From Zhongshania sp. (GTDB taxonomy: Bacteria > Pseudomonadota > Gammaproteobacteria > Pseudomonadales > Spongiibacteraceae), in NCBI RefSeq assembly GCF_029212375.1, contig NZ_JARGNU010000010.1, positions 62,001 to 126,000 of the forward strand: a stretch of 64,000 nucleotides of DNA, given 5' to 3'. Made by a program: the position numbers and the translations under genes. Shown one piece after another: positions 1 through 64,000 of this stretch; the first letter of the stretch is position 1; each line of letters starts with the position of its first letter. The notes below the pieces were generated by a model. The model saw only the letters and a program-made list of their open reading frames with translations, ran no database searches and had not been told where the DNA came from.

Positions 1-374
1 TTAAAACCCAGCAGACCTTTTGAGTAAGTATTAATCAGACCATCTTTAAAACTATCGGTAAAACGAATAACCCGCTCGCGGAACTGGGCGCGCTCGGCAT
101 CAGTCTTCAGGCTCTCGTAATAACCTCGGCTGCCGTATTTCCCCATAATGCCGCGAGCAAAACTTTGAAAGTCGACAACATCATCCATTATGCGGCGCAC
201 TTCACTGGTAAAGCGCTCCGGATCTTTATCTACATAGCTACGCGCCTCCTCAATTACTTTCACCAACTCTTGAGTGGTGTCGGCAACCAGCTCATATGGC
301 CCCTTCGCCGCAGCAGATGCCTGACTAAACAGGCCAAAAGTCATCAATGCCGCCAGTAAAATTTGCTTAAACAT
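1..374 (-). CDS. mlaC: MlaC phospholipid-binding protein (partial, 5' part)
   Basis: This is the N-terminal 124 codons of a periplasmic MlaC/Ttg2D protein; the rest lies left of the window. MlaC carries phospholipids between the outer-membrane MlaA complex and the inner-membrane MlaFEDB transporter. The start at 374 opens a signal peptide (MFKQILLAALMTFGL...) ending in an Ala-rich cleavage region. The mature part shows the family pattern of a helical start, RSYVDKDPERF and a DFQSFARGIMGKYG-like stretch. It is divergent from kdsD. In E. coli and Pseudomonas mlaC is preceded by mlaFED, which are not upstream of it here, so this copy heads its own transcript. Confidence 0.85.
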   Translation of the reverse strand, partial: MFKQILLAALMTFGLFSQASAAAKGPYELVADTTQELVKVIEEARSYVDKDPERFTSEVRRIMDDVVDFQSFARGIMGKYGSRGYYESLKTDAERAQFRERVIRFTDSFKDGLINTYSKGLLGF

Positions 375-566
375 AGTTTTCCCTCAATAAATTTAAACCG
401 TATAAACACGGCACAACACTGCTAACCGTAAGCTTCGACCCCCTTTCACGGGAATGTCTCCCAAATCTCAGGCCAGCTAATCCTGTTATTTTGTCACATT
501 GGAAATTATCATAGCTAACATTAGCCCCAGCTTAACGGGCAATTCACATAATTCAGGTAATCGCGC

Positions 567-1541
567 GTGACCAATCCATCATCTTATACCAGCTCAGCCC
601 TGCGTGTTATCCGCATGGAAAGGGACGCCGTTGCCGTTCTCGCCGAGCGCATCGACGAAAGCTTCGGCCGCGCCTGCGACATTCTACTCGCTTGCAAGGG
701 TCGCGTCGTGGTGACTGGCATGGGTAAATCCGGTCATATCGGCAATAAAATTGCCGCCACCCTCGCCAGCACCGGCACCCCCGCTTTTTTTGTTCATCCG
801 GGCGAGGCCAGCCACGGCGACTTGGGCATGATCACCGCCGGCGACGTAGTGATTGCGCTATCTAACTCCGGCACCACTGGCGAATTAATTACTATTTTAC
901 CCCTGCTTAAATTGCTGGCCGTGCCGGTGATTGCCCTCACCGGCAACCCCGCCTCAGAGCTCGCCACCACCGCAGACGTGCACCTAAACGTCGGCGTGGC
1001 CGAAGAAGCCTGCCCGCTAAACCTCGCGCCCACGTCTAGCACTACGGTTACCTTAGTCATGGGCGACGCACTGGCTATCGCCCTGTTAGAGGCCAGAGGC
1101 TTTACCGCCAACGACTTCGCCCTGTCCCACCCCGGTGGCGCGCTGGGCCGCAGGCTCATACTCAAAATTGATAGCATTATGCACACTGGCGACAGCATTC
1201 CCAAAATCACGCTGGGCAGTGCCCTAAGCGGCGCCCTGCTGGAGATGAGCAGCAAAACCCTTGGCATGACCACAGTAGTTGACCAAAATGGCGTACTCGC
1301 CGGCATCTTCACTGATGGCGACCTGCGCCGCGCTATTGACCGCGGTATTGATATACACAGCTGCCCGATAGATGACATTATGACCCGCAACTGCCGCACC
1401 ATTAAGCCAGGCACTATGGCGGCGGAAGCACTGCGCATTATGGAAGATAATAAAATTACGGTACTGGTTGCCGTTAACGACAATGGCCAACCCGTTGGCG
1501 TCATCCACACCCACGACCTGCTCAAAGCAGGCGTTGCCTAG
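567..1541 (+). CDS. kdsD: Arabinose-5-phosphate isomerase KdsD
   Basis: Converts ribulose 5-phosphate to arabinose 5-phosphate, the first committed precursor of Kdo for lipopolysaccharide. The 324 residues match the usual ~325. A SIS domain covers about residues 38-170, with GMGKSGHIGNKIAATLASTG at 51-70 and HPGEASHGDLG at 77-87. Two CBS domains follow from about residue 205. The start is GTG at 567; AGGTAA about 9 bases upstream serves as ribosome site, and no better ATG lies nearby. It is the first gene of the kds-lpt operon, with kdsC 14 bases downstream. Confidence 0.97.
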   Translation: MTNPSSYTSSALRVIRMERDAVAVLAERIDESFGRACDILLACKGRVVVTGMGKSGHIGNKIAATLASTGTPAFFVHPGEASHGDLGMITAGDVVIALSNSGTTGELITILPLLKLLAVPVIALTGNPASELATTADVHLNVGVAEEACPLNLAPTSSTTVTLVMGDALAIALLEARGFTANDFALSHPGGALGRRLILKIDSIMHTGDSIPKITLGSALSGALLEMSSKTLGMTTVVDQNGVLAGIFTDGDLRRAIDRGIDIHSCPIDDIMTRNCRTIKPGTMAAEALRIMEDNKITVLVAVNDNGQPVGVIHTHDLLKAGVA

Positions 1542-1555
1542 GAAACTGCAGCACC

Positions 1556-2077
1556 ATGCATAGCGTGATTGAAAAAGCGAAAACCATCAAACTTTTGGCG
1601 ATGGACGTCGACGGCGTACTCACCGATGGCAGCCTCTACTTTGGCAATAGTGGCGAAGAAATGAAGGCCTTCAGCATTCTCGACGGCCTCGGCATTAAAT
1701 TGCTTCGCGATGCAGGCATTAAGCCGGCAATCATTACCGGTCGCTGCTCAGAGCTGGTCAAGCGCCGCGCTGGCGAACTTAAAATCGAACTGATCTATCA
1801 AGGCCGCGAAGACAAACTCGTCGCCCTCGAAGAATTGCGCGCCGACCTCGGCCTTGAAATGCAAGACATCGCCTATGTCGGCGACGACCTGCCCGACCTC
1901 TCCGCCATCCGCAAAGCTGGGCTCGGCATTACCGTTGCCAACGGCCACCACTTCGTTGCCCGTCACGCCGACTGGCAAACCACCGCTGCGGGTGGCAACG
2001 GCGCCATACGCGAGGTTTGCGAGCTAATCCTTAAAGCGCAAGGCAAACTGAATAGCGCCTTGGAGCAATACCTCTAA
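1556..2077 (+). CDS. kdsC: Kdo-8-phosphate phosphatase KdsC
   Basis: A HAD-superfamily phosphatase that removes phosphate from Kdo 8-phosphate to give free Kdo in the cytoplasm. The nucleophile motif DVDGVLTDG is at residues 17-25 (D17 nucleophile, D19 general acid). A Thr/Gly/Arg motif (ITGRCSE) is at 60-66, and the acidic metal motif GDDLPD at 109-114. At 173 residues it is a compact C0-type HAD protein that works as a tetramer in this family. It sits between kdsD and lptC; the lptC start follows its stop by one base, so translation is probably coupled. Confidence 0.97.
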   Translation: MHSVIEKAKTIKLLAMDVDGVLTDGSLYFGNSGEEMKAFSILDGLGIKLLRDAGIKPAIITGRCSELVKRRAGELKIELIYQGREDKLVALEELRADLGLEMQDIAYVGDDLPDLSAIRKAGLGITVANGHHFVARHADWQTTAAGGNGAIREVCELILKAQGKLNSALEQYL

Positions 2078-2078
2078 G

Positions 2079-2645
2079 ATGAAGCAAATCAAATTCACCA
2101 TATTCTCTGTGCTATCGGCCATTACCGCAATGGCCGGCACGGTGGTGTATCTCACCCAATTCAGCGAAAGCGGCAAATTAAGCATTACTGAGCGCTTTGA
2201 AGCAGTACCAGACGCCGATTCGCATCTACGCCAAGTTAGCGGCATAAAATACAGCGCCGACGGCCATATTGCCTATAAGTGGCGCGCCACCAGCGCCGAG
2301 CGTTTGATCTCTGATGGCTCGATAGCATTGCAAGAACCCTTTTATATCGGCAATATCGCAGACCAACGGCCGTGGACCGCCAGCGCCAAGGTCGGCAAAC
2401 TATCGCAGGACGGCGAGCACTTAACCTTACGGAATACAGTGCTAGTAAAAGATTTGATTCGCCAAGCACAAATAAGCACAGAATTACTGCGAATCAATTT
2501 AGACAGCAGCGAAGTGAGCACCGATCAAGCATTAACCCTCTCACTGCGCAATGGCAAAACCCACTCAATGGGCATGAAAGCCAGCATGAAAAATGAACGT
2601 ATTGAACTCCTCGACCAGGTAAAAGGCCACTATGACCCCATCTAA
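2079..2645 (+). CDS. lptC: LPS transport protein LptC
   Basis: The bitopic inner-membrane member of the LptB2FGC-A bridge, which passes lipopolysaccharide from the extractor to periplasmic LptA. A single N-terminal membrane anchor covers residues 5-25. A beta-rich LptC jellyroll follows, with the typical GIKYSADGHIAYKWRATS stretch near residues 53-71. The 188 residues fit the family. The start is the ATG one base after the kdsC stop, and the gene end overlaps the lptA start by 14 bases. LptC sequences diverge strongly, so the call rests on context as much as on motif. Confidence 0.93.
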   Translation: MKQIKFTIFSVLSAITAMAGTVVYLTQFSESGKLSITERFEAVPDADSHLRQVSGIKYSADGHIAYKWRATSAERLISDGSIALQEPFYIGNIADQRPWTASAKVGKLSQDGEHLTLRNTVLVKDLIRQAQISTELLRINLDSSEVSTDQALTLSLRNGKTHSMGMKASMKNERIELLDQVKGHYDPI

Positions 2646-3204
2646 AGCCGCGCTCGCCACCACGCTGCTACTCAGCGTTAGTTGCATTGCGCTGAGCTTA
2701 CCCGAAGACCGCAAGCAGGCCATCAACCTGAGTTCTGACCGCGCAATTTACGAAAACAACCAAGGCGTCTACATCGGCAATGTCAGCATGAGCCAGGGCT
2801 CCCTCAAAATTAGCGCCGACAAGCTCACTATAATCGAAGCCAATCGCAAGGTTGAAAAAGTCATCGCCGAGGGCAGCCCCGCATATTTTGAACAGCAGCC
2901 CAGAGCGGATGAAGGCGTGGTGGTTGCCAGCGCCCAGCGCATTGAGTACAGCCTGCAACAAGAAGAGATTTTGCTGCAGCGCAATGCCTCTATTACTCAT
3001 CGAGGCTCAAAAATCTCTGGCGACAGGGTGGTTTACAACGGACGCAAGCAAATGGTGGTTGCCGACGGCGGCACCGCTGAAAAAGAGCATCGCGTCAAAA
3101 TGACCCTCCAGCCCCAAGCCATCCCCGACAGTGAAGCCCCTGCCGATGACAAGCCCGCCACCAGCCCCACCGTGGAAAGCACCAATAGCGAAGAGTCGCC
3201 TTAA
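2632..3204 (+). CDS. lptA: LPS transport periplasmic protein LptA
   Basis: LptA proteins stack head to tail to form the periplasmic bridge carrying lipopolysaccharide to LptD. A signal peptide covers about residues 1-23 ([13 protein letters not shown]). The OstA/LptA beta-jellyroll follows, with [20 protein letters not shown] and the repeated strand pattern ISADKLTI. The C-terminus is a Pro/Ala/Glu-rich tail (about residues 160-190) that looks disordered. The gene overlaps lptC by 14 bases, and lptB starts two bases after its stop, so the three are translationally coupled. Confidence 0.95.
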
Positions 3205-3206
3205 CT

Positions 3207-3932
3207 ATGCCCGTACTGCAAGCCAGTAATCTCGCCAAAGCCTACAAGGGCCGCGAAATCATTAAAGATGTTTCGCTCACCATTAGCAGCGGTGAAATTG
3301 TAGGTTTACTCGGCCCCAATGGCGCCGGTAAAACCACCTGTTTCTATATGATTGTCGGCATTGTAAACGCCGACCGCGGCTCAATTCGTCTCGATGACCG
3401 CGATCTAACGCTTTCATCAATTAGCGGCCGCGCCAAGCATGGCGTCGGTTATCTGCCCCAAGAGGCTTCGATATTTCGCAAATTAAGTGTCGCCGATAAT
3501 ATTATGGCCATTCTTGAAACCCGCAGCGACCTCAACCGCAAGCAGCGCAAGGAAAAACTCGAGGCCCTGCTGCAAGAATTTCATATCACCCATATCCGCA
3601 AATCAATGGGCATGTCACTCTCTGGCGGCGAACGTCGCCGAGTTGAAATAGCCCGCGCACTGGCTACCGAACCCAGTTTTATCCTGCTTGACGAGCCCTT
3701 CGCTGGGGTCGACCCAATCTCGGTAAACGACATTCAAAATATCGTAAAACACCTGCAAGCGCGGGGTATTGGCGTACTCATTACCGACCACAATGTCCGC
3801 GAAACCCTCGACATTTGCGACAAGGCCTACATCGTTGGCGAAGGCCGCATCGTCGCCGAAGGTGACGCTAACACCGTGCTAAACAACCAAATTGTGCGGG
3901 ATATTTATCTTGGCGATAAATTCACTTTATAA
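3207..3932 (+). CDS. lptB: LPS export ABC ATPase LptB
   Basis: The cytoplasmic ATPase that powers lipopolysaccharide extraction through LptFG, which are encoded elsewhere. All ABC motifs are present: Walker A GPNGAGKT at 36-43, Q-loop Q85, signature LSGGE at 138-142, Walker B ILLDEP at 159-164 and switch His195. The 241 residues are exactly the family length. It is the last gene of the kds-lpt cluster. A 210-base gap with its own likely promoter separates it from rpoN. Confidence 0.98.
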
Positions 3933-4033
3933 AGCCAAAACCTTGACCCCAGTTATGCATGGCTGGGGCCAGAATCAGCCTCATTATTTTAATTCAAAAC
4001 TCGCTAACTTTTACAAATGAATCGGCACAGGTA

Positions 4034-4062
4034 TTGCAGGTAATGATTGTCCCGACTACACT
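4034..4062 (+). promoter_or_regulatory. Likely sigma-70 promoter for rpoN
   Basis: TTGCAG (4034-4039) and TACACT (4057-4062) are separated by exactly 17 bases, about 80 bases upstream of rpoN. The upstream CCCCAG/CTGGGG hairpin near 3948-3968 has no T-run, so it is not scored as a terminator; rpoN may also be read through from lptB. Confidence 0.5.
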
Positions 4063-4142
4063 GCAAGAGAGGCATAATTATTGCCGGTAGAACAAAACCA
4101 TTTGTTCATGTTGCCACTGTCCTGTTGTAGAAGCCGCTGCCT

Positions 4143-5633
4143 ATGAAACAATCGCTACAGCTCAAAGTCGGTCAAAGCCTGACCATGACACCTCAGCTGC
4201 AACAAGCGATTCGCTTATTACAACTCTCCACCCTCGACCTTCAGCAAGAAATTCAATCGGCGCTAGACTCAAACCCGCTGCTTGAAATCAGCGACGATGA
4301 CGGCGACATCGAGGTCAATACCGAACCGACTTCCGCCGAACCCAAAAAAGCCGAAAAAAGCAGCGACCAAGAAACCGAAGCGCCACAGCCAGAAGCCGAC
4401 GCCGACTGGGCAGAGCGCAGCGATATACCCGAAGATCTCCCCGTCGACAGCCAGTGGGACGACGTGTACCAAACCGCCGGAAGCAGCTCTGGTTCCGGTT
4501 CCTCGTCGGAAGACAGCGACTACAACAACGACTACCGCAACACTAGCTCAGATTCGCTACAAGACCATCTTCGCTGGCAGCTCAACCTCAGCCGCTTATC
4601 AGAAATCGACCGAATCATTGCCGAAGCCATTATCGACGCCATCGACGAGAAGGGCCGCCTAACAGTTAGCGCCGAAGAACTGGTTGAAGGCTTTGCCAAT
4701 GAAGACATTGAAATCGAAGAATTCAATGCGGTGTTACACCTTATTCAACAATTTGACCCACCAGGCGTCGGCGCCCGCGACCTACAAGAGTGCCTGTTAA
4801 TTCAGTTAAAGCAATTGCCCGCCGGCACCCCTTACGCGGAAGAAGCCACCCTTGTTGTAAGCCAATACATGGCGCAATTGGGAAATCGCGACTATAACCA
4901 AATTATGCGTCGCTGCCGCTTGAAAGAAGACCAGCTTCGCGAAGTGATTAAATTAGTTCAATCACTTAACCCCACTCCCGGTGACGGCATTGGTGCCGAC
5001 TCCACCGAGTATGTGGTTCCCGATGTGTTTGTGAGCAAAAAGGAAGATCGCTGGTTGGTTGAACTTAATCCTGACATTGCACCCAAAATCCAGATTAATG
5101 CCCATTACGCGGCACTGGCGCGCAAAAGCAGCAACAGCAGTGACAACGATTATATTCGTGACAACCTACAAGAAGCGCGCTGGTTCATTAAAAGCTTGCT
5201 CAGCCGCAACGAGACCTTAATGAAAGTAGCCACCAAAATTGTAGAGTATCAGCGCGGCTTTTTTGAATACGGCGAAGAGGCCATGAAGCCACTCGTATTA
5301 CACGATATTGCCGAGGCGGTGGGCATGCACGAGTCCACCATCTCGCGGGTAACCACCCAAAAATACATGCACACCCCGCGGGGAATTTTTGAGCTAAAGT
5401 TCTTTTTTTCCAGTCATGTATCCACCGATACTGGCGGCGAATGCTCCTCTACCGCGATTCGCGCACTAATCAAAAAACTAGTTGCCGCCGAAAACCCGCG
5501 CAAGCCGCTGAGCGACAGCAAAATTACTGACTTACTGGGCGAGCAAGGCATTCAAGTTGCCCGCCGCACCATTGCAAAATACCGAGAATCACTGGTTATT
5601 CCGCCCTCAAACGAGCGGAAACGACTAGTATAG
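4143..5633 (+). CDS. rpoN: RNA polymerase sigma-54 factor RpoN
   Basis: Directs RNA polymerase to -24/-12 promoters that need an AAA+ activator. Region I is the Gln/Leu-rich N-terminus (residues 1-48, with the [20 protein letters not shown] pattern). Region II (about 50-130) is strongly acidic, with a Ser/Gly linker. The core-binding domain follows. The C-terminus has the RpoN box [10 protein letters not shown] at 473-482, which reads the -24 element. The 496 residues are normal. It is followed by hpf, ptsN, rapZ and ptsO, the classic rpoN cluster in which the PTS-Ntr proteins tune nitrogen and carbon responses. Confidence 0.98.
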
Positions 5634-5714
5634 TGGCAGTGCCCCTGTTACGGTCATTGTCGTCATACACGCGCCGTGAGGCGCTGGTTATTTTCAGCGA
5701 TGAAGGAGTAAAAT

Positions 5715-6002
5715 ATGCAGATTACTGTTAGTGGTCATCACGTTGACGTCACCCCGTCTCTTCGCGATTACGTCAATGCTAAGTTCGGCAAACTTCAACG
5801 ACATTTTGACAACATCACCAATACTGATGTCACCCTGTCCGTCGAAAAGCTAATTCAAAAAGCCGAGGCCACCGTTCACGTTGCCGGCGCCGACTTATTT
5901 GCCACCTGCGAATCGGAGGATATGTACGCGGCAATCGACAGCCTAACCGACAAACTTGACCGGCAATTAATTAAACACAAAGAAAAATCGTTGGGCCGCT
6001 AA
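5715..6002 (+). CDS. hpf: Ribosome hibernation promoting factor HPF (short form)
   Basis: A 95-residue short HPF that binds the 30S decoding region and helps form inactive 100S ribosome dimers with RMF in stationary phase. It has the family start MQITVSGHHVDVTPSLRDYV and a beta-alpha-beta-beta-beta-alpha pattern with a Lys-rich C-terminal helix. A strong AAGGAG ribosome site lies 8 bases before the ATG. Being short, it lacks the C-terminal dimerisation domain of long HPF. Confidence 0.96.
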   Translation: MQITVSGHHVDVTPSLRDYVNAKFGKLQRHFDNITNTDVTLSVEKLIQKAEATVHVAGADLFATCESEDMYAAIDSLTDKLDRQLIKHKEKSLGR

Positions 6003-6029
6003 GGCCTTACGATCCACTCTCCCACTCTG

Positions 6030-6491
6030 TTGCAAGAAACCATGATACTCAATTCCATTCTCACACAAGGACGCACCCACAGCGGTGCGTCCATCACCAG
6101 CAAAAAGCGCCTTCTCGAATACATCTCTACCGAGATCAGCGCCGACAACAGCGAATTTGACGCCGACGAATTATTCAATGAATTACTCGCCAGAGAACGC
6201 TTGGGCAGCACCGGCATTGGCTATGGCGTGGCCATTCCCCACTGCCGCAGCAGTCGCTGCTCGGCGATCACCGGCATGCTACTCAAGCTAGACCAGCCCA
6301 TCGACTTTGAAGCTGTCGACGACGCACCAGTTGACCTCGTATTTGCGCTTATCGTTCCCGCCGAGGCCCACGACGAGCACCTCAAGGTGCTCGGCGCATT
6401 GGCGACCGCATTTAATGAGGAATCGTTTCGTCGCGATCTGCGCAACGCCAGCACCGATCAAGCGCTTTTTGAACGCGCATTGCAGCCCTAA
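6030..6491 (+). CDS. ptsN: PTS IIA-like nitrogen regulatory protein PtsN
   Basis: EIIA-Ntr, the terminal phosphate acceptor of the PEP-PtsP-PtsO-PtsN relay; its phosphorylation state regulates potassium uptake, sigma-54 functions and others. The phosphorylated histidine lies in GIGYGVAIPHC, H71 counted from the TTG at 6030. An in-frame ATG at 6042, preceded closely by GCAAGAA, is an equally good start and would shorten the protein by four residues. The stop overlaps the rapZ start (TAATG), so the two are coupled. Confidence 0.95.
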   Translation: MQETMILNSILTQGRTHSGASITSKKRLLEYISTEISADNSEFDADELFNELLARERLGSTGIGYGVAIPHCRSSRCSAITGMLLKLDQPIDFEAVDDAPVDLVFALIVPAEAHDEHLKVLGALATAFNEESFRRDLRNASTDQALFERALQP

Positions 6492-7348
6492 TGGAGCTCA
6501 TTATCCTCAGCGGCCGCTCTGGCTCAGGCAAAAGTACCGCCCTCCACCAACTAGAGGACGAAGGCTTTTACGCCATCGACAATCTACCGGTGTCGCTCCT
6601 GCCCGAACTGGTCCGCGAGCTGTCGCAAAGCCCCCTAAAGGTTCATCAACAGGTCGCCGTATGTATCGACGCGCGCAACTCTCAAGATGGCTTAGCGCGT
6701 TTCAAAAGCCTCTGCGAGCAAGTTAAACAACACGCGCGACTGCGCATCGTATTTCTCGATGCCGGCGACGACAAATTAATCAAACGCTTTAGCGAAACCC
6801 GCCGCCGCCACCCGCTTACCACTGACTCACTGCCACTGGCCGACGCGATCAAACTGGAGTCTCGGCTGCTCGAGCCCATTGTTGTTGAGGCCTCGCTGGC
6901 CATCGACAGCAGCGACATGACAGTACACGAATTACGCGCCACCATTCGTGACCGCATCCTTGGCGTCGATGCCAGCCGCCTTGCAGTGCAGCTAAAATCC
7001 TTCGGTTTTAAGCGCGGGCTGCCCATCGACGCCGACCTAGTTTACGATCTGCGCATGCTGCCCAACCCCCACTGGCAGGATGATTTGCGCACCTTGACCG
7101 GCAAAGACCCGGCGGTGCAAGACTTTCTTGGCCAGCAAACCGATGTGCAGCTCATGCGCGCCGATATTTTGCAGTATTTGCAAACTTGGCTGCCCAAAAT
7201 TGAAGCCAGCAACCGCAGTTATTTCACCATTGCCATTGGTTGCACCGGCGGCCAACATCGCTCAGTATATATGGTTGAATCCCTCGCCGAGGCGCTTCGC
7301 AACAACTACCCAGACCTCCAAGTTCGCCACCGCGAACTGCAGCACTAG
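6491..7348 (+). CDS. rapZ: RNase adapter protein RapZ
   Basis: A nucleotide-binding RNA-binding protein that, in enterobacteria, delivers the sRNA GlmZ to RNase E and so controls GlmS and cell-wall precursor supply. The P-loop GRSGSGKST is at residues 8-16. The N-terminal kinase-like domain is followed by the conserved C-terminal segment YFTIAIGCTGGQHRSVYM (about 242-259). The 285 residues match the family. It overlaps ptsN by one base. No GlmY/GlmZ-like RNA is visible in the window, so the target in this organism is unknown. Confidence 0.96.
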   Translation: MELIILSGRSGSGKSTALHQLEDEGFYAIDNLPVSLLPELVRELSQSPLKVHQQVAVCIDARNSQDGLARFKSLCEQVKQHARLRIVFLDAGDDKLIKRFSETRRRHPLTTDSLPLADAIKLESRLLEPIVVEASLAIDSSDMTVHELRATIRDRILGVDASRLAVQLKSFGFKRGLPIDADLVYDLRMLPNPHWQDDLRTLTGKDPAVQDFLGQQTDVQLMRADILQYLQTWLPKIEASNRSYFTIAIGCTGGQHRSVYMVESLAEALRNNYPDLQVRHRELQH

Positions 7349-7358
7349 AGTCATTACG

Positions 7359-7628
7359 ATGGTCGAAACCAAACTAATAATTATTAATAAATTAGGCCTG
7401 CACGCGCGCGCAGCCGCAAAACTTGTCGCCACCACCACCGCTTACAGCGCGGCAATCACCATTCGGATTGGCGACAAGCCCGTCGATGGCAAAAGCATTA
7501 TGGCGCTGATGATGCTCGCCGCCAGCAAGGGCACAGAAATCACCGTCAACTGTCAAGGCAGCGACGAAGACGCCGCTATGGCGGCGGTACAAGATCTTAT
7601 TAATCAACGTTTTGGCGAAGGGGAATAA
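7359..7628 (+). CDS. ptsO: Phosphocarrier protein NPr (PtsO)
   Basis: An HPr-family phosphocarrier that passes phosphate from PtsP (EI-Ntr) to PtsN. The active histidine is H15 in LGLHARAAAK, and the HPr regulatory-site serine region is GKSIMALM (S46). The reading frame stays open upstream into rapZ. The ATG at 7359, ten bases after the rapZ stop, gives the standard 89-residue protein and aligns with HPr proteins at their N-terminus, so it is chosen. It closes the rpoN-ptsO operon. Confidence 0.95.
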   Translation: MVETKLIIINKLGLHARAAAKLVATTTAYSAAITIRIGDKPVDGKSIMALMMLAASKGTEITVNCQGSDEDAAMAAVQDLINQRFGEGE

Positions 7629-7740
7629 GATTTAACTTTATTTCGTCAGCAGCTCCCTCGCGGATTGTTGCGCGGCCCGCTTTAAAGGATAATTGGCCAG
7701 ACTTCTCTTTTAACCATCACGGCTCAGGCTAGGGATAGGT

Positions 7741-9099
7741 ATGGCCCAGACTGCAGACAAGCTTCAAACCGAGAGCCAACTCAAAACCCTCAATGACGCC
7801 TTGGGTTCCGGTGGCTTTCTGCAAATCCGCCGTATGTTAAATGGCCTGCCCCCCGCAGACGCCGCCCACCTTATTGAATCTACACCGCACAAAATTCGTA
7901 GTGTGCTGTGGCAGCTGATCGACATTGAGAATGAAGGTGACATCCTCCAACACCTCAATGACGAAGTGCAGAGCCAATTTTTGCGCCAGATGGACGCCGA
8001 AGAAGTCGCCGCCATCACCGAAGGCCTTGAAACCGATGATATTGCTGACATCCTCCAGCAATTACCGGATCGGGTTATTCGCGAAGTTCTCGAGTCGATG
8101 GATCATCAAGATCGCCTGCGCGTAGAGCATGTGCTGTCCTTCGATGAGGACACCGCCGGCGGTTTGATGAACACCGACACGATTACCGTGCGGCCTAACA
8201 TCACCCTCGACGTGGCACTGCGCTATTTACGTCGCCACGAAAGCCTGCCCGAAATGACCGACAGCCTGATTGTGGTCAACCGCAACGATCAGTACATCGG
8301 CATATTGTCGCTGCGCAAACTGCTGGTATCTGACCCCAGCGTCACGGTGCGGGAAATCATGGACACCGAGGTCGAACCAATCTCGGCCAGCATGTCGTCT
8401 AACGAAGTCGCCATGCTCTTCGCCCGTCACGACTGGGTGTCGGCGCCGGTTATTGGCGACAACAGTCTACTATTGGGCCGAATCACCATCGATGACGTGG
8501 TTGACGTTATCCGCGAAGAATCCGACCACTCGCTGATGAGCATGGCGGGTTTGGACGAGGATGAAGACACCTTCGCCGCCGTACTCACCACCGCACCGCG
8601 CCGCGCAATTTGGCTGGGCATCAACCTGCTCACCGCGTTTATCGCCTCTGGGGTAATCAATTTATTTGAAGCCACCATTGAAAAAGTCGTGGCCTTGGCC
8701 GTGCTCATGCCAATAGTTGCCAGCATGGGCGGCGTAGCGGGCACCCAAACCCTCACCGTGGTTATTCGCGGTATGGCGCTAGGCCACATCAGCCGCGACA
8801 ATAGCCGCTGGCTAATTAATCGCGAAATCATGGTTGGCGCCATAAACGGCCTACTGTGGGCGGTCATTGTGGCGGGCGCTACCACGCTGTGGTTTGGCGA
8901 CCCACTAATGGGCGCCATCATTGCCGCCGCAATGGTCATTAATTTAATTACTGCGGCACTGGCCGGCGCCGCCCTGCCACTTATTATGAAATCAATGAAA
9001 ATAGATCCGGCACTCGCCGGTGGCGTGGTATTAACCACCGTCACCGACGTGATTGGCTTTATGTCCTTTCTTGGCCTCGCCTCCTACTTCTACGCCTAA
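7741..9099 (+). CDS. mgtE: Magnesium transporter MgtE
   Basis: A dimeric magnesium channel of the inner membrane. The N-terminal helical MgtE_N domain (about 20-130) is followed by the family motif DEDTAGGLM (135-143), a pair of CBS domains (about 145-265) that gate the pore by sensing Mg2+, and five C-terminal membrane helices. These include MGGVAGTQTL and the last-helix motif TTVTDVIGF with its pore-lining Asp. The 452 residues are normal. The ribosome site AGGGATAGGT precedes the ATG. No Mg2+ riboswitch is recognised in the 112-base leader. Confidence 0.95.
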   Translation: MAQTADKLQTESQLKTLNDALGSGGFLQIRRMLNGLPPADAAHLIESTPHKIRSVLWQLIDIENEGDILQHLNDEVQSQFLRQMDAEEVAAITEGLETDDIADILQQLPDRVIREVLESMDHQDRLRVEHVLSFDEDTAGGLMNTDTITVRPNITLDVALRYLRRHESLPEMTDSLIVVNRNDQYIGILSLRKLLVSDPSVTVREIMDTEVEPISASMSSNEVAMLFARHDWVSAPVIGDNSLLLGRITIDDVVDVIREESDHSLMSMAGLDEDEDTFAAVLTTAPRRAIWLGINLLTAFIASGVINLFEATIEKVVALAVLMPIVASMGGVAGTQTLTVVIRGMALGHISRDNSRWLINREIMVGAINGLLWAVIVAGATTLWFGDPLMGAIIAAAMVINLITAALAGAALPLIMKSMKIDPALAGGVVLTTVTDVIGFMSFLGLASYFYA

Positions 9100-9104
9100 T
9101 AGCA

Positions 9105-9632
9105 ATGGAATTTAATGTGACTGACGCAATACCCGAATCGGAACGCCCCAGCAAAACGGCGGTTAAAAAAGAGATGCAGGCCCTTCAGCAATTGGGGGAA
9201 CAGCTGGTTAAACTCAGCAATAACGAATTGGCCAAAATTCCAATTCACGACGAACATCTCTCTGAAGCACTTAGCACCGCACGCAAGCTGACCAGCCGCG
9301 AAGCGCTGCGCCGCCAGCTGCAATACATTGGCAAGCTGATGCGCGACACCGACCTCACTGAGATTGAAGCCGGTCTCGCTAAACGCGAAGAGGGCCAGCG
9401 GGAGCAGGCCAAACAATTCCAGCGCCTAGAGTTGCTGCGCGACGAACTCGCCACCACGGGTGTCAGCGCCATTGAGAAAGTATTGGAGGACTTCCCCCAC
9501 GCCGACCGTCAGCGCCTGCGCCAACTGGTGATGCAAATCGACAAAGACGCCCAAGCCAAAAAGCCGCCGGCGGCAAAACGCAAACTCTTCCAATACCTCA
9601 AAGAGCTGCAAATTCACAAGCCGGCCAGCTAA
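9105..9632 (+). CDS. darP: Ribosome-associated protein DarP (YjgA)
   Basis: A DUF615 protein that associates with late 50S ribosomal subunit precursors. The 175 residues are nearly all helical and highly charged. They carry the family block KKEMQALQQLGEQLVKLS (about 21-38), the RREALRRQLQYIGKLMRD-like block (Arg/Leu-rich, about 65-85) and the LRQLVMQIDKDAQA-type helix near the end. It lies five bases after mgtE. The visible ribosome site is weak, so expression may depend on the mgtE transcript. It converges with the nitrilase gene on the other strand. Confidence 0.93.
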   Translation: MEFNVTDAIPESERPSKTAVKKEMQALQQLGEQLVKLSNNELAKIPIHDEHLSEALSTARKLTSREALRRQLQYIGKLMRDTDLTEIEAGLAKREEGQREQAKQFQRLELLRDELATTGVSAIEKVLEDFPHADRQRLRQLVMQIDKDAQAKKPPAAKRKLFQYLKELQIHKPAS

Positions 9633-9650
9633 TTTTTTAATAGCAAATAC

Positions 9651-10502
9651 TTATAGGCGGCGGTGCTGCGCAACCGGCATTCGCCTGCGCAGCGCGGCTT
9701 GCGCGGCGGCGTCATACACTGCGGTCACGCAGGCTTCACCCAAGCCCGCCTCAGCCAACACCCGCCCCCAACTGTCAACAATCACAGAACCGCCCGAGGT
9801 TTCCCGTTTGGGGTCGTGAACACCACCCTGATTGGCCGCCACAATTAGGCACTGGTTTTCAATGGCTCGCGCGCGCAGCAAGGGCAGCCAATGCGCCCAG
9901 CCGGTGCTGCGAGTAAATGCGGAGGGCAAGGCAATAATATCGAGATCAAGGCTTAACATCGCGCGAAATAATTCAGGAAAACGCAGGTCGTAACACACCG
10001 CCAAGCCCAGCCGGCCTAAACTCGTGTCTACTACCGTTACCGAACTGCCGGGGGCATAGGTATCCGACTCCCGATACCGGCCGTGGCCATCGGCAACATC
10101 GGCGTCGAACAAATGTATTTTTCGGTAGCTGCCCAAGCAACTGCCGTCGGCAGCAAACACCAAGCAGCATGCATAAACGCGACCGTCCTCGGCGGGCAGC
10201 GGAATAGTGCCACCAATCACAATCAACTGATAACGACTCGCCAAGGCGCTCAAAAAAGCCTGTAAAGGCCCCGCAACGGCTTCGTGAGCCGCCACTTTTT
10301 TAATTTCGGCACTGCCAAACATCGCAAAATTTTCTGGCAACACCGCGAGCTTTGCACCCCGCGCTGCGGCCTGCGCCACCAACCGCTCTGCCCGCTGCAA
10401 ATTTGCGGCAAGATCATTAACCGAAACCATTTGAATAGCCGCTACAACGGTCGCAACCTGCTGCCCGTAACGCTCGTTATGCGATTCTTGCAGTTCCGCC
10501 AT
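9651..10502 (-). CDS. Carbon-nitrogen hydrolase (nitrilase/omega-amidase-like)
   Basis: A CN-hydrolase that cleaves C-N bonds of small amides, nitriles or N-acyl compounds. The catalytic Glu-Lys-Cys set is visible: E57 in LPENF, K128 in YRKIHLFD and C170 in CYDLRFPE. The frame is open further upstream, but the ATG at 10502 has GGCGGAGC just before it and begins after the yhdP stop (10516). The longer reading would overlap yhdP. This gives 283 residues. It follows yhdP, the place where E. coli has tldD. The sequence resembles the Nit1/Nit2-type deaminated-glutathione amidase branch; the substrate is inferred only. Confidence 0.9.
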   Translation of the reverse strand: MAELQESHNERYGQQVATVVAAIQMVSVNDLAANLQRAERLVAQAAARGAKLAVLPENFAMFGSAEIKKVAAHEAVAGPLQAFLSALASRYQLIVIGGTIPLPAEDGRVYACCLVFAADGSCLGSYRKIHLFDADVADGHGRYRESDTYAPGSSVTVVDTSLGRLGLAVCYDLRFPELFRAMLSLDLDIIALPSAFTRSTGWAHWLPLLRARAIENQCLIVAANQGGVHDPKRETSGGSVIVDSWGRVLAEAGLGEACVTAVYDAAAQAALRRRMPVAQHRRL

Positions 10503-10515
10503 TTTAGCTCCGCCA

Positions 10516-13500
10516 TTATTGCATTCCAGGCTTGGCACTCGACCTACTCGCGTCAGCGGGCTTATCAACTTCGTCATCAAAAATATTTTTAAAGGTGAGT
10601 TCCGGGTCTTGGATGGTACCCGAAATTTCGTAAACCGCGCTGGAAAAACTATTCATCTGCTCTTCAAACACCTTACTCACCACATACACTCCCGCGGCCG
10701 CTGGCAAGCCGCCAACCAAGGCCGCCACCCACGGCAGATTACTCCCTACCGGCAACGTTGCCACCAAGCGCAGATCTGGCACATCGTTTAGCAAATTAAT
10801 TGCGCCGGTCATTTGGAAGCGACTCGACGGGCCGTGCACATCCAGCGGCGACGACAAGGTTAACTGACCATCGGCAAGCGCTAAACCACCGCGCATGCGA
10901 TCAAAATAAATGCCTTTTTTAAATACATCGCGAAAATCAAACTTTAGCCGGCGGACAATATTGGCCATATTAAAAATACTGAATATGCGCAAGGTGCCGC
11001 TGGCTGCATCCGACGTTTTTAAAAAGCGTCCGTCTTTAAACGAGAAACTAAAACTGCCTTCGCTGTCGGCTAGCGCCCACTGAGTCGGCGTGCCTAGCCA
11101 CTGTAAATCTAAGTCAAAGTTACCGCGGCGGGTTTCCATTACCTTGGGGTAGCCAAAGCCCTGTAAAACGCCACCCAAGTCGCCAAGCCCGAACTGGCCC
11201 CGCAACTGCGACGAAACGCGGCCGCTGTCATCCTGTAGCCAATGCAAAGTACTGCTGCCCGCCACCGTTGCCAATTCAATGCCCCGCAGGCTACCCCGCA
11301 GATTATTAAAATGCGCCCCACGACTGTCACTGCGCAAATCAAAACCGAGCGGCCCCCAAGCCTCCCCTCCCACAAAAAGCGTCTGAATATTAAGGTCAAT
11401 ATTTTGTAAGCCGCGCGGATCAATACCGGCCAAGCTGTCTTCACCCCCATCACCACCGCTGGCGGCCGGCAAATACAAGTACTCTAAATCAATATTAAAA
11501 GCTTGGTTCGCCGGCGCATTGCGGGGAATATTAATATCCCCCTGCAATTGGGGACTACTCACATGCAATAGCCAAGAGTTTGGATGACTTACCAAGCCGA
11601 TATCCACCGACTCGAGCAAATTACCGAATATCATCAGCTCGTCAATGCGTAAACTGTTGGCACTAAACGCCATGCCCGATTCATTGCCGTCGCCGGCCGC
11701 TGCGAGTTCAAGATAACGGTCAAGCACCCGCCGCCACTGATCAAAATCAGCAAACTCCAAGCGTCCACCAATGGTCATCCGGCCAGGCATAAGTAGATGA
11801 GAGCTATTGCCCGGCGGCCGGGCACCCAGCAATAAATCAGCGCCAAATACCTTGCCCTCTTGAAAACCCAGCAACAGACTTAATTGCTCAGCCAGATTGA
11901 TTTGCATTACCTGCACATCGCCATCTAGCGGCAACGTAATATTCACATTGCGTTTTTGCTCAGCGGTTTTATAGAGCGGCTGGGGCAGCAGAATATTAAC
12001 CCCCTGTAGATCGCTGCTCACCCGCAAGCTCGGCTCGGCGCCGGTTTGAATATGCAAGCGCGCAGCCGCGCTACCTGTAAAGAAGCTCATTGCCGGTTGC
12101 GCCGTCCAGCGCTGGAGGTCGCCCATCGCTACCTGGCCACTAACATCAACGTCGAGCTGGGCTCCAGTCTGCTTTATAGTCGCGGTCAGGGGCTGACCAA
12201 ACAAGCTCGCACGCAGGCCACGACTGCGCAAACCTCGCGCAGTGTCGTAATGTAAATGTCCTTTAGCATCACTGAGGTTTAAGCGGTAATCCTTCATTTC
12301 TACAGTTGAAAAATCAATGTCGGCATCCACATTAACCGCCAACTCGGGTTCATCGCTAAAGGCCATGGTCAACGCAAAATCAATCGCCGCATCACCTTCG
12401 CCCTGCCAGTGATCAAAGGTTTTACCCACATATTGGTGCAGCGGGGTTTCCGTTAGCAAGCGCTGAGCTTGGGTAAAACTGGGCTTGGCGGCAGCGCGAA
12501 CGGTGAGTGTAATTGGCCCCGCCGAGGCAGGACCTACGGCAACCCGAAGATCCTCAACTGCTAGACCGTCTAGCGCGCCAGCACCCTCAAGCCAAGCGTC
12601 AACAAGGTTGTTATCAATAAACACCTGCGCGGCATCGCCCGTCAGTGCTGGCCAGTCGGGGCGAAAAGCCAGTTCAATATCGCTTAAGTCTAAATAGAGT
12701 TGCACCGTGGGGTGGTCCTCGGTGGACGCCAGCAGCGAACCCCGAAAAATAAAGCCCGCAACATCGGCATGGCCACCGCGAATACTGTCTTTCAACCAAT
12801 CGAGTAGGGACGCATGCAATACCTTGGGTGTGTAGCGCTCGTGCACCGTCGCGTCGGCATCGCGGGCGCCAATCACCAGGCTCATCTGCGGTTCATTCTT
12901 GGCGTCTTTGTGTAGCGGCAAATCCAAACTCAGCAAGGCCGCAATTGGCACGCCCTCGTTTTCGCCGCGAATTAAGCCACTGCTTACCTGCAAGCGCTCA
13001 TCGTCATAGCGCCAATTCAGCTCGGCGTTAACCTTTTGCAAGGAAAAGGCCTTGTCATATAAATGCGGAAAGGCCAAGGCCAGCTGATCGGATTTAAGCA
13101 GCAATTTACCTTGCTTGGGTTTGATCTCTAAATACCCGGAAAGCCCGCTGGCCGCTGGCGCGCCCTGCCAAGCCTCAACACTGAGTTCGCTGGCTTCAGC
13201 CCGCAAACTAAAGTCTGCAAAACCAGCTACCGAGGTCAATAAATCAAACTGGATATTGCGCAGTAGACCTTTAGGCGCCAATTCCTCCAGTGTTGCCTGC
13301 AAACCGGGGCTGAGCGCATCACTCGCCAGCAGCAAACTATTTGAGACATCAAGGTCGAGCTGGGGCAAGCTAAATTGCCACATTGACGCGTCTGGGCGAC
13401 TCGCAGCTAGCCCCGCCAAATCTAAATTTAAATCGTGCCAGCGAGCGTCAAATTCCAAAAAGCCGATCCGCCAAAAGCCGTCGCGATGACTGCCACTAAA

Positions 13501-14376
13501 ACGCATATTCACATCGCTAAGCACCGCGTCTTGCGCACCCCACAACACCCCAACCGACAGCGCCGGCGTATTAAGTACGCCGTTCAAGCTAACTCGCTGC
13601 CCCTGCCGCCAGTTAAGCCACAGCTCACCACTCACTTCGCTATTAATTAAAGCCGCACTATCTTGAAACAACGGCGCTAAGGCGCTCAACCGGCTGTCTT
13701 TTATCACCATGTAAGCGCTGGCGCTAAAGTGGTCGGTATTGCGAGGGTCGCCGTAGGCTTCCACTAATAATTGAATATCACCGTCGCTATCGGTATTTAG
13801 CTTGGCGTAGACCCGACGAAACTTGTCGTCGCTGCGCAGGGAGAAATCCCGCGAGCTTATCTGAGTTTGATCACCGTTGAGGTAATGAAGCTTAATCGCA
13901 AACAATTCGAGACTGGCATTGCGAACCCCTAATACCGAATCAATTAGTGCGTCGGGACTGCTGCCACCCTGGGTGTTGAGGCCGGGAATAAACCAGCGAC
14001 CATCATCTGCTTGCGCCAATTCCAAATTGAGCTGACCCACATCGATCTGGCGAATTGTCGGCCGACCAGTGAACAGCGAGCTAATAACGTCGATTTCAAT
14101 CCGCGCATGGTCAAACCGCAGCGCAGCGCTTTCTCCGAGCTGAAAATCCAATAACTCGATAACGGGCGACAGTCCCTTCCAAGTTCCGCGCATCGCGCTA
14201 GCCTGCAAGTGAACGCCCGAAAGCGCCTCAGCCTGCTGAAATATTTCGCTCTGATAGCGCTCCACCAAACCAATATACTGGCGGCCCAAGCTCGCGTAGA
14301 GCGCCAGCAATACCAAGCCGACGAGCGCAAGACTCCAGAGCAGGGTATAGGTTTGACGAAGTAGGCGTTTGAACAT
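10516..14376 (-). CDS. yhdP: YhdP-family AsmA-like lipid transport protein
   Basis: A 1286-residue member of the AsmA/TamB/YhdP group, now known in E. coli to move phospholipids toward the outer membrane as a long periplasmic beta groove. One N-terminal membrane helix (about residues 13-32) anchors it. The rest is low-complexity-free beta-rich repeat sequence ending with the family's C-terminal block PLDVHGPSSRFQMTGAIN and a terminal amphipathic stretch near EEQMNSFSSAVYEISG. It sits directly downstream of rng, as in E. coli. The length is typical (E. coli YhdP is about 1266). Confidence 0.93.
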   Translation of the reverse strand: MFKRLLRQTYTLLWSLALVGLVLLALYASLGRQYIGLVERYQSEIFQQAEALSGVHLQASAMRGTWKGLSPVIELLDFQLGESAALRFDHARIEIDVISSLFTGRPTIRQIDVGQLNLELAQADDGRWFIPGLNTQGGSSPDALIDSVLGVRNASLELFAIKLHYLNGDQTQISSRDFSLRSDDKFRRVYAKLNTDSDGDIQLLVEAYGDPRNTDHFSASAYMVIKDSRLSALAPLFQDSAALINSEVSGELWLNWRQGQRVSLNGVLNTPALSVGVLWGAQDAVLSDVNMRFSGSHRDGFWRIGFLEFDARWHDLNLDLAGLAASRPDASMWQFSLPQLDLDVSNSLLLASDALSPGLQATLEELAPKGLLRNIQFDLLTSVAGFADFSLRAEASELSVEAWQGAPAASGLSGYLEIKPKQGKLLLKSDQLALAFPHLYDKAFSLQKVNAELNWRYDDERLQVSSGLIRGENEGVPIAALLSLDLPLHKDAKNEPQMSLVIGARDADATVHERYTPKVLHASLLDWLKDSIRGGHADVAGFIFRGSLLASTEDHPTVQLYLDLSDIELAFRPDWPALTGDAAQVFIDNNLVDAWLEGAGALDGLAVEDLRVAVGPASAGPITLTVRAAAKPSFTQAQRLLTETPLHQYVGKTFDHWQGEGDAAIDFALTMAFSDEPELAVNVDADIDFSTVEMKDYRLNLSDAKGHLHYDTARGLRSRGLRASLFGQPLTATIKQTGAQLDVDVSGQVAMGDLQRWTAQPAMSFFTGSAAARLHIQTGAEPSLRVSSDLQGVNILLPQPLYKTAEQKRNVNITLPLDGDVQVMQINLAEQLSLLLGFQEGKVFGADLLLGARPPGNSSHLLMPGRMTIGGRLEFADFDQWRRVLDRYLELAAAGDGNESGMAFSANSLRIDELMIFGNLLESVDIGLVSHPNSWLLHVSSPQLQGDINIPRNAPANQAFNIDLEYLYLPAASGGDGGEDSLAGIDPRGLQNIDLNIQTLFVGGEAWGPLGFDLRSDSRGAHFNNLRGSLRGIELATVAGSSTLHWLQDDSGRVSSQLRGQFGLGDLGGVLQGFGYPKVMETRRGNFDLDLQWLGTPTQWALADSEGSFSFSFKDGRFLKTSDAASGTLRIFSIFNMANIVRRLKFDFRDVFKKGIYFDRMRGGLALADGQLTLSSPLDVHGPSSRFQMTGAINLLNDVPDLRLVATLPVGSNLPWVAALVGGLPAAAGVYVVSKVFEEQMNSFSSAVYEISGTIQDPELTFKNIFDDEVDKPADASRSSAKPGMQ

Positions 14377-14423
14377 TAATAATCACCCACGACTACCAAC
14401 TGCCTTGGCAGGCAAAGCCCCGC

Positions 14424-15887
14424 TCACAGCAACACCACATCATATTGTTCTTGGGTGTATACCGCCTCTACTTGGAAGCGAATACTGGCACCGATAAATT
14501 CTTCTAAATCTGCCACGCTAGATGACTCTTCATCCAGCAAACGATCGACAACTTCTTGGGATGCCAACACCAATAAACGCTTACTTTCGTAGGCGCGAGC
14601 CTCGCGCAGTATTTCTCTAAACACTTCATAGCATACCGTTTCCGGCGACTTCATCGAACCGCGGCCGTGGCAGTAGCGACAGCTTTCACACAAAATGTGT
14701 TCCAAACTTTCGCGGGTGCGCTTGCGCGTCATTTCCACCAGCCCCAACTCCGACACACCCGTAATTGAAGTCTTGGCGTAATCTTTTTCCATGGCCTTCT
14801 CTAAGGCCCGCAACACCTGGCGACGATGCTCGGCATCTTTCATGTCGATAAAATCAATAATAATAATGCCGCCGAGATTGCGCAGCCGCAGCTGCCGCGC
14901 CAGAGCGGCAGCCGCTTCTAAGTTGGTTTTAAAAATGGTTTCTTCAAGATTGCGGTGCCCAACAAAGGCACCGGTATTAATATCAATGGTACTCATGGCC
15001 TCGGTCTGATCGATAATCAGATAGCCCCCAGACTTTAATTCAACTTTGCGCCCTAAGGCTTTTTGAATTTCGTCCTCCACGCCGTAGAGGTCAAAAATCG
15101 GACGTTCACCTGGGTAATACTCTAATTGGGCAACTATTTCAGGCAGATAATCTTCAGCAAACTGCGCCACTCGCTGAAAACTCTCGCGGGAGTCGATGCG
15201 AATCTTTTCGAGGCCGGGCCTTACCAAATCGCGCATGGTGCGCATAAACAGCGGCAGGTCTTCGTAAATAACACTCGGCGCCACATCGCGTTTCATTCGC
15301 CGCTCCACCGCGCCCCAAAGACGCCTTAAAAACTGCACGTCGGCGAGCATTTCCTCTTCGCCAGCGCCTTCGGCGGCGGTACGTAAGATATAGCCGTCAC
15401 GCAGCTCACCGCTCTCGTCGAGCGCCGCCGATTCCAACAAACTGCGCAGGCGCTGGCGCTCAAGCTCGTCATCAATACGGTGCGAAACCCCTATGTGCGC
15501 CGCGCCAGGCATATACACCAAATACCGCGACGACACCGATAAGCGCGTAGTTAAGCGCGCGCCCTTGGTGCCCATTGGGTCTTTGCTCACCTGCACGGTC
15601 AGCAGTTGGCCTTCACGGATTTTGGTACGAATATCGGCGTGCTCGCCATCGGTGGTGTCTAATGTGGCGATATCTGAGGCGTGAATAAATCCGGTGCGCT
15701 CTAAGCCAATCTCAACAAAGGCCGCCTGCATCCCTGGCAGTACCCGCACTACTTTGCCCTGATAAATATTGCCGGCAATTCCGCGCGAGCGGCTGCGCTC
15801 AATATAAACCTCTTGCAGCACGCCGTTTTCAACCACGGCCACCCGTGTTTCTACCGGCGTAACATTGATTAGAATCTCTTCGCTCAT
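14424..15887 (-). CDS. rng: Ribonuclease G
   Basis: An endoribonuclease of the RNase E/G family that matures the 5' end of 16S rRNA and trims mRNAs. The S1 RNA-binding domain covers about residues 35-125. The metal-binding aspartates lie in TIDINTGAFVG (about D304) and IIIIDFID (about D347). The Zn-link CxxC lies in CESCRYC near residue 400. It has no C-terminal degradosome scaffold, so it is RNase G rather than E (487 residues). It starts three bases after the maf stop. Confidence 0.97.
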   Translation of the reverse strand: MSEEILINVTPVETRVAVVENGVLQEVYIERSRSRGIAGNIYQGKVVRVLPGMQAAFVEIGLERTGFIHASDIATLDTTDGEHADIRTKIREGQLLTVQVSKDPMGTKGARLTTRLSVSSRYLVYMPGAAHIGVSHRIDDELERQRLRSLLESAALDESGELRDGYILRTAAEGAGEEEMLADVQFLRRLWGAVERRMKRDVAPSVIYEDLPLFMRTMRDLVRPGLEKIRIDSRESFQRVAQFAEDYLPEIVAQLEYYPGERPIFDLYGVEDEIQKALGRKVELKSGGYLIIDQTEAMSTIDINTGAFVGHRNLEETIFKTNLEAAAALARQLRLRNLGGIIIIDFIDMKDAEHRRQVLRALEKAMEKDYAKTSITGVSELGLVEMTRKRTRESLEHILCESCRYCHGRGSMKSPETVCYEVFREILREARAYESKRLLVLASQEVVDRLLDEESSSVADLEEFIGASIRFQVEAVYTQEQYDVVLL

Positions 15888-15890
15888 GAT

Positions 15891-16463
15891 TTACGCTAAC
15901 CCGATTCCGGCTTCGCTTAACAAAGCCGCTGTTTCATATAAGGGCAGGCCCACCACCCCAGAATAGCTGCCCGACAAATGCTGTACAAAATAGCCCGCAG
16001 CGCCCTGAATACCATAGCTTCCGGCCTTATCATCGGCCTCGCCGGTGGCGAGATAGGCCCGAATTTGGGCTGGGCTCAACACCGCAAAAGTAACCTCGGT
16101 CACCGCTAATGCCTGCCGCAACGTTCCACCCGCATACAGCGCCACTGCGGTCATTACCTGATGGCTGCGCCCACTTAAACGGCTGAGCATTACCTCAGCG
16201 TGGCGGCGGCTTTCCGGTTTACCCAAAATTTCACCGTCAAGGATTACCGAAGTATCGGCGGCAAGCACTGCTCTATTGGGTGCTAATGCCACCACAGCCA
16301 TGGCCTTCTCCACCGCCATGCGCCGCACATACTCTTGCGCGCCTTCATTGACGGCAGGGGTTTCATCAATATCTGCCGCTATCACCTCAAAGCGCAGACC
16401 AATTTGCTGCAATAATTCGGCGCGGCGCGGCGACTTCGATGCCAAAATCACAGTTTCAGCCAT
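15891..16463 (-). CDS. maf: Maf-type nucleotide pyrophosphatase (dTTP/UTP-type)
   Basis: Hydrolyses non-canonical or dTTP/UTP-type nucleoside triphosphates to monophosphates. The Maf signature ILASKSPRRAELL is at residues 6-18, with VLAADTSVILDGEILGKP further on. The start at 16463 immediately follows the mreD stop and gives 190 residues; a longer in-frame start would run back into mreD. The position mreD-maf-rng identifies it as the YhdE-type paralogue. Confidence 0.93.
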   Translation of the reverse strand: MAETVILASKSPRRAELLQQIGLRFEVIAADIDETPAVNEGAQEYVRRMAVEKAMAVVALAPNRAVLAADTSVILDGEILGKPESRRHAEVMLSRLSGRSHQVMTAVALYAGGTLRQALAVTEVTFAVLSPAQIRAYLATGEADDKAGSYGIQGAAGYFVQHLSGSYSGVVGLPLYETAALLSEAGIGLA

Positions 16464-16464
16464 G

Positions 16465-16950
16465 TTAGTAAACCGCAAACAGACGCTGGAACCAGCCAAC
16501 GATGGGGCGCAAGAACAACCATAACAGACCTGTGCTCAACGCGGGCAAAAACACGAGCCAATGCGTGTGCGCAACACCATTAATATTTTGTGCCCACTGG
16601 TCAACAAGGATATGGAACAGCTCTAAAAAAGAGATGAACGCCGCCTGTTTACGCAAGCTAAACATACGCAAACGCTGGTAAGAGACTTGAATAATATAGG
16701 CGATCACCGCCAGTGCAAACGCATTCTGGCCCAGCACCACGCCCTGTAAAATATCCAGAACAATGCCGCACAGCCAGCTGACAAACACCCCAATACGCTC
16801 GGGCAATGCCAGCAGCCAATACACCAACATTAATAAGACAAAGTCAGGACGGGCCCAAGCCCAATCACCGCTTAAAGGCGAGATACTCAGCAGCAGCGCT
16901 GCCAACAAACTTACAACAACAAACCACAGACCGTGCGCATGCGATTCCAT
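16465..16950 (-). CDS. mreD: Rod shape-determining protein MreD
   Basis: A polytopic inner-membrane protein of the elongasome. The 161 residues form about five hydrophobic helices, with the family stretch WARPDFVLLMLVYWLLALP (about residues 31-49) and GIVLDILQGVVLGQNAF after it. It connects MreBC to the peptidoglycan synthases RodA and PBP2. It begins three bases after the mreC stop and ends one base before the maf start. Confidence 0.94.
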   Translation of the reverse strand: MESHAHGLWFVVVSLLAALLLSISPLSGDWAWARPDFVLLMLVYWLLALPERIGVFVSWLCGIVLDILQGVVLGQNAFALAVIAYIIQVSYQRLRMFSLRKQAAFISFLELFHILVDQWAQNINGVAHTHWLVFLPALSTGLLWLFLRPIVGWFQRLFAVY

Positions 16951-16953
16951 GCG

Positions 16954-17787
16954 CTACTCCTCCGACTTCTGCTCACTGAACACCAGCAAGACATTGCGAC
17001 TGCGATCAAGTTTCGCCATAGGTCTAGCCCGCACTTCGGCAAAGGGTTGGCCAGGATCAATCGACACCTCAATAACCTCGCCAACGGGGTAGCCGCCAGG
17101 AAAGCGTCCGCCCAAACCCGAACTAACCAGCAAGTCGCCAACCTGAATATCGGTCGTCGCGGCCACATGGGTTAGCGCCAGCTCATCAATTAGCCCCGTG
17201 CCCTCGGCTATTGCCCGCAATCCGTTACGGCTCACCCGCACAGGTAGGGCGTGGGCACTATCAGTTATAAGTAAAACGCGACTTTGCAGCAAACCCACTT
17301 CTGTAATCTGGCCAAGCAGGCCGGTAGCATCAATCACCGGCTGACCAACAAAGGCGCCGTCACGACTGCCCTTATCCACCACCAGCTGGTGACGATTCGG
17401 ATCTGAGGCAACCGCCACCACTTCGGCAACTACCACGGTGTCATTAAGACGCTCGGCAGAATTCATCAACTCCCGCAGCCGAACATTTTCGGCGCGCAGT
17501 TCAATGTATTTTTGAAGTTTGGCGTTAAGAATTAACGACTCGGCGCGCAGCCGTTCATTGTCGGCCATCAGCTCACGTCGACTGCTAATCACGTCGCTGA
17601 ATTGCCCAACAACGCGGCTAGGCACATCAACCACCCAGTAAAACGGTGCGGCGACCAGCGACAACTGAGTTCGTACCGGGGCCATAAAATCCAGCCGCTG
17701 ACCAATAAGAATCAGGGCTAGCGCCACGCCGCCAAACAGCAGCAGACGCCCACCCACGGACGACTCATTGGAGAATACCGGTTTAAT
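16954..17787 (-). CDS. mreC: Cell shape protein MreC, probable ATT start
   Basis: A bitopic inner-membrane protein whose periplasmic coiled coil and beta domains activate PBP2 in the elongasome. It has an N-terminal membrane helix (GGRLLLFGGVALALILIG), a coiled coil (about residues 70-115) and a beta-domain with DVQVGDLLVSSGLGGRFPGGYPV-type sequence near the C-terminus. A GTG at 17757 would give 267 residues but lacks a good ribosome site. An ATT at 17787-17785 has GGGAGGA (17795-17801) seven bases upstream and adds (M)KPVFSNESS, which lines up with the KPIFSRGPS start of E. coli MreC. I therefore prefer ATT, giving 277 residues. Confidence 0.9.
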   Translation of the reverse strand: MKPVFSNESSVGGRLLLFGGVALALILIGQRLDFMAPVRTQLSLVAAPFYWVVDVPSRVVGQFSDVISSRRELMADNERLRAESLILNAKLQKYIELRAENVRLRELMNSAERLNDTVVVAEVVAVASDPNRHQLVVDKGSRDGAFVGQPVIDATGLLGQITEVGLLQSRVLLITDSAHALPVRVSRNGLRAIAEGTGLIDELALTHVAATTDIQVGDLLVSSGLGGRFPGGYPVGEVIEVSIDPGQPFAEVRARPMAKLDRSRNVLLVFSEQKSEE

Positions 17788-17820
17788 TGCTGCGTCCTCC
17801 CGCTATGGGGCGAATCATTA

Positions 17821-18864
<1,044 letters not shown>

Positions 18865-18971
18865 TTATCACCTTATACGGCTCGCATATAGAGACTAGAG
18901 CCAGGCTAATGAGACTCGAATACATTGCCGCCCGGCAATTTTCGCGTGCCCCTGAATTGAAAACTTTGCCA

Positions 18972-19000
18972 CTCTATCAATGGCAGGGATTTAGGGCAAG
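18972..19000 (-). promoter_or_regulatory. Candidate sigma-70 promoter for mreB
   Basis: On the minus strand TTGCCC (18995-19000) and TAGAGT (18972-18977) are 17 bases apart, about 114 bases before mreB in the mreB/gatC divergent region. The match is moderate; other promoters in this 276-base gap are possible. Confidence 0.4.
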
Positions 19001-19134
19001 GCGCAAATATGATAAGTTTAACGGTTTACTGCTGTCAGCCAAGCAATCTCGGTGCCACACTCTGTTATTAGTCCAAATAGCGGCCCCGAAAAATACGCCT
19101 GCGCCAGCCTCAAACCACCCAAATCAGGTGAACC

Positions 19135-19422
19135 ATGAGTTTAGACCAGAACGAAATTAGCAAACTGGCCCGACTGGCGCGCATTAGCATTGCCGACAGC
19201 GACACTGCCGAACTTAGTCAACGCATTGGTGACATTTTAGATATGGTCGATGTCATGCAAGCGGTGGACACCAGCAATGTAGTGGCCATGGCCAATCCCC
19301 ACGACGCCGTGCAGCGCCTGCGCGCCGACGAAGTGAGCGAAATCAATCAGCGCGAGCACTTCCAAGCCATCGCCCCGCAGACCGCCGACGGCCTGTACTT
19401 GGTTCCCCAAGTTATTGAGTGA
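19135..19422 (+). CDS. gatC: Asp/Glu-tRNA amidotransferase subunit C
   Basis: A small 95-residue subunit that wraps around GatA and stabilises the GatAB amidotransferase. It has the family start [16 protein letters not shown] and the C-terminal [32 protein letters not shown] pattern. GatCAB converts Asp-tRNA(Asn) or Glu-tRNA(Gln) to the amidated form. In gammaproteobacteria such as Pseudomonas it usually serves Asn-tRNA. It is first in gatCAB, with gatA beginning 68 bases after its stop. Confidence 0.96.
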
Positions 19423-19490
19423 GACCACGGGGCGCGAGCTGCCCACTGCGCGACACCCACATTAAACATATTGCCAAGAGCCACATATAT

Positions 19491-20945
19491 ATGCCCAATC
19501 ACACGGTTGCCGACATCCTCCGCGGACTGGAGGCCAAAACCTTCTCCAGCGAAGAAATTACCCAACAGTATCTAGACGCTATTGTCGCCCACGACCCACG
19601 GTATAACAGCTACATCACCGTAACCGCGGCAGCGGCGCTCGAGCAAGCTCGCGCCGCCGACCTAGCCCGCCAAAATGGCAGCGGCGGATTGCTGTGCGGT
19701 GTGCCCATCGCCCACAAAGACATTTTTTGCACAGACGGCGTGCGCACCAGCTGCGCATCCAAAATGCTCAACAATTTTATCGCCCCCTATAACGCCACCA
19801 TCGTTACGAAACTGGCGCAAGCAGGCACCATTACCTTGGGCAAAACCAATATGGACGAATTCGCCATGGGTTCGTCCAATGAAACCAGTTTTTACGGCGC
19901 GGTGCGCAACCCTTGGAATACCGACTGCGTACCCGGCGGCTCCTCTGGCGGCTCGGCGGCTGCAATTGCTGCAGGGCTGGCACCTGCAGCAACCGGCACC
20001 GACACCGGCGGCTCTATTCGCCAACCCGCGGCGCTGTGTGGCCTCACCGGCCTCAAGCCGACCTATGGCCGCGTGTCTCGCTACGGCATGATCGCCTTCG
20101 CATCTAGCCTCGATCAAGCTGGCCCCATGGCCAAAACCGCCGAAGACAATGCCCTGCTCCTGCAAGCGATGGCGGGCTTTGACCCGCTAGACAGCACCAG
20201 CATGCAACTGCCCGTACCGGATTTTGTGGGCGGCCTGAACAAAGATCTTAAGGGTTTAAAAATCGGCGTGCCTAAAGAATATTTCAGCGAAGGCCTAGAC
20301 CCCGCCATCGGCGCGGCGGTGGAAGCAGCCTTAGACGAGTACCGCAAGCTCGGCGCGGAGATCAAAGCCATTAGCCTGCCCCACACTCATTTGGCCGTGC
20401 CCTGCTACTATATTATTGCCCCAGCAGAGGCCTCGGCGAATTTGTCGCGTTTTGACGGCGTGCGCTACGGCTATCGCTGCGAAAACCCCAAAGACCTTGA
20501 TGACCTTTACACCCGCACCCGCGCCGAAGGCTTTGGCGCCGAGGTTAAACGCCGCATATTAATTGGCACCTATGCGCTGTCATCCGGCTTTTACGACGCT
20601 TACTACCGCAAGGCCCAACAGATTCGTCGCCTGATTAAACAAGACTTTAACGAAGCCTTTAAAGAAGTCGACATTATTGCTGGCCCCACCACACCCAACC
20701 CCGCCTTTGCCTTGGGCGAGAAAGTCAGCGACCCCCTCACCATGTATTTAGAAGACATTTACACCATAGCCGTGAACTTGGCCGGCCTGCCCGCCATCTC
20801 GCTACCGGTGGGCCTCACCCAAGGCAAGCCTATTGGCCTGCAATTAATTGGCCGCGACTTTGACGAGGCGAGCTTGCTCGCCGCCGCCCATCAGTATCAG
20901 CAGCGCAGCGACTGGCACCGCCAAGTCGCGCCCGGCAGCGTATAA
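19491..20945 (+). CDS. gatA: Asp/Glu-tRNA amidotransferase subunit A
   Basis: The glutaminase subunit of GatCAB, of the amidase-signature family; it releases ammonia that is channelled to GatB. The catalytic Ser-cisSer-Lys triad is present: K76 in VPIAHKD, S151 in PGGSSGGS and S175 in [12 protein letters not shown]. The start is the ATG at 19491, giving 484 residues, the family norm. A GTG at 19419 in the same frame would add 24 residues unlike any GatA start and overlap gatC. Confidence 0.97.
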
Positions 20946-20955
20946 GGAAAGCATT

Positions 20956-22404
20956 ATGGAATGGGAAGTAGTTATTGGTCTGGAAGTTCACGTCCAGCTC
21001 AACACCAAAACAAAGATTTTCTCTGGCTCCAGCACCACCTTTGGCGCGGCGCCCAACACCCAAGCTAGCGCAGTAGACTTGGCGCTACCTGGCACCCTGC
21101 CAGTACTGAACGAACAGGCACTGAAAAAAGCCATTTTATTTGGCCTCGCCATCGACGCCGATATTTGCATGGCCTCGGTGTTCGACCGCAAAAATTATTT
21201 TTACCCCGATCTGCCCAAGGGCTACCAAACCACCCAAATGGACTTTCCCATAGTTGGCCCCGGCATTGTCACGATTAGCCTGAGCGATGGCAGCAGCCGC
21301 GATATACGCGTGCACCATGCCCACTTAGAGGAAGACGCAGGTAAATCCCTGCACGAAGATTATCACGGCATGACCGGCATCGACTTGAACCGCGCTGGCA
21401 CGCCACTGATTGAAATCGTATCTGAGCCAGATCTGCGCAGCGCCGAAGAAGCGGTGGCTTATCTGCGCAAGATCCACTCTATTGTGACCTACCTCGACAT
21501 TTCCGACGGCGACCTATCGCAGGGTTCCTTGCGCTGTGACGCCAACGTCTCGGTGCGCCCCAAGGGGCAAGCGGAGTACGGCACCCGCGCCGAAATTAAA
21601 AACATCAACTCCTTCCGCTTTGTTGAGCGCGCAATCAAAGTTGAAGTGCAGCGCCAAATTGAATTAATCGAAGATGGCGGCAAGGTTAAGCAGGAAACCC
21701 GACTTTACGACAGCGACAAAAACGAAACCCGCGCCATGCGCAGCAAGGAAGAAGCCAATGACTACCGCTACTTCCCCTGCCCAGACTTACTGCCGGTAGT
21801 CATCGAACAAAGCCTAGTAGACCAGCTCAAAACCACCATGCCCGAGTTGCCCGACGCCAAGCGTCAGCGCTTTGAACAAGCCTATGGCCTGTCGAGCTAC
21901 GATGCCGCCCTGCTCACCACCGAGCGCGCCATCGCCAATTATTTTGAAGCAGCAGCAGATGCCGCTGGCGATGCCAAGCTCGCCGCCAACTGGGTAAACG
22001 GCGAACTCTCTGCCGCCCTCAATCGCGACAACCTCGGCATTGCCAATAGCCCCGTTAGTGCAAGCCAGCTTGGCGGTTTAATCCAACGCATTGTCGACAA
22101 CAGCATCTCCGGCAAAATCGCCAAACAGGTCTTTGAAGCGCTATGGAACGGCGAAGGCGACAGCGCCGACGCGATCATCGACAGCAAGGGCTTAAAACAG
22201 GTTTCTGACACCGGCGCCCTCGGCGCAATGGTCGACGAAGTCTTGGCCGCCAACCCCGATCAGGTTGAGCAGTTCCGCGGCGCCGACGAAGGCAAACGCA
22301 AAAAAATGCTGGGCTTCTTTGTTGGTCAAATCATGAAAGCGTCCAAGGGCCAAGCCAACCCTGGCGTTATCAACAAAATTTTAAACGAAAAGCTGGGCGG
22401 CTAA
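20956..22404 (+). CDS. gatB: Asp/Glu-tRNA amidotransferase subunit B
   Basis: The ATP-dependent transamidase subunit that phosphorylates and amidates the misacylated tRNA. It has the signature start [20 protein letters not shown], the Asp/His metal cluster stretch [13 protein letters not shown] and [16 protein letters not shown], and a C-terminal YqeY-like tRNA-binding tail. The ATG at 20956 with AAGGA just upstream gives 482 residues; the frame is open back into gatA but that part is not GatB sequence. Confidence 0.97.
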
Positions 22405-22439
22405 GCGCTGCCCCTACAAGCCACAAGGTAATCGATATT

Positions 22440-22730
22440 ATGAAAAAAGATAAAGAAAAGGTTCTTGACGAAGTATGGACCGAAGATCGGGTTAGAGAGT
22501 TTTTGGCTTCCGAGCCCAAAGCCGGCACCGACGCGGATTTTCACGCCCTGCTCAAAGCCTACCAAAGCATGCGCGCCGACGATTTCGAATTGTTTATTGG
22601 CATGTTCCTAGAGACCAATCGCAACCTTAATGCCACCGACAAAGCGGGTCGCACGGTGCTTAGCTATGCCAAAGAACACCGCAACTCCGGCGAGCACGTT
22701 GCTGCACTAGAGGCCAAGGGCGCAGTTTAA
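22440..22730 (+). CDS. PA4642-family small protein
   Basis: A 96-residue cytosolic protein with no signal or membrane helix. It resembles the uncharacterised PA4642 family of Pseudomonas: a charged start (KKDKEKVLDEVWTEDRVREF), a helical middle (ADFHALLKAYQSMRADDFELF) and an ankyrin-like end (NATDKAGRTVLSYAKEHRNS). It lies 35 bases after gatB. Its function is unknown; the ankyrin-like tail suggests a protein-protein contact. Confidence 0.85.
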   Translation: MKKDKEKVLDEVWTEDRVREFLASEPKAGTDADFHALLKAYQSMRADDFELFIGMFLETNRNLNATDKAGRTVLSYAKEHRNSGEHVAALEAKGAV

Positions 22731-22840
22731 GCCCACCTTCCACGAAGGCCATCCCCAAACGGTGGCCTTGCAAGCAACACCACTGAGGGCTATCACAAAA
22801 AACAATGAAACCAAGTCAAAAATGCTCAAAAAATAGTCTA

Positions 22841-22868
22841 GTAACAACTTCCTATAGCAACTTATAAT
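22841..22868 (+). promoter_or_regulatory. Candidate promoter of the cytosine methyltransferase gene
   Basis: GTAACA (22841-22846), 16 bases, then a perfect TATAAT (22863-22868), 35 bases before the methyltransferase start. The flanking DNA is AT-rich relative to gatB, marking the left edge of the accessory region. Confidence 0.5.
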
Positions 22869-22903
22869 CTACTGGCGATAACATTAAGCCAAGCAACCTA
22901 AAC

Positions 22904-23962
22904 ATGACCAAACAACTATCGATCAAAGCTGTCGATCTATTCTGCGGCGCAGGCGGGCTGACCAACGGCTTGTTAAAAACTGGAATCAATGTTGTAGCTG
23001 GCTACGACATTGAAGAATCATGTCGATTCGCTTATGAATATAATAACAACGCCGTATTTATTAATCGTTGCGTAACATTGCTTACCAAGCATGACATCGA
23101 GCAGCACTTTTCCGGCGCGGACTACACCCTACTGGCTGGGTGCGCGCCTTGCCAACCATTTTCGACTTACTCTCGGGCCGCTAAACAACAAGGACTTAAA
23201 TTTGATAAAAGATGGACACTACTCTCTAGCTTCGGGAATCTAATCAAATTAGTAAAACCTGACTTTGTAACAATGGAAAATGTCCCAGGACTAGCTGATC
23301 AAGAAGTTTTTAAAGACTTCCTATTATTGTTGAGTAAATATGGATATCACACTGACTTTAAAATCATCTTCTGCCCTGACTATGGGATGGCGCAAACCCG
23401 AAAGCGCTTAGTGTTAATTGCCTCTAGACTTGGAGAGATCACTATCCCAAGACCAACACACAACCCAAATACCTATCTAACAGTGGCCGATATTATAAAG
23501 GGGCTGCCAAAAATCGCTGCAGGGGAATCATGCTCTGGAGACGCATTGCATAGAGCTTCACGCCTCTCCCCGATCAATCTTCGTAGAATAAGGACATCTA
23601 AGCCCGGCGGCACTTGGCTAGACTGGCCTGAAGAACTACGGTCTAATTGCCACAAGAAAGAATCAGGAAAAACGTTTCCTAGCGTTTACGGTCGTATGTC
23701 TTGGGATGAACCATCGCCAACCATAACCACTCAATGCAATGGATATGGAAACGGCCGTTTTGGCCATCCATCACAAGATAGAGCTATAAGTCTTCGTGAA
23801 GCCGCAATGCTTCAATCCTTTCCCAAAAATTATCAGTTCCATCCCAAAGACAAAATCGCTCAGATAGCCGCACTCGCAAAAATGATTGGTAATGCAGTTC
23901 CAGTACGGCTCGGAGAGGTTGTCGGTCAGTCTATCAGCTCAGCAGTTCCTCACAACCATTAA
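22904..23962 (+). CDS. C5-cytosine DNA methyltransferase
   Basis: A 352-residue Dcm-type enzyme that methylates carbon 5 of cytosine in a specific site. Motif I DLFCGAGGLTNG (11-22), motif IV with the catalytic Cys GCAPCQPFS (C83), motif VI MENV (E125), motif VIII around QTRKRLV, a short target-recognition region, motif IX (SPTITTQ, GFGH-like GRFGHP) and motif X GNAVPVRLG are all in order. It looks complete and active. No Vsr endonuclease is nearby. It converges with the HEPN/DUF262 pair (stops two bases apart), which suggests it is the modification half of a defence set. Its recognition site cannot be read from sequence. Confidence 0.95.
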   Translation: MTKQLSIKAVDLFCGAGGLTNGLLKTGINVVAGYDIEESCRFAYEYNNNAVFINRCVTLLTKHDIEQHFSGADYTLLAGCAPCQPFSTYSRAAKQQGLKFDKRWTLLSSFGNLIKLVKPDFVTMENVPGLADQEVFKDFLLLLSKYGYHTDFKIIFCPDYGMAQTRKRLVLIASRLGEITIPRPTHNPNTYLTVADIIKGLPKIAAGESCSGDALHRASRLSPINLRRIRTSKPGGTWLDWPEELRSNCHKKESGKTFPSVYGRMSWDEPSPTITTQCNGYGNGRFGHPSQDRAISLREAAMLQSFPKNYQFHPKDKIAQIAALAKMIGNAVPVRLGEVVGQSISSAVPHNH

Positions 23963-23964
23963 CT

Positions 23965-24687
23965 TTAAGCCGTTTTATACTTGCAGTGATCAATAAAATA
24001 TTCGTAAGCACTTATTATGCAAGCAAGGTAGTCCTTAACGATGTTGATCAACCTCCGAAAATCGCTAGCGACATGCCCTTCCCCGCATTCAACAAAAGAT
24101 AACGAGCCATGAGCAAGTTTATTTCTTATGTCCTTTATCAGCCTTATTGGGCCTTTTTCATCACGAAATGGCCGATTAACAGATTGATTTATTGCGCGAG
24201 GAAGATGGATATCCACACCAATAGTTTTGCTGAAATTCTTTATTTCCGTACTACCCCAACTTCCACCGCCACCAGCAAAGATTTTTAATTGAATATCGCT
24301 TTCACCCATAACCTGGCGAAAAAGATCTAAGGCTCCTTCAAGCCGTTTTTCGTAACTAAGTGATTCATGAGGCTTCAGTATAGACTTCACATAAATCGCT
24401 CGCATTTTTTCCGTGAAGTCACAAAGATTATTGCCTATCCCATCTAATGCGTGCCGTTCGACAGCTTCAATGCACATTGAAACCGTTGATTCAACAAGAT
24501 TGTAAAGATGGAGATATATACCTGAGTACATTATCTTTTGCTGTTCTGGTGTAATTCGATAATCGTCATCACCAGCTTTTATAAATGCCCCTCCTGACCT
24601 GACCGCGATTTCAATCTTATCGACAAGCTCAAAATAACTTTCAATGCCTGAGACCCTATCATCGAATGTAGTTCTTACTAATTCCAT
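23965..24687 (-). CDS. HEPN-domain protein (MAE_28990/MAE_18760-like)
   Basis: A 240-residue cytosolic protein resembling the MAE_28990/MAE_18760 family of HEPN-like nucleases. The HEPN RNase signature R-x4-H is visible as RNKLAH (R188, H193) in a helix, preceded by a helical core (SGIYLHLYNLVESTVSMCIE, 55-74) and a Gly-rich loop (GGGGSW, 139-144). HEPN proteins are usually metal-independent RNases used in abortive infection or toxin systems. It begins one base after the DUF262 stop, so the two are surely co-translated. Family assignment is from memory of motifs, so moderately sure. Confidence 0.75.
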   Translation of the reverse strand: MELVRTTFDDRVSGIESYFELVDKIEIAVRSGGAFIKAGDDDYRITPEQQKIMYSGIYLHLYNLVESTVSMCIEAVERHALDGIGNNLCDFTEKMRAIYVKSILKPHESLSYEKRLEGALDLFRQVMGESDIQLKIFAGGGGSWGSTEIKNFSKTIGVDIHLPRAINQSVNRPFRDEKGPIRLIKDIRNKLAHGSLSFVECGEGHVASDFRRLINIVKDYLACIISAYEYFIDHCKYKTA

Positions 24688-24688
24688 A

Positions 24689-25735
24689 TCAGAGACCTAG
24701 CAATGCATTACGAACATAATTAATTCTTCCCTGCAATCTGCGTATTGCGTTGGCCCCGTCAGACCGGATCTCCCCAATGAAGCCATCACTCACAAGTATT
24801 TTAGTCACATCCTCTTTTGACACCACCAAATTAGGGTCTTGTTTTAGAGCTAAGTACGAACCGATAAAAATGGCTTCAAATCGCGCGCGCGGCGTAGTTT
24901 TTGCTTTAGGAGTTTTCCGAAATCCATGCTCGAATGATTTAGATACAAACTCTAAAGTTTCATTAAATCGATCTGAATATTGATCCTTTAAGTTTGGATT
25001 CGTAGCAAACTCAGAGTTCATCCGTTTGATGTACCTAAAAATAAATGCGGACACGTCGTCACGATAATCATCCAATCCATCAGAATACGCAAAAAATCGC
25101 GAAATAAGCTCTTCACGCTCTCGCTCATTCTTTTGTTTCGTCGAAACTGGAGCTAATTTATTAAACAGTGGGTTTTCAGACAAAGTATTTAAGAAACTCA
25201 TAAATGGCCCACGTAATGCGCCTCGCCTTACCTCCGCAGGGTTAGCGACTTTACTACCGGTATTAATTCGTTCAAACAGGTCAATTCTTGCTTCTATATC
25301 AGTATCGTCCGATAAAATAATTCCTCTAATCGACTTATTAAGAACCTTACGTTGCCGCGAAAGAGGAAGATCAAAAAATCGAGTATTATTAAGTAGATCT
25401 AGCCGCTCCAGACCACTGAGTGCTAAATTATTTTCTAAATACTCCGCTACAGTTCGTAAGCGTTGCGAACCATCCACTATTTCCAACTTTCCAGTCTCGT
25501 CGTTTTGCCAAAAGAACACAAATGGCACCGGAAGTCCGATGAGTAAGGACTCAATAAACTTGGATTTCCTTGTAGCATCCCACGTAAATTCACGCTGATA
25601 CTCAGGCACTGTGTACTCTTCTTTTGACACCTTCTGCGCCAAAATCTCAAGAGTGTACTCTGAAGTATAGAAGTCAATTTTCTTAGAATAGTTAAGAATC
25701 TGCTCTTCAGCCCGTTTTTGTGCGTCCTTATCCAT
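24689..25735 (-). CDS. DUF262 domain protein (ParB/GmrS-like fold)
   Basis: A 348-residue DUF262 protein. The family marks are VPEYQREFTW (43-52) and VDGSQRL (87-93, the DGxQR nucleotide-binding motif shared with ParB/sulfiredoxin folds and GmrS). The DUF1524 HNH nuclease that follows in full GmrSD is absent; instead there is a helical C-terminal half. In GmrSD and SspE-type proteins DUF262 hydrolyses NTP and governs modification-dependent restriction. Paired here with a HEPN gene and facing a cytosine methyltransferase, it is likely the sensor or regulator of a restriction-like system (inference). Confidence 0.85.
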   Translation of the reverse strand: MDKDAQKRAEEQILNYSKKIDFYTSEYTLEILAQKVSKEEYTVPEYQREFTWDATRKSKFIESLLIGLPVPFVFFWQNDETGKLEIVDGSQRLRTVAEYLENNLALSGLERLDLLNNTRFFDLPLSRQRKVLNKSIRGIILSDDTDIEARIDLFERINTGSKVANPAEVRRGALRGPFMSFLNTLSENPLFNKLAPVSTKQKNEREREELISRFFAYSDGLDDYRDDVSAFIFRYIKRMNSEFATNPNLKDQYSDRFNETLEFVSKSFEHGFRKTPKAKTTPRARFEAIFIGSYLALKQDPNLVVSKEDVTKILVSDGFIGEIRSDGANAIRRLQGRINYVRNALLGL

Positions 25736-25937
25736 ATAGAACTGATCCCTTTATTCGTCCTGTAAACTTACATTTAAATCAATAACCAAACCGCCCAAGG
25801 TTAACCACCGAGCAATACTATTAACGTAACAGCTTACGATCTTGCACGAAACTGGAACTGGAACTGGTCATAATGTATCCTGCGTATGAACTGTGTCTAT
25901 GAGCAGTATTAGTTAGCGATATTTACGGTTAGCGATT

Positions 25938-27365
25938 TCACTCAGATTTATTCGAGTAATCGGCCGCGGCCCAGAACGAGCGCTTACGCCAGTGCTTAGC
26001 TTGTAATTCGGTGATATACGCTTGGCCGCTAATTAAAGGCTGATAGGCCTTTTGTGTTTTATCCAGCGTTAGCAAGGCATTAAAATAATCGGCGGCGTGG
26101 TGATATGCGGTGCTGCGGCCGCGATCTAAAATGTCGCTCAATAGTGTTCGGTAGCACACTATGGCGGCGAGTTTGTCTTTGTGTTGCTTAAAAACGGAAA
26201 GCCAATCGCGTACGTGGCTGTAATGAAACGTTGCTATTTCTGCCGCTCTGGTCACGAGGGTAGTTGCTGCCAATTTTTCTTCGTTTACTAGCAACAACAT
26301 CTCAATGGCGTTGCCAATATCCTCATTGTTTGGCGCGATATTAAGCACGGTTTGGCGCAGTGCTTTACGCTCTTTTTTATCTGCCATTTCCCAGTAACAA
26401 AGCAGGTTAACTAAACTCGGCGTGGTAGCAAAGTCCTTGCGAAAGTTTTCTTTCACTTCAGCAATTTTGCCTTGTTCCAACAGTAATTGCGTAGTGAGTT
26501 TTTTGTGCAGGCCGCGCTCCGCGCTCCAGCTGGGTTGATCTAACCAGTGCTGGGCGCGCTCGTAATTTTCGGTGTACAGGGCAAATTCAATCAATGACTG
26601 CATTTGTAGTTCATTGGGCTGGGGGCTTTGCAGCAGGGTGGCTTTTTCAAACATGGCTAAGTCTTCAAGTGCCTCAGCCACTGACCGCAAGCCAATACTG
26701 GCGTGCGCAGCGCTTGGGTTGTAATTGAATCGCTCTGATTTATCTGACCTAGCCTGCAGCAAGGCTTTTTTAATATTATTTTCAAAACGCCACGCGAGCT
26801 GGGTAAGCTCGTCGTCGCTTAACAGCAACGCGCCATGACGGATAATATTATCAAAGCAGCCGTAATCGTTATTATCGAAATAAAAGCGGACTTTTGCCAC
26901 CCAATCTATTTTAGTATCAGTTTGTTCCGCCCGTATTTGTGCGGCAGTATCGAGCCATTGATCAATGGCTTCTCGATAAACTTCACCAATATCGCCGCTA
27001 GAATCGTCGCAGCGATTCATTATGCTCTCGCAGGTTTCGAGAAAGGCTTCTGTTAACGCCAGTGCCGACACGGGATTTTGCTCCCGCACCAGAGTATCTA
27101 TGTCGATCAGCAAACTTTGCAGGCGACAGGAAAAATCATGCACGGATTTCCAGTCTATATATTCATGGCTGGTCTTAAGCTCATCAATTTGCCAAAGCAC
27201 AACTTGCTGTAAGTCAGCGCTAGACCCCATGTTATCTGACATACCATCGACAGCAAGATGCCGCTCAATAATATCGTCTATATCGCCGTAAATACCGTAA
27301 ACAGCGGCGAGCATATTAATCAGTTGCTGCTTTTTTAAGGGCTTTAAGGCTTTTTCAATCGACAT
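25938..27365 (-). CDS. Unknown helical protein, last gene of the SNF2/AlbA_2 operon
   Basis: I do not recognise this 475-residue protein. It has no signal peptide, membrane helix, zinc motif or nucleotide motif. It is nearly all helix, with repeated short helical pairs in the C-terminal two thirds (for example ALYTENYERAQHWLDQPSW and TTQLLLEQGKIAEVKENF), so an alpha-solenoid/TPR-like scaffold is likely. The block ALALTEAFLETCES..MNRCDDSSGDIGEVY weakly recalls DUF6880 or SWIM-associated proteins. The start ATG at 27365 is one base after the preceding stop; a longer reading from 27392 would overlap it. It is coupled to the AlbA_2 gene and probably a partner of it or of the helicase. Confidence 0.8.
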   Translation of the reverse strand: MSIEKALKPLKKQQLINMLAAVYGIYGDIDDIIERHLAVDGMSDNMGSSADLQQVVLWQIDELKTSHEYIDWKSVHDFSCRLQSLLIDIDTLVREQNPVSALALTEAFLETCESIMNRCDDSSGDIGEVYREAIDQWLDTAAQIRAEQTDTKIDWVAKVRFYFDNNDYGCFDNIIRHGALLLSDDELTQLAWRFENNIKKALLQARSDKSERFNYNPSAAHASIGLRSVAEALEDLAMFEKATLLQSPQPNELQMQSLIEFALYTENYERAQHWLDQPSWSAERGLHKKLTTQLLLEQGKIAEVKENFRKDFATTPSLVNLLCYWEMADKKERKALRQTVLNIAPNNEDIGNAIEMLLLVNEEKLAATTLVTRAAEIATFHYSHVRDWLSVFKQHKDKLAAIVCYRTLLSDILDRGRSTAYHHAADYFNALLTLDKTQKAYQPLISGQAYITELQAKHWRKRSFWAAADYSNKSE

Positions 27366-27366
27366 A

Positions 27367-28608
27367 TTAATTGGCTTCTTTACTCGCGGCATAAATTGTT
27401 AGCAGTAATTCATTGTCGTCTATCAGGCTATATTCAGGGCGCTTGGCGCTAAGCCGCTCGCTGGCATTCATGATTTTAGGTACACCCTCGCCCCGCCGCT
27501 CAATAAGCGCTTGGCGCCCAGCTTCGTCGCGAGCGTTGTAGTAGCGGCTAAGGAGGTTAACGATATTCTCATTGCGGGTGACGGTATTGTCCATTAAGCC
27601 GTCTAAGGTCAGGCTATTGGCTAAGGCGCCGGGGCTGTATAGCTCAAGGCGATTGGCAAACATGTGCAGGCGAATACGGCGGCCGGTCATGGAATAGTCG
27701 CGGTGGGCTACGGCGTTAACAATAGCCTCGAACACCGCGCCCAAGTCATATTGAGGCAGGTCTTGACGACCCACGGTTTTGACCGCTTCTACACGCATGT
27801 TTTTGCGAACAAATTCAAATGCGCCGTTAATTTGCTGGTCTAGCGGGCCGTTAAAATCGGCGGCGTCGAGCTGGTCGTTAGCATCGCGCTCCGTACCGCT
27901 ATAACAAACACATTGAATATAGGCGTTGCTCAGCCATTGCCCCGGCTCTTGGCACAGCAGCAAAACCCCGCTCACTGACAAGCCTATTTCACCCTCATTA
28001 ATCGCGCTGAGGTGTAATTTACGCAGTTGCTCACTTTCTGGGCTATTCGCTTTTAAAAAGCGCTGCAACAGGCTTTTGTCGATATCGGCCAAGCTGGTAT
28101 TGGGTACATGGGTTTCGTCAAAACGAATAAGCCGCGACTGGCTGCGCTGCTGAAATAAACGCGCCAAGACTTCTGGCTTCATTTCTTGTTTGGTGGAGCC
28201 AACCCGCTGGTAGTAGCGGCCATTGCTGGCGTGCACCATGATGCTACGGGGAATTTCAACGTACACCACATTTTTAAGATCGCCCTGCCGGTCGGGCAGT
28301 TGTAGCAAGCGGGTATCTACTTTTACCGGAGGCTGGATTTGCTGCTGACTTATATTCACCACCCATTCTTCCACTTTGGCAACTTGCTCGTCGGCAATAC
28401 CAATGACATCGCGGTTTTTGTCGTCTACGCCAAGTAATAAGCGCCCGCCTTGGCCATTGGCAAAGGCGGCGATTTCGTGGGCCATTTTGTCGCGATTTGG
28501 GCCAACGAGGCGCTCGCCTTCAAATTTTAGGCCCTTAAATTCGATGCTAGAGTCTTCGCCAAGGCGAATATGAAACAGCAGCTCTTTGCTGAGTTTTTCT
28601 CTGTTCAC
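27367..28608 (-). CDS. AlbA_2 / Schlafen-like ATP-binding protein
   Basis: A 413-residue protein of the bacterial AlbA_2-HATPase group. The AlbA_2 (Schlafen-core-like) domain covers about residues 12-130: EDSSIEFKGLKF (18-29), then MAHEIAAFANGQGGRLLLGV (42-61). The C-terminal part has the HATPase_c_4 pattern FEAIVNAVAHRDYSM and the sequence LELYSPGALA. Family members are described as ATP-binding putative DNA/RNA-binding or transcriptional regulators, and Schlafen-type cores can be nucleases. It lies between the SNF2 helicase (16-base gap) and the unknown helical gene (1-base gap). Its role in the operon is unknown. Confidence 0.85.
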   Translation of the reverse strand: MNREKLSKELLFHIRLGEDSSIEFKGLKFEGERLVGPNRDKMAHEIAAFANGQGGRLLLGVDDKNRDVIGIADEQVAKVEEWVVNISQQQIQPPVKVDTRLLQLPDRQGDLKNVVYVEIPRSIMVHASNGRYYQRVGSTKQEMKPEVLARLFQQRSQSRLIRFDETHVPNTSLADIDKSLLQRFLKANSPESEQLRKLHLSAINEGEIGLSVSGVLLLCQEPGQWLSNAYIQCVCYSGTERDANDQLDAADFNGPLDQQINGAFEFVRKNMRVEAVKTVGRQDLPQYDLGAVFEAIVNAVAHRDYSMTGRRIRLHMFANRLELYSPGALANSLTLDGLMDNTVTRNENIVNLLSRYYNARDEAGRQALIERRGEGVPKIMNASERLSAKRPEYSLIDDNELLLTIYAASKEAN

Positions 28609-28624
28609 GCCATTCTCCCACCGG

Positions 28625-31444
28625 CTACTGGCTTAATGTCCAGCGAATGCTGAACAGGGTTTGTTGGTTTGTACTTAATTCCAGCTTGGCACTTATCTCG
28701 TCTAATAAGGCGTCTTCTTCGGCCTCAATATGTTTTCTAGCTTCGTGGTATTCGCTTAAGGCATCGTCGCGTTTGCGTTCGAGCTTACGCAATGCTTTCT
28801 TTGCCGCCACTTTCTCTGCGGTCGAGGCCAGTTGCCGAGCGGCCTTTTTAAGCAGTTTTATTTCCTCGTCCAGTTCGGTAACGGTGAGCAAGAGCGCTTG
28901 GCGGCGATCTTCTGCCCAGCGCTCGAGCTTGTCGTTTTCTTGCTCAAAATACTGCTCTAGCTGAGCTTGGGTCTGCTGCTCTTTGCTGGCAATGGCGTCG
29001 TTAGCCAATGCTTCAAACACCGAGGTATCGAGACTATGCGGCTCTTGCAGGACGCTCGCGGGAATACACAGTAAATGGGCGGCGTTGTCTAGGCTCAAGT
29101 CTTCACCCGCGTCGGTCTTCGCTAACGCAAGCAGATGATGCTCTTCAGTATTGGCGTATTTAAAGGTGAGTTTAATAAGCTGCAATACCCCGCTTTGCCC
29201 AATTAGGGGCTGCAGCGCAGCATAATGCCCACCGTCTAAGGCACCATAGCAAAATTGCAAATGGGCTTGCTTAAGGCTGCGCGCCTTTGCGCGGTGAACT
29301 AAGTCCCACGCTAAGTAATGTTCACTGCTTTGCAGCCGGAAAAACTCTGCGTTATGTTCCTCGGCCAGTACCCAGCTTAAATCGTAGCGGCTGTCTTGGT
29401 AATGAAAATGGTTGCGGTTAAACCTCGCCTCTGGCAATTCTGCTCTGGCGAGGTCTAGCAATACTTGCTCATAGTCTTTTAGAAAATCCTTACTGCGATC
29501 GCGTCGAGTTTTTAGCGCGGCAACAACATCGCGGTCGAAATGACTCAGTAGGGTTTGGCGAGCAGCCTCTTCTTTAACCGACAGCACCTCTTCCATATCG
29601 CGCTGTAACTGGTCAAATTCATATTGTATTGCCTCTTCATTACGGCACTTTTGATAAATTTCGTATATCCGTTTTTCAATATCTATCGCGCTTTCAATGG
29701 CACCGAGAATTTCGTCAGAGGCGCCAAATACCCCTTCAAAAAGTTTGAGCTTTTCACTGAGCAATTGAAACACCCGCTGGTCTGCAGGGTTTTTACGGTT
29801 TACAAAATTGACCACCACCACGTCATTTTTTTGGCCATAGCGGTGAATCCGGCCGATACGTTGCTCTACTTTTTGGGGATTCCACGGCAGGTCGTAATTA
29901 ATGAGTACGGAGCAAAACTGCAGGTTAATACCTTCGCCACCGGCTTCGGTAGAGATCAAAATATCGGCGCCATTACTTTTAAAATGATCGACAATGGCGG
30001 CTTTCATGTCGGCGGTTTTCGAGCCGCTAATCCGTGCTGAGCCTTGATGCTGGCTTAGCCAATTTTGATAGATGGCTTTGGATTGAGCATCGTTATTGCT
30101 GCCATTCAATAACACCGTGCGGCCTTGAAAGCCGTTATTTTCCAGTAAATCGCTCAGGTAGCGCTGGGTGCGACAAGATTCAGTAAACACGACGGCCTTG
30201 CGTTGGCCGCCGAGACTTTCAGTCATTTCCAGCGCTTTTTCTAATACCCGCAGCAAAGCGTCACCCTTGGCATTGCTGGTGATAGTTGCGGCCAACTGCT
30301 GATATTCACTTAATTGCGCGATTTCTTCGGCAAGCTTGCTCTGTTTCGAGCTAGGGTTCGCTGGCTCGTCGTCGAACTGATCCAGCCAATCGTCGGCTTC
30401 TTCTAGGTCGGTCAGTGAGTCTTCGTCTAATAACTGCTGCGCTTTTAAACGCGTGATCATGCCCGCCAAAGTATCGGCAAGGGCGAATGACGAAGACGCT
30501 AAAATCTTGCGAATACCAATACTCACCAAGTGCCTAGCCTGAAAGGATATCGCTTGGAGATCGGGCTGCTGCAAGTAGGCTGATATTTTCTGATACAGCT
30601 CCCACTCCTCGGCGTTAGGGATAAAGTCCTGTGTTAGCGAGTAGCGATTGGTAAAGTTGATACCGCCCTCTTGCTGTACTTGTTTGCGTAAGGTTCGGTG
30701 GCACAGGGGGGTAATGCGTTTTTTGAGATCTTCTAGCGCTGCGCCGCTGCGTTGACGATTTACATAGAGAGTACGAAAAGACTTAGCATCGCCAAAATAG
30801 TGCTCGTCGATCACCGAAGCAAGACCGTACAACTCCATTAGATTATTTTGAATTGGCGTTGCCGAGAGCAGCACCCGCAACTCAGCATGACGGGTCGCAT
30901 CCACCACCGCCTTTGCCTGTTTACTGCCCTTGCTCTGATACACATTCCGGAGCTTGTGAGCCTCGTCAAACACCACTAAATGCCAGTCAATTAGTCCAAC
31001 GCGGTCTTTTTGCGCGGCAATATACTGGTACGAGCAAATAACGATGTTTTCAGTTTGATCAAAGGGATTCGTCAAGCCTTGCTGGCGCTGCTCCTTGGCG
31101 ATTTTACTGTCGATAATGATTGAAGGTAGCTCAAACTTATCTGCCAGCTCCTGGTTCCACTGCTTTCTTAATGATGCGGGGGTGACCAGCAATATTTTCT
31201 TTTTACCCTCAGCCCATTTTTGGGCAATAACCAAACTGGCCTCAATAGTTTTACCAAGGCCCACTTCATCGGCCAATAAAACTCCTTTTGCCAAGGGGGA
31301 CTTTAGCGCGAAGCAGGCTGCCTCAACTTGGTGGGGATTCATATCCACCCGAGCAGAGGCCATGGTTCGGGATACTTGGTTTTCTATGCGGCCACTTTGC
31401 GTTAGCCAGTGGGCAAAATAGGCACTTTGATGAGGCGTAAACAC
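28625..31444 (-). CDS. SNF2-family DNA helicase/translocase
   Basis: A 939-residue superfamily 2 SNF2-type ATPase. Motif I is DEVGLGKTIEA (59-69, K65), motif II is DEAH (160-163) and motif III is SATPIQN (194-200). The helicase C domain carries ILISTEAGGEGINLQ and QRIGRIHRYGQKNDVVV. A long C-terminal region ends in a coiled coil (about 820-930, very Lys/Glu-rich). It lacks the Tudor-like N-terminus of RapA/HepA, which argues against that housekeeping enzyme. It resembles SNF2 proteins of defence islands (compare DrmD of DISARM), though no drmA/drmB/drmC or methylase of that type is adjacent. Confidence 0.92.
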   Translation of the reverse strand: MFTPHQSAYFAHWLTQSGRIENQVSRTMASARVDMNPHQVEAACFALKSPLAKGVLLADEVGLGKTIEASLVIAQKWAEGKKKILLVTPASLRKQWNQELADKFELPSIIIDSKIAKEQRQQGLTNPFDQTENIVICSYQYIAAQKDRVGLIDWHLVVFDEAHKLRNVYQSKGSKQAKAVVDATRHAELRVLLSATPIQNNLMELYGLASVIDEHYFGDAKSFRTLYVNRQRSGAALEDLKKRITPLCHRTLRKQVQQEGGINFTNRYSLTQDFIPNAEEWELYQKISAYLQQPDLQAISFQARHLVSIGIRKILASSSFALADTLAGMITRLKAQQLLDEDSLTDLEEADDWLDQFDDEPANPSSKQSKLAEEIAQLSEYQQLAATITSNAKGDALLRVLEKALEMTESLGGQRKAVVFTESCRTQRYLSDLLENNGFQGRTVLLNGSNNDAQSKAIYQNWLSQHQGSARISGSKTADMKAAIVDHFKSNGADILISTEAGGEGINLQFCSVLINYDLPWNPQKVEQRIGRIHRYGQKNDVVVVNFVNRKNPADQRVFQLLSEKLKLFEGVFGASDEILGAIESAIDIEKRIYEIYQKCRNEEAIQYEFDQLQRDMEEVLSVKEEAARQTLLSHFDRDVVAALKTRRDRSKDFLKDYEQVLLDLARAELPEARFNRNHFHYQDSRYDLSWVLAEEHNAEFFRLQSSEHYLAWDLVHRAKARSLKQAHLQFCYGALDGGHYAALQPLIGQSGVLQLIKLTFKYANTEEHHLLALAKTDAGEDLSLDNAAHLLCIPASVLQEPHSLDTSVFEALANDAIASKEQQTQAQLEQYFEQENDKLERWAEDRRQALLLTVTELDEEIKLLKKAARQLASTAEKVAAKKALRKLERKRDDALSEYHEARKHIEAEEDALLDEISAKLELSTNQQTLFSIRWTLSQ

Positions 31445-31446
31445 CG

Positions 31447-31650
31447 CTACTGCCCCCCCTTGCCATCACGCTTTTGCTCTGAATCTAGCCAGCGATCTAT
31501 GGCTAGCTTGCCAAACCGCCACTGCTTGCCTAATTTTTGGCCAGGCACCCGCCCCTCTTGCACCAGTTTGTACAAGGTTGACTTAGGAATTTTTAAGTAG
31601 AGCGCCAATTCCTCAAGGGTCAGAACTTGATCGCTGTTTATATTAGACAC
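31447..31650 (-). CDS. Excisionase-type helix-turn-helix protein
   Basis: A 67-residue winged-helix protein of the MerR/excisionase (AlpA-like) type: VLTLEELALYLKIPKSTLY (9-27) is the helix-turn-helix, and GRVPGQKLGKQWRFGKLAIDRWL completes the wing, as in 'excisionase family DNA-binding' proteins. The start is GTG at 31650 with AAGAG eight bases upstream. It ends two bases before the helicase start, so it leads the operon. It probably regulates it, since a palindrome lies in its promoter. No integrase is present nearby. Confidence 0.9.
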   Translation of the reverse strand: MSNINSDQVLTLEELALYLKIPKSTLYKLVQEGRVPGQKLGKQWRFGKLAIDRWLDSEQKRDGKGGQ

Positions 31651-31692
31651 CGCAACACTCTTGTTATTAACAGTATTTAGCCAATAATAGGT

Positions 31693-31732
31693 AGTATTTG
31701 CCAGTCTTGGGAAAATCGCAAGTGTCAGACAC
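31693..31732 (-). promoter_or_regulatory. Candidate promoter and palindromic operator of the HTH-SNF2-AlbA_2 operon
   Basis: On the minus strand TTGCGA (31716-31721) and AATACT (31693-31698) are 17 bases apart, about 43 bases before the GTG. A perfect palindrome GTGTC-A-GACAC (31722-31732) abuts the -35 element. A similar half site (GGTGTC) overlaps the GTG start at about 31646-31651. This layout fits control by the HTH protein, but that is inference. Confidence 0.4.
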
Positions 31733-31792
31733 CCGTTGTTATTGCTCCTGCGCTATGAACATCGCGGCCACGGTCAATTTAGCTAATGAGAC

Positions 31793-32374
31793 TTAGGCCC
31801 CGCGACTGCGACTAAAGCGGTCGCGGTTTTCCTGCTTTTTAGTCTCACTTTTACGCAGCATAATATACACCGCACCCGCACCGCCGTGTTGGGGCTGCGC
31901 GCTGCAATAAGCCTGCACATCCTCCATTTCCGGCAGCCAGCGATTCACGTAAGACTTTAATACCGCGCCCTTGGAGCTGCTATTGTGGCCTCTACCGTGA
32001 ACAATGATCACCGCCCGCAAATCCAATTTCATGGCCTCGCGAATAAATTCAAAAACCTCTAAACGCGCCTGCTCAACCGTCATTTTATGCAGATCTAAAC
32101 TCGCCTCAATGCGGTATTTACCCTGTTTTAAACGGCGAAATACACCGTGCTGCACACCTTCGCGCTTAAATTCCAAAATATGGTAGGGATCGAGTAATTC
32201 AATATCACCGGTCGATAAAAAATTTCGGCGCTCGCTGCGCGCAGTGGCCGCCTCGCGACGGGCGGCAATATTAATATTGTCGACACCCTGTTTTTTCAGG
32301 GCAACCCGCGCATCTATCTCAAGGCGTTTGACACCGCTCATCTCTTGGGCGAACAATTGCTCTTCTTCGTCCAT
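31793..32374 (-). CDS. Smr-domain endonuclease-like protein
   Basis: A 193-residue stand-alone Smr (small MutS-related) protein of the SmrA/YdaL type. The Smr domain is C-terminal, with the marks SLDLHKMTVEQAR (LDLH) and VIIVHGRGHNS (HGRG), then VLKSYVNRWL and GGAGAVYIMLRK. Smr proteins nick DNA or RNA; in E. coli SmrB cleaves mRNA on collided ribosomes. The start at 32374 has GGAGGTGAGC directly upstream and was chosen over an open frame reaching 32473. It marks the return to host-type sequence right of the accessory region. Confidence 0.92.
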   Translation of the reverse strand: MDEEEQLFAQEMSGVKRLEIDARVALKKQGVDNINIAARREAATARSERRNFLSTGDIELLDPYHILEFKREGVQHGVFRRLKQGKYRIEASLDLHKMTVEQARLEVFEFIREAMKLDLRAVIIVHGRGHNSSSKGAVLKSYVNRWLPEMEDVQAYCSAQPQHGGAGAVYIMLRKSETKKQENRDRFSRSRGA

Positions 32375-32399
32375 GCTCACCTCCGTATACGGTAAATTT

Positions 32400-32621
32400 A
32401 TGCTCAGTAGCCAAGCCCCGCTAACCGGCCCGAATACATCAGCCGCCCAATGCCCGCTCTGCGGCCAAGACAATCAATGTGCGGTTGCGGCGGGCAGCGA
32501 GCCAAGCAATTGTTGGTGTATGGCCGCTACCCTCGACACCGCCGCCAAACAGCAGGCGGCGAGCATGGCTGGGCCACAGCGCTGTATCTGTGCAGCCTGC
32601 GGCCGTCCCAGCATTAGCTAA
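32400..32621 (+). CDS. Cysteine-rich CWC family protein
   Basis: A small 73-residue protein with eight cysteines in the arrangement CPLCGQDNQC (18-27), CWC (38-40) and CICAAC (62-67). This matches the cysteine-rich CWC family, small putative zinc-binding proteins of unknown function. It starts at the ATG at 32400, divergent from the Smr gene by 25 bases, and converges with the next minus gene, whose stop is two bases away. A longer upstream reading overlaps the Smr gene and is rejected. Confidence 0.8.
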   Translation: MLSSQAPLTGPNTSAAQCPLCGQDNQCAVAAGSEPSNCWCMAATLDTAAKQQAASMAGPQRCICAACGRPSIS

Positions 32622-32623
32622 CG

Positions 32624-32989
32624 CTAAGGCGCTGTTGCCGCCATTTTCTCATAACGGGCGCACTCTGGGGTCGATTGATCGCCCCTGCTTTCAATTTCCT
32701 CGCAACTTAAGGCCGCCATTGACTCCATGCAAGCGCTCGCTGGCACATAGAGCGGATGGGCGCTCGCCACATTGGCGAACTGTTGCTGTATGCTAACGCA
32801 GGCCCCCTCCATGCTCTGTAAAATCATGGCGCGCATCTCTGGCGACAAATCGCTTTCAGCAACGTCCTTTAAGGCGCAATATTTCAGCTTTTCGCACATC
32901 TCATGATAAGCGTCATCTAGCGAAGTGGCCTGCGTCGCGGCCCCAAAACCCATTAAGGCAAATACTAAAACCAGCAAATTCCTTTTCAT
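32624..32989 (-). CDS. Secreted cysteine-containing protein of unknown function
   Basis: I do not recognise this 121-residue protein. A clear signal peptide covers residues 1-21 (MKRNLLVLVFALMGFGAATQA). The mature part is helical with six cysteines (in HEMCEKLKYC, GACVSI, SACMES, LSCEEI and PECARY), so up to three disulfides in the periplasm are likely. It lies alone between the CWC gene and cysZ. Confidence 0.8.
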   Translation of the reverse strand: MKRNLLVLVFALMGFGAATQATSLDDAYHEMCEKLKYCALKDVAESDLSPEMRAMILQSMEGACVSIQQQFANVASAHPLYVPASACMESMAALSCEEIESRGDQSTPECARYEKMAATAP

Positions 32990-33125
32990 CCAGCCTATCT
33001 CCCCGCAAATAAATATTCAGACCGCCGCTACGCTTTTTAAAATAGCCAAACAAGGATAAGCTGAAAATCCGATGCAGGCCAGACAGCAGCGAATTCCTAT
33101 TTAATTGCGACAGCGGTAATACACT

Positions 33126-33857
33126 ATGACAGCAAGCCCACTTAGCGGCCCAGATTATTTATTACGGGGTTTTAAAATAATACGTCAGCCCGGCATTCGC
33201 CTATTTGTTGCGATTCCGCTGCTGATTAACATCATTATTTTTGGCGCCTTCACCACGCTCACCCTCGACGCCATGAGCGGCTGGATTAATCAGGTAATTG
33301 AGTGGTTGCCAAGCTGGCTGGATTTTCTGCGCTGGATACTGTGGCCGCTGGCGGTGATTTTGGTGCTGGCAATTGTGATGTATATCTTCAGTACCGTGGC
33401 CAATATTATCGCCGCGCCCTTTAACGGCTTGCTGGCCGAGAAAGTGGAAGAAATGCTCACCGGCGAGGAAGTGGCCGGCCGCGAGACCATTGCCATGGCA
33501 ATCGCCAGCTTCCCCAAAAGTATCGGCCGCGAATGCCAAAAACTACTCTACTACTTCGGCTTTGCGATACTCACCTTAATCGCTAGTTTTGTGATTTCGC
33601 CCTTGGCACCCGTGCTGTGGTTTGCCCTAAACGCGTGGATGATGGCCATCGAGTATTGCGACTATCCCATGGACAATCACAAACTAAGCTTTAAAGAGGC
33701 AAGAAAACGTGTTGGTAGTCAGCGCGGCACCAGCTTTAGTTTTGGCGCCCTAGTGATGTTGGGCACCATGATACCCATTTTAAATTTATTTATTATGCCC
33801 GCCGCCGTGTGCGGCGGCACCTTGATGTGGGTTGAGCGTTTTAAGCAAGCGAGTTAG
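33126..33857 (+). CDS. cysZ: Sulfate transporter CysZ
   Basis: A 243-residue inner-membrane protein of the CysZ/EI24 family, which brings sulfate in for cysteine synthesis. It has four to six hydrophobic helices (for example residues 25-45 and 66-100) and the family start [22 protein letters not shown]-like region (Gly-Phe-Lys near 17). [19 protein letters not shown] lies near residue 175. The tail overlaps the tail of the helicase gene by 4 bases (convergent). No other cys genes are next to it. Confidence 0.94.
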
Positions 33858-35221
33858 CGCAGCAGGTGCTCTGGGGGGCGGATACAGGCCAGTTTCATGC
33901 CCAGCGCTTCTTCAATATTCGGCAACAAGAAAGCATCGTCTTCGCAGGCAAAGCTAATTGAGGTGCCGATTGCCCCAGCGCGTCCGGTGCGGCCAATGCG
34001 GTGCACATAGTCCTCGGCATCCTCGGGCAACACGTAGTTAACAACGTGGCTAACGCCGTCAACGTGAATACCCCGCCCCGCCACGTCGGTAGCAACAAGG
34101 CATTCAATCTCGCCGTCTTTAAATTGCTGTAAAGTCCGCGAGCGTTTGTTCTGGGGAATTTCACCCGACAAGATGCCGCAGCGAATACCCGCTTTTTGCA
34201 TTTTCTCAAACAGGCGGCGAGTTTCGTCGCGGCGATTGGCGAAAATAATCACGCTCTTGGCGTTTTCTTCTTTAACAATATTCAGCAATAAGCGAAATTT
34301 GTCCTGCGACTCTACCAAATAGACTTTTTGATCTACCGTGTCGGTGGCCACGCTCTCGGGCTCAATTTCGATTTTAACCGGCTCTTTGGTCCACTGCTCG
34401 GTAAGCCGCATAATATCGTCGGTGAACGTGGCACTGAAGAGCAGGGTTTGACGATGGTTAGTGCTCGGCGTTGCCCGCACAATCCGTTTAACTTGGGGAA
34501 TAAAACCCATGTCTAACATGCGGTCGGCTTCATCAATGACCAAGATTTCGATCTGATCCAAATACAGGTCTTTGCGGCCTTCAAAATCCAGTAGGCGGCC
34601 AGGGGTAGCCACGACAATATCGACCATCCCCGCCAATTTATCCTGCTGCTTTTGGTAGTCCATTCCGCCGATTAAGGTAACCACATTTAAACCAGCGTAT
34701 TTACCTAAGGCGCGGGCGTCTTCGCCGATTTGCACAACCAATTCGCGGGTTGGCGCAATAACGAGGGCGCGGGGCTCACCGGCAAAACGCTCTTCTTCAA
34801 TCGGGTTATTCAGCAGATCATTAAAAATGGTGATCAAAAATGCTGCCGTTTTACCGGTACCGGTTTGCGCTTTACCAATCACATCATTGCCGCGCAGGGT
34901 ATGGGGCAGCGACACGCCTTGAATCGGCGAGCAGTATTTAAAACCGGTGTCGGCAATACCGTGCATTAAGCGCAGATCGAGATCGAGGTCGTGGAAACGA
35001 ACCTTGCCCTCTTCGGCGGGCACCGGAAATTGATCTAGCGTCCAAGCCGCTTCCACAGCACGCCCCTCGGCGCCACTGCGCTCTCGCGGCGAGCGCTTGC
35101 GGCCTTCGTGGGCGTTAACTGGAGCAGCGGCTGCGCCGATCTGTCCGCGCTGATTATCGACAGCCGCGACTTTTTCTGGCGCTGACGATGCTTTACCTGA
35201 GCCGAACAACTTTTTTAACAA
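33854..35221 (-). CDS. rhlB: DEAD-box RNA helicase, RhlB-like
   Basis: An ATP-dependent RNA helicase. The Q motif region is at 95-102, motif I AQTGTGKT at 118-125, motif II DEAD at 230-233, SAT in the LLFSATF stretch and motif [10 protein letters not shown] near residue 390. An N-terminal extension of about 75 residues, basic and low in complexity, precedes the core. The closest recollection is Pseudomonas/E. coli RhlB, which partners RNase E in the degradosome. Another RhlE/RhlB-type paralogue cannot be excluded, so the gene name is tentative. Expression is monocistronic. Confidence 0.88.
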
Positions 35222-35303
35222 AATTCACTCTTCTTAAATTGCGCAATAATCACCCATTCTATCACCATTCACTGGCGACACGCCCAAATGCAATTACGGC
35301 CTG

Positions 35304-36242
35304 CTATTTAGGTAGGTCACTCGGGGCTTGGGCGCTGGGCGTTTTGGCCGGCGGATGATCTTCCTTAGACTCTGTCGGCGGCTCAACTTGAGGCTCGGGC
35401 TCAGTTTTGCTTTCAGGTTGGGGCGCTGCGGTTTTCGCTGCATCCACCACCGCTGCCGACTTCGGCTTTAGTTCTGATTCGGGTTCTGGCTCTGGCTCTG
35501 CTTCTGGCGCCGATGCAATTACTGGTGGCGGTGGCAACGCCTCTTCGGCCTCCCGCTTAGCGGCAGCCTTAGCCTCTTTGCTCGCCTTAACTCGGGCCCG
35601 CGCCTTGCGATCTATATAATAATCCGCGCTAAACCAGCGACCACCGCCGCTAAACAGTAAGCTAAGCAGCATAATAAAATAGGTGGCGGCAAATTCAATG
35701 CCGTTGTTTACCACCGCAATATTGCCTTTTTCAGTTATCCAGCCGTAGTCGCCGTATTCATCAAGAATGGTGCGCGCGCTCGCCAAGCGGTCGGCCACCG
35801 CCTGACTATTTTCCATACTGGCCCGCGCCGCCGGCAAACCTAAATCTGCCAGCGGCTTTGCGATACTGGAAGCGGGGTCGCTGGGGGCAATTGCAAACCA
35901 ACCGTTATCCCAGTGCACGGTGATTGCCGCAACCAACATCGCCACCATCAAAGGAATACTGACCCAGCGTACGGCCAGGCCAAATAGCAGCAAAAACCCA
36001 CCGATCAGTTCGGTATAAGTAAGCAATTGCGCCATTAATTCTGGTTCGGGTAATCCTAAACCGCTGCCTAACCACTGCGTGATAGCATCGAGATGACGAA
36101 ATTTATAAAGGCCGGCGGCAATCATCACTGGCGCCAAATACAGGCGAATCAGCAGCGGTGCCAAGCCGTCTAATTTAGCGAGCAAACCAAATAAAAAATC
36201 GTGTACGCCGTAATATGCCCTGAATAGCAAAGCCATGATCAT
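35304..36242 (-). CDS. DoxX-family membrane protein with acidic Pro-rich tail
   Basis: A DoxX-like inner-membrane protein. Residues 1-200 hold four hydrophobic segments in the DoxX pattern (LIRLYLAPVMIAAGLYKF, ETIGGFLLLFGLAVRW-like, PLMVAMLVAAITVHW, FAATYFIMLLSLLFSGGGR). The DoxX domain is interrupted by an extra soluble loop of about 60 residues (about 120-180). The last 90 residues are Lys/Ala- then Pro/Glu-rich low-complexity sequence, probably cytosolic. The function is unknown; DoxX relatives act in redox or thiosulfate metabolism. The tail is unusual for the family. Confidence 0.88.
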   Translation of the reverse strand: MIMALLFRAYYGVHDFLFGLLAKLDGLAPLLIRLYLAPVMIAAGLYKFRHLDAITQWLGSGLGLPEPELMAQLLTYTELIGGFLLLFGLAVRWVSIPLMVAMLVAAITVHWDNGWFAIAPSDPASSIAKPLADLGLPAARASMENSQAVADRLASARTILDEYGDYGWITEKGNIAVVNNGIEFAATYFIMLLSLLFSGGGRWFSADYYIDRKARARVKASKEAKAAAKREAEEALPPPPVIASAPEAEPEPEPESELKPKSAAVVDAAKTAAPQPESKTEPEPQVEPPTESKEDHPPAKTPSAQAPSDLPK

Positions 36243-36288
36243 CCCTCTTTTTTATCATTATCGTGGTGAAAAGCTGGAGGCAGTATAA

Positions 36289-37041
36289 CTAGACACGCGC
36301 CCGACTGCACACAGGACACGCGGGGTCTCTGCGCAGATTTAATTGACGCAGCTCCATATTAATACCGTCAATCAATAGCAGCCGCCCCACCAAGGGCTCA
36401 CCCACGCCCGCCAAACACTTCAGCGCTTCCAGCGCCTGCATACTGCCAACAATGCCAACGATGGGCGCCAACACCCCGCTCTCGGCACAATTGAGGGCCG
36501 CGTCGTCGGCCTCGTGATACAAGCAGCGATAGCAAGGGGAGTCCTCGCGGCGAAAATCGAATACCGATAACTGACCTTCGCCGCGAATTGCCGCGCCTGA
36601 AACCAGTGGTTTTCGCGCGCTATAGCAGGCTTGATTCAGGGCAAAGCGGGTAGTGAAGTTATCGCTGGCGTCCACCACCAAATCGACCGCAGCCACCGCG
36701 TTTATCAATGCCTTGCCAGTCAGTCGCGCGGGGTATTTCAGCACTGAGATATCACTGTTTATAGCGCCAATGCTGTCGGCCACTGAGTCGACTTTAAGGC
36801 GGCCAACATCACTACTGCCGTGGGCAATCTGGCGCTGCAGATTGCTTAAATCTACGGTGTCGTCATCGGCCAAATGCAGTTCACCCACCCCCGAGGCCGC
36901 CAAATACATCGCCACCGGACATCCCAATCCGCCCATTCCCACAATCAGCACGCGGCTGCGGAGCAAGGCCTCTTGGCCGTCCACATCTAAATTTGGCAAT
37001 AAAATATGGCGGCTATAACGTAGTAATTGTTCGTCATTCAT
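36289..37041 (-). CDS. moeB: Molybdopterin-synthase adenylyltransferase MoeB-like
   Basis: A ThiF/MoeB/E1-like enzyme that adenylates the C-terminal Gly of a small sulfur carrier (MoaD or ThiS). The nucleotide motif GMGGLG is at 35-40, the following Arg/Asp set at DLSNLQRQIAH, and two CxxC zinc motifs are at CYRC (about 170) and CPVC (242-245). The 250 residues match MoeB. It overlaps prmC by 8 bases; this hemA-prfA-prmC-moeB order is common in gammaproteobacteria. ThiF would look very similar, so the partner is set by context only. Confidence 0.92.
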   Translation of the reverse strand: MNDEQLLRYSRHILLPNLDVDGQEALLRSRVLIVGMGGLGCPVAMYLAASGVGELHLADDDTVDLSNLQRQIAHGSSDVGRLKVDSVADSIGAINSDISVLKYPARLTGKALINAVAAVDLVVDASDNFTTRFALNQACYSARKPLVSGAAIRGEGQLSVFDFRREDSPCYRCLYHEADDAALNCAESGVLAPIVGIVGSMQALEALKCLAGVGEPLVGRLLLIDGINMELRQLNLRRDPACPVCSRARV

Positions 37042-37882
37042 TGCGCCACACTCCCCAGCTGATTCGCTCGTTAGCGCCGTAGTCGCGGCGGGATTCTACG
37101 CAGCTAAAACCTCGCTCACTCAACACCTCGCGCACCGCCGCCGCTTGTTGAAAGCCGTGCTCTAACAACAGCACGCCACCGGCGGCCAAATAGTTCGACG
37201 CTTGGCTAATAATATGTTTAAGATCCGCCATGCCGCCATCGGCCGCAACCAAGGCCGAACGCGGTTCAAAGCGCACATCGCCGGTCAATAAGTGAGGGTC
37301 ATCAGGGTCGATATACGGTGGGTTGCTAACAATCAATTCAAACCGGCTGGGCGCCAGTTCGGCAAACCAGTTGGACTGCTGAAAGCGCACATTCGTCAAA
37401 CCCAGCGCCGCGCGATTGGACTCGGCCAACGCTACGGCCTCGGCCACGCAATCTAATCCCAGCACTTGGGCGTCAGCACGTTCCGACGCCAATGCCAATG
37501 CAATGGCACCAGTGCCGGTGCCCAAATCAAGAATCTGGGGCCGCTGTTGGCCGTCGATTATTTCAAGGGCGCGTTCAACTAAGCACTCGGTGTCGGGGCG
37601 GGGAATTAAACTGGCTGGCGACACCGCCAACGACAGCGACCAAAAATCGCGGTGACCGAGAATATGAGCGATGGGTTCGCCCACCAGCCGCCGCGCAAAA
37701 AGCGCTTCAAATTGCCCTTGTTCGGTTGCCGTTAATTCCCGCTCCGGCCAACTGTATAAATAACTGCGAGGTTTGTTTAGGCAGTGGCAAAGCAGTAGCG
37801 CGGTATCGAGATCGGCGCTGTCACTCAGCGCCGCCAATTGCCCTCGATACGCCAAGGCGTCGGCAATACTCAGGCTAGGCAT
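37034..37882 (-). CDS. prmC: Release-factor glutamine methyltransferase PrmC
   Basis: Methylates the Gln of the GGQ motif in RF1 and RF2, raising termination efficiency. The SAM-binding motif is DLGTGTGAIALALA (119-132) and the substrate motif NPPY is at 187-190. The N-terminal helical domain (1-90) recognises the release factor. The 282 residues are normal. It overlaps the prfA stop by one base, so enzyme and substrate are co-translated, as in E. coli. Confidence 0.97.
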   Translation of the reverse strand: MPSLSIADALAYRGQLAALSDSADLDTALLLCHCLNKPRSYLYSWPERELTATEQGQFEALFARRLVGEPIAHILGHRDFWSLSLAVSPASLIPRPDTECLVERALEIIDGQQRPQILDLGTGTGAIALALASERADAQVLGLDCVAEAVALAESNRAALGLTNVRFQQSNWFAELAPSRFELIVSNPPYIDPDDPHLLTGDVRFEPRSALVAADGGMADLKHIISQASNYLAAGGVLLLEHGFQQAAAVREVLSERGFSCVESRRDYGANERISWGVWRNE

Positions 37883-38964
37883 TACTCCGCCAGCGCCGCC
37901 AAGAGGTCTGCTTGGTATTCTTGGCGCAGCGGCGAAATAATATGATCGACATCGCCCTGTACGAATTCGTCTAATTTATACAGAGTCAGGTTTATACGGT
38001 GATCAGTTACTCGACCCTGCGGAAAATTGTAAGTGCGGATACGCTCGGAACGATCACCGCTGCCCACCAAATTGCGGCGCTCGGTCGCCTGCTCGGCCAA
38101 GTTTTTGCTATTCGCGGCATCATTCACTTTTGCGGTTAGCAAAGACATCGCCCGCGCCTTGTTTTTATGCTGCGAGCGCTCGTCCTGACACTCCACCACA
38201 ATACCGGTAGGCAGGTGAACAATACGCACCGCCGAATCGGTGGTGTTAACGTGCTGACCACCCGCGCCGCTCGACCGAAAGGTGTCGATGCGCAAATCGC
38301 CTTTATTAATTAAAATTTCGTCGGCTTCTTCTGGCTCGGCCATTACCGCCACTGTGCAAGCCGAGGTATGAATACGGCCCTGAGATTCGGTTTCTGGTAC
38401 GCGCTGCACGCGGTGCGCGCCCGATTCAAACTTGAGATGGCCATACACTTCTTGGCCTGCGACTCGGCTAATCACTTCTTTGTAACCGCCGTGCTCACCG
38501 TGGCGCTCACTCAATACCTCAACCCGCCAGCCCTTGCGCTCGGCGTAGCGGGAGTACATGCGAAATAGATCACCGGCAAAAATTGCCGCCTCGTCGCCGC
38601 CAGTACCGGCGCGGATCTCTAAAAACACGTTATGGGAATCATTGGGGTCTTTAGGCAGCAACAGGGTTTGCAGCTCAAGCTCTAAAACTTCTAGCTTGGC
38701 TTTGGCCGCTTTAACTTCGTCCTCGGCCATTTCGCGCATATCGGCGTCGTCTTCGCTCAACATGGCGGTGGCTTCGGCAAGGTCTTGCACAACCTGACGG
38801 TAGTGACCATAGCCTTGTACTACAGGTTCTATCTCGGCATATTCCTGTGACAAGCCGCGAAACCGATCTTGATTGGCGATAATTTCGCCATCGCTGAGCA
38901 GTGCGCCGATCTCTTCATAACGATCAAGTAAATTGTCGAGTTTACTGACAAGGGAGGCCTTCAT
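37882..38964 (-). CDS. prfA: Peptide chain release factor 1
   Basis: Reads UAA and UAG and triggers release of the peptide. The stop-codon reading motif PxT is PET at 190-192 and the catalytic GGQ is at 235-237 ([10 protein letters not shown]). The 360 residues equal E. coli RF1. It sits between hemA (29-base gap) and prmC. Confidence 0.98.
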
Positions 38965-38993
38965 ATTGACTCACTTAATTTGGGTGGTGATGT

Positions 38994-40265
38994 TCAGGAT
39001 TCGCTGTCTTTAAGCTGAAATAGCTCTCGCGCCCAGTGGACCAAGTCGGTTCGGCCCTGCGCGCCCGCCGCTTTTATTTGAGTTGTTGGGCTGTGTATTA
39101 GTTTATTTGTTAAGCCCCGCGCCAATTGCTCTAGCACTTGCTCTGCATTGTCGCCCTTCGCCAACTGGCGCAGTGCCCGCTCCAGTTCGGCGTCGCGAAC
39201 CTCCTCGGCTTTGGCGCGATAATCACGCACCGTTTCCACCGCATTCAATGCGCGAATTTGGATTTGCCAGTCAACGAGCGCCTTGGCAATAATATCGTCG
39301 GCTTTGCGCGCCTCGTTTTGGCGAGCGCGCTTATTTTCTTCAACAATCTCGCGCAAATCGTCCACAGTGTATAAATACACATCAGCCAATTCGGACACTT
39401 GCGCCTCAATATCGCGCGGCACCGCAATATCGACCATCACCATGGGCCGATGTTTGCGCTTTTTCAGTGCACCCTCAACCGCACCCTTGCCCAAGATTGG
39501 CAGCTGACTGGCTGTTGAAGCCACCACAATATCGGCATCAACCAAATATTTAGGCATATCCGAGAGCATCACTGCCTCAGCGTCAAACTGCTCGGCCAAT
39601 ACCCGCGCGCGGTCTAGGGTGCGGTTAGCGATGATAATGCGCTTAATGCCTTTGTCGTGCAGATGTCGAGCAACCAACTCTATAGTTTCACCGGCACCGA
39701 TCAACAGCGCCGTACAACTGCTCAAAGAAGAGAATACATGCTGGGTTAAGTTAACAGCGGCATAGGCCACCGACACGGGATTTTCGCCAATACCGGTGTC
39801 GGTGCGCACTCGCTTGGCAATGGAAAACACCTGCGCAAAAGTACGATGCAAGGCACCACTGGCGGTGCCAGCATCCACTGCTTGGGCGTAAGCGGTTTTC
39901 ATTTGGCCAAAAATTTGCGGCTCGCCCAATACCATAGAATCCAAGCCCGCAGCCACTTCCATCATATGCTTAAGGGCAGATTGGCCGCGGTGATCATAGA
40001 TGCAATCTGCCAGCTCGGCGCGATCAATATGATGATAAGCCGCTAGCCAATCCAGCATCCCGTGCACGGTGGCATCGGCCTCATCAGTAATTATGCCGTA
40101 TAGCTCAGTGCGATTGCAGGTCGACAAAATCGCCAGCTCAGACACCCCGATATTGGCTAGCGCATCGCGCAGCGCTGCCGACATTTGCTCGGGCACAAAC
40201 GCCACGCGCTCGCGCACCGCGACCGGGGCCGAGTTGTGGTTTATGCCAATTACGAGCAAATTCAT
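38994..40265 (-). CDS. hemA: Glutamyl-tRNA reductase HemA
   Basis: Reduces glutamyl-tRNA to glutamate 1-semialdehyde, the first step of C5 haem synthesis. The nucleophilic Cys is C50 in LSTCNRTELY. The NADPH-binding domain shows LLIGAGETIELVARHL, and a helical dimerisation domain ends the protein. The 423 residues are typical. It heads the hemA-prfA-prmC-moeB operon and is divergent from the TPR lipoprotein/lolB operon. Confidence 0.98.
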   Translation of the reverse strand: MNLLVIGINHNSAPVAVRERVAFVPEQMSAALRDALANIGVSELAILSTCNRTELYGIITDEADATVHGMLDWLAAYHHIDRAELADCIYDHRGQSALKHMMEVAAGLDSMVLGEPQIFGQMKTAYAQAVDAGTASGALHRTFAQVFSIAKRVRTDTGIGENPVSVAYAAVNLTQHVFSSLSSCTALLIGAGETIELVARHLHDKGIKRIIIANRTLDRARVLAEQFDAEAVMLSDMPKYLVDADIVVASTASQLPILGKGAVEGALKKRKHRPMVMVDIAVPRDIEAQVSELADVYLYTVDDLREIVEENKRARQNEARKADDIIAKALVDWQIQIRALNAVETVRDYRAKAEEVRDAELERALRQLAKGDNAEQVLEQLARGLTNKLIHSPTTQIKAAGAQGRTDLVHWARELFQLKDSES

Positions 40266-40548
40266 TAAATAACGTGCGCCTAGCTTTACGGGTTAACGCG
40301 GAAACAGCGGTGAATTTTAGCAAGATGAAGGCCAAATGTGGATTTTATTACGAGCTTGTTCCAAACAATGTTTTTCTGCGAATTTAATTAGACCAATAAT
40401 GTCCTATCTATCAGCTCTAAAACTGACACGTATTTGCCCCCAAAATAGACCCTAAACGCTGGCGCTGCGCTCAAGCCAGCTTTGACCCTAACTCCTACGC
40501 AAGAGCCATGCTAAGATTGGCCTTCAAATTCTGTGGTGATATATAAGC

Positions 40549-42270
40549 ATGCGTTCTGTCTTCCCCTACCTGCTGATTATAATGGTGTTACTTAGCGGCT
40601 GTGCGAGCCTAACGTCAGAGAGCGACGCAGAACTCGCAGCAGATGCCGTCGCCAGCCCCCAGGCCAAGCCAACGCCCAGCCGCCCCTTTCCGGAGGATAC
40701 TTTCTTCGATTTGCTGGTTGCCGAAATGGCCCTGCGCTATCACGACCTAGACACCGCATTAGACAACTACAGCTACCAAGCAGACAAAACCGGCGACCAC
40801 GGGGTAATTACCACCGCCGCGAGACTGGCCCAGTACCTAAATCGCGACGACGTAGCCGAAACCTACGCCCAGCAATGGCTGCAGTTTGAGCCAGAAAACG
40901 CCGAAGCCCACTATATTCTGGCCTCGGCCCTGTCCCACGGCCAGCGCCCGCTAGACGCATTTCCCCACATGACCAAAGTAATGGAGTTGGGCGGCGAGAG
41001 TAATTTTGCCGCCCTCGCTGCCACCGTCTTAGCGCGCGACAAAAACGAGCAGGGCAACTTTCTCGCACTTTTAAACACCCAGCTTGAACGCCACCCCGAT
41101 GAAAACAGCCTAAAAATAGCCAAGGCCCTAATCCTCCAGTATCAGGAGCAAGAAGTCGCCGCGCTCGCCCTAATTCAACAAGTGCTGAACGACGAACCCG
41201 ACAACCCCCACGCCCTGCTCATCGAAACCCGCACCCTAGCCCAGCTCGGCCGCGACGACGAGGCCCTTGAGCGCCTGCGCTACGCGATAGACCAAAACCC
41301 CAACCACAAGCGCCTGCGCCACGATCTTGCGCGGCGACTGGTAAAAACCGACTTATTCCAAGCCAAAGCCCAATACGAACTGCTGGTTAGGCAAAACCCT
41401 GACGACAGTGATTTACTGCTAGAGCTCATGCTGGTCAATCGCGAACTCAGTAATACCGACGAAGCCGCCCAACAACTTGAATCCCTTAGCGACACCCCGG
41501 CCCATAGCAGCCGCGCCCACTATGTACTGGGCCGCCTTGCCGAGGAAGATCGCAAATGGCCAGAAGCGATCGGCCATTATGAAAAAGCCACCGCCAGCCC
41601 CGAGTTCACCCCAGCCAGCCAACGCTTAACCAGCATCTCGCTCGGCATTGACGGCGCCGAGAAAACCCTTGCGCGCTTACAGGCCCTGCGCCTGCGTCTA
41701 CCCGAACACAGCGGCCGCATTTATTTGCTCGAAGCAGAAGTGCTGCGCAAAGAAACCCAATACCAACGCGGTTACGATTTATTGAGCAGCGCCCTAAGCG
41801 CCAACCCAAACGACGAGCAATTGCGTTACGCGCGCTCTTTGTTTAGCGAAAGGCTCGGCAACCTAGCCGGCGTAGAAACCGACCTCAGACACATTATTGC
41901 CCGCGACCCCGAAAACGCCACGGCCCTCAATGCCCTTGGCTACAGCTTAGCCAACCTCAGTTCACGCCTAGACGAAGCCGAAACCCTTGTTAAACGCGCA
42001 CTAGTGCTTGAGCCGGAAGACCCCGCCATTATTGATAGCTACGGCTGGATACTGTTTTTAAAAGGCAATACCGGTGGCGCAATTAAGCTATTAGAAAAGG
42101 CCTATAGCAAAAGCCAAGACCACGAAATTGCCGCCCACTTTGGCGAAGCGCTATGGGCCAGTGGCGATAAACAACGCGCCAAAACCGTATGGGAAACGGG
42201 GCTAAAGCACACCCCCGACAGCCCAATTATTTACGACACCCTGCGCAGGCTGGGCCTTTTCAATGAATAG
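40549..42270 (+). CDS. TPR-repeat lipoprotein upstream of lolB
   Basis: A 573-residue outer-membrane or periplasmic lipoprotein. A lipobox LLSGC with Cys18 ends the signal sequence. The rest is tetratricopeptide repeats (for example AHYILASALSHGQRPLDAFP, ALNALGYSLANLSSRLDEAE and AHFGEALWASGDKQRAKTVW). Such a TPR gene next to lolB is also found in Pseudomonas (PA4667 type). It overlaps lolB by 8 bases, which suggests a shared role in outer-membrane assembly; the molecular function is not known. Confidence 0.92.
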   Translation: MRSVFPYLLIIMVLLSGCASLTSESDAELAADAVASPQAKPTPSRPFPEDTFFDLLVAEMALRYHDLDTALDNYSYQADKTGDHGVITTAARLAQYLNRDDVAETYAQQWLQFEPENAEAHYILASALSHGQRPLDAFPHMTKVMELGGESNFAALAATVLARDKNEQGNFLALLNTQLERHPDENSLKIAKALILQYQEQEVAALALIQQVLNDEPDNPHALLIETRTLAQLGRDDEALERLRYAIDQNPNHKRLRHDLARRLVKTDLFQAKAQYELLVRQNPDDSDLLLELMLVNRELSNTDEAAQQLESLSDTPAHSSRAHYVLGRLAEEDRKWPEAIGHYEKATASPEFTPASQRLTSISLGIDGAEKTLARLQALRLRLPEHSGRIYLLEAEVLRKETQYQRGYDLLSSALSANPNDEQLRYARSLFSERLGNLAGVETDLRHIIARDPENATALNALGYSLANLSSRLDEAETLVKRALVLEPEDPAIIDSYGWILFLKGNTGGAIKLLEKAYSKSQDHEIAAHFGEALWASGDKQRAKTVWETGLKHTPDSPIIYDTLRRLGLFNE

Positions 42271-42856
42271 ACCTCAACCCTGCCGGCGCCGCAGCGCCAA
42301 ATTTACCGCTGCACTCTGCCTACTGATACTCGCTGGCTGCGCAAGCAGCCCCGAACGCTACCCCGACAACAACAGCGCTGAACACTGGCAATTAAAGGGC
42401 AAGATCGGTCTTTGGCACGGCGACAAAAAAGAAAGCGCCACCATAGATTGGCAGCAGTGCAGCGCCAACAGCCTGCACATCCGCCTCAGCGGGCCACTGG
42501 GCAGCGGCGCCATTGAATTAGTTGCCGATCAACACGGCGCCAGCCTCAGCCAAAACGGCGAAACCCAGCGCGCCGACAATATTGAAAGCCTCGCCGCCCA
42601 AGCCCAGTGGCCCCTGCCCGTAAAAGCTTTACGCCGCTGGGTGCGCGGTCGTGCCGCGCCGCAGTTAGAGCTGAGCACCCGCATTAATACCAACGGCCAA
42701 CTTGAGCAACTGGAACAAGCTGGCTGGACCATACTCTATCGCTACAGCCACCCCCAACAAACCCTCCCTGAGCGAATCGAAGCCAGCTCGGCCGACACTC
42801 GGCTAGTCCTAATGGTCCGCGACTGGAGCGATAATGTGAGCGCGTGTACCCCATAA
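42263..42856 (+). CDS. lolB: Outer-membrane lipoprotein insertion protein LolB
   Basis: An outer-membrane lipoprotein that takes lipoproteins from LolA and inserts them in the outer membrane. The signal peptide ends in the lipobox LAGC (Cys26). The mature protein has the LolB beta-barrel pattern ([20 protein letters not shown], then WVRGRAAP). The 197 residues are typical. Its stop overlaps the ispE start (TAATG), as in E. coli and Pseudomonas, where lolB and ispE are neighbours. Confidence 0.95.
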
Positions 42857-43701
42857 TGACCAGTATTGAGCTACCCTGCCCCGCCAAAATAAATTTATTT
42901 TTGAATATTACCGGCCGCCGCGCCGACGGCTATCACGAACTGCAAACACTGTTTCAACTGCTCGATTATGGCGATAGCTTGCAACTCACTCGCCGCGACG
43001 ATGATCAGCTGCGCCTACTCCCCGCGCTCGACGGCGTCGACGACGACGACAATTTAATTATGCGCGCTGCGCGGCAACTACAGGCGCTGCACCCTCAGCA
43101 GCGCCTTGGCGCCGACCTCTCGCTAATTAAGCGCCTACCCATGGGCGGGGGTATTGGGGGCGGCAGCTCAGATGCCGCGAGCACTCTACTGGGCCTTAAC
43201 GTTTTGTGGGGCTTAAATCTCAATTTGGCGCAGCTCGCCGAAATTGGCTTAAAACTCGGCGCCGACGTACCGGTTTTTGTGCATGGCAAGACCGCTTGGG
43301 CCGAGGGAATCGGCGAAAAACTGAGCCCAATACAAACCCCAGAAAGCTGGTTTGTGGTGCTAAAACCGGACTGCCATGTGTCTACTGTAGAAATTTTTTG
43401 TCATGAACAATTGACACGCCATAGCTCACCGATCAAAATAGCCGCCTTTCTTGAGGGAGGTAACGGAAATAGTTGCGAACCACTGGTTCGAAAACTGTAT
43501 CCGAATGTTGATAAGGCTTTGATTTGGCTGAATCAATTCTCTCCCGCAAAGCTGACCGGAACAGGCGCATGCGTGTTTGCCAGCTTTCAAGATCAGGCAA
43601 CTGCCGAGGCGGTTTGCGCGCAACGACCGGATAATATTGACGGTTTTGCTGCCCGGGGTGTAAACACCTCGCCACTGCACAAAGCATTGGGCATTCTCTA
43701 A
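42856..43701 (+). CDS. ispE: 4-diphosphocytidyl-2-C-methylerythritol kinase IspE
   Basis: A GHMP kinase of the MEP isoprenoid pathway. The start motif [20 protein letters not shown] and the ATP-binding loop [16 protein letters not shown] are clear. A GTG at 42844 is in frame, but the ATG at 42856, overlapping the lolB stop, lines up with other IspE starts and is chosen, giving 281 residues. A tRNA-Gln gene and prs follow, the conserved Pseudomonas-like order. Confidence 0.96.
43637..43664 (+). promoter_or_regulatory. Weak candidate promoter for tRNA-Gln
   Basis: TTGACG (43637-43642), 16 bases, TGTAAA (43659-43664), inside the end of ispE and 59 bases before the tRNA. The -10 match is poor, so the tRNA may also be read from the lolB-ispE transcript. 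Confidence 0.35.
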
Positions 43702-43723
43702 ACGCAGACCTGAAAAGTTTAAT

Positions 43724-43798
43724 TGGGGTGTCGCCAAGTGGTAAGGCACTGGGTTTTGATCTCAGCATTCGTAGGTTCGAGTCCTACCACCCCAGCCA
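43724..43798 (+). tRNA. glnT: tRNA-Gln (anticodon TTG)
   Basis: A 75-base cloverleaf with encoded CCA. The acceptor TGGGGTG pairs with CACCCCA. The anticodon arm CTGGG-TTTTGAT-CTCAG has TTG at 43756-43758, and the T-arm is GTAGG-TTCGAGT-CCTAC. It lies between ispE and prs. Confidence 0.95.
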
Positions 43799-43952
43799 TT
43801 TTAAAACTCGCCGCGTAAAGCGGCTTGTAGCTTCAAATCAGCTGCCCGAGCTAGACACGATAAGTACCGGCACTGAGAGCCAGCCAATTGCGATAAATTG
43901 GCAATGCACACCACCCGAAATTCATTAACACCAGCCCTACAGGACGCCGACC

Positions 43953-44897
43953 GTGCCCAAGATGATGGTCTTCACCGGCAATGCCAACCCCGAACTTGCT
44001 CGCAAAGTCGTAGAACATCTGCACCTGCCTCTCGGCGATGCGGTTGTTGGCAAATTCAGTGACGGCGAAATTTTCGTCGAAGTGAACGAAAACGTACGCG
44101 GTGCTGATGTCTTTCTGCTGCAACCCACCTGCGCGCCAACCAACGACAACTTGATGGAACTCATCGTAATGGCCGACGCCATGCGCAGAGCGTCTGCCGG
44201 CCGGATTACCGCCGTTGTCCCCTACTTTGGTTACGCCCGCCAAGATCGCCGCGTGCGCTCACAGCGCGTACCTATTTCGGCCAAAGTGGTTGCCGATATG
44301 ATGAGCGGCGTTGGCATCAACCGAGTATTAACGGTTGATCTGCACGCAGAACAAATTCAGGGCTTCTTTGATGTGCCCGTCGACAATGTCTACGGCTCGC
44401 CCATCTTGCTAGACGACATCAGCCGTCAGCAATATGAAAATCAAATGGTGGTATCACCCGATATTGGCGGTGTTGTTCGCGCCCGCGCCGTTGCCAAACA
44501 ATTAGACGACGCCGACCTTGCGATTATCGACAAGCGCCGCCCCGCCGCAGGCATTGCCCAAGTGATGCACATTATCGGCGAAGTGCAGGGCAAAACCTGT
44601 ATTTTGGTTGACGACATGGTCGATACCGCTGGCACCTTGTGCAAAGCTGCCGAAGCATTAAAGCAGCACGGCGCAGCAAAAGTTGTCGCTTACTGTACAC
44701 ATCCTGTATTATCCGGCTCCGCAATTGCCAACATCAATGGCTCAGAACTAGACGAACTGGTGGTAACCGACACCATTCCGCTGTCTGAAGAAGCGAGAAA
44801 ATGCAGCAAAATTCGCCAGCTAACCCTGGCAAATCTACTGGCCGAGTCAATTCGACGGGTTAGTAATGAAGAGTCGATCAGCGCCCTGTTCCGCTAA
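43953..44897 (+). CDS. prs: Ribose-phosphate pyrophosphokinase
   Basis: Makes PRPP from ribose 5-phosphate and ATP for nucleotide, His and Trp synthesis. The family start [15 protein letters not shown], the metal motif [13 protein letters not shown] and the PRPP-binding loop [14 protein letters not shown] are all present. The start is GTG at 43953 with AGGACG about 8 bases upstream; it gives MPKMMVF, matching the MPDMKLF start of the E. coli enzyme. The 314 residues are normal. Confidence 0.98.
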
Positions 44898-44983
44898 GCA
44901 CACCGTTTAGCAACAACGCTTTTCGACATTTACCGCCGCACTGGTCGCAAGTCGGCGGTTTTCGCGTTATTAAGGAGACAAAT

Positions 44984-45604
44984 ATGTCTAGCGATTACAC
45001 AGTTAGCGCAACAGCACGCGCAGATGTAGGGAAAGGTGCGAGCCGCCGCCTACGTCGTCTGCAAGGTGAAATTCCTGCCATTGTTTACGGTGGCGAAAAA
45101 GCTCCACAAATGCTTAACCTGATCCACAAAGACTTGGTTAGATTACTGACCGACGAAGCTTTCTACACCTCTATCCTTACTTTGGATATTGATGGCCAGA
45201 AAGAGTCTGTGATCCTGAAAGACCTGCAACGTCACCCTGCGAAGCTGCGCGTACTTCACGCCGACTTTCTGCGCGTTGATGCCGACACCCCAATCACGCT
45301 ACACGTACCACTGCACTTCATTAACGAAGAAAGCTGTGTTGGCGTTAAGCTTGCTGGCGGCAACATCACTCACGCAATGACCGACATTGAAATCCAGTGC
45401 TTGCCCAAAGACCTGCCTGAGTTCATTGAAGTCGATATGGCTGCAGTAGAAGCTGGCACCATTCTTCACATCTCCGACATCGTATTGCCAGCTGGCGTAG
45501 AAAGCACAGCATTGGCTCTGGGCGAAGATCACGATCACCCAGTAGTTCACGTCCACGCCCCGCACGGCGGCGCTGACGAAGAAGAAACTAGCGAAGAAGA
45601 GTAA
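44984..45604 (+). CDS. rplY: 50S ribosomal protein L25/general stress protein Ctc
   Basis: Binds 5S rRNA in the large subunit. The N-terminal L25 domain covers about residues 1-95 (VGKGASRRLRRLQGEIPAIVYGG) and the C-terminal TL5/Ctc beta domain about 96-185, followed by a His/Glu-rich acidic tail. This is the long form (206 residues), unlike the 94-residue L25 of E. coli. AAGGAG precedes the ATG by 8 bases. It is followed by pth. Confidence 0.97.
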   Translation: MSSDYTVSATARADVGKGASRRLRRLQGEIPAIVYGGEKAPQMLNLIHKDLVRLLTDEAFYTSILTLDIDGQKESVILKDLQRHPAKLRVLHADFLRVDADTPITLHVPLHFINEESCVGVKLAGGNITHAMTDIEIQCLPKDLPEFIEVDMAAVEAGTILHISDIVLPAGVESTALALGEDHDHPVVHVHAPHGGADEEETSEEE

Positions 45605-45650
45605 GCAATAAACTAACGGCCCCTCGGGACCAATAGTAACAGGCGCCCCA

Positions 45651-46238
45651 TTGACTACGATAAAACTGATCGTTGGGCTGGCTAACCCCGGCCCGCAATA
45701 TCACGATACTCGTCACAATGCGGGCGCTTGGTTCGTTTCAGAACTGGCGCGCCAGCATCACTGCACCCTCAGCAGTGAATCTCGGTTTTTTGGCGACACC
45801 GCCAGAATCCAATATCAAGGCGGCGATCTGCGCCTATTAATACCCACCACGTTTATGAATCGCAGCGGTCAAGCTATCGCAGCGCTCGCTAATTTTTACC
45901 GAATTCCGGCAGAAGCCATTCTCGTCGCCCACGACGAACTGGATCTTGCCCCCGGCACCGCCCGCTTTAAAACCGGCGGTGGTCACGGCGGCCACAACGG
46001 CCTGCGCGACACCGTTGCCCAACTAGGCAATAACAACAACTTTCACCGCCTGCGGATTGGCATTGGCCACCCCGGCAGCGCGGCACAAGTAACCAATTAT
46101 GTTCTTGGCAAGCCCCCCGCAGACGAGCGCATCAGCATCGACCGCTGTATCGACGAAGCCCTGCGCAGCCTCCCCGACGCCGTTAACGGCGACTGGGCAA
46201 AGGCCATGAACCAACTACACAGCTACAAACAAGGGTAA
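45651..46238 (+). CDS. pth: Peptidyl-tRNA hydrolase
   Basis: Frees tRNA from peptidyl-tRNAs dropped by ribosomes. The motif [20 protein letters not shown] carries the conserved Asn and the catalytic His (H21 area). [11 protein letters not shown] holds the general-acid Asp, and [11 protein letters not shown] follows. The start is TTG at 45651, the only one that gives the family N-terminus; AGG lies seven bases upstream. The 195 residues are normal. ychF follows by 7 bases. Confidence 0.97.
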
Positions 46239-46245
46239 ATATCAC

Positions 46246-47337
46246 ATGGGATTTAACTGCGGCATCGTCGGACTACCCAATGTCGGCAAGTCCACCCTCT
46301 TCAATGCACTGACCAATGCCGGCATTGACGCGGCCAATTTCCCGTTCTGCACCATCGAACCCAACTCGGGCATCGTTATGGTACCGGACCAGCGCCTACA
46401 CGCGCTGGCCGCCATTGTTAAGCCCGAACGCGTACTGCCCGCCACCATGGAATTTGTCGACATTGCCGGCCTCGTTGCCGGCGCCTCCAAAGGTGAAGGC
46501 CTGGGCAATAAATTTTTGGCCAATATTCGCGAAACCGACGCCATCGCCCACGTAGTGCGCTGCTTCGACAACGACAATATTATTCACGTTGCCAATAAAA
46601 TCGACCCCGCCGCCGACATCGACATTATCAATACCGAGCTGGCGCTGGCCGACATGGAAAGCATCGACAAGCAATTGCAAAAAGTGGTTCGCGTTGCCCG
46701 CAGCGGCGACAAAGAAGCCACAGTACTTAAAAACCTGTTCGAAAAACTCCTCGCCCACCTCAACCAAGGCAAGCCCGTGCGCTCACTGGCGCTGGACAGC
46801 GAAGAACTGGCCCGCACCCGCACCCTGCACCTGCTCACTATCAAACCCACCATGTACATCGCCAACGTTAACGAAGACGGTTTCGAAAACAACCCGCACC
46901 TCGACGTAGTACGTGCAATCGCCGCCGAAGACGGCGCCATCGTGGTACCGATATGCAATAAACTTGAGTCGGAAATTGCCGAACTAGACGATGAAGAGAA
47001 ACAGGAATTCCTCACCGACCTCGGCATGGAAGAAGCTGGCCTAAATCGCGTTATTCGCGCTGGCTACCAGCTTTTGGGCCTGCAAACCTACTTCACCGCT
47101 GGCGTAAAAGAAGTGCGCGCGTGGACTATCTCCGTCGGCGCCACCGCCCCTCAATCGGCCGGCGTTATTCACACCGACTTTGAAAAAGGCTTCATCCGCG
47201 CCGAAGTCATCGCCTACGACGACTTTATTCAATACAAAGGCGAACAAGGCAGTAAAGACGCCGGCAAATGGCGTTTAGAAGGTAAAGACTACATTGTTAA
47301 AGACGGCGACGTCGTCCATTTCCGCTTCAATGTTTAA
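46246..47337 (+). CDS. ychF: Redox-regulated ATPase YchF (Obg family)
   Basis: An Obg-like P-loop protein that prefers ATP and binds ribosomes and the proteasome-like machinery in other species. The G1 motif is GLPNVGKS, the G3-type motif [19 protein letters not shown], and a helical insertion follows. A C-terminal TGS domain ends in [11 protein letters not shown]. The 363 residues are exactly the family length. The pth-ychF pair is conserved. Confidence 0.98.
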
Positions 47338-47354
47338 GCTGCGTTAATCCGCAC

Positions 47355-47383
47355 TTGACATAAGGACCGGAAGCTTGGAAAAT
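47355..47383 (+). promoter_or_regulatory. Promoter for tRNA-Met with GC-rich discriminator
   Basis: A perfect TTGACA (47355-47360), 17 bases, GAAAAT (47378-47383), then GCGCGCC. The GC-rich discriminator is typical of stringently controlled stable-RNA promoters. The tRNA starts 30 bases downstream. Confidence 0.65.
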
Positions 47384-47412
47384 GCGCGCCTTCTCTAAAC
47401 ACAGAGAACAGT

Positions 47413-47489
47413 GGCAAGGTAGCTCAGTTGGTTAGAGCACAACACTCATAATGTTGGGGTCGGCGGTTCGAATCCGCCCCTTGCTACCA
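47413..47489 (+). tRNA. metT: tRNA-Met (elongator, anticodon CAT)
   Basis: A 77-base cloverleaf with encoded CCA. The acceptor GGCAAGG pairs with CCTTGCT (one G-U pair). The anticodon loop is CTCATAA and the T-arm GGCGG-TTCGAAT-CCGCC. The body strongly resembles E. coli elongator Met tRNA. A lysidine-modified tRNA-Ile2 also has anticodon CAT, but this body fits Met better. Confidence 0.9.
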
Positions 47490-47500
47490 TTATTCGAAGA

Positions 47501-47524
47501 AACCACCTAACGGTGGTTTTTTTT
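47501..47524 (+). terminator. Intrinsic terminator after tRNA-Met
   Basis: Stem AACCACC / GGTGGTT (47501-47507 with 47512-47518), loop of four, and a run of T's to 47524. Confidence 0.85.
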
Positions 47525-47578
47525 ACGCCTCAAGAAAAGTGCGCCACTCTAGACGGGTGGATGAGAACCGCCGCGGTT

Positions 47579-47815
47579 CGATAAAATGCGCCCAGCATTT
47601 TAAACAAGCCATGTATGCTTTATATACATGGCGCAGCCCGCAGGAGCATTAGCAGGCCCCAGCCTGATAATGATCATAAAATGCGACCAGCATTTTAGAC
47701 GGCGCTAGCCGCCCGTAGGGGCAGAAACAGGCCCTAGCCTGATAATGATCATAAAATGCGACCAGCATTTTAGACGGCGCTAGCCGCCCGTAGGGGCAGA
47801 AACAGGCCCTAGCCT
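47579..47815. repeat. 75-bp tandem repeat with one diverged upstream copy
   Basis: Two copies of exactly 75 bases lie head to tail (47666-47740 and 47741-47815). A third, diverged copy at 47579-47665 carries an extra hairpin (CCATGTAT at 47609-47616 with ATACATGG at 47624-47631). Each full copy holds an inverted repeat AAAATGC-GACCA-GCATTTT (first at 47678-47696) and the palindrome-like GGCGCTAGCC. Because 75 is a multiple of 3, a repeat-containing open frame appears on the minus strand, but it has no coding signs. It is probably a REP-like or other non-coding repeat family; whether it occurs elsewhere in the genome cannot be seen. Confidence 0.85.
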
Positions 47816-47823
47816 GCTTCTGA

Positions 47824-48006
47824 TCAATGCGCTGTAATTTTCTTCTCACCACAGCGCTCACAACGGTAAACCGTTACCAGCTTGCCCTGCTTCACATCAA
47901 ACTGTTTGGCTTTATCTACCTGCCATTTGTGGTGGCCTTCGCGGCATAAGCTGCTGGCGGGTTTTGGCCCTTTAGGGCGCCGTGCAAAGGGGATGACTTC
48001 ACCCAT
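47824..48006 (-). CDS. Small zinc-ribbon-like protein
   Basis: A 60-residue protein with the start MGEVIPFARRPKGPKP, a CxxGHH-type half site (LCREGHHKW, 20-28) and VTVYRCERCGEKKI (45-58). The two cysteine/histidine sites are likely to bind one zinc. Similar small proteins with the same start and CERCG end occur in Pseudomonas; I know no function for them. It is divergent from the SlyD-like gene. Confidence 0.8.
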   Translation of the reverse strand: MGEVIPFARRPKGPKPASSLCREGHHKWQVDKAKQFDVKQGKLVTVYRCERCGEKKITAH

Positions 48007-48117
48007 TGTGTTTCTCCATTAGATTCAGCCCCGCAAACCTACCACTAAATGAAATTCAAGATTACTATACGCGCCTTAAGATAGCTGCACGATATTCGGC
48101 GGCGGCGAGGAGAATAC

Positions 48118-48600
48118 ATGGAAATCAGCAAGAATAAGGTAGTGTCTTTTCACTATGAGCTCAGCGATAGCCAGGGCGCGGTATTAGAAAATAATTTTAA
48201 CGATGCACCGTCGCTGTATATGCACGGCGCCGACAATATCATCAGCGGCTTAGAAGCAGCGATGGCTGGCCACAAAGTAGGTGATGAGTTTGACGTTACC
48301 CTCGCGCCAGAAGATGCTTACGGCCACGTTGAACCCAATAAGCAGGAGCGCATTCCTGCCAAATACCTTAAGCACGAGGGCAAGATGAAGCTCGGCCAAG
48401 CGATTAGTTTTAATACCGATAAAGGCATGCGCCAAGCTACTGTGGTGAAAGTAGGGAAATTCTCAGTGGACGTTGATCTTAATCACCCGCTGGCAGGCCA
48501 AACCCTGAGTTTTAAGGTGCTTATCAAGGATATTCGCGACGCCACCGACGAAGAGATTCGCCACCGCCACGCCCACGGCGAGGGCGGCCACCAGCATTAA
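48118..48600 (+). CDS. slyD: FKBP-type peptidyl-prolyl isomerase, SlyD-like
   Basis: A proline isomerase and chaperone of the SlyD type. The FKBP half is at residues 1-70 (VVSFHYELSDSQGAVLENN; LYMHGADNIISGLEAAMAG). The inserted-flap domain (about 72-130) follows in the usual place. The C-terminus ends in a His-rich stretch (RHRHAHGEGGHQH) that may bind Ni, as in E. coli SlyD. The 160 residues fit. GAGGAGA lies near the start. Confidence 0.93.
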   Translation: MEISKNKVVSFHYELSDSQGAVLENNFNDAPSLYMHGADNIISGLEAAMAGHKVGDEFDVTLAPEDAYGHVEPNKQERIPAKYLKHEGKMKLGQAISFNTDKGMRQATVVKVGKFSVDVDLNHPLAGQTLSFKVLIKDIRDATDEEIRHRHAHGEGGHQH

Positions 48601-48636
48601 GGCCTAGGCTCTAAGTTTAATCGGCTCGTGTTTTAA

Positions 48637-49551
48637 TCAGTGGCTTTGCCGCCACGCCTTGCCCGCCGCGCCAATAAAGTCCAAAAGCTGCTCACGGTTT
48701 TGAGCGGCGCTGCTGGTCTGATTAAAGGTTTCGATATGGCCGCCGTCGTAACTGAGTAAGCGACGCGGCGGCTGCGCAGCCTCATACAGGGCCACGGCGT
48801 GGGCGTACGGAACCACTGGGTCTTGGCGACCGTGAATTAATAGCAACGGCAGCGGCGCGATTGCGGCGACCTCATCAATCAAATCCTGGCCATCTGGCAT
48901 TCCCCAACGCGCAAGACACTGAAATGGCCATGTTAACCAATTGCCGGCGGCCACCTCTTGGGCGATGTCGCCGTAACGACTAAAACCTGCATCTAATATC
49001 ACCCCCGCCATATTGGGATATTTATTTGCGCTGCGGGCCACCGCAACTCCTGCCACACTCGCACCCAAACTTTGCCCTAATACAAACCACGGCGTATCGT
49101 GCGCGCTCGCCTGCGTTGCCAACCACGCCAGCCCCGCCGTAACGTCTGCTTGAGCACTTACTATACTAGGGCTACCGCTGGACTGGCCGTAGCCGCGGTA
49201 ATCGATTAGCAGCACATTCACGCCCTGTGCGGGCAGCCAGTAAACGCTGGCAAGATGGGTGCTAATATTTTCGGCATTACCGTGGGCAAAAAGCACGGTG
49301 GCTTGCACCCTGCCGGTCGCTGGGAGCCACCAGCCATGAATGGTGTTGCCATCATCGAGCGTAATTTTCACATCTTGATAGTTCAGACCAACATCGGCTG
49401 GATTACGCAGTAATTGCTGCTGAGGAAAAAACAATAAGCCCTCACAACCACACAGCAGTAGGCTCATCAACAGCAGCAAAGCAAGACCCCGCTGGCGCGA
49501 GAAGCAGGTCAGCCTCGCGATTTGACGCGACCTCAAAAGTAATGACGCCAC
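48637..49551 (-). CDS. Alpha/beta hydrolase lipoprotein-like (BEM46/YfhR type)
   Basis: A serine hydrolase anchored by an N-terminal hydrophobic segment that ends LLLCGC, a possible lipobox. The catalytic triad is visible: GQSLGAS (Ser nucleophile), HGRQDPVVPY (Asp) and GGHIETF (His). LFAHGNAENISTH forms the oxyanion region. The frame runs open to 49638. I take GTG at 49551, with AGAGGT three bases before it, giving 304 residues; a TTG at 49536 is possible. The start overlaps the DUF4105 gene by 19 bases. The substrate is unknown. Confidence 0.85.
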   Translation of the reverse strand: MASLLLRSRQIARLTCFSRQRGLALLLLMSLLLCGCEGLLFFPQQQLLRNPADVGLNYQDVKITLDDGNTIHGWWLPATGRVQATVLFAHGNAENISTHLASVYWLPAQGVNVLLIDYRGYGQSSGSPSIVSAQADVTAGLAWLATQASAHDTPWFVLGQSLGASVAGVAVARSANKYPNMAGVILDAGFSRYGDIAQEVAAGNWLTWPFQCLARWGMPDGQDLIDEVAAIAPLPLLLIHGRQDPVVPYAHAVALYEAAQPPRRLLSYDGGHIETFNQTSSAAQNREQLLDFIGAAGKAWRQSH

Positions 49552-51374
49552 GACACCTCTACCCCTGTAGATTCGCCCCAAGGCTGATTGCGGTAGTCCA
49601 CTGACGCGCGCAGCGCCTGGCTGGACGACATAGCCCAATTGCTACTAAGTGCTGCACTGCGGCGTTCGCCCTCCGCGCCAAAATCGCTATAGGTGAGTGC
49701 TAACTCCCACGCCATAACCTGACTCTGCCATAATTGGCCAAGCGCTATTTGGGGCGCCAAACGCAAATTACGCCGAGCATCGTCGTTGTATTCTAAGCGC
49801 AGGCCCGGCAGCGCGTACGCCAGCCCCCCTAATACCGCTACACTCACCCCCGCGCCGCCGCTAATCCGCGTAACCAAGCTCTGCTCGGGGCTGTATTCTA
49901 AACGCTCTACGCCGGCGTCGACCTGCCAACTCAGGGGCGAGAAAAATTCATTGCGGGGCGCCAAGGAGCGAATCGCGATGGGGTCAAAGCGCTGCAATTG
50001 CAGTTTGTCATCACCCCGCTGTTCACCTTCCTGCCAGCGCAACTGCAAGCGGCCCATACTGAGTGTTGCGCCCTCGGGATAACCGGCCACCGAATCTAGC
50101 GCGTCGTGATAACTAATTCGCCACTCAGCAATGCTGTATTGGCGGTCACCTCGGGAGCCGAGAGTCAGTGCAAACAGCGATGTTGGGTGGCCTTGATCTG
50201 GCTGCGCGGGCTGCGCTGAAAGCGGCCATTGGACAGCGCCGTGACGCTGCACCTCGCCAAGTAATCCAAGGCTGCGCGCCGCCACCGCCGCCCTGCGTTG
50301 CTCGCGATTGTCGGTATAACGCAGATAGCGGTAGGCCGCCATCGCCATGGTTTGGCGCTGCGCTTTGGGGTAGCGCTTAAATTCTGCAGTTTGCAGTACC
50401 TCCGAGCTCGCCGCCAAAGCCTTTACCAAGCCGCGCTGAGCACGATCAAACCCTTTTAGCAGCAACTCCAGTTCAATGCGCTTTGAGGGCCGATATTCTG
50501 GCTCCCCAGCCAAACCGGCATCGATCACTGCCCGCACGGTATCAACCGGCATCGCGGCGCGGGCAAAGGCAGAAGTTAAGTCTAGGTCGGGCAGTGCTAC
50601 CTCTAACAATTCGAGCAAGCGGAAAGAGCAATTTTCATCAAAATAGTAATAATCAAAATTAATTCCCCGCAGCTCCCAAGTGTGAGCTAGCAAGGTGTCG
50701 ATTTGCGCCGCACTTAAATCTAAGGGGTATTCCCACATATCGCGGTTTTCTAAGCGGCTGTATTCCTGAATTTTTTCGTAATAGGGCTGCATGCTAAACA
50801 AACCCGGGTAGCCGCCGAGAATTCCCCGATAAGCGTATAACATGCCATTTTCGCCAGCGGGAATACTTGCCGCAAAGTTTAAGGCATAAGATAAAAATGC
50901 ACTTTCGCTGCGCGCCCCAGCGGGGTCGAGCCGCAAAAAAGTATGACCATACATGGAGGACGGACTGTTTAAATAACTGGCGGCCAGCACCAAGACCACG
51001 CGCTGGATATCGGTTTGACTTCGCCACAGCAGATACTCCGAGCAGCCCACCAGAAGATTAGCAGGCAATATGCCCTGCTCGCGCAGCCACTTATAGCGCG
51101 CAGGAAAACGGCACGCAGTTACTTCTGGTGCCTGCGCAAAAGCCGCTAATGTTGCGCTTAATTCTGCCCCGCGATCTCGCGGGCCGTTTTCTGCCAAGAA
51201 AAACCGCGGGTCGTCGATATAACTATGCTCAGCGCCACCCCGAGGAATATGCAACAAGGCGCGCCAAGCATTGCTTTGCGCCAACACCATCAAATTTGAC
51301 GCCGGCTTAACTTCTGCGCCGATAACGCAGCTGCTAAAAAGCAGAGCCAATACCGCGGCTAGAGAACGCGCCAT
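49533..51374 (-). CDS. DUF4105 (Lnb-type) envelope protein
   Basis: A 613-residue protein with an N-terminal signal peptide (about 1-19). Residues 130-310 hold the DUF4105 core with NSPSSMYGHTFLRL, LSYALNFAAS and NFDYYYFDENCSFRLLELLE, the family's putative protease-like cysteine/histidine region. The C-terminal 250 residues alternate aromatic and charged residues and end WRHYF, so an outer-membrane beta-barrel is likely. It is probably an outer-membrane protein with a periplasmic enzymatic domain; the function is unknown. It is co-transcribed with the hydrolase downstream. Confidence 0.9.
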   Translation of the reverse strand: MARSLAAVLALLFSSCVIGAEVKPASNLMVLAQSNAWRALLHIPRGGAEHSYIDDPRFFLAENGPRDRGAELSATLAAFAQAPEVTACRFPARYKWLREQGILPANLLVGCSEYLLWRSQTDIQRVVLVLAASYLNSPSSMYGHTFLRLDPAGARSESAFLSYALNFAASIPAGENGMLYAYRGILGGYPGLFSMQPYYEKIQEYSRLENRDMWEYPLDLSAAQIDTLLAHTWELRGINFDYYYFDENCSFRLLELLEVALPDLDLTSAFARAAMPVDTVRAVIDAGLAGEPEYRPSKRIELELLLKGFDRAQRGLVKALAASSEVLQTAEFKRYPKAQRQTMAMAAYRYLRYTDNREQRRAAVAARSLGLLGEVQRHGAVQWPLSAQPAQPDQGHPTSLFALTLGSRGDRQYSIAEWRISYHDALDSVAGYPEGATLSMGRLQLRWQEGEQRGDDKLQLQRFDPIAIRSLAPRNEFFSPLSWQVDAGVERLEYSPEQSLVTRISGGAGVSVAVLGGLAYALPGLRLEYNDDARRNLRLAPQIALGQLWQSQVMAWELALTYSDFGAEGERRSAALSSNWAMSSSQALRASVDYRNQPWGESTGVEVSWRHYF

Positions 51375-51387
51375 GATTTTCCTTGTA

Positions 51388-51413
51388 TAAAAAAACGGCC
51401 CCGAAGGACCGTT
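51388..51413 (-). terminator. Intrinsic terminator after the DUF3015 gene
   Basis: On the minus strand AACGGTCC-TTCG-GGGCCGTT is followed by a run of T's (read from + positions 51388-51413). The tetraloop is TTCG. Confidence 0.85.
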
Positions 51414-51435
51414 ACAGTATTAATGAAAAAGTATT

Positions 51436-51918
51436 TTAAACGGCGTATTTCGCTAAACGCTGATCGTTTTTCATAATTTCAAACATCGATGCCACCACGG
51501 CGTCAGCGCTGACATCGCCCTGTGGAAACAGGCTGTCAAAGTGCTGATGCATTGCTGCCTTAAACACTGGGCGATCTTCTGCACTGATACCCAATGAAAC
51601 AGCAACCGCACTTAACGCCTCGCCATCGCCACGGGCAACGTCTTCAGAAAACTCATCCATGATGGCGCCGACATTAATCATTTTCTTGCCGCCGTAGGTC
51701 AAGGTGCCGTCTGCTGAGCAACCATTGGTGCCCAAGGTCATACCAAAGGTGTTATTACCTGATGTACCGTTAGTGCTAGAAGCAACCATGTGCGAAGGCA
51801 AGCCTGATTGACCGGCAAACAACATATTGCCCCAACCACAATTTGGGCCGCCAGGTGCAACCGCGAACGACGCACTAGAAAAAGCCATAACTGCAGAGGC
51901 CAGTAATAATTTTTTCAT
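51436..51918 (-). CDS. DUF3015 periplasmic protein
   Basis: A 160-residue secreted protein. The signal peptide MKKLLLASAVMAFSSASFA (1-19) is followed by the DUF3015 pattern APGGPNCGWGNMLFAGQSG and TFGMTLGTNGCSADGTL. Two cysteines could form a disulfide. No function is known for the family. It is a single-gene unit ended by the terminator at 51388-51413. Confidence 0.92.
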   Translation of the reverse strand: MKKLLLASAVMAFSSASFAVAPGGPNCGWGNMLFAGQSGLPSHMVASSTNGTSGNNTFGMTLGTNGCSADGTLTYGGKKMINVGAIMDEFSEDVARGDGEALSAVAVSLGISAEDRPVFKAAMHQHFDSLFPQGDVSADAVVASMFEIMKNDQRLAKYAV

Positions 51919-52039
51919 TCAAAATCCCCATTGTTGTTTTATACATTTTTATACCGCGACTGGAGATTAACACAGTCTGCGATGCTGTCTAGGCCAAATT
52001 CAGCCCACAAAATAAAACACCGACTAAAAAATCGAGACA

Positions 52040-52069
52040 AAAAAAACCCCGCAAACGCGGGGTTTTTTT
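52040..52069 (-). terminator. Intrinsic terminator after pnp
   Basis: A perfect stem ACCCCGC / GCGGGGT with loop AAAC, flanked by A's on the left and T's on the right, so it can stop transcription from both strands. It lies 18 bases after the pnp stop. Confidence 0.9.
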
Positions 52070-52087
52070 CAAACAAGTAAACTGAAC

Positions 52088-54214
52088 TTATTCAGCGGCA
52101 GTTTCGCCTGTTTGTTCCGCTGCAGCTTCCGCCGCAACTTCTTTGATCGACAGCTTAATACGCCCACGGGCGTCAACGTCTAGGACTTTAACCTGTACGT
52201 CTTGGCCTTCTGTTAGGTAGTCGCTAACATTCTCGACACGCTCGTCAGAAATCTGAGAGATATGCACAAGGCCGTCTTTACCTGGCAGAATAGTAACGAA
52301 GGCACCAAAGTCTACGATACGAGCAACTTTACCCGTGTAGATTGCACCAATTTCCGCTTCGGCAGTAATCGCCAGAATACGGTTAACTGCATCGTCGCGT
52401 GAAGCGGCGTCAGAGCCGTAAACGCGGACAGTGCCGTCATCTTCGATATCGATCTGCGCACCAGTCTCTTCGCACATTGCGCGAATAGTGGCGCCGCCTT
52501 TACCAATGATGTCACGGATCTTGTCAGAGTCGACTTTCATCACGTGCATGCTTGGCGCGTTGTCAGACACATCGCTGCGCGAGCTAGCCAAGATTTGGTT
52601 CATTTGACCAAGAATCAACAAGCGCGCTTGTTGAGCCTGCTCCAGAGCGACTTCCATGATCTTCTGGGTAATACCCTCGATCTTGATGTCCATCTGCAGT
52701 GCAGTTACGCCGTCGGCAGTACCCGCTACTTTAAAGTCCATATCGCCAAGGTGATCTTCGTCGCCGAGGATGTCGGTAAGAACAGCGAAACGCTCGCCTT
52801 CTTTAACCAGACCCATCGCGATACCAGCAACAGGTGCTTTTAACGGCACACCGGCATCCATCAAGGACAAGCTGCCAACACACACCGACGCCATTGAGCT
52901 TGAACCGTTAGATTCGGTGATTTCTGAAACCACACGAATGGTGTACGGGAAGTCTTCAACGCTTGGCAATACCGCTTCTAAGCTGCGACGCGCCAAACGG
53001 CCGTGACCGATTTCGCGACGACCAGTGCTGCCCATACGACCGCACTCGCCTACTGAGTAGGGAGGGAAGTTATAGTGCAACAGGAAGTGATCTTTAAACT
53101 CGCCTTGCAGCGCGTCAACAAACTGGCCGTCGCGAGACGTGCCCAGTGTTGCCACACCAATCGCCTGAGTTTCACCGCGTGTAAACAGCGCTGAACCGTG
53201 AGCTTTACCCAATACGCCAACTTCAACGTTAATTGGACGTACAGTGCGACCGTCACGGCCATCAATACGCGGCTCGCCGTTCAGAATACGCTGACGAACA
53301 ATTTGCTTTTCCAGCTTGGCAAAAACACCTTTCACATCGTCAGCATTGTACTGCGCATCGTCACCGCTCGCTAAGGCGGCAATCGCTTCGTTGCGCAGCT
53401 CGCCAACTTTAGCGTAGCGCAGCATTTTATCGGTAATGCGGTAAGCATCGCCCAAGCCAGCTTTAAAGCCTTCAGCAACAGCGCCCAATAAAGCAGTGTT
53501 TTCTGCTACTGGCTGCCAGTCCCAAGACGGCTTGGCTGCGTCTGCGGCAAGCTCTTTAATCGCTTGAATAACTGCCTGCATTTCTTGGTGAGCGTAAAGA
53601 ACGCCGCCCAACATTTGGTCTTCAGTCAGCTGCTTAGCTTCTGACTCAACCATTAGCACTGCGTCTTGAGTACCGGCAACAACCATGTCTAGCATGCTGG
53701 TTTTCAGCTGCTCGAAGGTTGGGTTGAGGATATAACCGTCTTCAGCAGTGAAGCCAACGCGGGCTGCGCCAACGGGGCCAGCAAACGGCACGCCAGAGAT
53801 AGCCAGTGCTGCAGAAGTACCGATCAGCGCTGCGATATCTGGATCGTTTACTTTGTCTGCAGACATCACCGTACAGATAACCTGAACTTCGTTCTGGAAA
53901 CCTTTAGGAAATAGTGGACGAATCGGACGGTCGATCAAACGTGAAGTCAGCGTCTCTTTTTCAGAGGGGCGCGCTTCGCGCTTGAAGAAACCACCGGGGA
54001 TTTTACCCACAGCGTAAGTGCGCTCTTGATAGTGCACAGACAGGGGGAAGAAGTCTTGACCCGGCTTAGCAGATTTAGCTGCAACCACAGTACACAAAAC
54101 TTGAGTTTGATCGATAGTAACCAATACCGCACCGCTAGCCTGTCTGGCTATACGACCGGTTTCCAAGGTGACAGTTTGGCTGCCCCACTGGAATGTTTTA
54201 GTAACGGGATTCAC
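52088..54214 (-). CDS. pnp: Polynucleotide phosphorylase
   Basis: A trimeric 3'-5' exoribonuclease of the degradosome. Two RNase PH-like domains (about 1-210 and 310-545) are joined by a helical linker. A KH domain has [10 protein letters not shown] near residue 570, and the C-terminal S1 domain (about 625-695) is followed by a short acidic tail. The 708 residues are normal. It lies downstream of rpsO as in all gammaproteobacteria. A hairpin in the gap may be its regulatory leader. Confidence 0.98.
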
Positions 54215-54254
54215 GGAGTAATTCCTCCCAAAATAAGGATGATAAAAGTAATAA

Positions 54255-54273
54255 GGGGGCCTCTAAGGCCCCC
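54255..54273 (-). terminator. rpsO terminator / pnp leader hairpin
   Basis: GGGGGCC / GGCCCCC with a five-base loop, between rpsO and pnp. On the minus strand it is followed by TTATTACTTTTATC. In E. coli the same gap holds the rpsO terminator and the RNase III-cleaved pnp leader. Confidence 0.7.
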
Positions 54274-54287
54274 TCACTTATTCTTTT

Positions 54288-54557
54288 TTAGCGACGCAGA
54301 CCTAAACGTTTGATCAGTTTGCTGTAACGCTCTTGGTTTTTACGCTTGAGGTAATCCAGCAATTTACGACGCTGGTTAACCATACGGATCAAACCACGAC
54401 GTGAGTGGTGATCTTTTTTGTGGCCTTCGAAGTGACCTTGTAGCTTGTTAATATTGACGGTCAGCAGTGCAACTTGCACTTCTGGTGAACCAGTGTCGCC
54501 TTCGGCGGTTTGGTAGTCTTTAACAACTTCAGCTTTCTCTACAGCAGATAATGCCAT
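54288..54557 (-). CDS. rpsO: 30S ribosomal protein S15
   Basis: A primary 16S rRNA-binding protein. The start is the ATG at 54557 with AAGGA eight bases upstream, giving the standard 89 residues ([20 protein letters not shown], then [20 protein letters not shown]). The longer open frame to 54611 lies upstream of this ribosome site and is rejected. Confidence 0.98.
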
Positions 54558-54709
54558 TTTTACATTCCTTAAGTACGAATATGCGTTTATCAATCGAGCC
54601 TGACCGCGCATATTTACAGTCAGGTTCGGAAGCCCAGAATCAATTCAAAGCTTCATTTTTCCTATTGCGCGCGCTATTTTTGTGCCAGCTTCGCAAAATC
54701 AGCCGCGCA

Positions 54710-55639
54710 TTATCCCATAGTTGAAAGCAAACGACGAGGCGTAACTCGCCCATCGTCTAAAATTTCACCAATTCCCATGAATTCGCCGTCATTGTCGCTA
54801 AGCACCACCAACCCTTCGGTAGGCGCGCCAGACACCTGCACCGCCTGACCTTGGCGCAAATAATAAGCCGCAGTATCGCCAAGGCTGAGCGTATTCATAT
54901 GCCCCAGCGCATCACTAATGGGCAGCAGCAAGGCGTCTAATCCGGCAAAATCACCCGCATCGCGCAGAGCTTGAATAGTTTCGGTAGCAACCGCCTGTGC
55001 CTCGCAAAACGGCCCCGCCTGCAAACGCCGCAGGGTCGCAACATGGCCGCCGACGCCCAGCGCCTCGCCCAAGTCTTCGGCGAGGGAGCGAATATAGGTA
55101 CCCTTAGTGCAAACCACCCGCACCACCGCCTGCGCCAATGGCCCAGCAGTAAATAACTCTAATTCAAATTCGCGAATTGTCACAGGCCGCGCCTCACGCT
55201 CAACGGTTATACCTTTACGCGCCAGCTCATACAAAGGCTTGCCGTCGCGCTTAAGCGCCGAATACATCGGTGGCACTTGTAAGATATCGCCGCGCAAGGT
55301 GTCGATATGGGCTTCGAGTTGCTCGGCGGTTAAGCTTGAGGCGTCTTTCTCGGCCAGCACTTCGCCTTCGGAATCGCCGGTATCGGTCTGCTGACCGAAC
55401 ACAAAGGTGCTGCGATATTCTTTATCCGCTTCAAGTAAGTACTGAGAAAATTTGGTGGCCTCGCCAAAGCACACCGGCAAAACGCCAGTGGCCAAAGGAT
55501 CGAGAGCGCCGGTGTGACCGGCTTTAGTAGCGTGGTAGATGGCGCGGGCGACAACCATCGCACCATTTGAAGAACGACCAGGGGGTTTATCCAGCACTAA
55601 AATGCCGTTAATCGGTCGCCCTTTACGAGCTTTTGCCAA
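54710..55639 (-). CDS. truB: tRNA pseudouridine-55 synthase TruB
   Basis: Makes pseudouridine 55 in the T-loop of most tRNAs. The catalytic Asp lies in GALDPLATGVLPV (about D48), and the start GILVLDKPPGRSSN is typical. A C-terminal PUA-like domain (TAAYYLRQGQAV onward) ends the 309 residues. It starts two bases after the rbfA stop. Confidence 0.97.
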   Translation of the reverse strand: MAKARKGRPINGILVLDKPPGRSSNGAMVVARAIYHATKAGHTGALDPLATGVLPVCFGEATKFSQYLLEADKEYRSTFVFGQQTDTGDSEGEVLAEKDASSLTAEQLEAHIDTLRGDILQVPPMYSALKRDGKPLYELARKGITVEREARPVTIREFELELFTAGPLAQAVVRVVCTKGTYIRSLAEDLGEALGVGGHVATLRRLQAGPFCEAQAVATETIQALRDAGDFAGLDALLLPISDALGHMNTLSLGDTAAYYLRQGQAVQVSGAPTEGLVVLSDNDGEFMGIGEILDDGRVTPRRLLSTMG

Positions 55640-55641
55640 AA

Positions 55642-56028
55642 CTATTCCCCGTCATCTTCCGGGTAACGGCTGCGGTCAGACGCGACCGCATCCTGAATCA
55701 ATTTACTGATGTGTTGACCACGATTAATACTGCTGTCGTAGTAAAAACGCAGCTGCGGGGTAGTTCGCGCATTATTGATTTTAGCCACTTGGCTGCGTAA
55801 AAATCCCGCAGCCTTGTTTAGCACGTCCAAAGACTCTTTGGCCTCTTCGGCCGAGTCTTTACCCATTACTGTGACGTATATTTTGGCGTGACTCATGTCG
55901 CGACTGACTTCTGCATCAATCACGCTCACCATACCAAGACGCGGATCCCGCAGCTCTTTCTGAATAAAACTACCCAGTTCGCGCTTTAGGAAATCCGCTA
56001 TACGTGCCGTGCGACTAAATTCTTTCAA
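55642..56028 (-). CDS. rbfA: Ribosome-binding factor A
   Basis: A KH-like protein needed for 16S rRNA 5' end maturation and cold growth. The family pattern RTARIADFLKRELGSFIQKE and DPRLGMVSVIDAEVSRDMSH is present, followed by AKIYVTVMG and a basic-to-acidic end. The 128 residues are normal. It lies 28 bases after infB. Confidence 0.97.
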   Translation of the reverse strand: MKEFSRTARIADFLKRELGSFIQKELRDPRLGMVSVIDAEVSRDMSHAKIYVTVMGKDSAEEAKESLDVLNKAAGFLRSQVAKINNARTTPQLRFYYDSSINRGQHISKLIQDAVASDRSRYPEDDGE

Positions 56029-56056
56029 TTGAGCTTATACCCCATTGCGCGGCCCA

Positions 56057-58945
56057 TTACAGGCTACGCGCGATTTCCTTCACTTCATAAACCTCGATCT
56101 TGTCACCGGGGCGTACGTCTTTGTAGTTCTTCACACCGATACCGCATTCCATACCATTCTTAACTTCGGCGGCATCATCTTTAAACCGGCGCAATGACTC
56201 GAGCTCGCCCTCGTAAATTACTACGTCGGCGCGCAGAACACGGATGCGCTTGCTACGGTAAACCGTACCCTCAACCACCATACAGCCAGCGATATCGCCG
56301 AACTTAGGTGAGCGGAATACGTCGCGCACTTCGGCAACACCAACGATTTCTTCGCGCATTTCTGGGCTAAGCATACCGGTCAGAGCAGCGGTTACGTCGT
56401 CGATAACATCGTAGATTACGCTGTAGTAGCGCAGATCAACGCCTTCGTTCTCGGCCAATTTACGAGCGCTAGAATCGGCGCGCACGTTAAAGCCGAACAT
56501 TACCGCACCAGAGGTCAGCGCCAAGTTTACGTCGGTCTCGGTTATACCACCAACACCAGCAGAAACGATATTAACGTTAACTTCTTCGTTACCAATATCG
56601 AGCAACGAGGCCTGTAGCGCTTCTAGCGAGCCGCGAACATCGGTTTTTAAGACGATATTCAAAATACGGCGCTCGGCAGATTCCATGCTTTCAAACATAC
56701 GATCTAGCTTGGCCGCTTGCTGGCGCTTAATACGTTGTTCGCGTTCACGAACCTGACGGAAGTCGGCAACTTCGCGGGCACGCTTATCGTTTTCTACCAC
56801 CACAAAGCTATCGCCAGCATCTGGCGTGCCATCAAGGCCGAGAATCTCTACCGGAATTGACGGACCAGCTTCTTTTACTGGCTTACCGTTTTCGTCGGTC
56901 ATGGCGCGAACGCGGCCGCTGCATTGGCCAGCCAAGACGATATCGCCCTGCTTCAAGGTACCGCTTTGGATCAGCAAGGATGCAACCGCACCGCGGCCTT
57001 TATCCAAGCGCGATTCGATAACCAAGCCCTGTGCTGGTAAATCTGGCGCCGCTTTTAATTCTAATAACTCAGCTTGCAGCAGCACTGCGTCGAGCAGCTT
57101 ATCAATGCCTTCGCCGGTGTGAGCAGAAACATAAACAAACTGAGTGTCGCCGCCCCACTCTTCAGAAATAACATTGCGCTGAGAGAGCTCGTTTTTAACC
57201 CGCTCAGGATCTGCACCTTCTTTATCCATTTTATTCACTGCAACAACCAGCGGAACACCGGCAGCTCGTGCATGGGTAATAGCTTCTTCGGTTTGCGGCA
57301 TAACGCCATCGTCCGCCGCTACTACCAGAATAACAATATCTGTACTCTTAGCACCGCGAGCACGCATTTGCGTAAACGCCGCGTGACCAGGGGTATCTAA
57401 GAAGGTGATCATGCCGTGACCGGTTTCTACATGGTAAGCACCGATGTGCTGGGTAATACCACCTGCTTCACCGCTGGCCACTTTGGCTTCGCGAATATAA
57501 TCGAGCAGCGAGGTTTTACCGTGGTCTACGTGACCCATAACGGTAACCACTGGCGCACGCGCGACCATGGTGCCAGCACCGCGAGCACCGAGTGTCTCTT
57601 CCAACGCTTCTTCTACCGCGTCTTCAGAAACCAACTTAACGGTATGCCCCATTTCCTCAACAATCAGCTGCGCGGTGTCCTGATCAATAGGCTGGTTGAT
57701 GGTAACCATCATGCCCATTTTGATCATTTCTTTAATTACCTCAGCGGCCTTCACTTTCATTTGCTGAGCGAGTTCCGCGGCAGTAGTGGTTTCACCCACA
57801 TTTACGGCGTAAACAATTTTATCAGTCGGCGCGTTAAAGGCGTGACGCTGTGCGTCGTCAGGCAATTTCAAGGTCTTTTTCTTGCGGCGACCACCACCGG
57901 CAAAACCTTCAAACTCATCGCGCTTATTGCCGCGAGCTTTACCGCCTTTACGGCGCGGACGATCATCATCACCAGCAGCAGCGGGAGCTGCGGCAGCACG
58001 ACGGTGATGGCGCGGCGCGGGCTTGTCATCAGTTTTTTCAGCGGCAGCTGGCGCAGATGCCGGCGCGGCGTCTTGGGATTGCGGCGCAGCTTTACTTGGC
58101 GCAGCGGCGGCTTTAACACGGGCTGCCTTGCGCTGTTCTTCTTCGCGTTTCTTCTCGGCAACAACGGCGGCGCGGCGCTCTTTAACTCGCTCCTCTTCCG
58201 CCTTACGGCGCAAGATAGCACGCTGACGAAGTACTTCTGGGTCAACGTCTAATACGTTTTCAACCACTTCACGGTATTCATCTGTTTTGTTAGCAGGGGC
58301 AGCAGCGGGCTTTGCCACTTCCGCAACCGGCTCGGCAGGTACAGGCGTCTCTACCACAGGCTTTTCAACCGGCGCAGGCTCCTTAGCCTTAACTGGCTCT
58401 GCTTCTTTTTTCTCAGGTGCTGGCTCTGGCGCTTTCGCCACTTCGACAACAGCTTCTTCAACCTTCGGCTCAACAGGCGCCGGCGTAACTGGCTCTTCAG
58501 CAACAACAGGTGCAGCGACCACTGGCTCGGCAACTTCAGGCTCTACCGGCTCAACGTTAACCGGTGGAGCTGTTTCTTCAGCCGCAGCTGGCTCGGCATC
58601 GCCGCGCAAGCGCGCTTCTTCAGCAGCTTCCGCCGCCATTTCAGCTGGATCACGCTTAACGTAAGTGCGCTTTTTGCGCACTTCAATGTTAACCGTTTTC
58701 TTACCTGCGCCAGACCCTGTCTTAAGGGTGCTCAGGGTTTTACGCTTTAACGTAATTTGCTGCGGAGCCTCGGCTGATTCTCCGTGACTCCGCTTTAAGA
58801 AAGTCAGCAGGGTTTGCTTGTCTTCATCGGACACAGCTTGTTGAGCAGCGCTGTGTGACAGGCCCGCTTCTTTCATTTGTCGCAGCAGACGCTCGACAGG
58901 TGCGCCAACGACTTCTGCTAGCTGGCTCACGGTAACTTCAGCCAT
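56057..58945 (-). CDS. infB: Translation initiation factor IF-2
   Basis: A GTPase that brings fMet-tRNA to the 30S subunit. It has the N-terminal IF2_N fold (residues 1-50, [20 protein letters not shown]) and a long Ala/Glu/Pro/Val-rich linker (about 115-360). The G domain has GHVDHGKT near residue 468, DTPGH and NKMD motifs, and domains II to IV end the protein. The 962 residues are slightly longer than in E. coli because of the linker. The repetitive linker gives long antisense frames that are not genes. Confidence 0.98.
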
Positions 58946-58975
58946 TCATCATTCTCCCAAAACGGTACGACTCGC

Positions 58976-60478
58976 TTATTTTGCAGTTTCGTCTTCGTCT
59001 GCAAACCACGGAGCACGAGCAGTCATAATTAACTCTCCGGCCCGTTCTTTAGTCATATCTTCAATGTCGAGAAGATCTTCAACAGCCTGTTCGGCCAGAT
59101 CTTCCATCGTTACTACGCCGCGGCTGGCAAGAATGAACGCAAGATGTTTTTCCATCCCGTCCATCGTCAACAAGTCTTCAGCCGGTTCAGCACTTTCCAA
59201 TACTTCTTCGCTGGCAATTGCTTGCGTTAACAGCGCATCTTTTGCTCTGGCCCGTAGCTCTTGGGCTAAATCTTCGTCAAAGCCATCAATCGACATCATT
59301 TCTTCTAAAGGAACATAGGCCACCTCTTCAAGCGTGGTGAAACCTTCCTCTACCAAAACTTCTGCAATGTCTTCGCCAACATCTAGGGCTTCAACAAAAT
59401 AACTAATAATATGCCCAGACTCTTGTTCGTGCTTGGCAGACATTTCTTCAACGCTCATCACATTGATTGTCCAACCAGTAAGCTGACCAGCAAGACGCAC
59501 GTTCTGCCCTGCACGACCAATCGCCTGCGCCAAATTGTCATCGGCCACACCGACATCCATAGTATGAGTGTCTTCGTCGACAACAATGGATTCAACTTCA
59601 GCGGGGGCCATGGCGTTAATAACCAACTGCGCTGGGTTGTCATCCCACAAAATTATGTCTACGCGCTCGTTGCCAAGCTCGCCAGAAACGGCCTGTACTC
59701 GCGAACCACGCATACCGACGCAGGCACCAACGGGATCGATACGACCGTCATTAGTTTTCACGGCAATCTTAGCGCGCGAACCTGGGTCACGCGCTGCAGC
59801 GCGAATTTCAATGACTTCCTCAGAGACTTCAGGCACTTCAATTTTGAAGAGCTCAATCAACATCTCTGGACAGGCGCGACTCAAGAACAGCTGAGGGCCG
59901 CGAGCTTCAGGACGCACATCGGCTAAAATAGCGCGCACTCGGTCGTTGATCCGAAACACTTCGCGACCAACCAATTCTTCCCGCGGCAACAAGGCCTCGG
60001 CATTGCCACCCAGATCAACAATAATGCTGTCTCGGGTAACTTTCTTAACCGTGCCGTTGATCAACTCACCAACGCGGTCTTTATATTCGTCTACTATTTG
60101 CGCACGCTCTGCTTCGCGCACTTTCTGCACAATAACTTGCTTGGCAGTTTGTGCAGCGATACGACCAAAGCCGACGTTTTCAACGATTTCTTCATAAACA
60201 TCGCCAGCCTTAAGATCCGCGCTATACTCATGCGCTTCCTCTAAGGTCAAGTGAGTGCCAAGCAAGGCCATCTCGTCGTCTGGCATAACCAGCCAACTCC
60301 GAAATGTTTGGTAATCCCCAGTAGTACGGTCAATCACCACACGGATATCAGAGTCTTCGTCGTAGCGTTTTTTCGCTGCTGTCGCCAAGGCCTGCTCAAT
60401 GGCCTCGAAAATAATGGCCTTAGACACACCCTTCTCGTTGGAGACGGCCTCAACTACCAATAATATTTCTTTACTCAT
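58976..60478 (-). CDS. nusA: Transcription termination/antitermination factor NusA
   Basis: Binds RNA polymerase and modulates pausing, termination and antitermination. It has the N-terminal RNAP-binding domain (1-130), S1 (about 135-200), two KH domains ([14 protein letters not shown] and [13 protein letters not shown]) and two C-terminal acidic helix-hairpin repeats ([12 protein letters not shown] and [12 protein letters not shown]). The 500 residues fit the long gammaproteobacterial form. It lies between rimP and infB. Confidence 0.98.
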
Positions 60479-60523
60479 TATCCGCCTCTTTCCGCAGCCG
60501 GCTATTGAAATTAGCGCGCCCGA

Positions 60524-60979
60524 TTAAAACCGGGGCACAACATTCGCTTTATCGATCTGATCAAAGGGCAGCAAGTATTCATGCTCCTCCATCATCAGTA
60601 CCACATCGCCATCCTCGATACCCATCAGGCGACCAAGGAATTTACGGCGCCCTTCAAAGGCGACTCGCAATCGGACATTGATATCATTACCAACATACTG
60701 AATATATTGTTCGGGGGTATACAGGGGCCGATCCATACCTGGCGACGACACCTCTAGATTATATTCACCAGCAATGGGATCTTCGACATCCAATACACCG
60801 CTAATCTGATGACTCACCTTGGCGCAATCGTCCACGCCAATCCCCTTCTCGCTGTCAATATACACTCGCAGCATGGTATGACGGCCATGCGACTGGTAAT
60901 CCACGCCCCATAGCTCGTAACCCAGCGCTTCCACACCAGGTCTAATTAATTCTTCAATTTTGACGGTCTTACCGGACAA
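60524..60979 (-). CDS. rimP: Ribosome maturation factor RimP
   Basis: Needed for 30S assembly. The family blocks VEALGYELWGVDYQS, RVYIDSEKGIGVDDCAKVS and NLEVSSPGMDRPLYTPEQY are all present. The frame is open back to an ATG at 61018, but those codons form the leader terminator hairpin (60995-61017). A TTG at 60979 has GGTGGG eight bases upstream and gives 151 residues beginning (M)SGKTVKIEELI, in register with E. coli RimP. TTG is chosen. Confidence 0.93.
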   Translation of the reverse strand: MSGKTVKIEELIRPGVEALGYELWGVDYQSHGRHTMLRVYIDSEKGIGVDDCAKVSHQISGVLDVEDPIAGEYNLEVSSPGMDRPLYTPEQYIQYVGNDINVRLRVAFEGRRKFLGRLMGIEDGDVVLMMEEHEYLLPFDQIDKANVVPRF

Positions 60980-60994
60980 GTTCGCTACCCACCA

Positions 60995-61017
60995 ATAAAA
61001 AATGGGCCCAAGGCCCA
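60995..61017 (-). terminator. Leader terminator 2 before rimP
   Basis: Minus-strand stem TGGGCC-TTG-GGCCCA followed by six T's, immediately upstream of the rimP ribosome site. Confidence 0.85.
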
Positions 61018-61052
61018 CTCGAAATTCCTTAACGTATGCCTTTCGGCAATAC

Positions 61053-61077
61053 GAAAAAGCCCCTGTGCAAGGGGCTT
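61053..61077 (-). terminator. Leader terminator 1 before rimP
   Basis: Minus-strand stem AAGCCCC-TTGCACA-GGGGCTT followed by TTT(C). It would end a short RNA of about 100 bases starting at the promoter at 61170-61198. Confidence 0.85.
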
Positions 61078-61169
61078 CTGAAAACTTCTGATCAACCTAG
61101 GAAGCCTTGCCGCCTATGTCTAAAGCCCGCCCGCCACTATCGCGCTACCGACCCACTATCAGGAGGCGC

Positions 61170-61198
61170 ATTATAGTGTCTAGCCCCCACTAGGTCAA
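61170..61198 (-). promoter_or_regulatory. Strong sigma-70 promoter of the rimP operon
   Basis: TTGACC (61193-61198), exactly 17 bases, perfect TATAAT (61170-61175), then GCGCC, on the minus strand. It is the best promoter match in the window and lies between the tRNA-Leu remnant and rimP. Confidence 0.85.
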
Positions 61199-61412
61199 GC
61201 TAGTAACTCCGCGCACTCAGAGCAGCCACCACCAAAAGACCTAGCCTCTCAAGCGAGAAACAAGAGCATCGCTACAAACCCCCACCCAGCAAGCATTACG
61301 CATCGCCAAAATGGCAACCGCCGCTTGGCCGTCCAACCAAAAGCAGGCGAGCCCGAAGGGCCGAGCGGAGCAAATCAACAATGAGCCGCACCAGCAGCCC
61401 CGCCATACCAAC
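61199..61412. other. Non-coding stretch, nothing recognised
   Basis: I see no gene or RNA here. A minus-strand frame over 61241-61534 is open, but it reads through the terminator at 61413-61453 and the tRNA remnant, so it is not real. Confidence 0.6.
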
Positions 61413-61453
61413 ACAAAAAAAGGGGCTATCGCCCTAAGCGATAACCCCTTTTT
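61413..61453 (-). terminator. Terminator downstream of the tRNA-Leu locus
   Basis: Stem of eleven pairs GGGGTTATCGC / GCGATAGCCCC (minus strand, one G-U), five-base loop and a run of seven T's. It also has T's in the other direction, so it may act on both strands. Confidence 0.9.
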
Positions 61454-61456
61454 ATT

Positions 61457-61483
61457 TGGTGCCGAAGGCGGGACTTGAACCCG
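61457..61483 (-). other. 3' fragment of tRNA-Leu: probable attachment site (attR)
   Basis: Minus strand: the T-arm (CGGG-TTCAAGT-CCCG), acceptor 3' half (CTTCGGC), discriminator and CCA of a tRNA-Leu, with no 5' half within the next 100 bases. The first T-stem position is mismatched, so identity to the tRNA starts at 61483. This is the usual scar when an element integrates into the 3' end of a tRNA gene. The restored intact tRNA should lie at the other end, right of the window. Confidence 0.8.
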
Positions 61484-61491
61484 TTTCGCTT

Positions 61492-61589
61492 TGCGTCCCG
61501 ATGCGTCAGGGTGCCCCACCACACCAGAAATCAATAAGTTACTAATTGCTGTGCGTCATCATGCGTCTACATACCACAGCTTTGTAGAC
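61492..61589. repeat. Short direct repeats next to the tRNA remnant
   Basis: TGCGTC-CCG-ATGCGTC (61492-61507) recurs as TGCGTC-ATC-ATGCGTC (61552-61567), a 60-base offset, and TTTGTAGAC is followed by TTTGTAGCC 12 bases on (near 61580). Repeats like these beside an attachment core are often integrase or Xis arm sites; this is inference. Confidence 0.5.
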
Positions 61590-61660
61590 ATTTTGTAGCC
61601 ACCTTCCCCACCGAACGCAAGACCAAGGCTCAGAACATAGGGCCGTGACCAAGTATCGAG

Positions 61661-62077
61661 CTAAGCAACGGCCACATCCTCACTCATTTCGCTAATGAGT
61701 GATTGGTCTTTATCCAAGACCTTTAACAAATTGCTTGTAGCTCGCGGGACGAGCACCTCACCAGACTCATATCGAGAAAACGCATTTTTGCCCCCCCCAC
61801 AAATCGCAGCCGCCCTCTTCTGGGAAAATCTTAAACGCTTGCGAATAGCCCTAATCTCTTCAGGGGCGAGCAGGTTATCAACATGCGCCTTGAAACTCGC
61901 CAGCTCGGAACGCGTGGCCTTCAAGTCTTTGGGATGCAAAATAGACTCATTACAAGCCTGGCAATAATCACCAGGCTGATCCAACACAACTGTTTTTCCT
62001 TTGTAGGTATATGTCACAGGGCGCACCAGTCGGGCCATAGCCTGCTCACCACAAAACGGACACATTTCGTACTTCAT
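61661..62077 (-). CDS. mqsA: MqsA-type antitoxin
   Basis: The antitoxin of a MqsRA module: it binds MqsR and represses the operon. The N-terminal zinc domain has CPFC (6-9) and CQAC (39-42), in the spacing of E. coli MqsA. The C-terminal HTH-XRE domain carries LRFSQKRAAAI-CGGGKNAFSRYESG (about 88-112). The start is the ATG at 62077 with GAGGT seven bases upstream (138 residues); the frame to 62104 is rejected. It is the second gene, 26 bases after mqsR, the usual order for this module. Confidence 0.93.
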   Translation of the reverse strand: MKYEMCPFCGEQAMARLVRPVTYTYKGKTVVLDQPGDYCQACNESILHPKDLKATRSELASFKAHVDNLLAPEEIRAIRKRLRFSQKRAAAICGGGKNAFSRYESGEVLVPRATSNLLKVLDKDQSLISEMSEDVAVA

Positions 62078-62103
62078 CGCTGCCACCTCTCTCCAAGGCT
62101 CCA

Positions 62104-62406
62104 CTACTTAGCTTTGAACGACAATACCAATTGGCCAGAGGCCAAAACCTGAAACTTCACATAAAGATCAACGCCTTTAAATGAAGGCTTGTAAACATCC
62201 TGCATAGCAGAAAAAGTAGGGTTGATTGGCGGCATCGATTTGTAAAAATCTGCTGGAGTAATGGCCTGAATAGCATCTACCACGTCCTGATCAGAAAAAC
62301 CCAATGCAACCGCTCCTTGCCTTGCACTACCCGTCATCCTGAGCGAGTTAACATTTTTAAACTCAGCCTTTATCGAAGCCAAGTCATAAGTTGGATTCCC
62401 TGACAC
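62104..62406 (-). CDS. mqsR: MqsR-type mRNA interferase toxin
   Basis: A RelE-fold ribonuclease that cuts mRNA at GCU/GC-rich sites in E. coli. Conserved blocks are VRMTGSAR-like (LRMTGSARQGAVALGF), ADFYKSMPPIN and MQDVYKPSFKGVDLYVKFQV, ending LVLSFKAK like E. coli SFKEK. The 100 residues fit. The start is GTG at 62406 with GGAGGG just upstream. It is the first gene of the pair. Confidence 0.93.
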   Translation of the reverse strand: MSGNPTYDLASIKAEFKNVNSLRMTGSARQGAVALGFSDQDVVDAIQAITPADFYKSMPPINPTFSAMQDVYKPSFKGVDLYVKFQVLASGQLVLSFKAK

Positions 62407-62419
62407 GCACCCTCCAATT

Positions 62420-62464
62420 ACCCTATATGGGTAAAATTATCCCCCTTAAAGGGTGTTTTGTCAA
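62420..62464 (-). promoter_or_regulatory. mqsRA promoter with two palindromic operators
   Basis: Minus strand: a perfect TTGACA (62459-62464), exactly 17 bases, GATAAT (62436-62441). A palindrome CCCTT-A-AAGGG (62443-62453) lies inside the spacer, and a second, ACCC-TATAT-GGGT (62420-62432), lies just downstream. MqsA of E. coli represses through palindromes of the same general kind, so autoregulation is likely. Confidence 0.75.
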
Positions 62465-62672
62465 CTTCCTTCAAGAAGTCACCACGAACCACTCGGCAAT
62501 ACTGCCCCGAAAATACTGGGGATCGGACCGCCACTTCCAAACTGCACGGTAGCTCAAGCATTGCCCTCAGGAAATTTACCTATATAAATGAAGGAAGACT
62601 GAGTCAGAGCCAAAATTTACACCCCCGGCTTTTCGGCCCAAAGAAATATATTACAAAAGGCAGACAGAGAAT

Positions 62673-62873
62673 ATGGGCAGAACCAACCACCCCAAACTCA
62701 GAAAAGCAGTTGTGCGGTTAATGCAAAACGACGAGAAGGCAGCAGAGGAATGGCTAAATACACCAAAGGAGCTCCTCGACAACATGACACCGCTGGAATG
62801 GGTAGAAAGCGGGAAAGGGGACCGGACAATAGAGGACTTAATCGGACGCCTGGAACATGGCGTTTTCAGTTAG
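62673..62873 (+). CDS. DUF2384 (Xre/MbcA/ParS) antitoxin-domain protein
   Basis: A 66-residue protein that is little more than the toxin-binding domain of Xre/MbcA/ParS antitoxins: a short helical start (GRTNHPKLRKAVVRLMQNDE), then EEWLNTPKELLDNMTPLEW and TIEDLIGRLEHGVF. It lacks the DNA-binding N-terminus of Xre-type antitoxins. Its toxin partner (RES or similar) is not next to it; the following 240 bases are non-coding. It may be an orphan antitoxin or a regulator. Confidence 0.65.
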   Translation: MGRTNHPKLRKAVVRLMQNDEKAAEEWLNTPKELLDNMTPLEWVESGKGDRTIEDLIGRLEHGVFS

Positions 62874-63113
62874 GGTAACCTGGGCGCTGCCCAGACCCGA
62901 AAACGGTCGCGTTTTATCCTCGGGAGCAGTCGCCGCTACGCTCTAACTGCCCCACTCGGCGAGCGTGATTAACGGAGCGCCGATCAAGGGGCCGTGTCCT
63001 CGCTGCGCTGCGGGCCGCACCAACCCCTTGACGGGGAAAGCCACTCGCCAGATTGAAAAATAGCGCCCCCTATATACAATTAATCTCAAACCAACAAACC
63101 TCAGGGACGAGAA
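62874..63113. other. GC-rich non-coding stretch with an inverted repeat
   Basis: No gene seen. It holds the inverted repeat TCAAGGGG (62984-62991) / CCCCTTGA (63024-63031) around 32 bases, and many CGCTGCG-like steps. No integron attC consensus ends (GTTRRRY) are found. Confidence 0.5.
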
Positions 63114-63689
63114 ATGAAATTACGACTCATCATTGCAATAGCTACCGCAACAATTCTGGCCGGCTGCGCATCTACCCCCCAATACCACACCCCAGACGGC
63201 CAAAAAGTCCAGTTTGTAGCGAGCCTATTGAAGGAAGAGGAAAAAGTCGGGGGAACCTATGTGCTGATCGAGCTTGAGGGAGCCGGTACCTTTAAGCTTG
63301 TCAGTATATCACAGGAAAGGCCACGACTAGAGAATAAGAAACAGGAGCGGATCGTGTTCAGCTCAGATTTGTCGAGGTACGCCATCGACTTCACATCAGC
63401 CCAATTCAAACCACACAAAGGACAGCGAGGCGGGATAACTTACAGAGCGAATTGCGGGGCAAGATCAAACAGCTTGCAGAAGCCCAGCTCCCTCAGCCCA
63501 TGCGAAACCTATTTCTCAGACGTTCACATCAGCACTGAGCAATACAACGCATACTCAGCAGGCCACATGTCACACCAAGTGTATGAATCATTGAAAGACC
63601 CGGAGAGTAACGCTTGGCGGGTAATTGTAGACCCAGCCTCAACACTCGAAACCTTAGGTGCATTCAACCAGCTAGGATTGAGAAAATAA
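63114..63689 (+). CDS. Predicted lipoprotein of unknown function
   Basis: I do not recognise this 191-residue protein. A short signal peptide ends in the lipobox LAGC (Cys18). The mature part is soluble, with two cysteines (NCGARS and SPCETYF) that may pair. GGGACGAGAA precedes the ATG. It lies in the integrated element, and its codon use looks mixed. Confidence 0.75.
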   Translation: MKLRLIIAIATATILAGCASTPQYHTPDGQKVQFVASLLKEEEKVGGTYVLIELEGAGTFKLVSISQERPRLENKKQERIVFSSDLSRYAIDFTSAQFKPHKGQRGGITYRANCGARSNSLQKPSSLSPCETYFSDVHISTEQYNAYSAGHMSHQVYESLKDPESNAWRVIVDPASTLETLGAFNQLGLRK

Positions 63690-63881
63690 TCAAATAATTT
63701 CCTGCCCCACTGGCCGCGAGTTTAACCACATCTCATCTTCAGCTGTTAATGATGCATGATCAGAGTTTTCAAGCAACTCGAGCAATTCATCCGCTTTGTC
63801 TTCCGCTGCCGATTCATACCTCGCCCTGGATGAGGTATGAACGAGCACGAGCAAGAAGCAACGGAACTTTTTCAGGATCAT
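63690..63881 (-). CDS. Short acidic ORF at the right edge (possible fragment)
   Basis: 63 residues; the C-terminal 45 (AEDKADELLELLENSDHASL onward) are acidic and protein-like, while the first 18 look out of frame. It overlaps the end of the next ORF by 68 bases. Together the two could be one gene split by a frameshift near 63820. Not recognised. Confidence 0.4.
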   Translation of the reverse strand: MILKKFRCFLLVLVHTSSRARYESAAEDKADELLELLENSDHASLTAEDEMWLNSRPVGQEII

Positions 63882-63996
63882 GTATTAACTCAATGGGCGG
63901 CGCGCCGCCATCCAAGCTAGAGAGAAAAAATAAGAGAATGTCTTTGTCAGACGTACCAAGCGGAAGTTCTTGGCAGATTTGAAAAACATTCGACAA
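63814..63996 (-). CDS. ORF running to the right edge (partial or start uncertain)
   Basis: Sixty codons from a TTG at 63996; the frame continues to the window edge, so the true start may lie outside. The sequence (CQELPLGTSDKDILLFFLSS, then DPEKVPLLLARARSYLI) looks coding but is not recognised. Confidence 0.4.
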   Translation of the reverse strand: MSNVFQICQELPLGTSDKDILLFFLSSLDGGAPPIELIHDPEKVPLLLARARSYLIQGEV

Positions 63997-64000
63997 CCCC

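Follow-up and report, generated by a model that had tools for sequence, protein, structure and literature searches.

A 9,062-bp island lies between orf96, which follows gatB, and smrA in the 64,000-nucleotide stretch of Zhongshania sp. DNA analysed here (the window), and it holds a four-gene operon next to a separate DUF262-HEPN-C5-methylase cassette. Its features, with their positions in the window, are the following:

22731..31792, no strand: the island, between orf96 and smrA
31447..31650, minus: HTH_17/excisionase-type regulator gene (67 aa, GTG start; Pfam HTH_17, 52.9 bits)
28625..31444, minus: RapA-like SNF2 gene (939 aa, GTG start; Pfam SNF2-rel_dom and Helicase_C)
27367..28608, minus: SLFN_AlbA_2 plus HATPase_c_4 (GHKL-like) gene, candidate RNase effector (413 aa, GTG start; Pfam, 69 and 56 bits)
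25938..27392, minus: DUF6880 gene, accessory (Pfam PF21810, 109 bits against a cut-off of 27.3)
25736..25937, minus: 202-bp stretch at the position where Mod starts in relatives; Mod similarity not seen
24689..25735, minus: DUF262/GmrSD_N (ParB-like) gene of the cassette (GmrSD_N, 83.8 bits; 41% GC)
23965..24687, minus: HEPN_MAE_28990 gene of the cassette (39.7 bits against a cut-off of 26.8)
22904..23962, plus: C5-cytosine DNA methyltransferase gene of the cassette, convergent (DNA_methylase, 186.6 bits)

All four operon ORFs are intact and lie on the minus strand. The gaps of 2, 16 and 1 bases given in a sequence-only reading of this DNA were the same when recomputed, the last of them with the ATG at 27365, from which the DUF6880 protein would have 475 aa, as opposed to 484 aa from the upstream ATG. 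In agreement with that reading, the operon is led by an excisionase-type HTH gene. The reading had also placed a promoter and a palindrome ahead of this gene, and here the evidence is weak for both: the palindrome exists (GTGTCAGACAC at 31722-31732), but its arms are 5 bases each, smaller than the reporting size of our repeat search, and a promoter-like match at 31713-31684 (9/12) is one of 10 such matches in the upstream region, compared with 6.3 +/- 2.5 in shuffles. HTH homologues stand upstream of SNF2 in L303 (73% identity) and L011 (59%), and the gene is present in two of the nine AlbA_2-bearing relatives tested.

The island appears to have been acquired; in all 17 other genomes of the genus that were examined, orf96 and smrA are only 5 to 124 bases apart and the island is missing from the site. 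GC content is 40-45% in the cassette vs 47-52% in the operon.

The predicted structure of the SNF2 protein aligned to RapA over 713 residues, spanning about RapA 122-967, so that the N-terminal part of RapA is missing, as had been claimed from the sequence. Against the NCBIfam RapA model, the protein scored 177.7 bits (cut-off 576), and strong matches to the window's SNF2 protein were found in only 19 of 369 genomes of the class; the order sample includes 11 other genomes of the genus, one of which has such a match. The low RapA score, the missing N-terminal part and this patchy distribution rule against a housekeeping RapA locus, to which we give practically no chance.

A homologue of the SNF2 protein in E. 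coli D8 is 38% identical over its full length, and the D8 gene shares 97.8% DNA identity with that of E. coli NCTC86, where the locus encodes SNF2, a methyltransferase and a DEAD/DEAH helicase. NCTC86 is the source of Eco86II; in this type III restriction-modification (R-M) system, and also in BspHIV, a helicase-like ATPase accompanies Mod and Res (Murray et al., 2021; PMC8259958). Judged by sequence comparison, the window's SNF2 gene is a match to this "additional helicase-like ATPase" gene. Murray et al. found the gene adjoining type III Mod-Res in >500 genomes, and reported that the ATPase was dispensable for methylation and that none of its peptides occurred in the cleaving Eco86II fraction, but could name no role for it (PMC8259958).

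Of 166 SNF2 loci counted, 30 were set aside as short or low-scoring, and an SNF2 frame was lacking in 3. The counts exclude 35 of 77 viral loci (L133-L167), which hold partial or distant SNF2 matches. Among the 104 full-length loci listed with at least 7 kb downstream, which are neither independent nor complete because samples partly overlap (L044 and L107, for example, are near-identical) and because the 80 loci contributed by the genome scan are the first of a larger number, 98 had both Mod and Res within 11 kb of SNF2 and in its orientation, while L042 and L121 carried neither. The closest relative, L302 (genome G644; SNF2 70-71% identical), has the order SNF2, AlbA_2, DUF6880, Mod, Res, with a DUF6880 protein in the same position that is 42% identical to the window's, and L303 (G006, same genus) has the order HTH, SNF2, AlbA_2, Mod, Res. 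L304, L306 and L307 read SNF2, AlbA_2, Mod, Res (the L307 Mod being split over two frames), L305 has an extra gene between AlbA_2 and Mod, and L183 has a second AlbA_2 gene ahead of Mod and Res.

The slot after SNF2 in these relatives often holds exchangeable genes, many of them of abortive-infection type. Among the loci listed, 79 of 92 slot frames were scanned (the 13 dropped were seven from an over-long gap in L073, one Mod fragment and five other short frames), and the 79 proteins included 16 AAA_15, 11 AIPR, nine Schlafen AlbA_2, three Abi_2, two Fic and one ThsA-macro. SNF2 and Mod are less than 300 bases apart in 47 of the 112 listed loci with Mod downstream, which indicates that SNF2 is retained even where a slot gene is absent.

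Neither Mod nor Res was found in the island. A search with the L303 Mod gave matches in its own source genome, G006, as well as in G644 and G499, and none in the window's genome. A search with the L303 Res, which had no positive control of its own, likewise gave no match in that genome. N6_N4_Mtase (PF01555) has a single match there, to a frame of 326 aa on a different contig. No similarity to a Mod remnant was found in the 202-bp gap after DUF6880. The gap does hold a 16-codon frame near the point where the L302 Mod starts, which is not evidence of a remnant. Since the tree places the window among Mod-Res-bearing loci, as sister to L302 + (L303, L304) with a support of 0.997, we infer from these sequences that Mod-Res was lost on the window's branch. 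The remaining genes show no sign of decay: the window's branch (0.19) is within the range of its sisters (0.19-0.33), and highly conserved columns are broken at 3 of 159 positions in SNF2 (2-4 in the sisters) and at none of 60 in AlbA_2.

Pfam matches to SNF2-rel_dom, Helicase_C and SLFN_AlbA_2 bear out the earlier pairing of an SNF2 motor with a Schlafen-type candidate effector. Residues E18, E23 and D63 of the AlbA_2 protein align with SLFN14 206, 211 and 249, which we take to be catalytic residues, and across 19 aligned proteins both glutamates are present in all 19 and the aspartate in 17. In two further SLFN14 chains, one or both of E206 and E211, the counterparts of E18 and E23, are Ala. 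The AlbA_2 protein does not depend on SNF2, given that at the cut-off used SNF2 is not matched in 10 of the 12 genomes carrying a homologue, and it may serve another role, such as transcription control.

The fourth gene, previously described as encoding an unknown helical protein, is not without relatives and belongs to a known family of unknown function, as its Pfam DUF6880 match lies well above the cut-off. A single-sequence structure model of the protein had a pLDDT of 45.7 and was unusable, containing helices only. Among 369 genomes of the class, DUF6880 exceeded its cut-off in 11, one of them being the window's own, and within the stretches fetched, this SNF2 family was absent from all 11 DUF6880 regions of the 10 other genomes, on which ground DUF6880 was rejected as a marker of the system. 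One of these genomes, G297, does carry a family SNF2 gene, which sits elsewhere (L183). Distant DUF6880 relatives occur in 54 plasmid records, with no R-M gene annotated beside the relative on the one record inspected, and in viral contigs no relative of either DUF6880 or AlbA_2 was confirmed.

The regulator, the SNF2 motor and the cargo part very likely come from an SNF2-containing type III R-M operon minus its Mod-Res. Because searches of the genome did not find the methylase and nuclease genes that such an operon normally has, the four genes are probably a stripped-down derivative of one, and we put at about even chances that this front half is now a restriction-less abortive-infection module. 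Our tentative proposal for its mechanism, reached by analogy and somewhat less probable, is that the SNF2 motor senses invading DNA and the Schlafen-type protein cuts RNA. From what is known of the families, the HTH protein would control the operon promoter, the SNF2 protein would translocate on DNA and sense the invader, the AlbA_2 protein, restrained until then by its own GHKL ATPase part, would act as an RNase and cleave RNA once the motor has sensed that DNA, and DUF6880, probably helical, would hold or tune the complex. Several of the results above count against this reading: the ATPase was dispensable for methylation and absent from the peptides of the cleaving Eco86II fraction, AlbA_2 homologues also occur in genomes with no such SNF2 match, and SNF2 is retained in loci with no slot gene.

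The four genes could instead be an idle remnant, useless but not yet decayed, of an operon whose Mod-Res was recently deleted, perhaps when the cassette arrived. We consider this possible, though not the likeliest outcome: the three sister loci (L302, L303 and L304) have Mod-Res while the window does not, homologues are not found elsewhere in its genome, and L042 and L121 also do without them among the 104 loci listed, but none of the four ORFs is broken and their overlaps are preserved, conserved columns are retained no less than in the sisters that have Mod-Res, and the window's branch is not longer than theirs. Intact ORFs, conserved columns and a short branch are compatible with a very recent loss of Mod-Res too. 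The earlier proposal of an autonomous, undescribed four-gene defence system accords with four intact, closely packed genes in an island, yet we find it improbable. The expected recurrence was not seen, as none of the other loci listed has HTH-SNF2-AlbA_2-DUF6880 standing free of Mod-Res. Of the 133 full-length loci listed, two have DUF6880 directly after SNF2-AlbA_2, the other being L302, which continues into Mod-Res, and family SNF2 is found in none of the 11 other DUF6880 regions fetched.

The neighbouring cassette raises the question of a module swap, in which SNF2-AlbA_2-DUF6880 was re-joined to the DUF262-HEPN-C5-methylase core to give a hybrid guarded by 5-methylcytosine. DUF262 and HEPN lie on the same strand, 202 bp past DUF6880, where L302 has its Mod-Res, and its three genes are already known as a methylase-linked set (tabulated as a DUF262/ParB-HEPN MAE_28990-DNA methylase operon in PMC3710099). 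Against this, the cassette differs from the operon in GC, has its own 202-bp leader and occurs without SNF2 on the three plasmids inspected (L333-L335); moreover, in a set of 293 genomes of the order, the cassette's HEPN gene matched at E 1e-10 nowhere but in the window's genome itself, so no second pairing of operon and cassette was observed. We therefore hold such a swap to be rather unlikely. Also rather unlikely, and speculative, is the broader notion that SNF2 and its swappable slot gene form a portable abortive-infection module that is ordinarily carried in type III R-M operons and guards Mod-Res, here freed and re-docked on the 5-methylcytosine HEPN-ParB cassette. If so, the puzzling third gene in type III R-M operons would be a sensor that fires the slot effector, and the window would hold a restriction-less SNF2-Schlafen system.

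Returning to the preferred reading of a restriction-less front half, the slot comparison suggests a testable answer for the type III R-M ATPase, namely a motor linked to abortive-infection-type slot genes. The window offers a natural experiment, with the motor and a slot gene persisting in the absence of Mod and Res, and setting it beside the complete L303 locus of the same genus would part the motor's role from restriction.

In comparison with known systems, the sequence-only reading was right, as far as the island proteins scanned go, that the set lacks DISARM, BREX and Zorya genes. The SNF2 protein matches the DrmD models of DISARM at 652-655 bits, but stays under the NCBIfam DrmD_b cut-off (652 vs 950 bits, the best stretch covering positions 17-653 of 868), and no drmA, drmB or drmC was found among the island proteins scanned, the only listed match to a DrmA model being the SNF2 protein itself. 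With BREX type 3 and BREX-related (BrxHII) systems, the operon shares a RapA-like SNF2 protein (159-236 bits against the PADLOC BrxHI/BrxHII models), and PMC12839542 reports, as a widespread auxiliary, a Schlafen RNase that carries a minimal histidine-kinase part; PglZ, PglX and BrxC had no match among the island proteins scanned. The operon did not reach the NCBIfam cut-off for ZorD, and its HTH protein falls short of MAD1 of MADS (61.6 vs 80 bits). The AlbA_2 domain resembles vertebrate Schlafens (SLFN11/13/14) in its matching acidic triad and differs from them in being fused to a GHKL ATPase part, its RNase role being that of a candidate. All three genes of the ParB(DUF262)-HEPN MAE_28990-methylase cassette are present, but they adjoin the operon and are not part of it. 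The view of the locus as a candidate defence system stands to the extent that a defence-type operon lies in an acquired-looking island beside a defence-type cassette, but not in the claim that the set matches no named system, given that its SNF2 protein belongs to the type III R-M ATPase family and 98 of the 104 listed relatives stand with Mod-Res. From those SNF2-containing type III R-M systems, the window differs in having no Mod or Res in its island and no L303-type homologues found in its genome, in holding AlbA_2 and DUF6880 in the post-SNF2 slot, and in the HTH gene in front; it shares with them the same SNF2 family, full length, which in the nearest relatives stands upstream of Mod-Res.

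In all 17 of the other same-genus genomes compared, 5 to 124 bases separate smrA from the 96-aa open reading frame that follows gatB (orf96), and in the window 9,062 bases (22731-31792) stand between them. This island, which fills the convergent orf96/smrA gap, is composite; its larger frames include no recognised integrase or transposase, and it holds these gene sets:

25938-31650, minus strand: operon of four genes, 47-52% GC, intergenic gaps of 2, 16 and 1 bases
22904-25735: second cassette, with C5-methylase, HEPN_MAE_28990 and DUF262 genes, 40-45% GC

The cassette trio corresponds to an operon type tabulated in PMC3710099, and it occurred on the three Roseomonas and Rhodococcus plasmids opened, without an adjoining annotated SNF2 gene of the operon's family. 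Among 293 order genomes, only the window's own gave a match to its HEPN protein at E 1e-10. On one of these plasmids, L335, the trio has the same convergent methylase as in the window.

The sequence-only reading had described four packed minus-strand genes, and these stand. Pfam named domains in all four proteins (HTH_17; SNF2-rel_dom/Helicase_C; SLFN_AlbA_2/HATPase_c_4; DUF6880), the last of which, formerly an unknown helical protein, now has a family and zero PADLOC model matches. The top PADLOC model for the SNF2 protein was DrmD (654.8 bits), and the protein missed the NCBIfam DrmD_b cut-off (652 vs 950 bits), in keeping with the earlier statement that DISARM is not matched. The HTH protein scored 61.6 bits with NCBIfam MAD1 (cut-off 80). 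In E. coli records H71-H99, RefSeq names the HTH gene overlapping the SNF2 start mads1, and a near-identical SNF2 lies on a Salmonella plasmid (L008) with methyltransferase and DEAD/DEAH helicase genes; MAD1 labels may thus mark SNF2 type III loci.

The further claim, that the set resembled no named system, gave way once SNF2 neighbourhoods were compared. We counted 166 loci, some recurring between samples; 133 had a full-length frame, with 7 kb or more of downstream sequence in 104 of them. Mod and Res, the methyltransferase and endonuclease-helicase of type III restriction-modification (R-M), both followed on the same strand within 11 kb in 98 of the 104. Of the six exceptions, three had Mod only (L073, L087 and L310) and three lacked both genes (the window, L042 and L121). 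SNF2 loci numbered at least 80 in species genomes and 77 in viral contigs, and matches at E 1e-150 occurred in 19/369 class and 19/293 order genomes. Seven plasmid relatives, opened among 1012 records with any match, showed 39-51% full-length identity, and all adjoined site-specific methyltransferase and DEAD/DEAH helicase genes, with SNF2 first in six.

L042, in a Desulfovibrionaceae MAG, is an intact solitary SNF2 of the operon's family; neither Mod, Res nor a recognised slot gene lies within 10 kb of it. A shorter SNF2 subfamily (L077, L127, L129-L131; about 870 aa, near DrmD_b length) has a C5-methylase-like gene directly before SNF2, and Mod-Res after it in some loci.

Nearest relatives, with SNF2 identity to the window's and genes present:
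L302 (genome G644): 70-71%; SNF2, AlbA_2, DUF6880, Mod, Res
L303 (G006, same genus): 68-70%; HTH, SNF2, AlbA_2, Mod, Res
L304 (G499): 63-64%; SNF2, AlbA_2, Mod, Res

In a tree of 137 sequences the sister group of the window (0.997) was L302 plus (L303, L304), with L011 outside, on a contig that stops too soon after AlbA_2 to reveal what comes downstream. At L305-L307 and L183, AlbA_2 also follows SNF2, then Mod and Res, with one extra gene in L305 and L183. L303 lies on a different contig from that bearing smrA in G006. Its Mod, used as query, had no match in the window's genome and matched G006 (its source), G644 and G499; its Res, a query without its own positive control, likewise had no match in the window's genome, where the only N6_N4_Mtase match was a 326-aa frame elsewhere. 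Since the window is an internal part of a 133,549-base contig, a contig break cannot account for the missing Mod and Res. These closest relatives decide what the operon is: it is best read as derived from a type III R-M operon with SNF2 and as having no restriction genes of its own, and Mod-Res loss on the window's branch is the simplest reading. We keep it out of the type III R-M class because Mod and Res were sought and not found; it probably remains an abortive-infection module, and it may work as the accessory arm of such an R-M system does.

Beyond AlbA_2 in L011 (5956-7826) comes a further frame, about 160 aa long and by eye YecA/UPF0149-like, which leads into nuo-like frames on the opposite strand; the contig end looks chimeric.

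The distance between SNF2 and Mod (the slot) was at least 300 bases in 65 and under 300 in 47 of the 112 loci with Mod downstream. Pfam was run on 79 of 92 slot frames; among the best 25 of 42 families, where one protein may match several, counts were AAA_15 16, AAA_21 15, AIPR 11, SLFN_AlbA_2 9, DUF4276 6, AAA_13 4, Abi_2 3, GmrSD_N, Fic and Peptidase_S8 2 each, and ThsA_Macro, DUF6880 and transposase 1 each. PADLOC models including AbiU, AriA and HEC-01A matched slot proteins, many as AAA cross-matches. This content suggests that exchangeable abortive-infection-type genes often occupy the slot in the SNF2-bearing operons surveyed.

Across L003-L316, slot genes are of the AIPR, Abi_2, AAA/AbiEii, DUF4276, Fic, ThsA-macro, GmrSD_N, Schlafen or subtilase type. 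DUF6880 genes elsewhere have R-M genes nearby in L328 (Mod and Res HMM matches) and, judged by eye, CRISPR genes in L331.

Between L302 and the window, AlbA_2 is only 54% identical and SNF2 70%: slot genes undergo exchange. The L302 AlbA_2 (12525-13775) is 65% identical to that of L183, a case of mosaic exchange within the operon. AlbA_2 homologues at E 1e-40 occurred in 12/369 class genomes, with an operon-family SNF2 adjoining in 2 of the 12. Residues E18, E23 and D63 of the window's AlbA_2 align with acidic positions 206, 211 and 249 of SLFN14, which we take to be the Schlafen RNase triad; two further SLFN14 chains carry Ala at one or both Glu positions. Among 19 aligned proteins, E18 and E23 are conserved in 19 and D63 in 17.

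Helicase motifs (SNF2) and GHKL motifs (AlbA_2 protein) are present, and no decay was seen in the conserved columns of either protein. SNF2 departs from 3 of 159 columns 95% conserved in the other sequences (its sisters from 2-4; over 134 sequences, median 1, with three or more departures in 44), and AlbA_2 from 0 of 60. This pattern fits continued use or recent loss of Mod-Res.

The literature searched, with subscription papers and most preprints outside it, held no recognisable description of the SNF2-Mod effector slot or the SNF2-AlbA_2-DUF6880 set. According to Murray et al. 2021 (PMC8259958), Eco86II and BspHIV carry a third gene, which lies 5′ of mod and encodes an SF2 helicase-like ATPase; such a gene lies near these systems in >500 genomes, is dispensable for methylation, went undetected in the cleaving fraction and has an unclear role. 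In E. coli NCTC86 the order is SNF2, methyltransferase, DEAD/DEAH helicase, and it follows from strain and gene order that this SNF2 gene is that third gene. The NCTC86 gene shares 97.8% DNA identity with that of E. coli D8, and the D8 protein has 38% full-length identity to the window's SNF2. Compared with Eco86II, then, the window has an SNF2 of the same family, whereas Mod and Res, present in NCTC86, are absent from its island.
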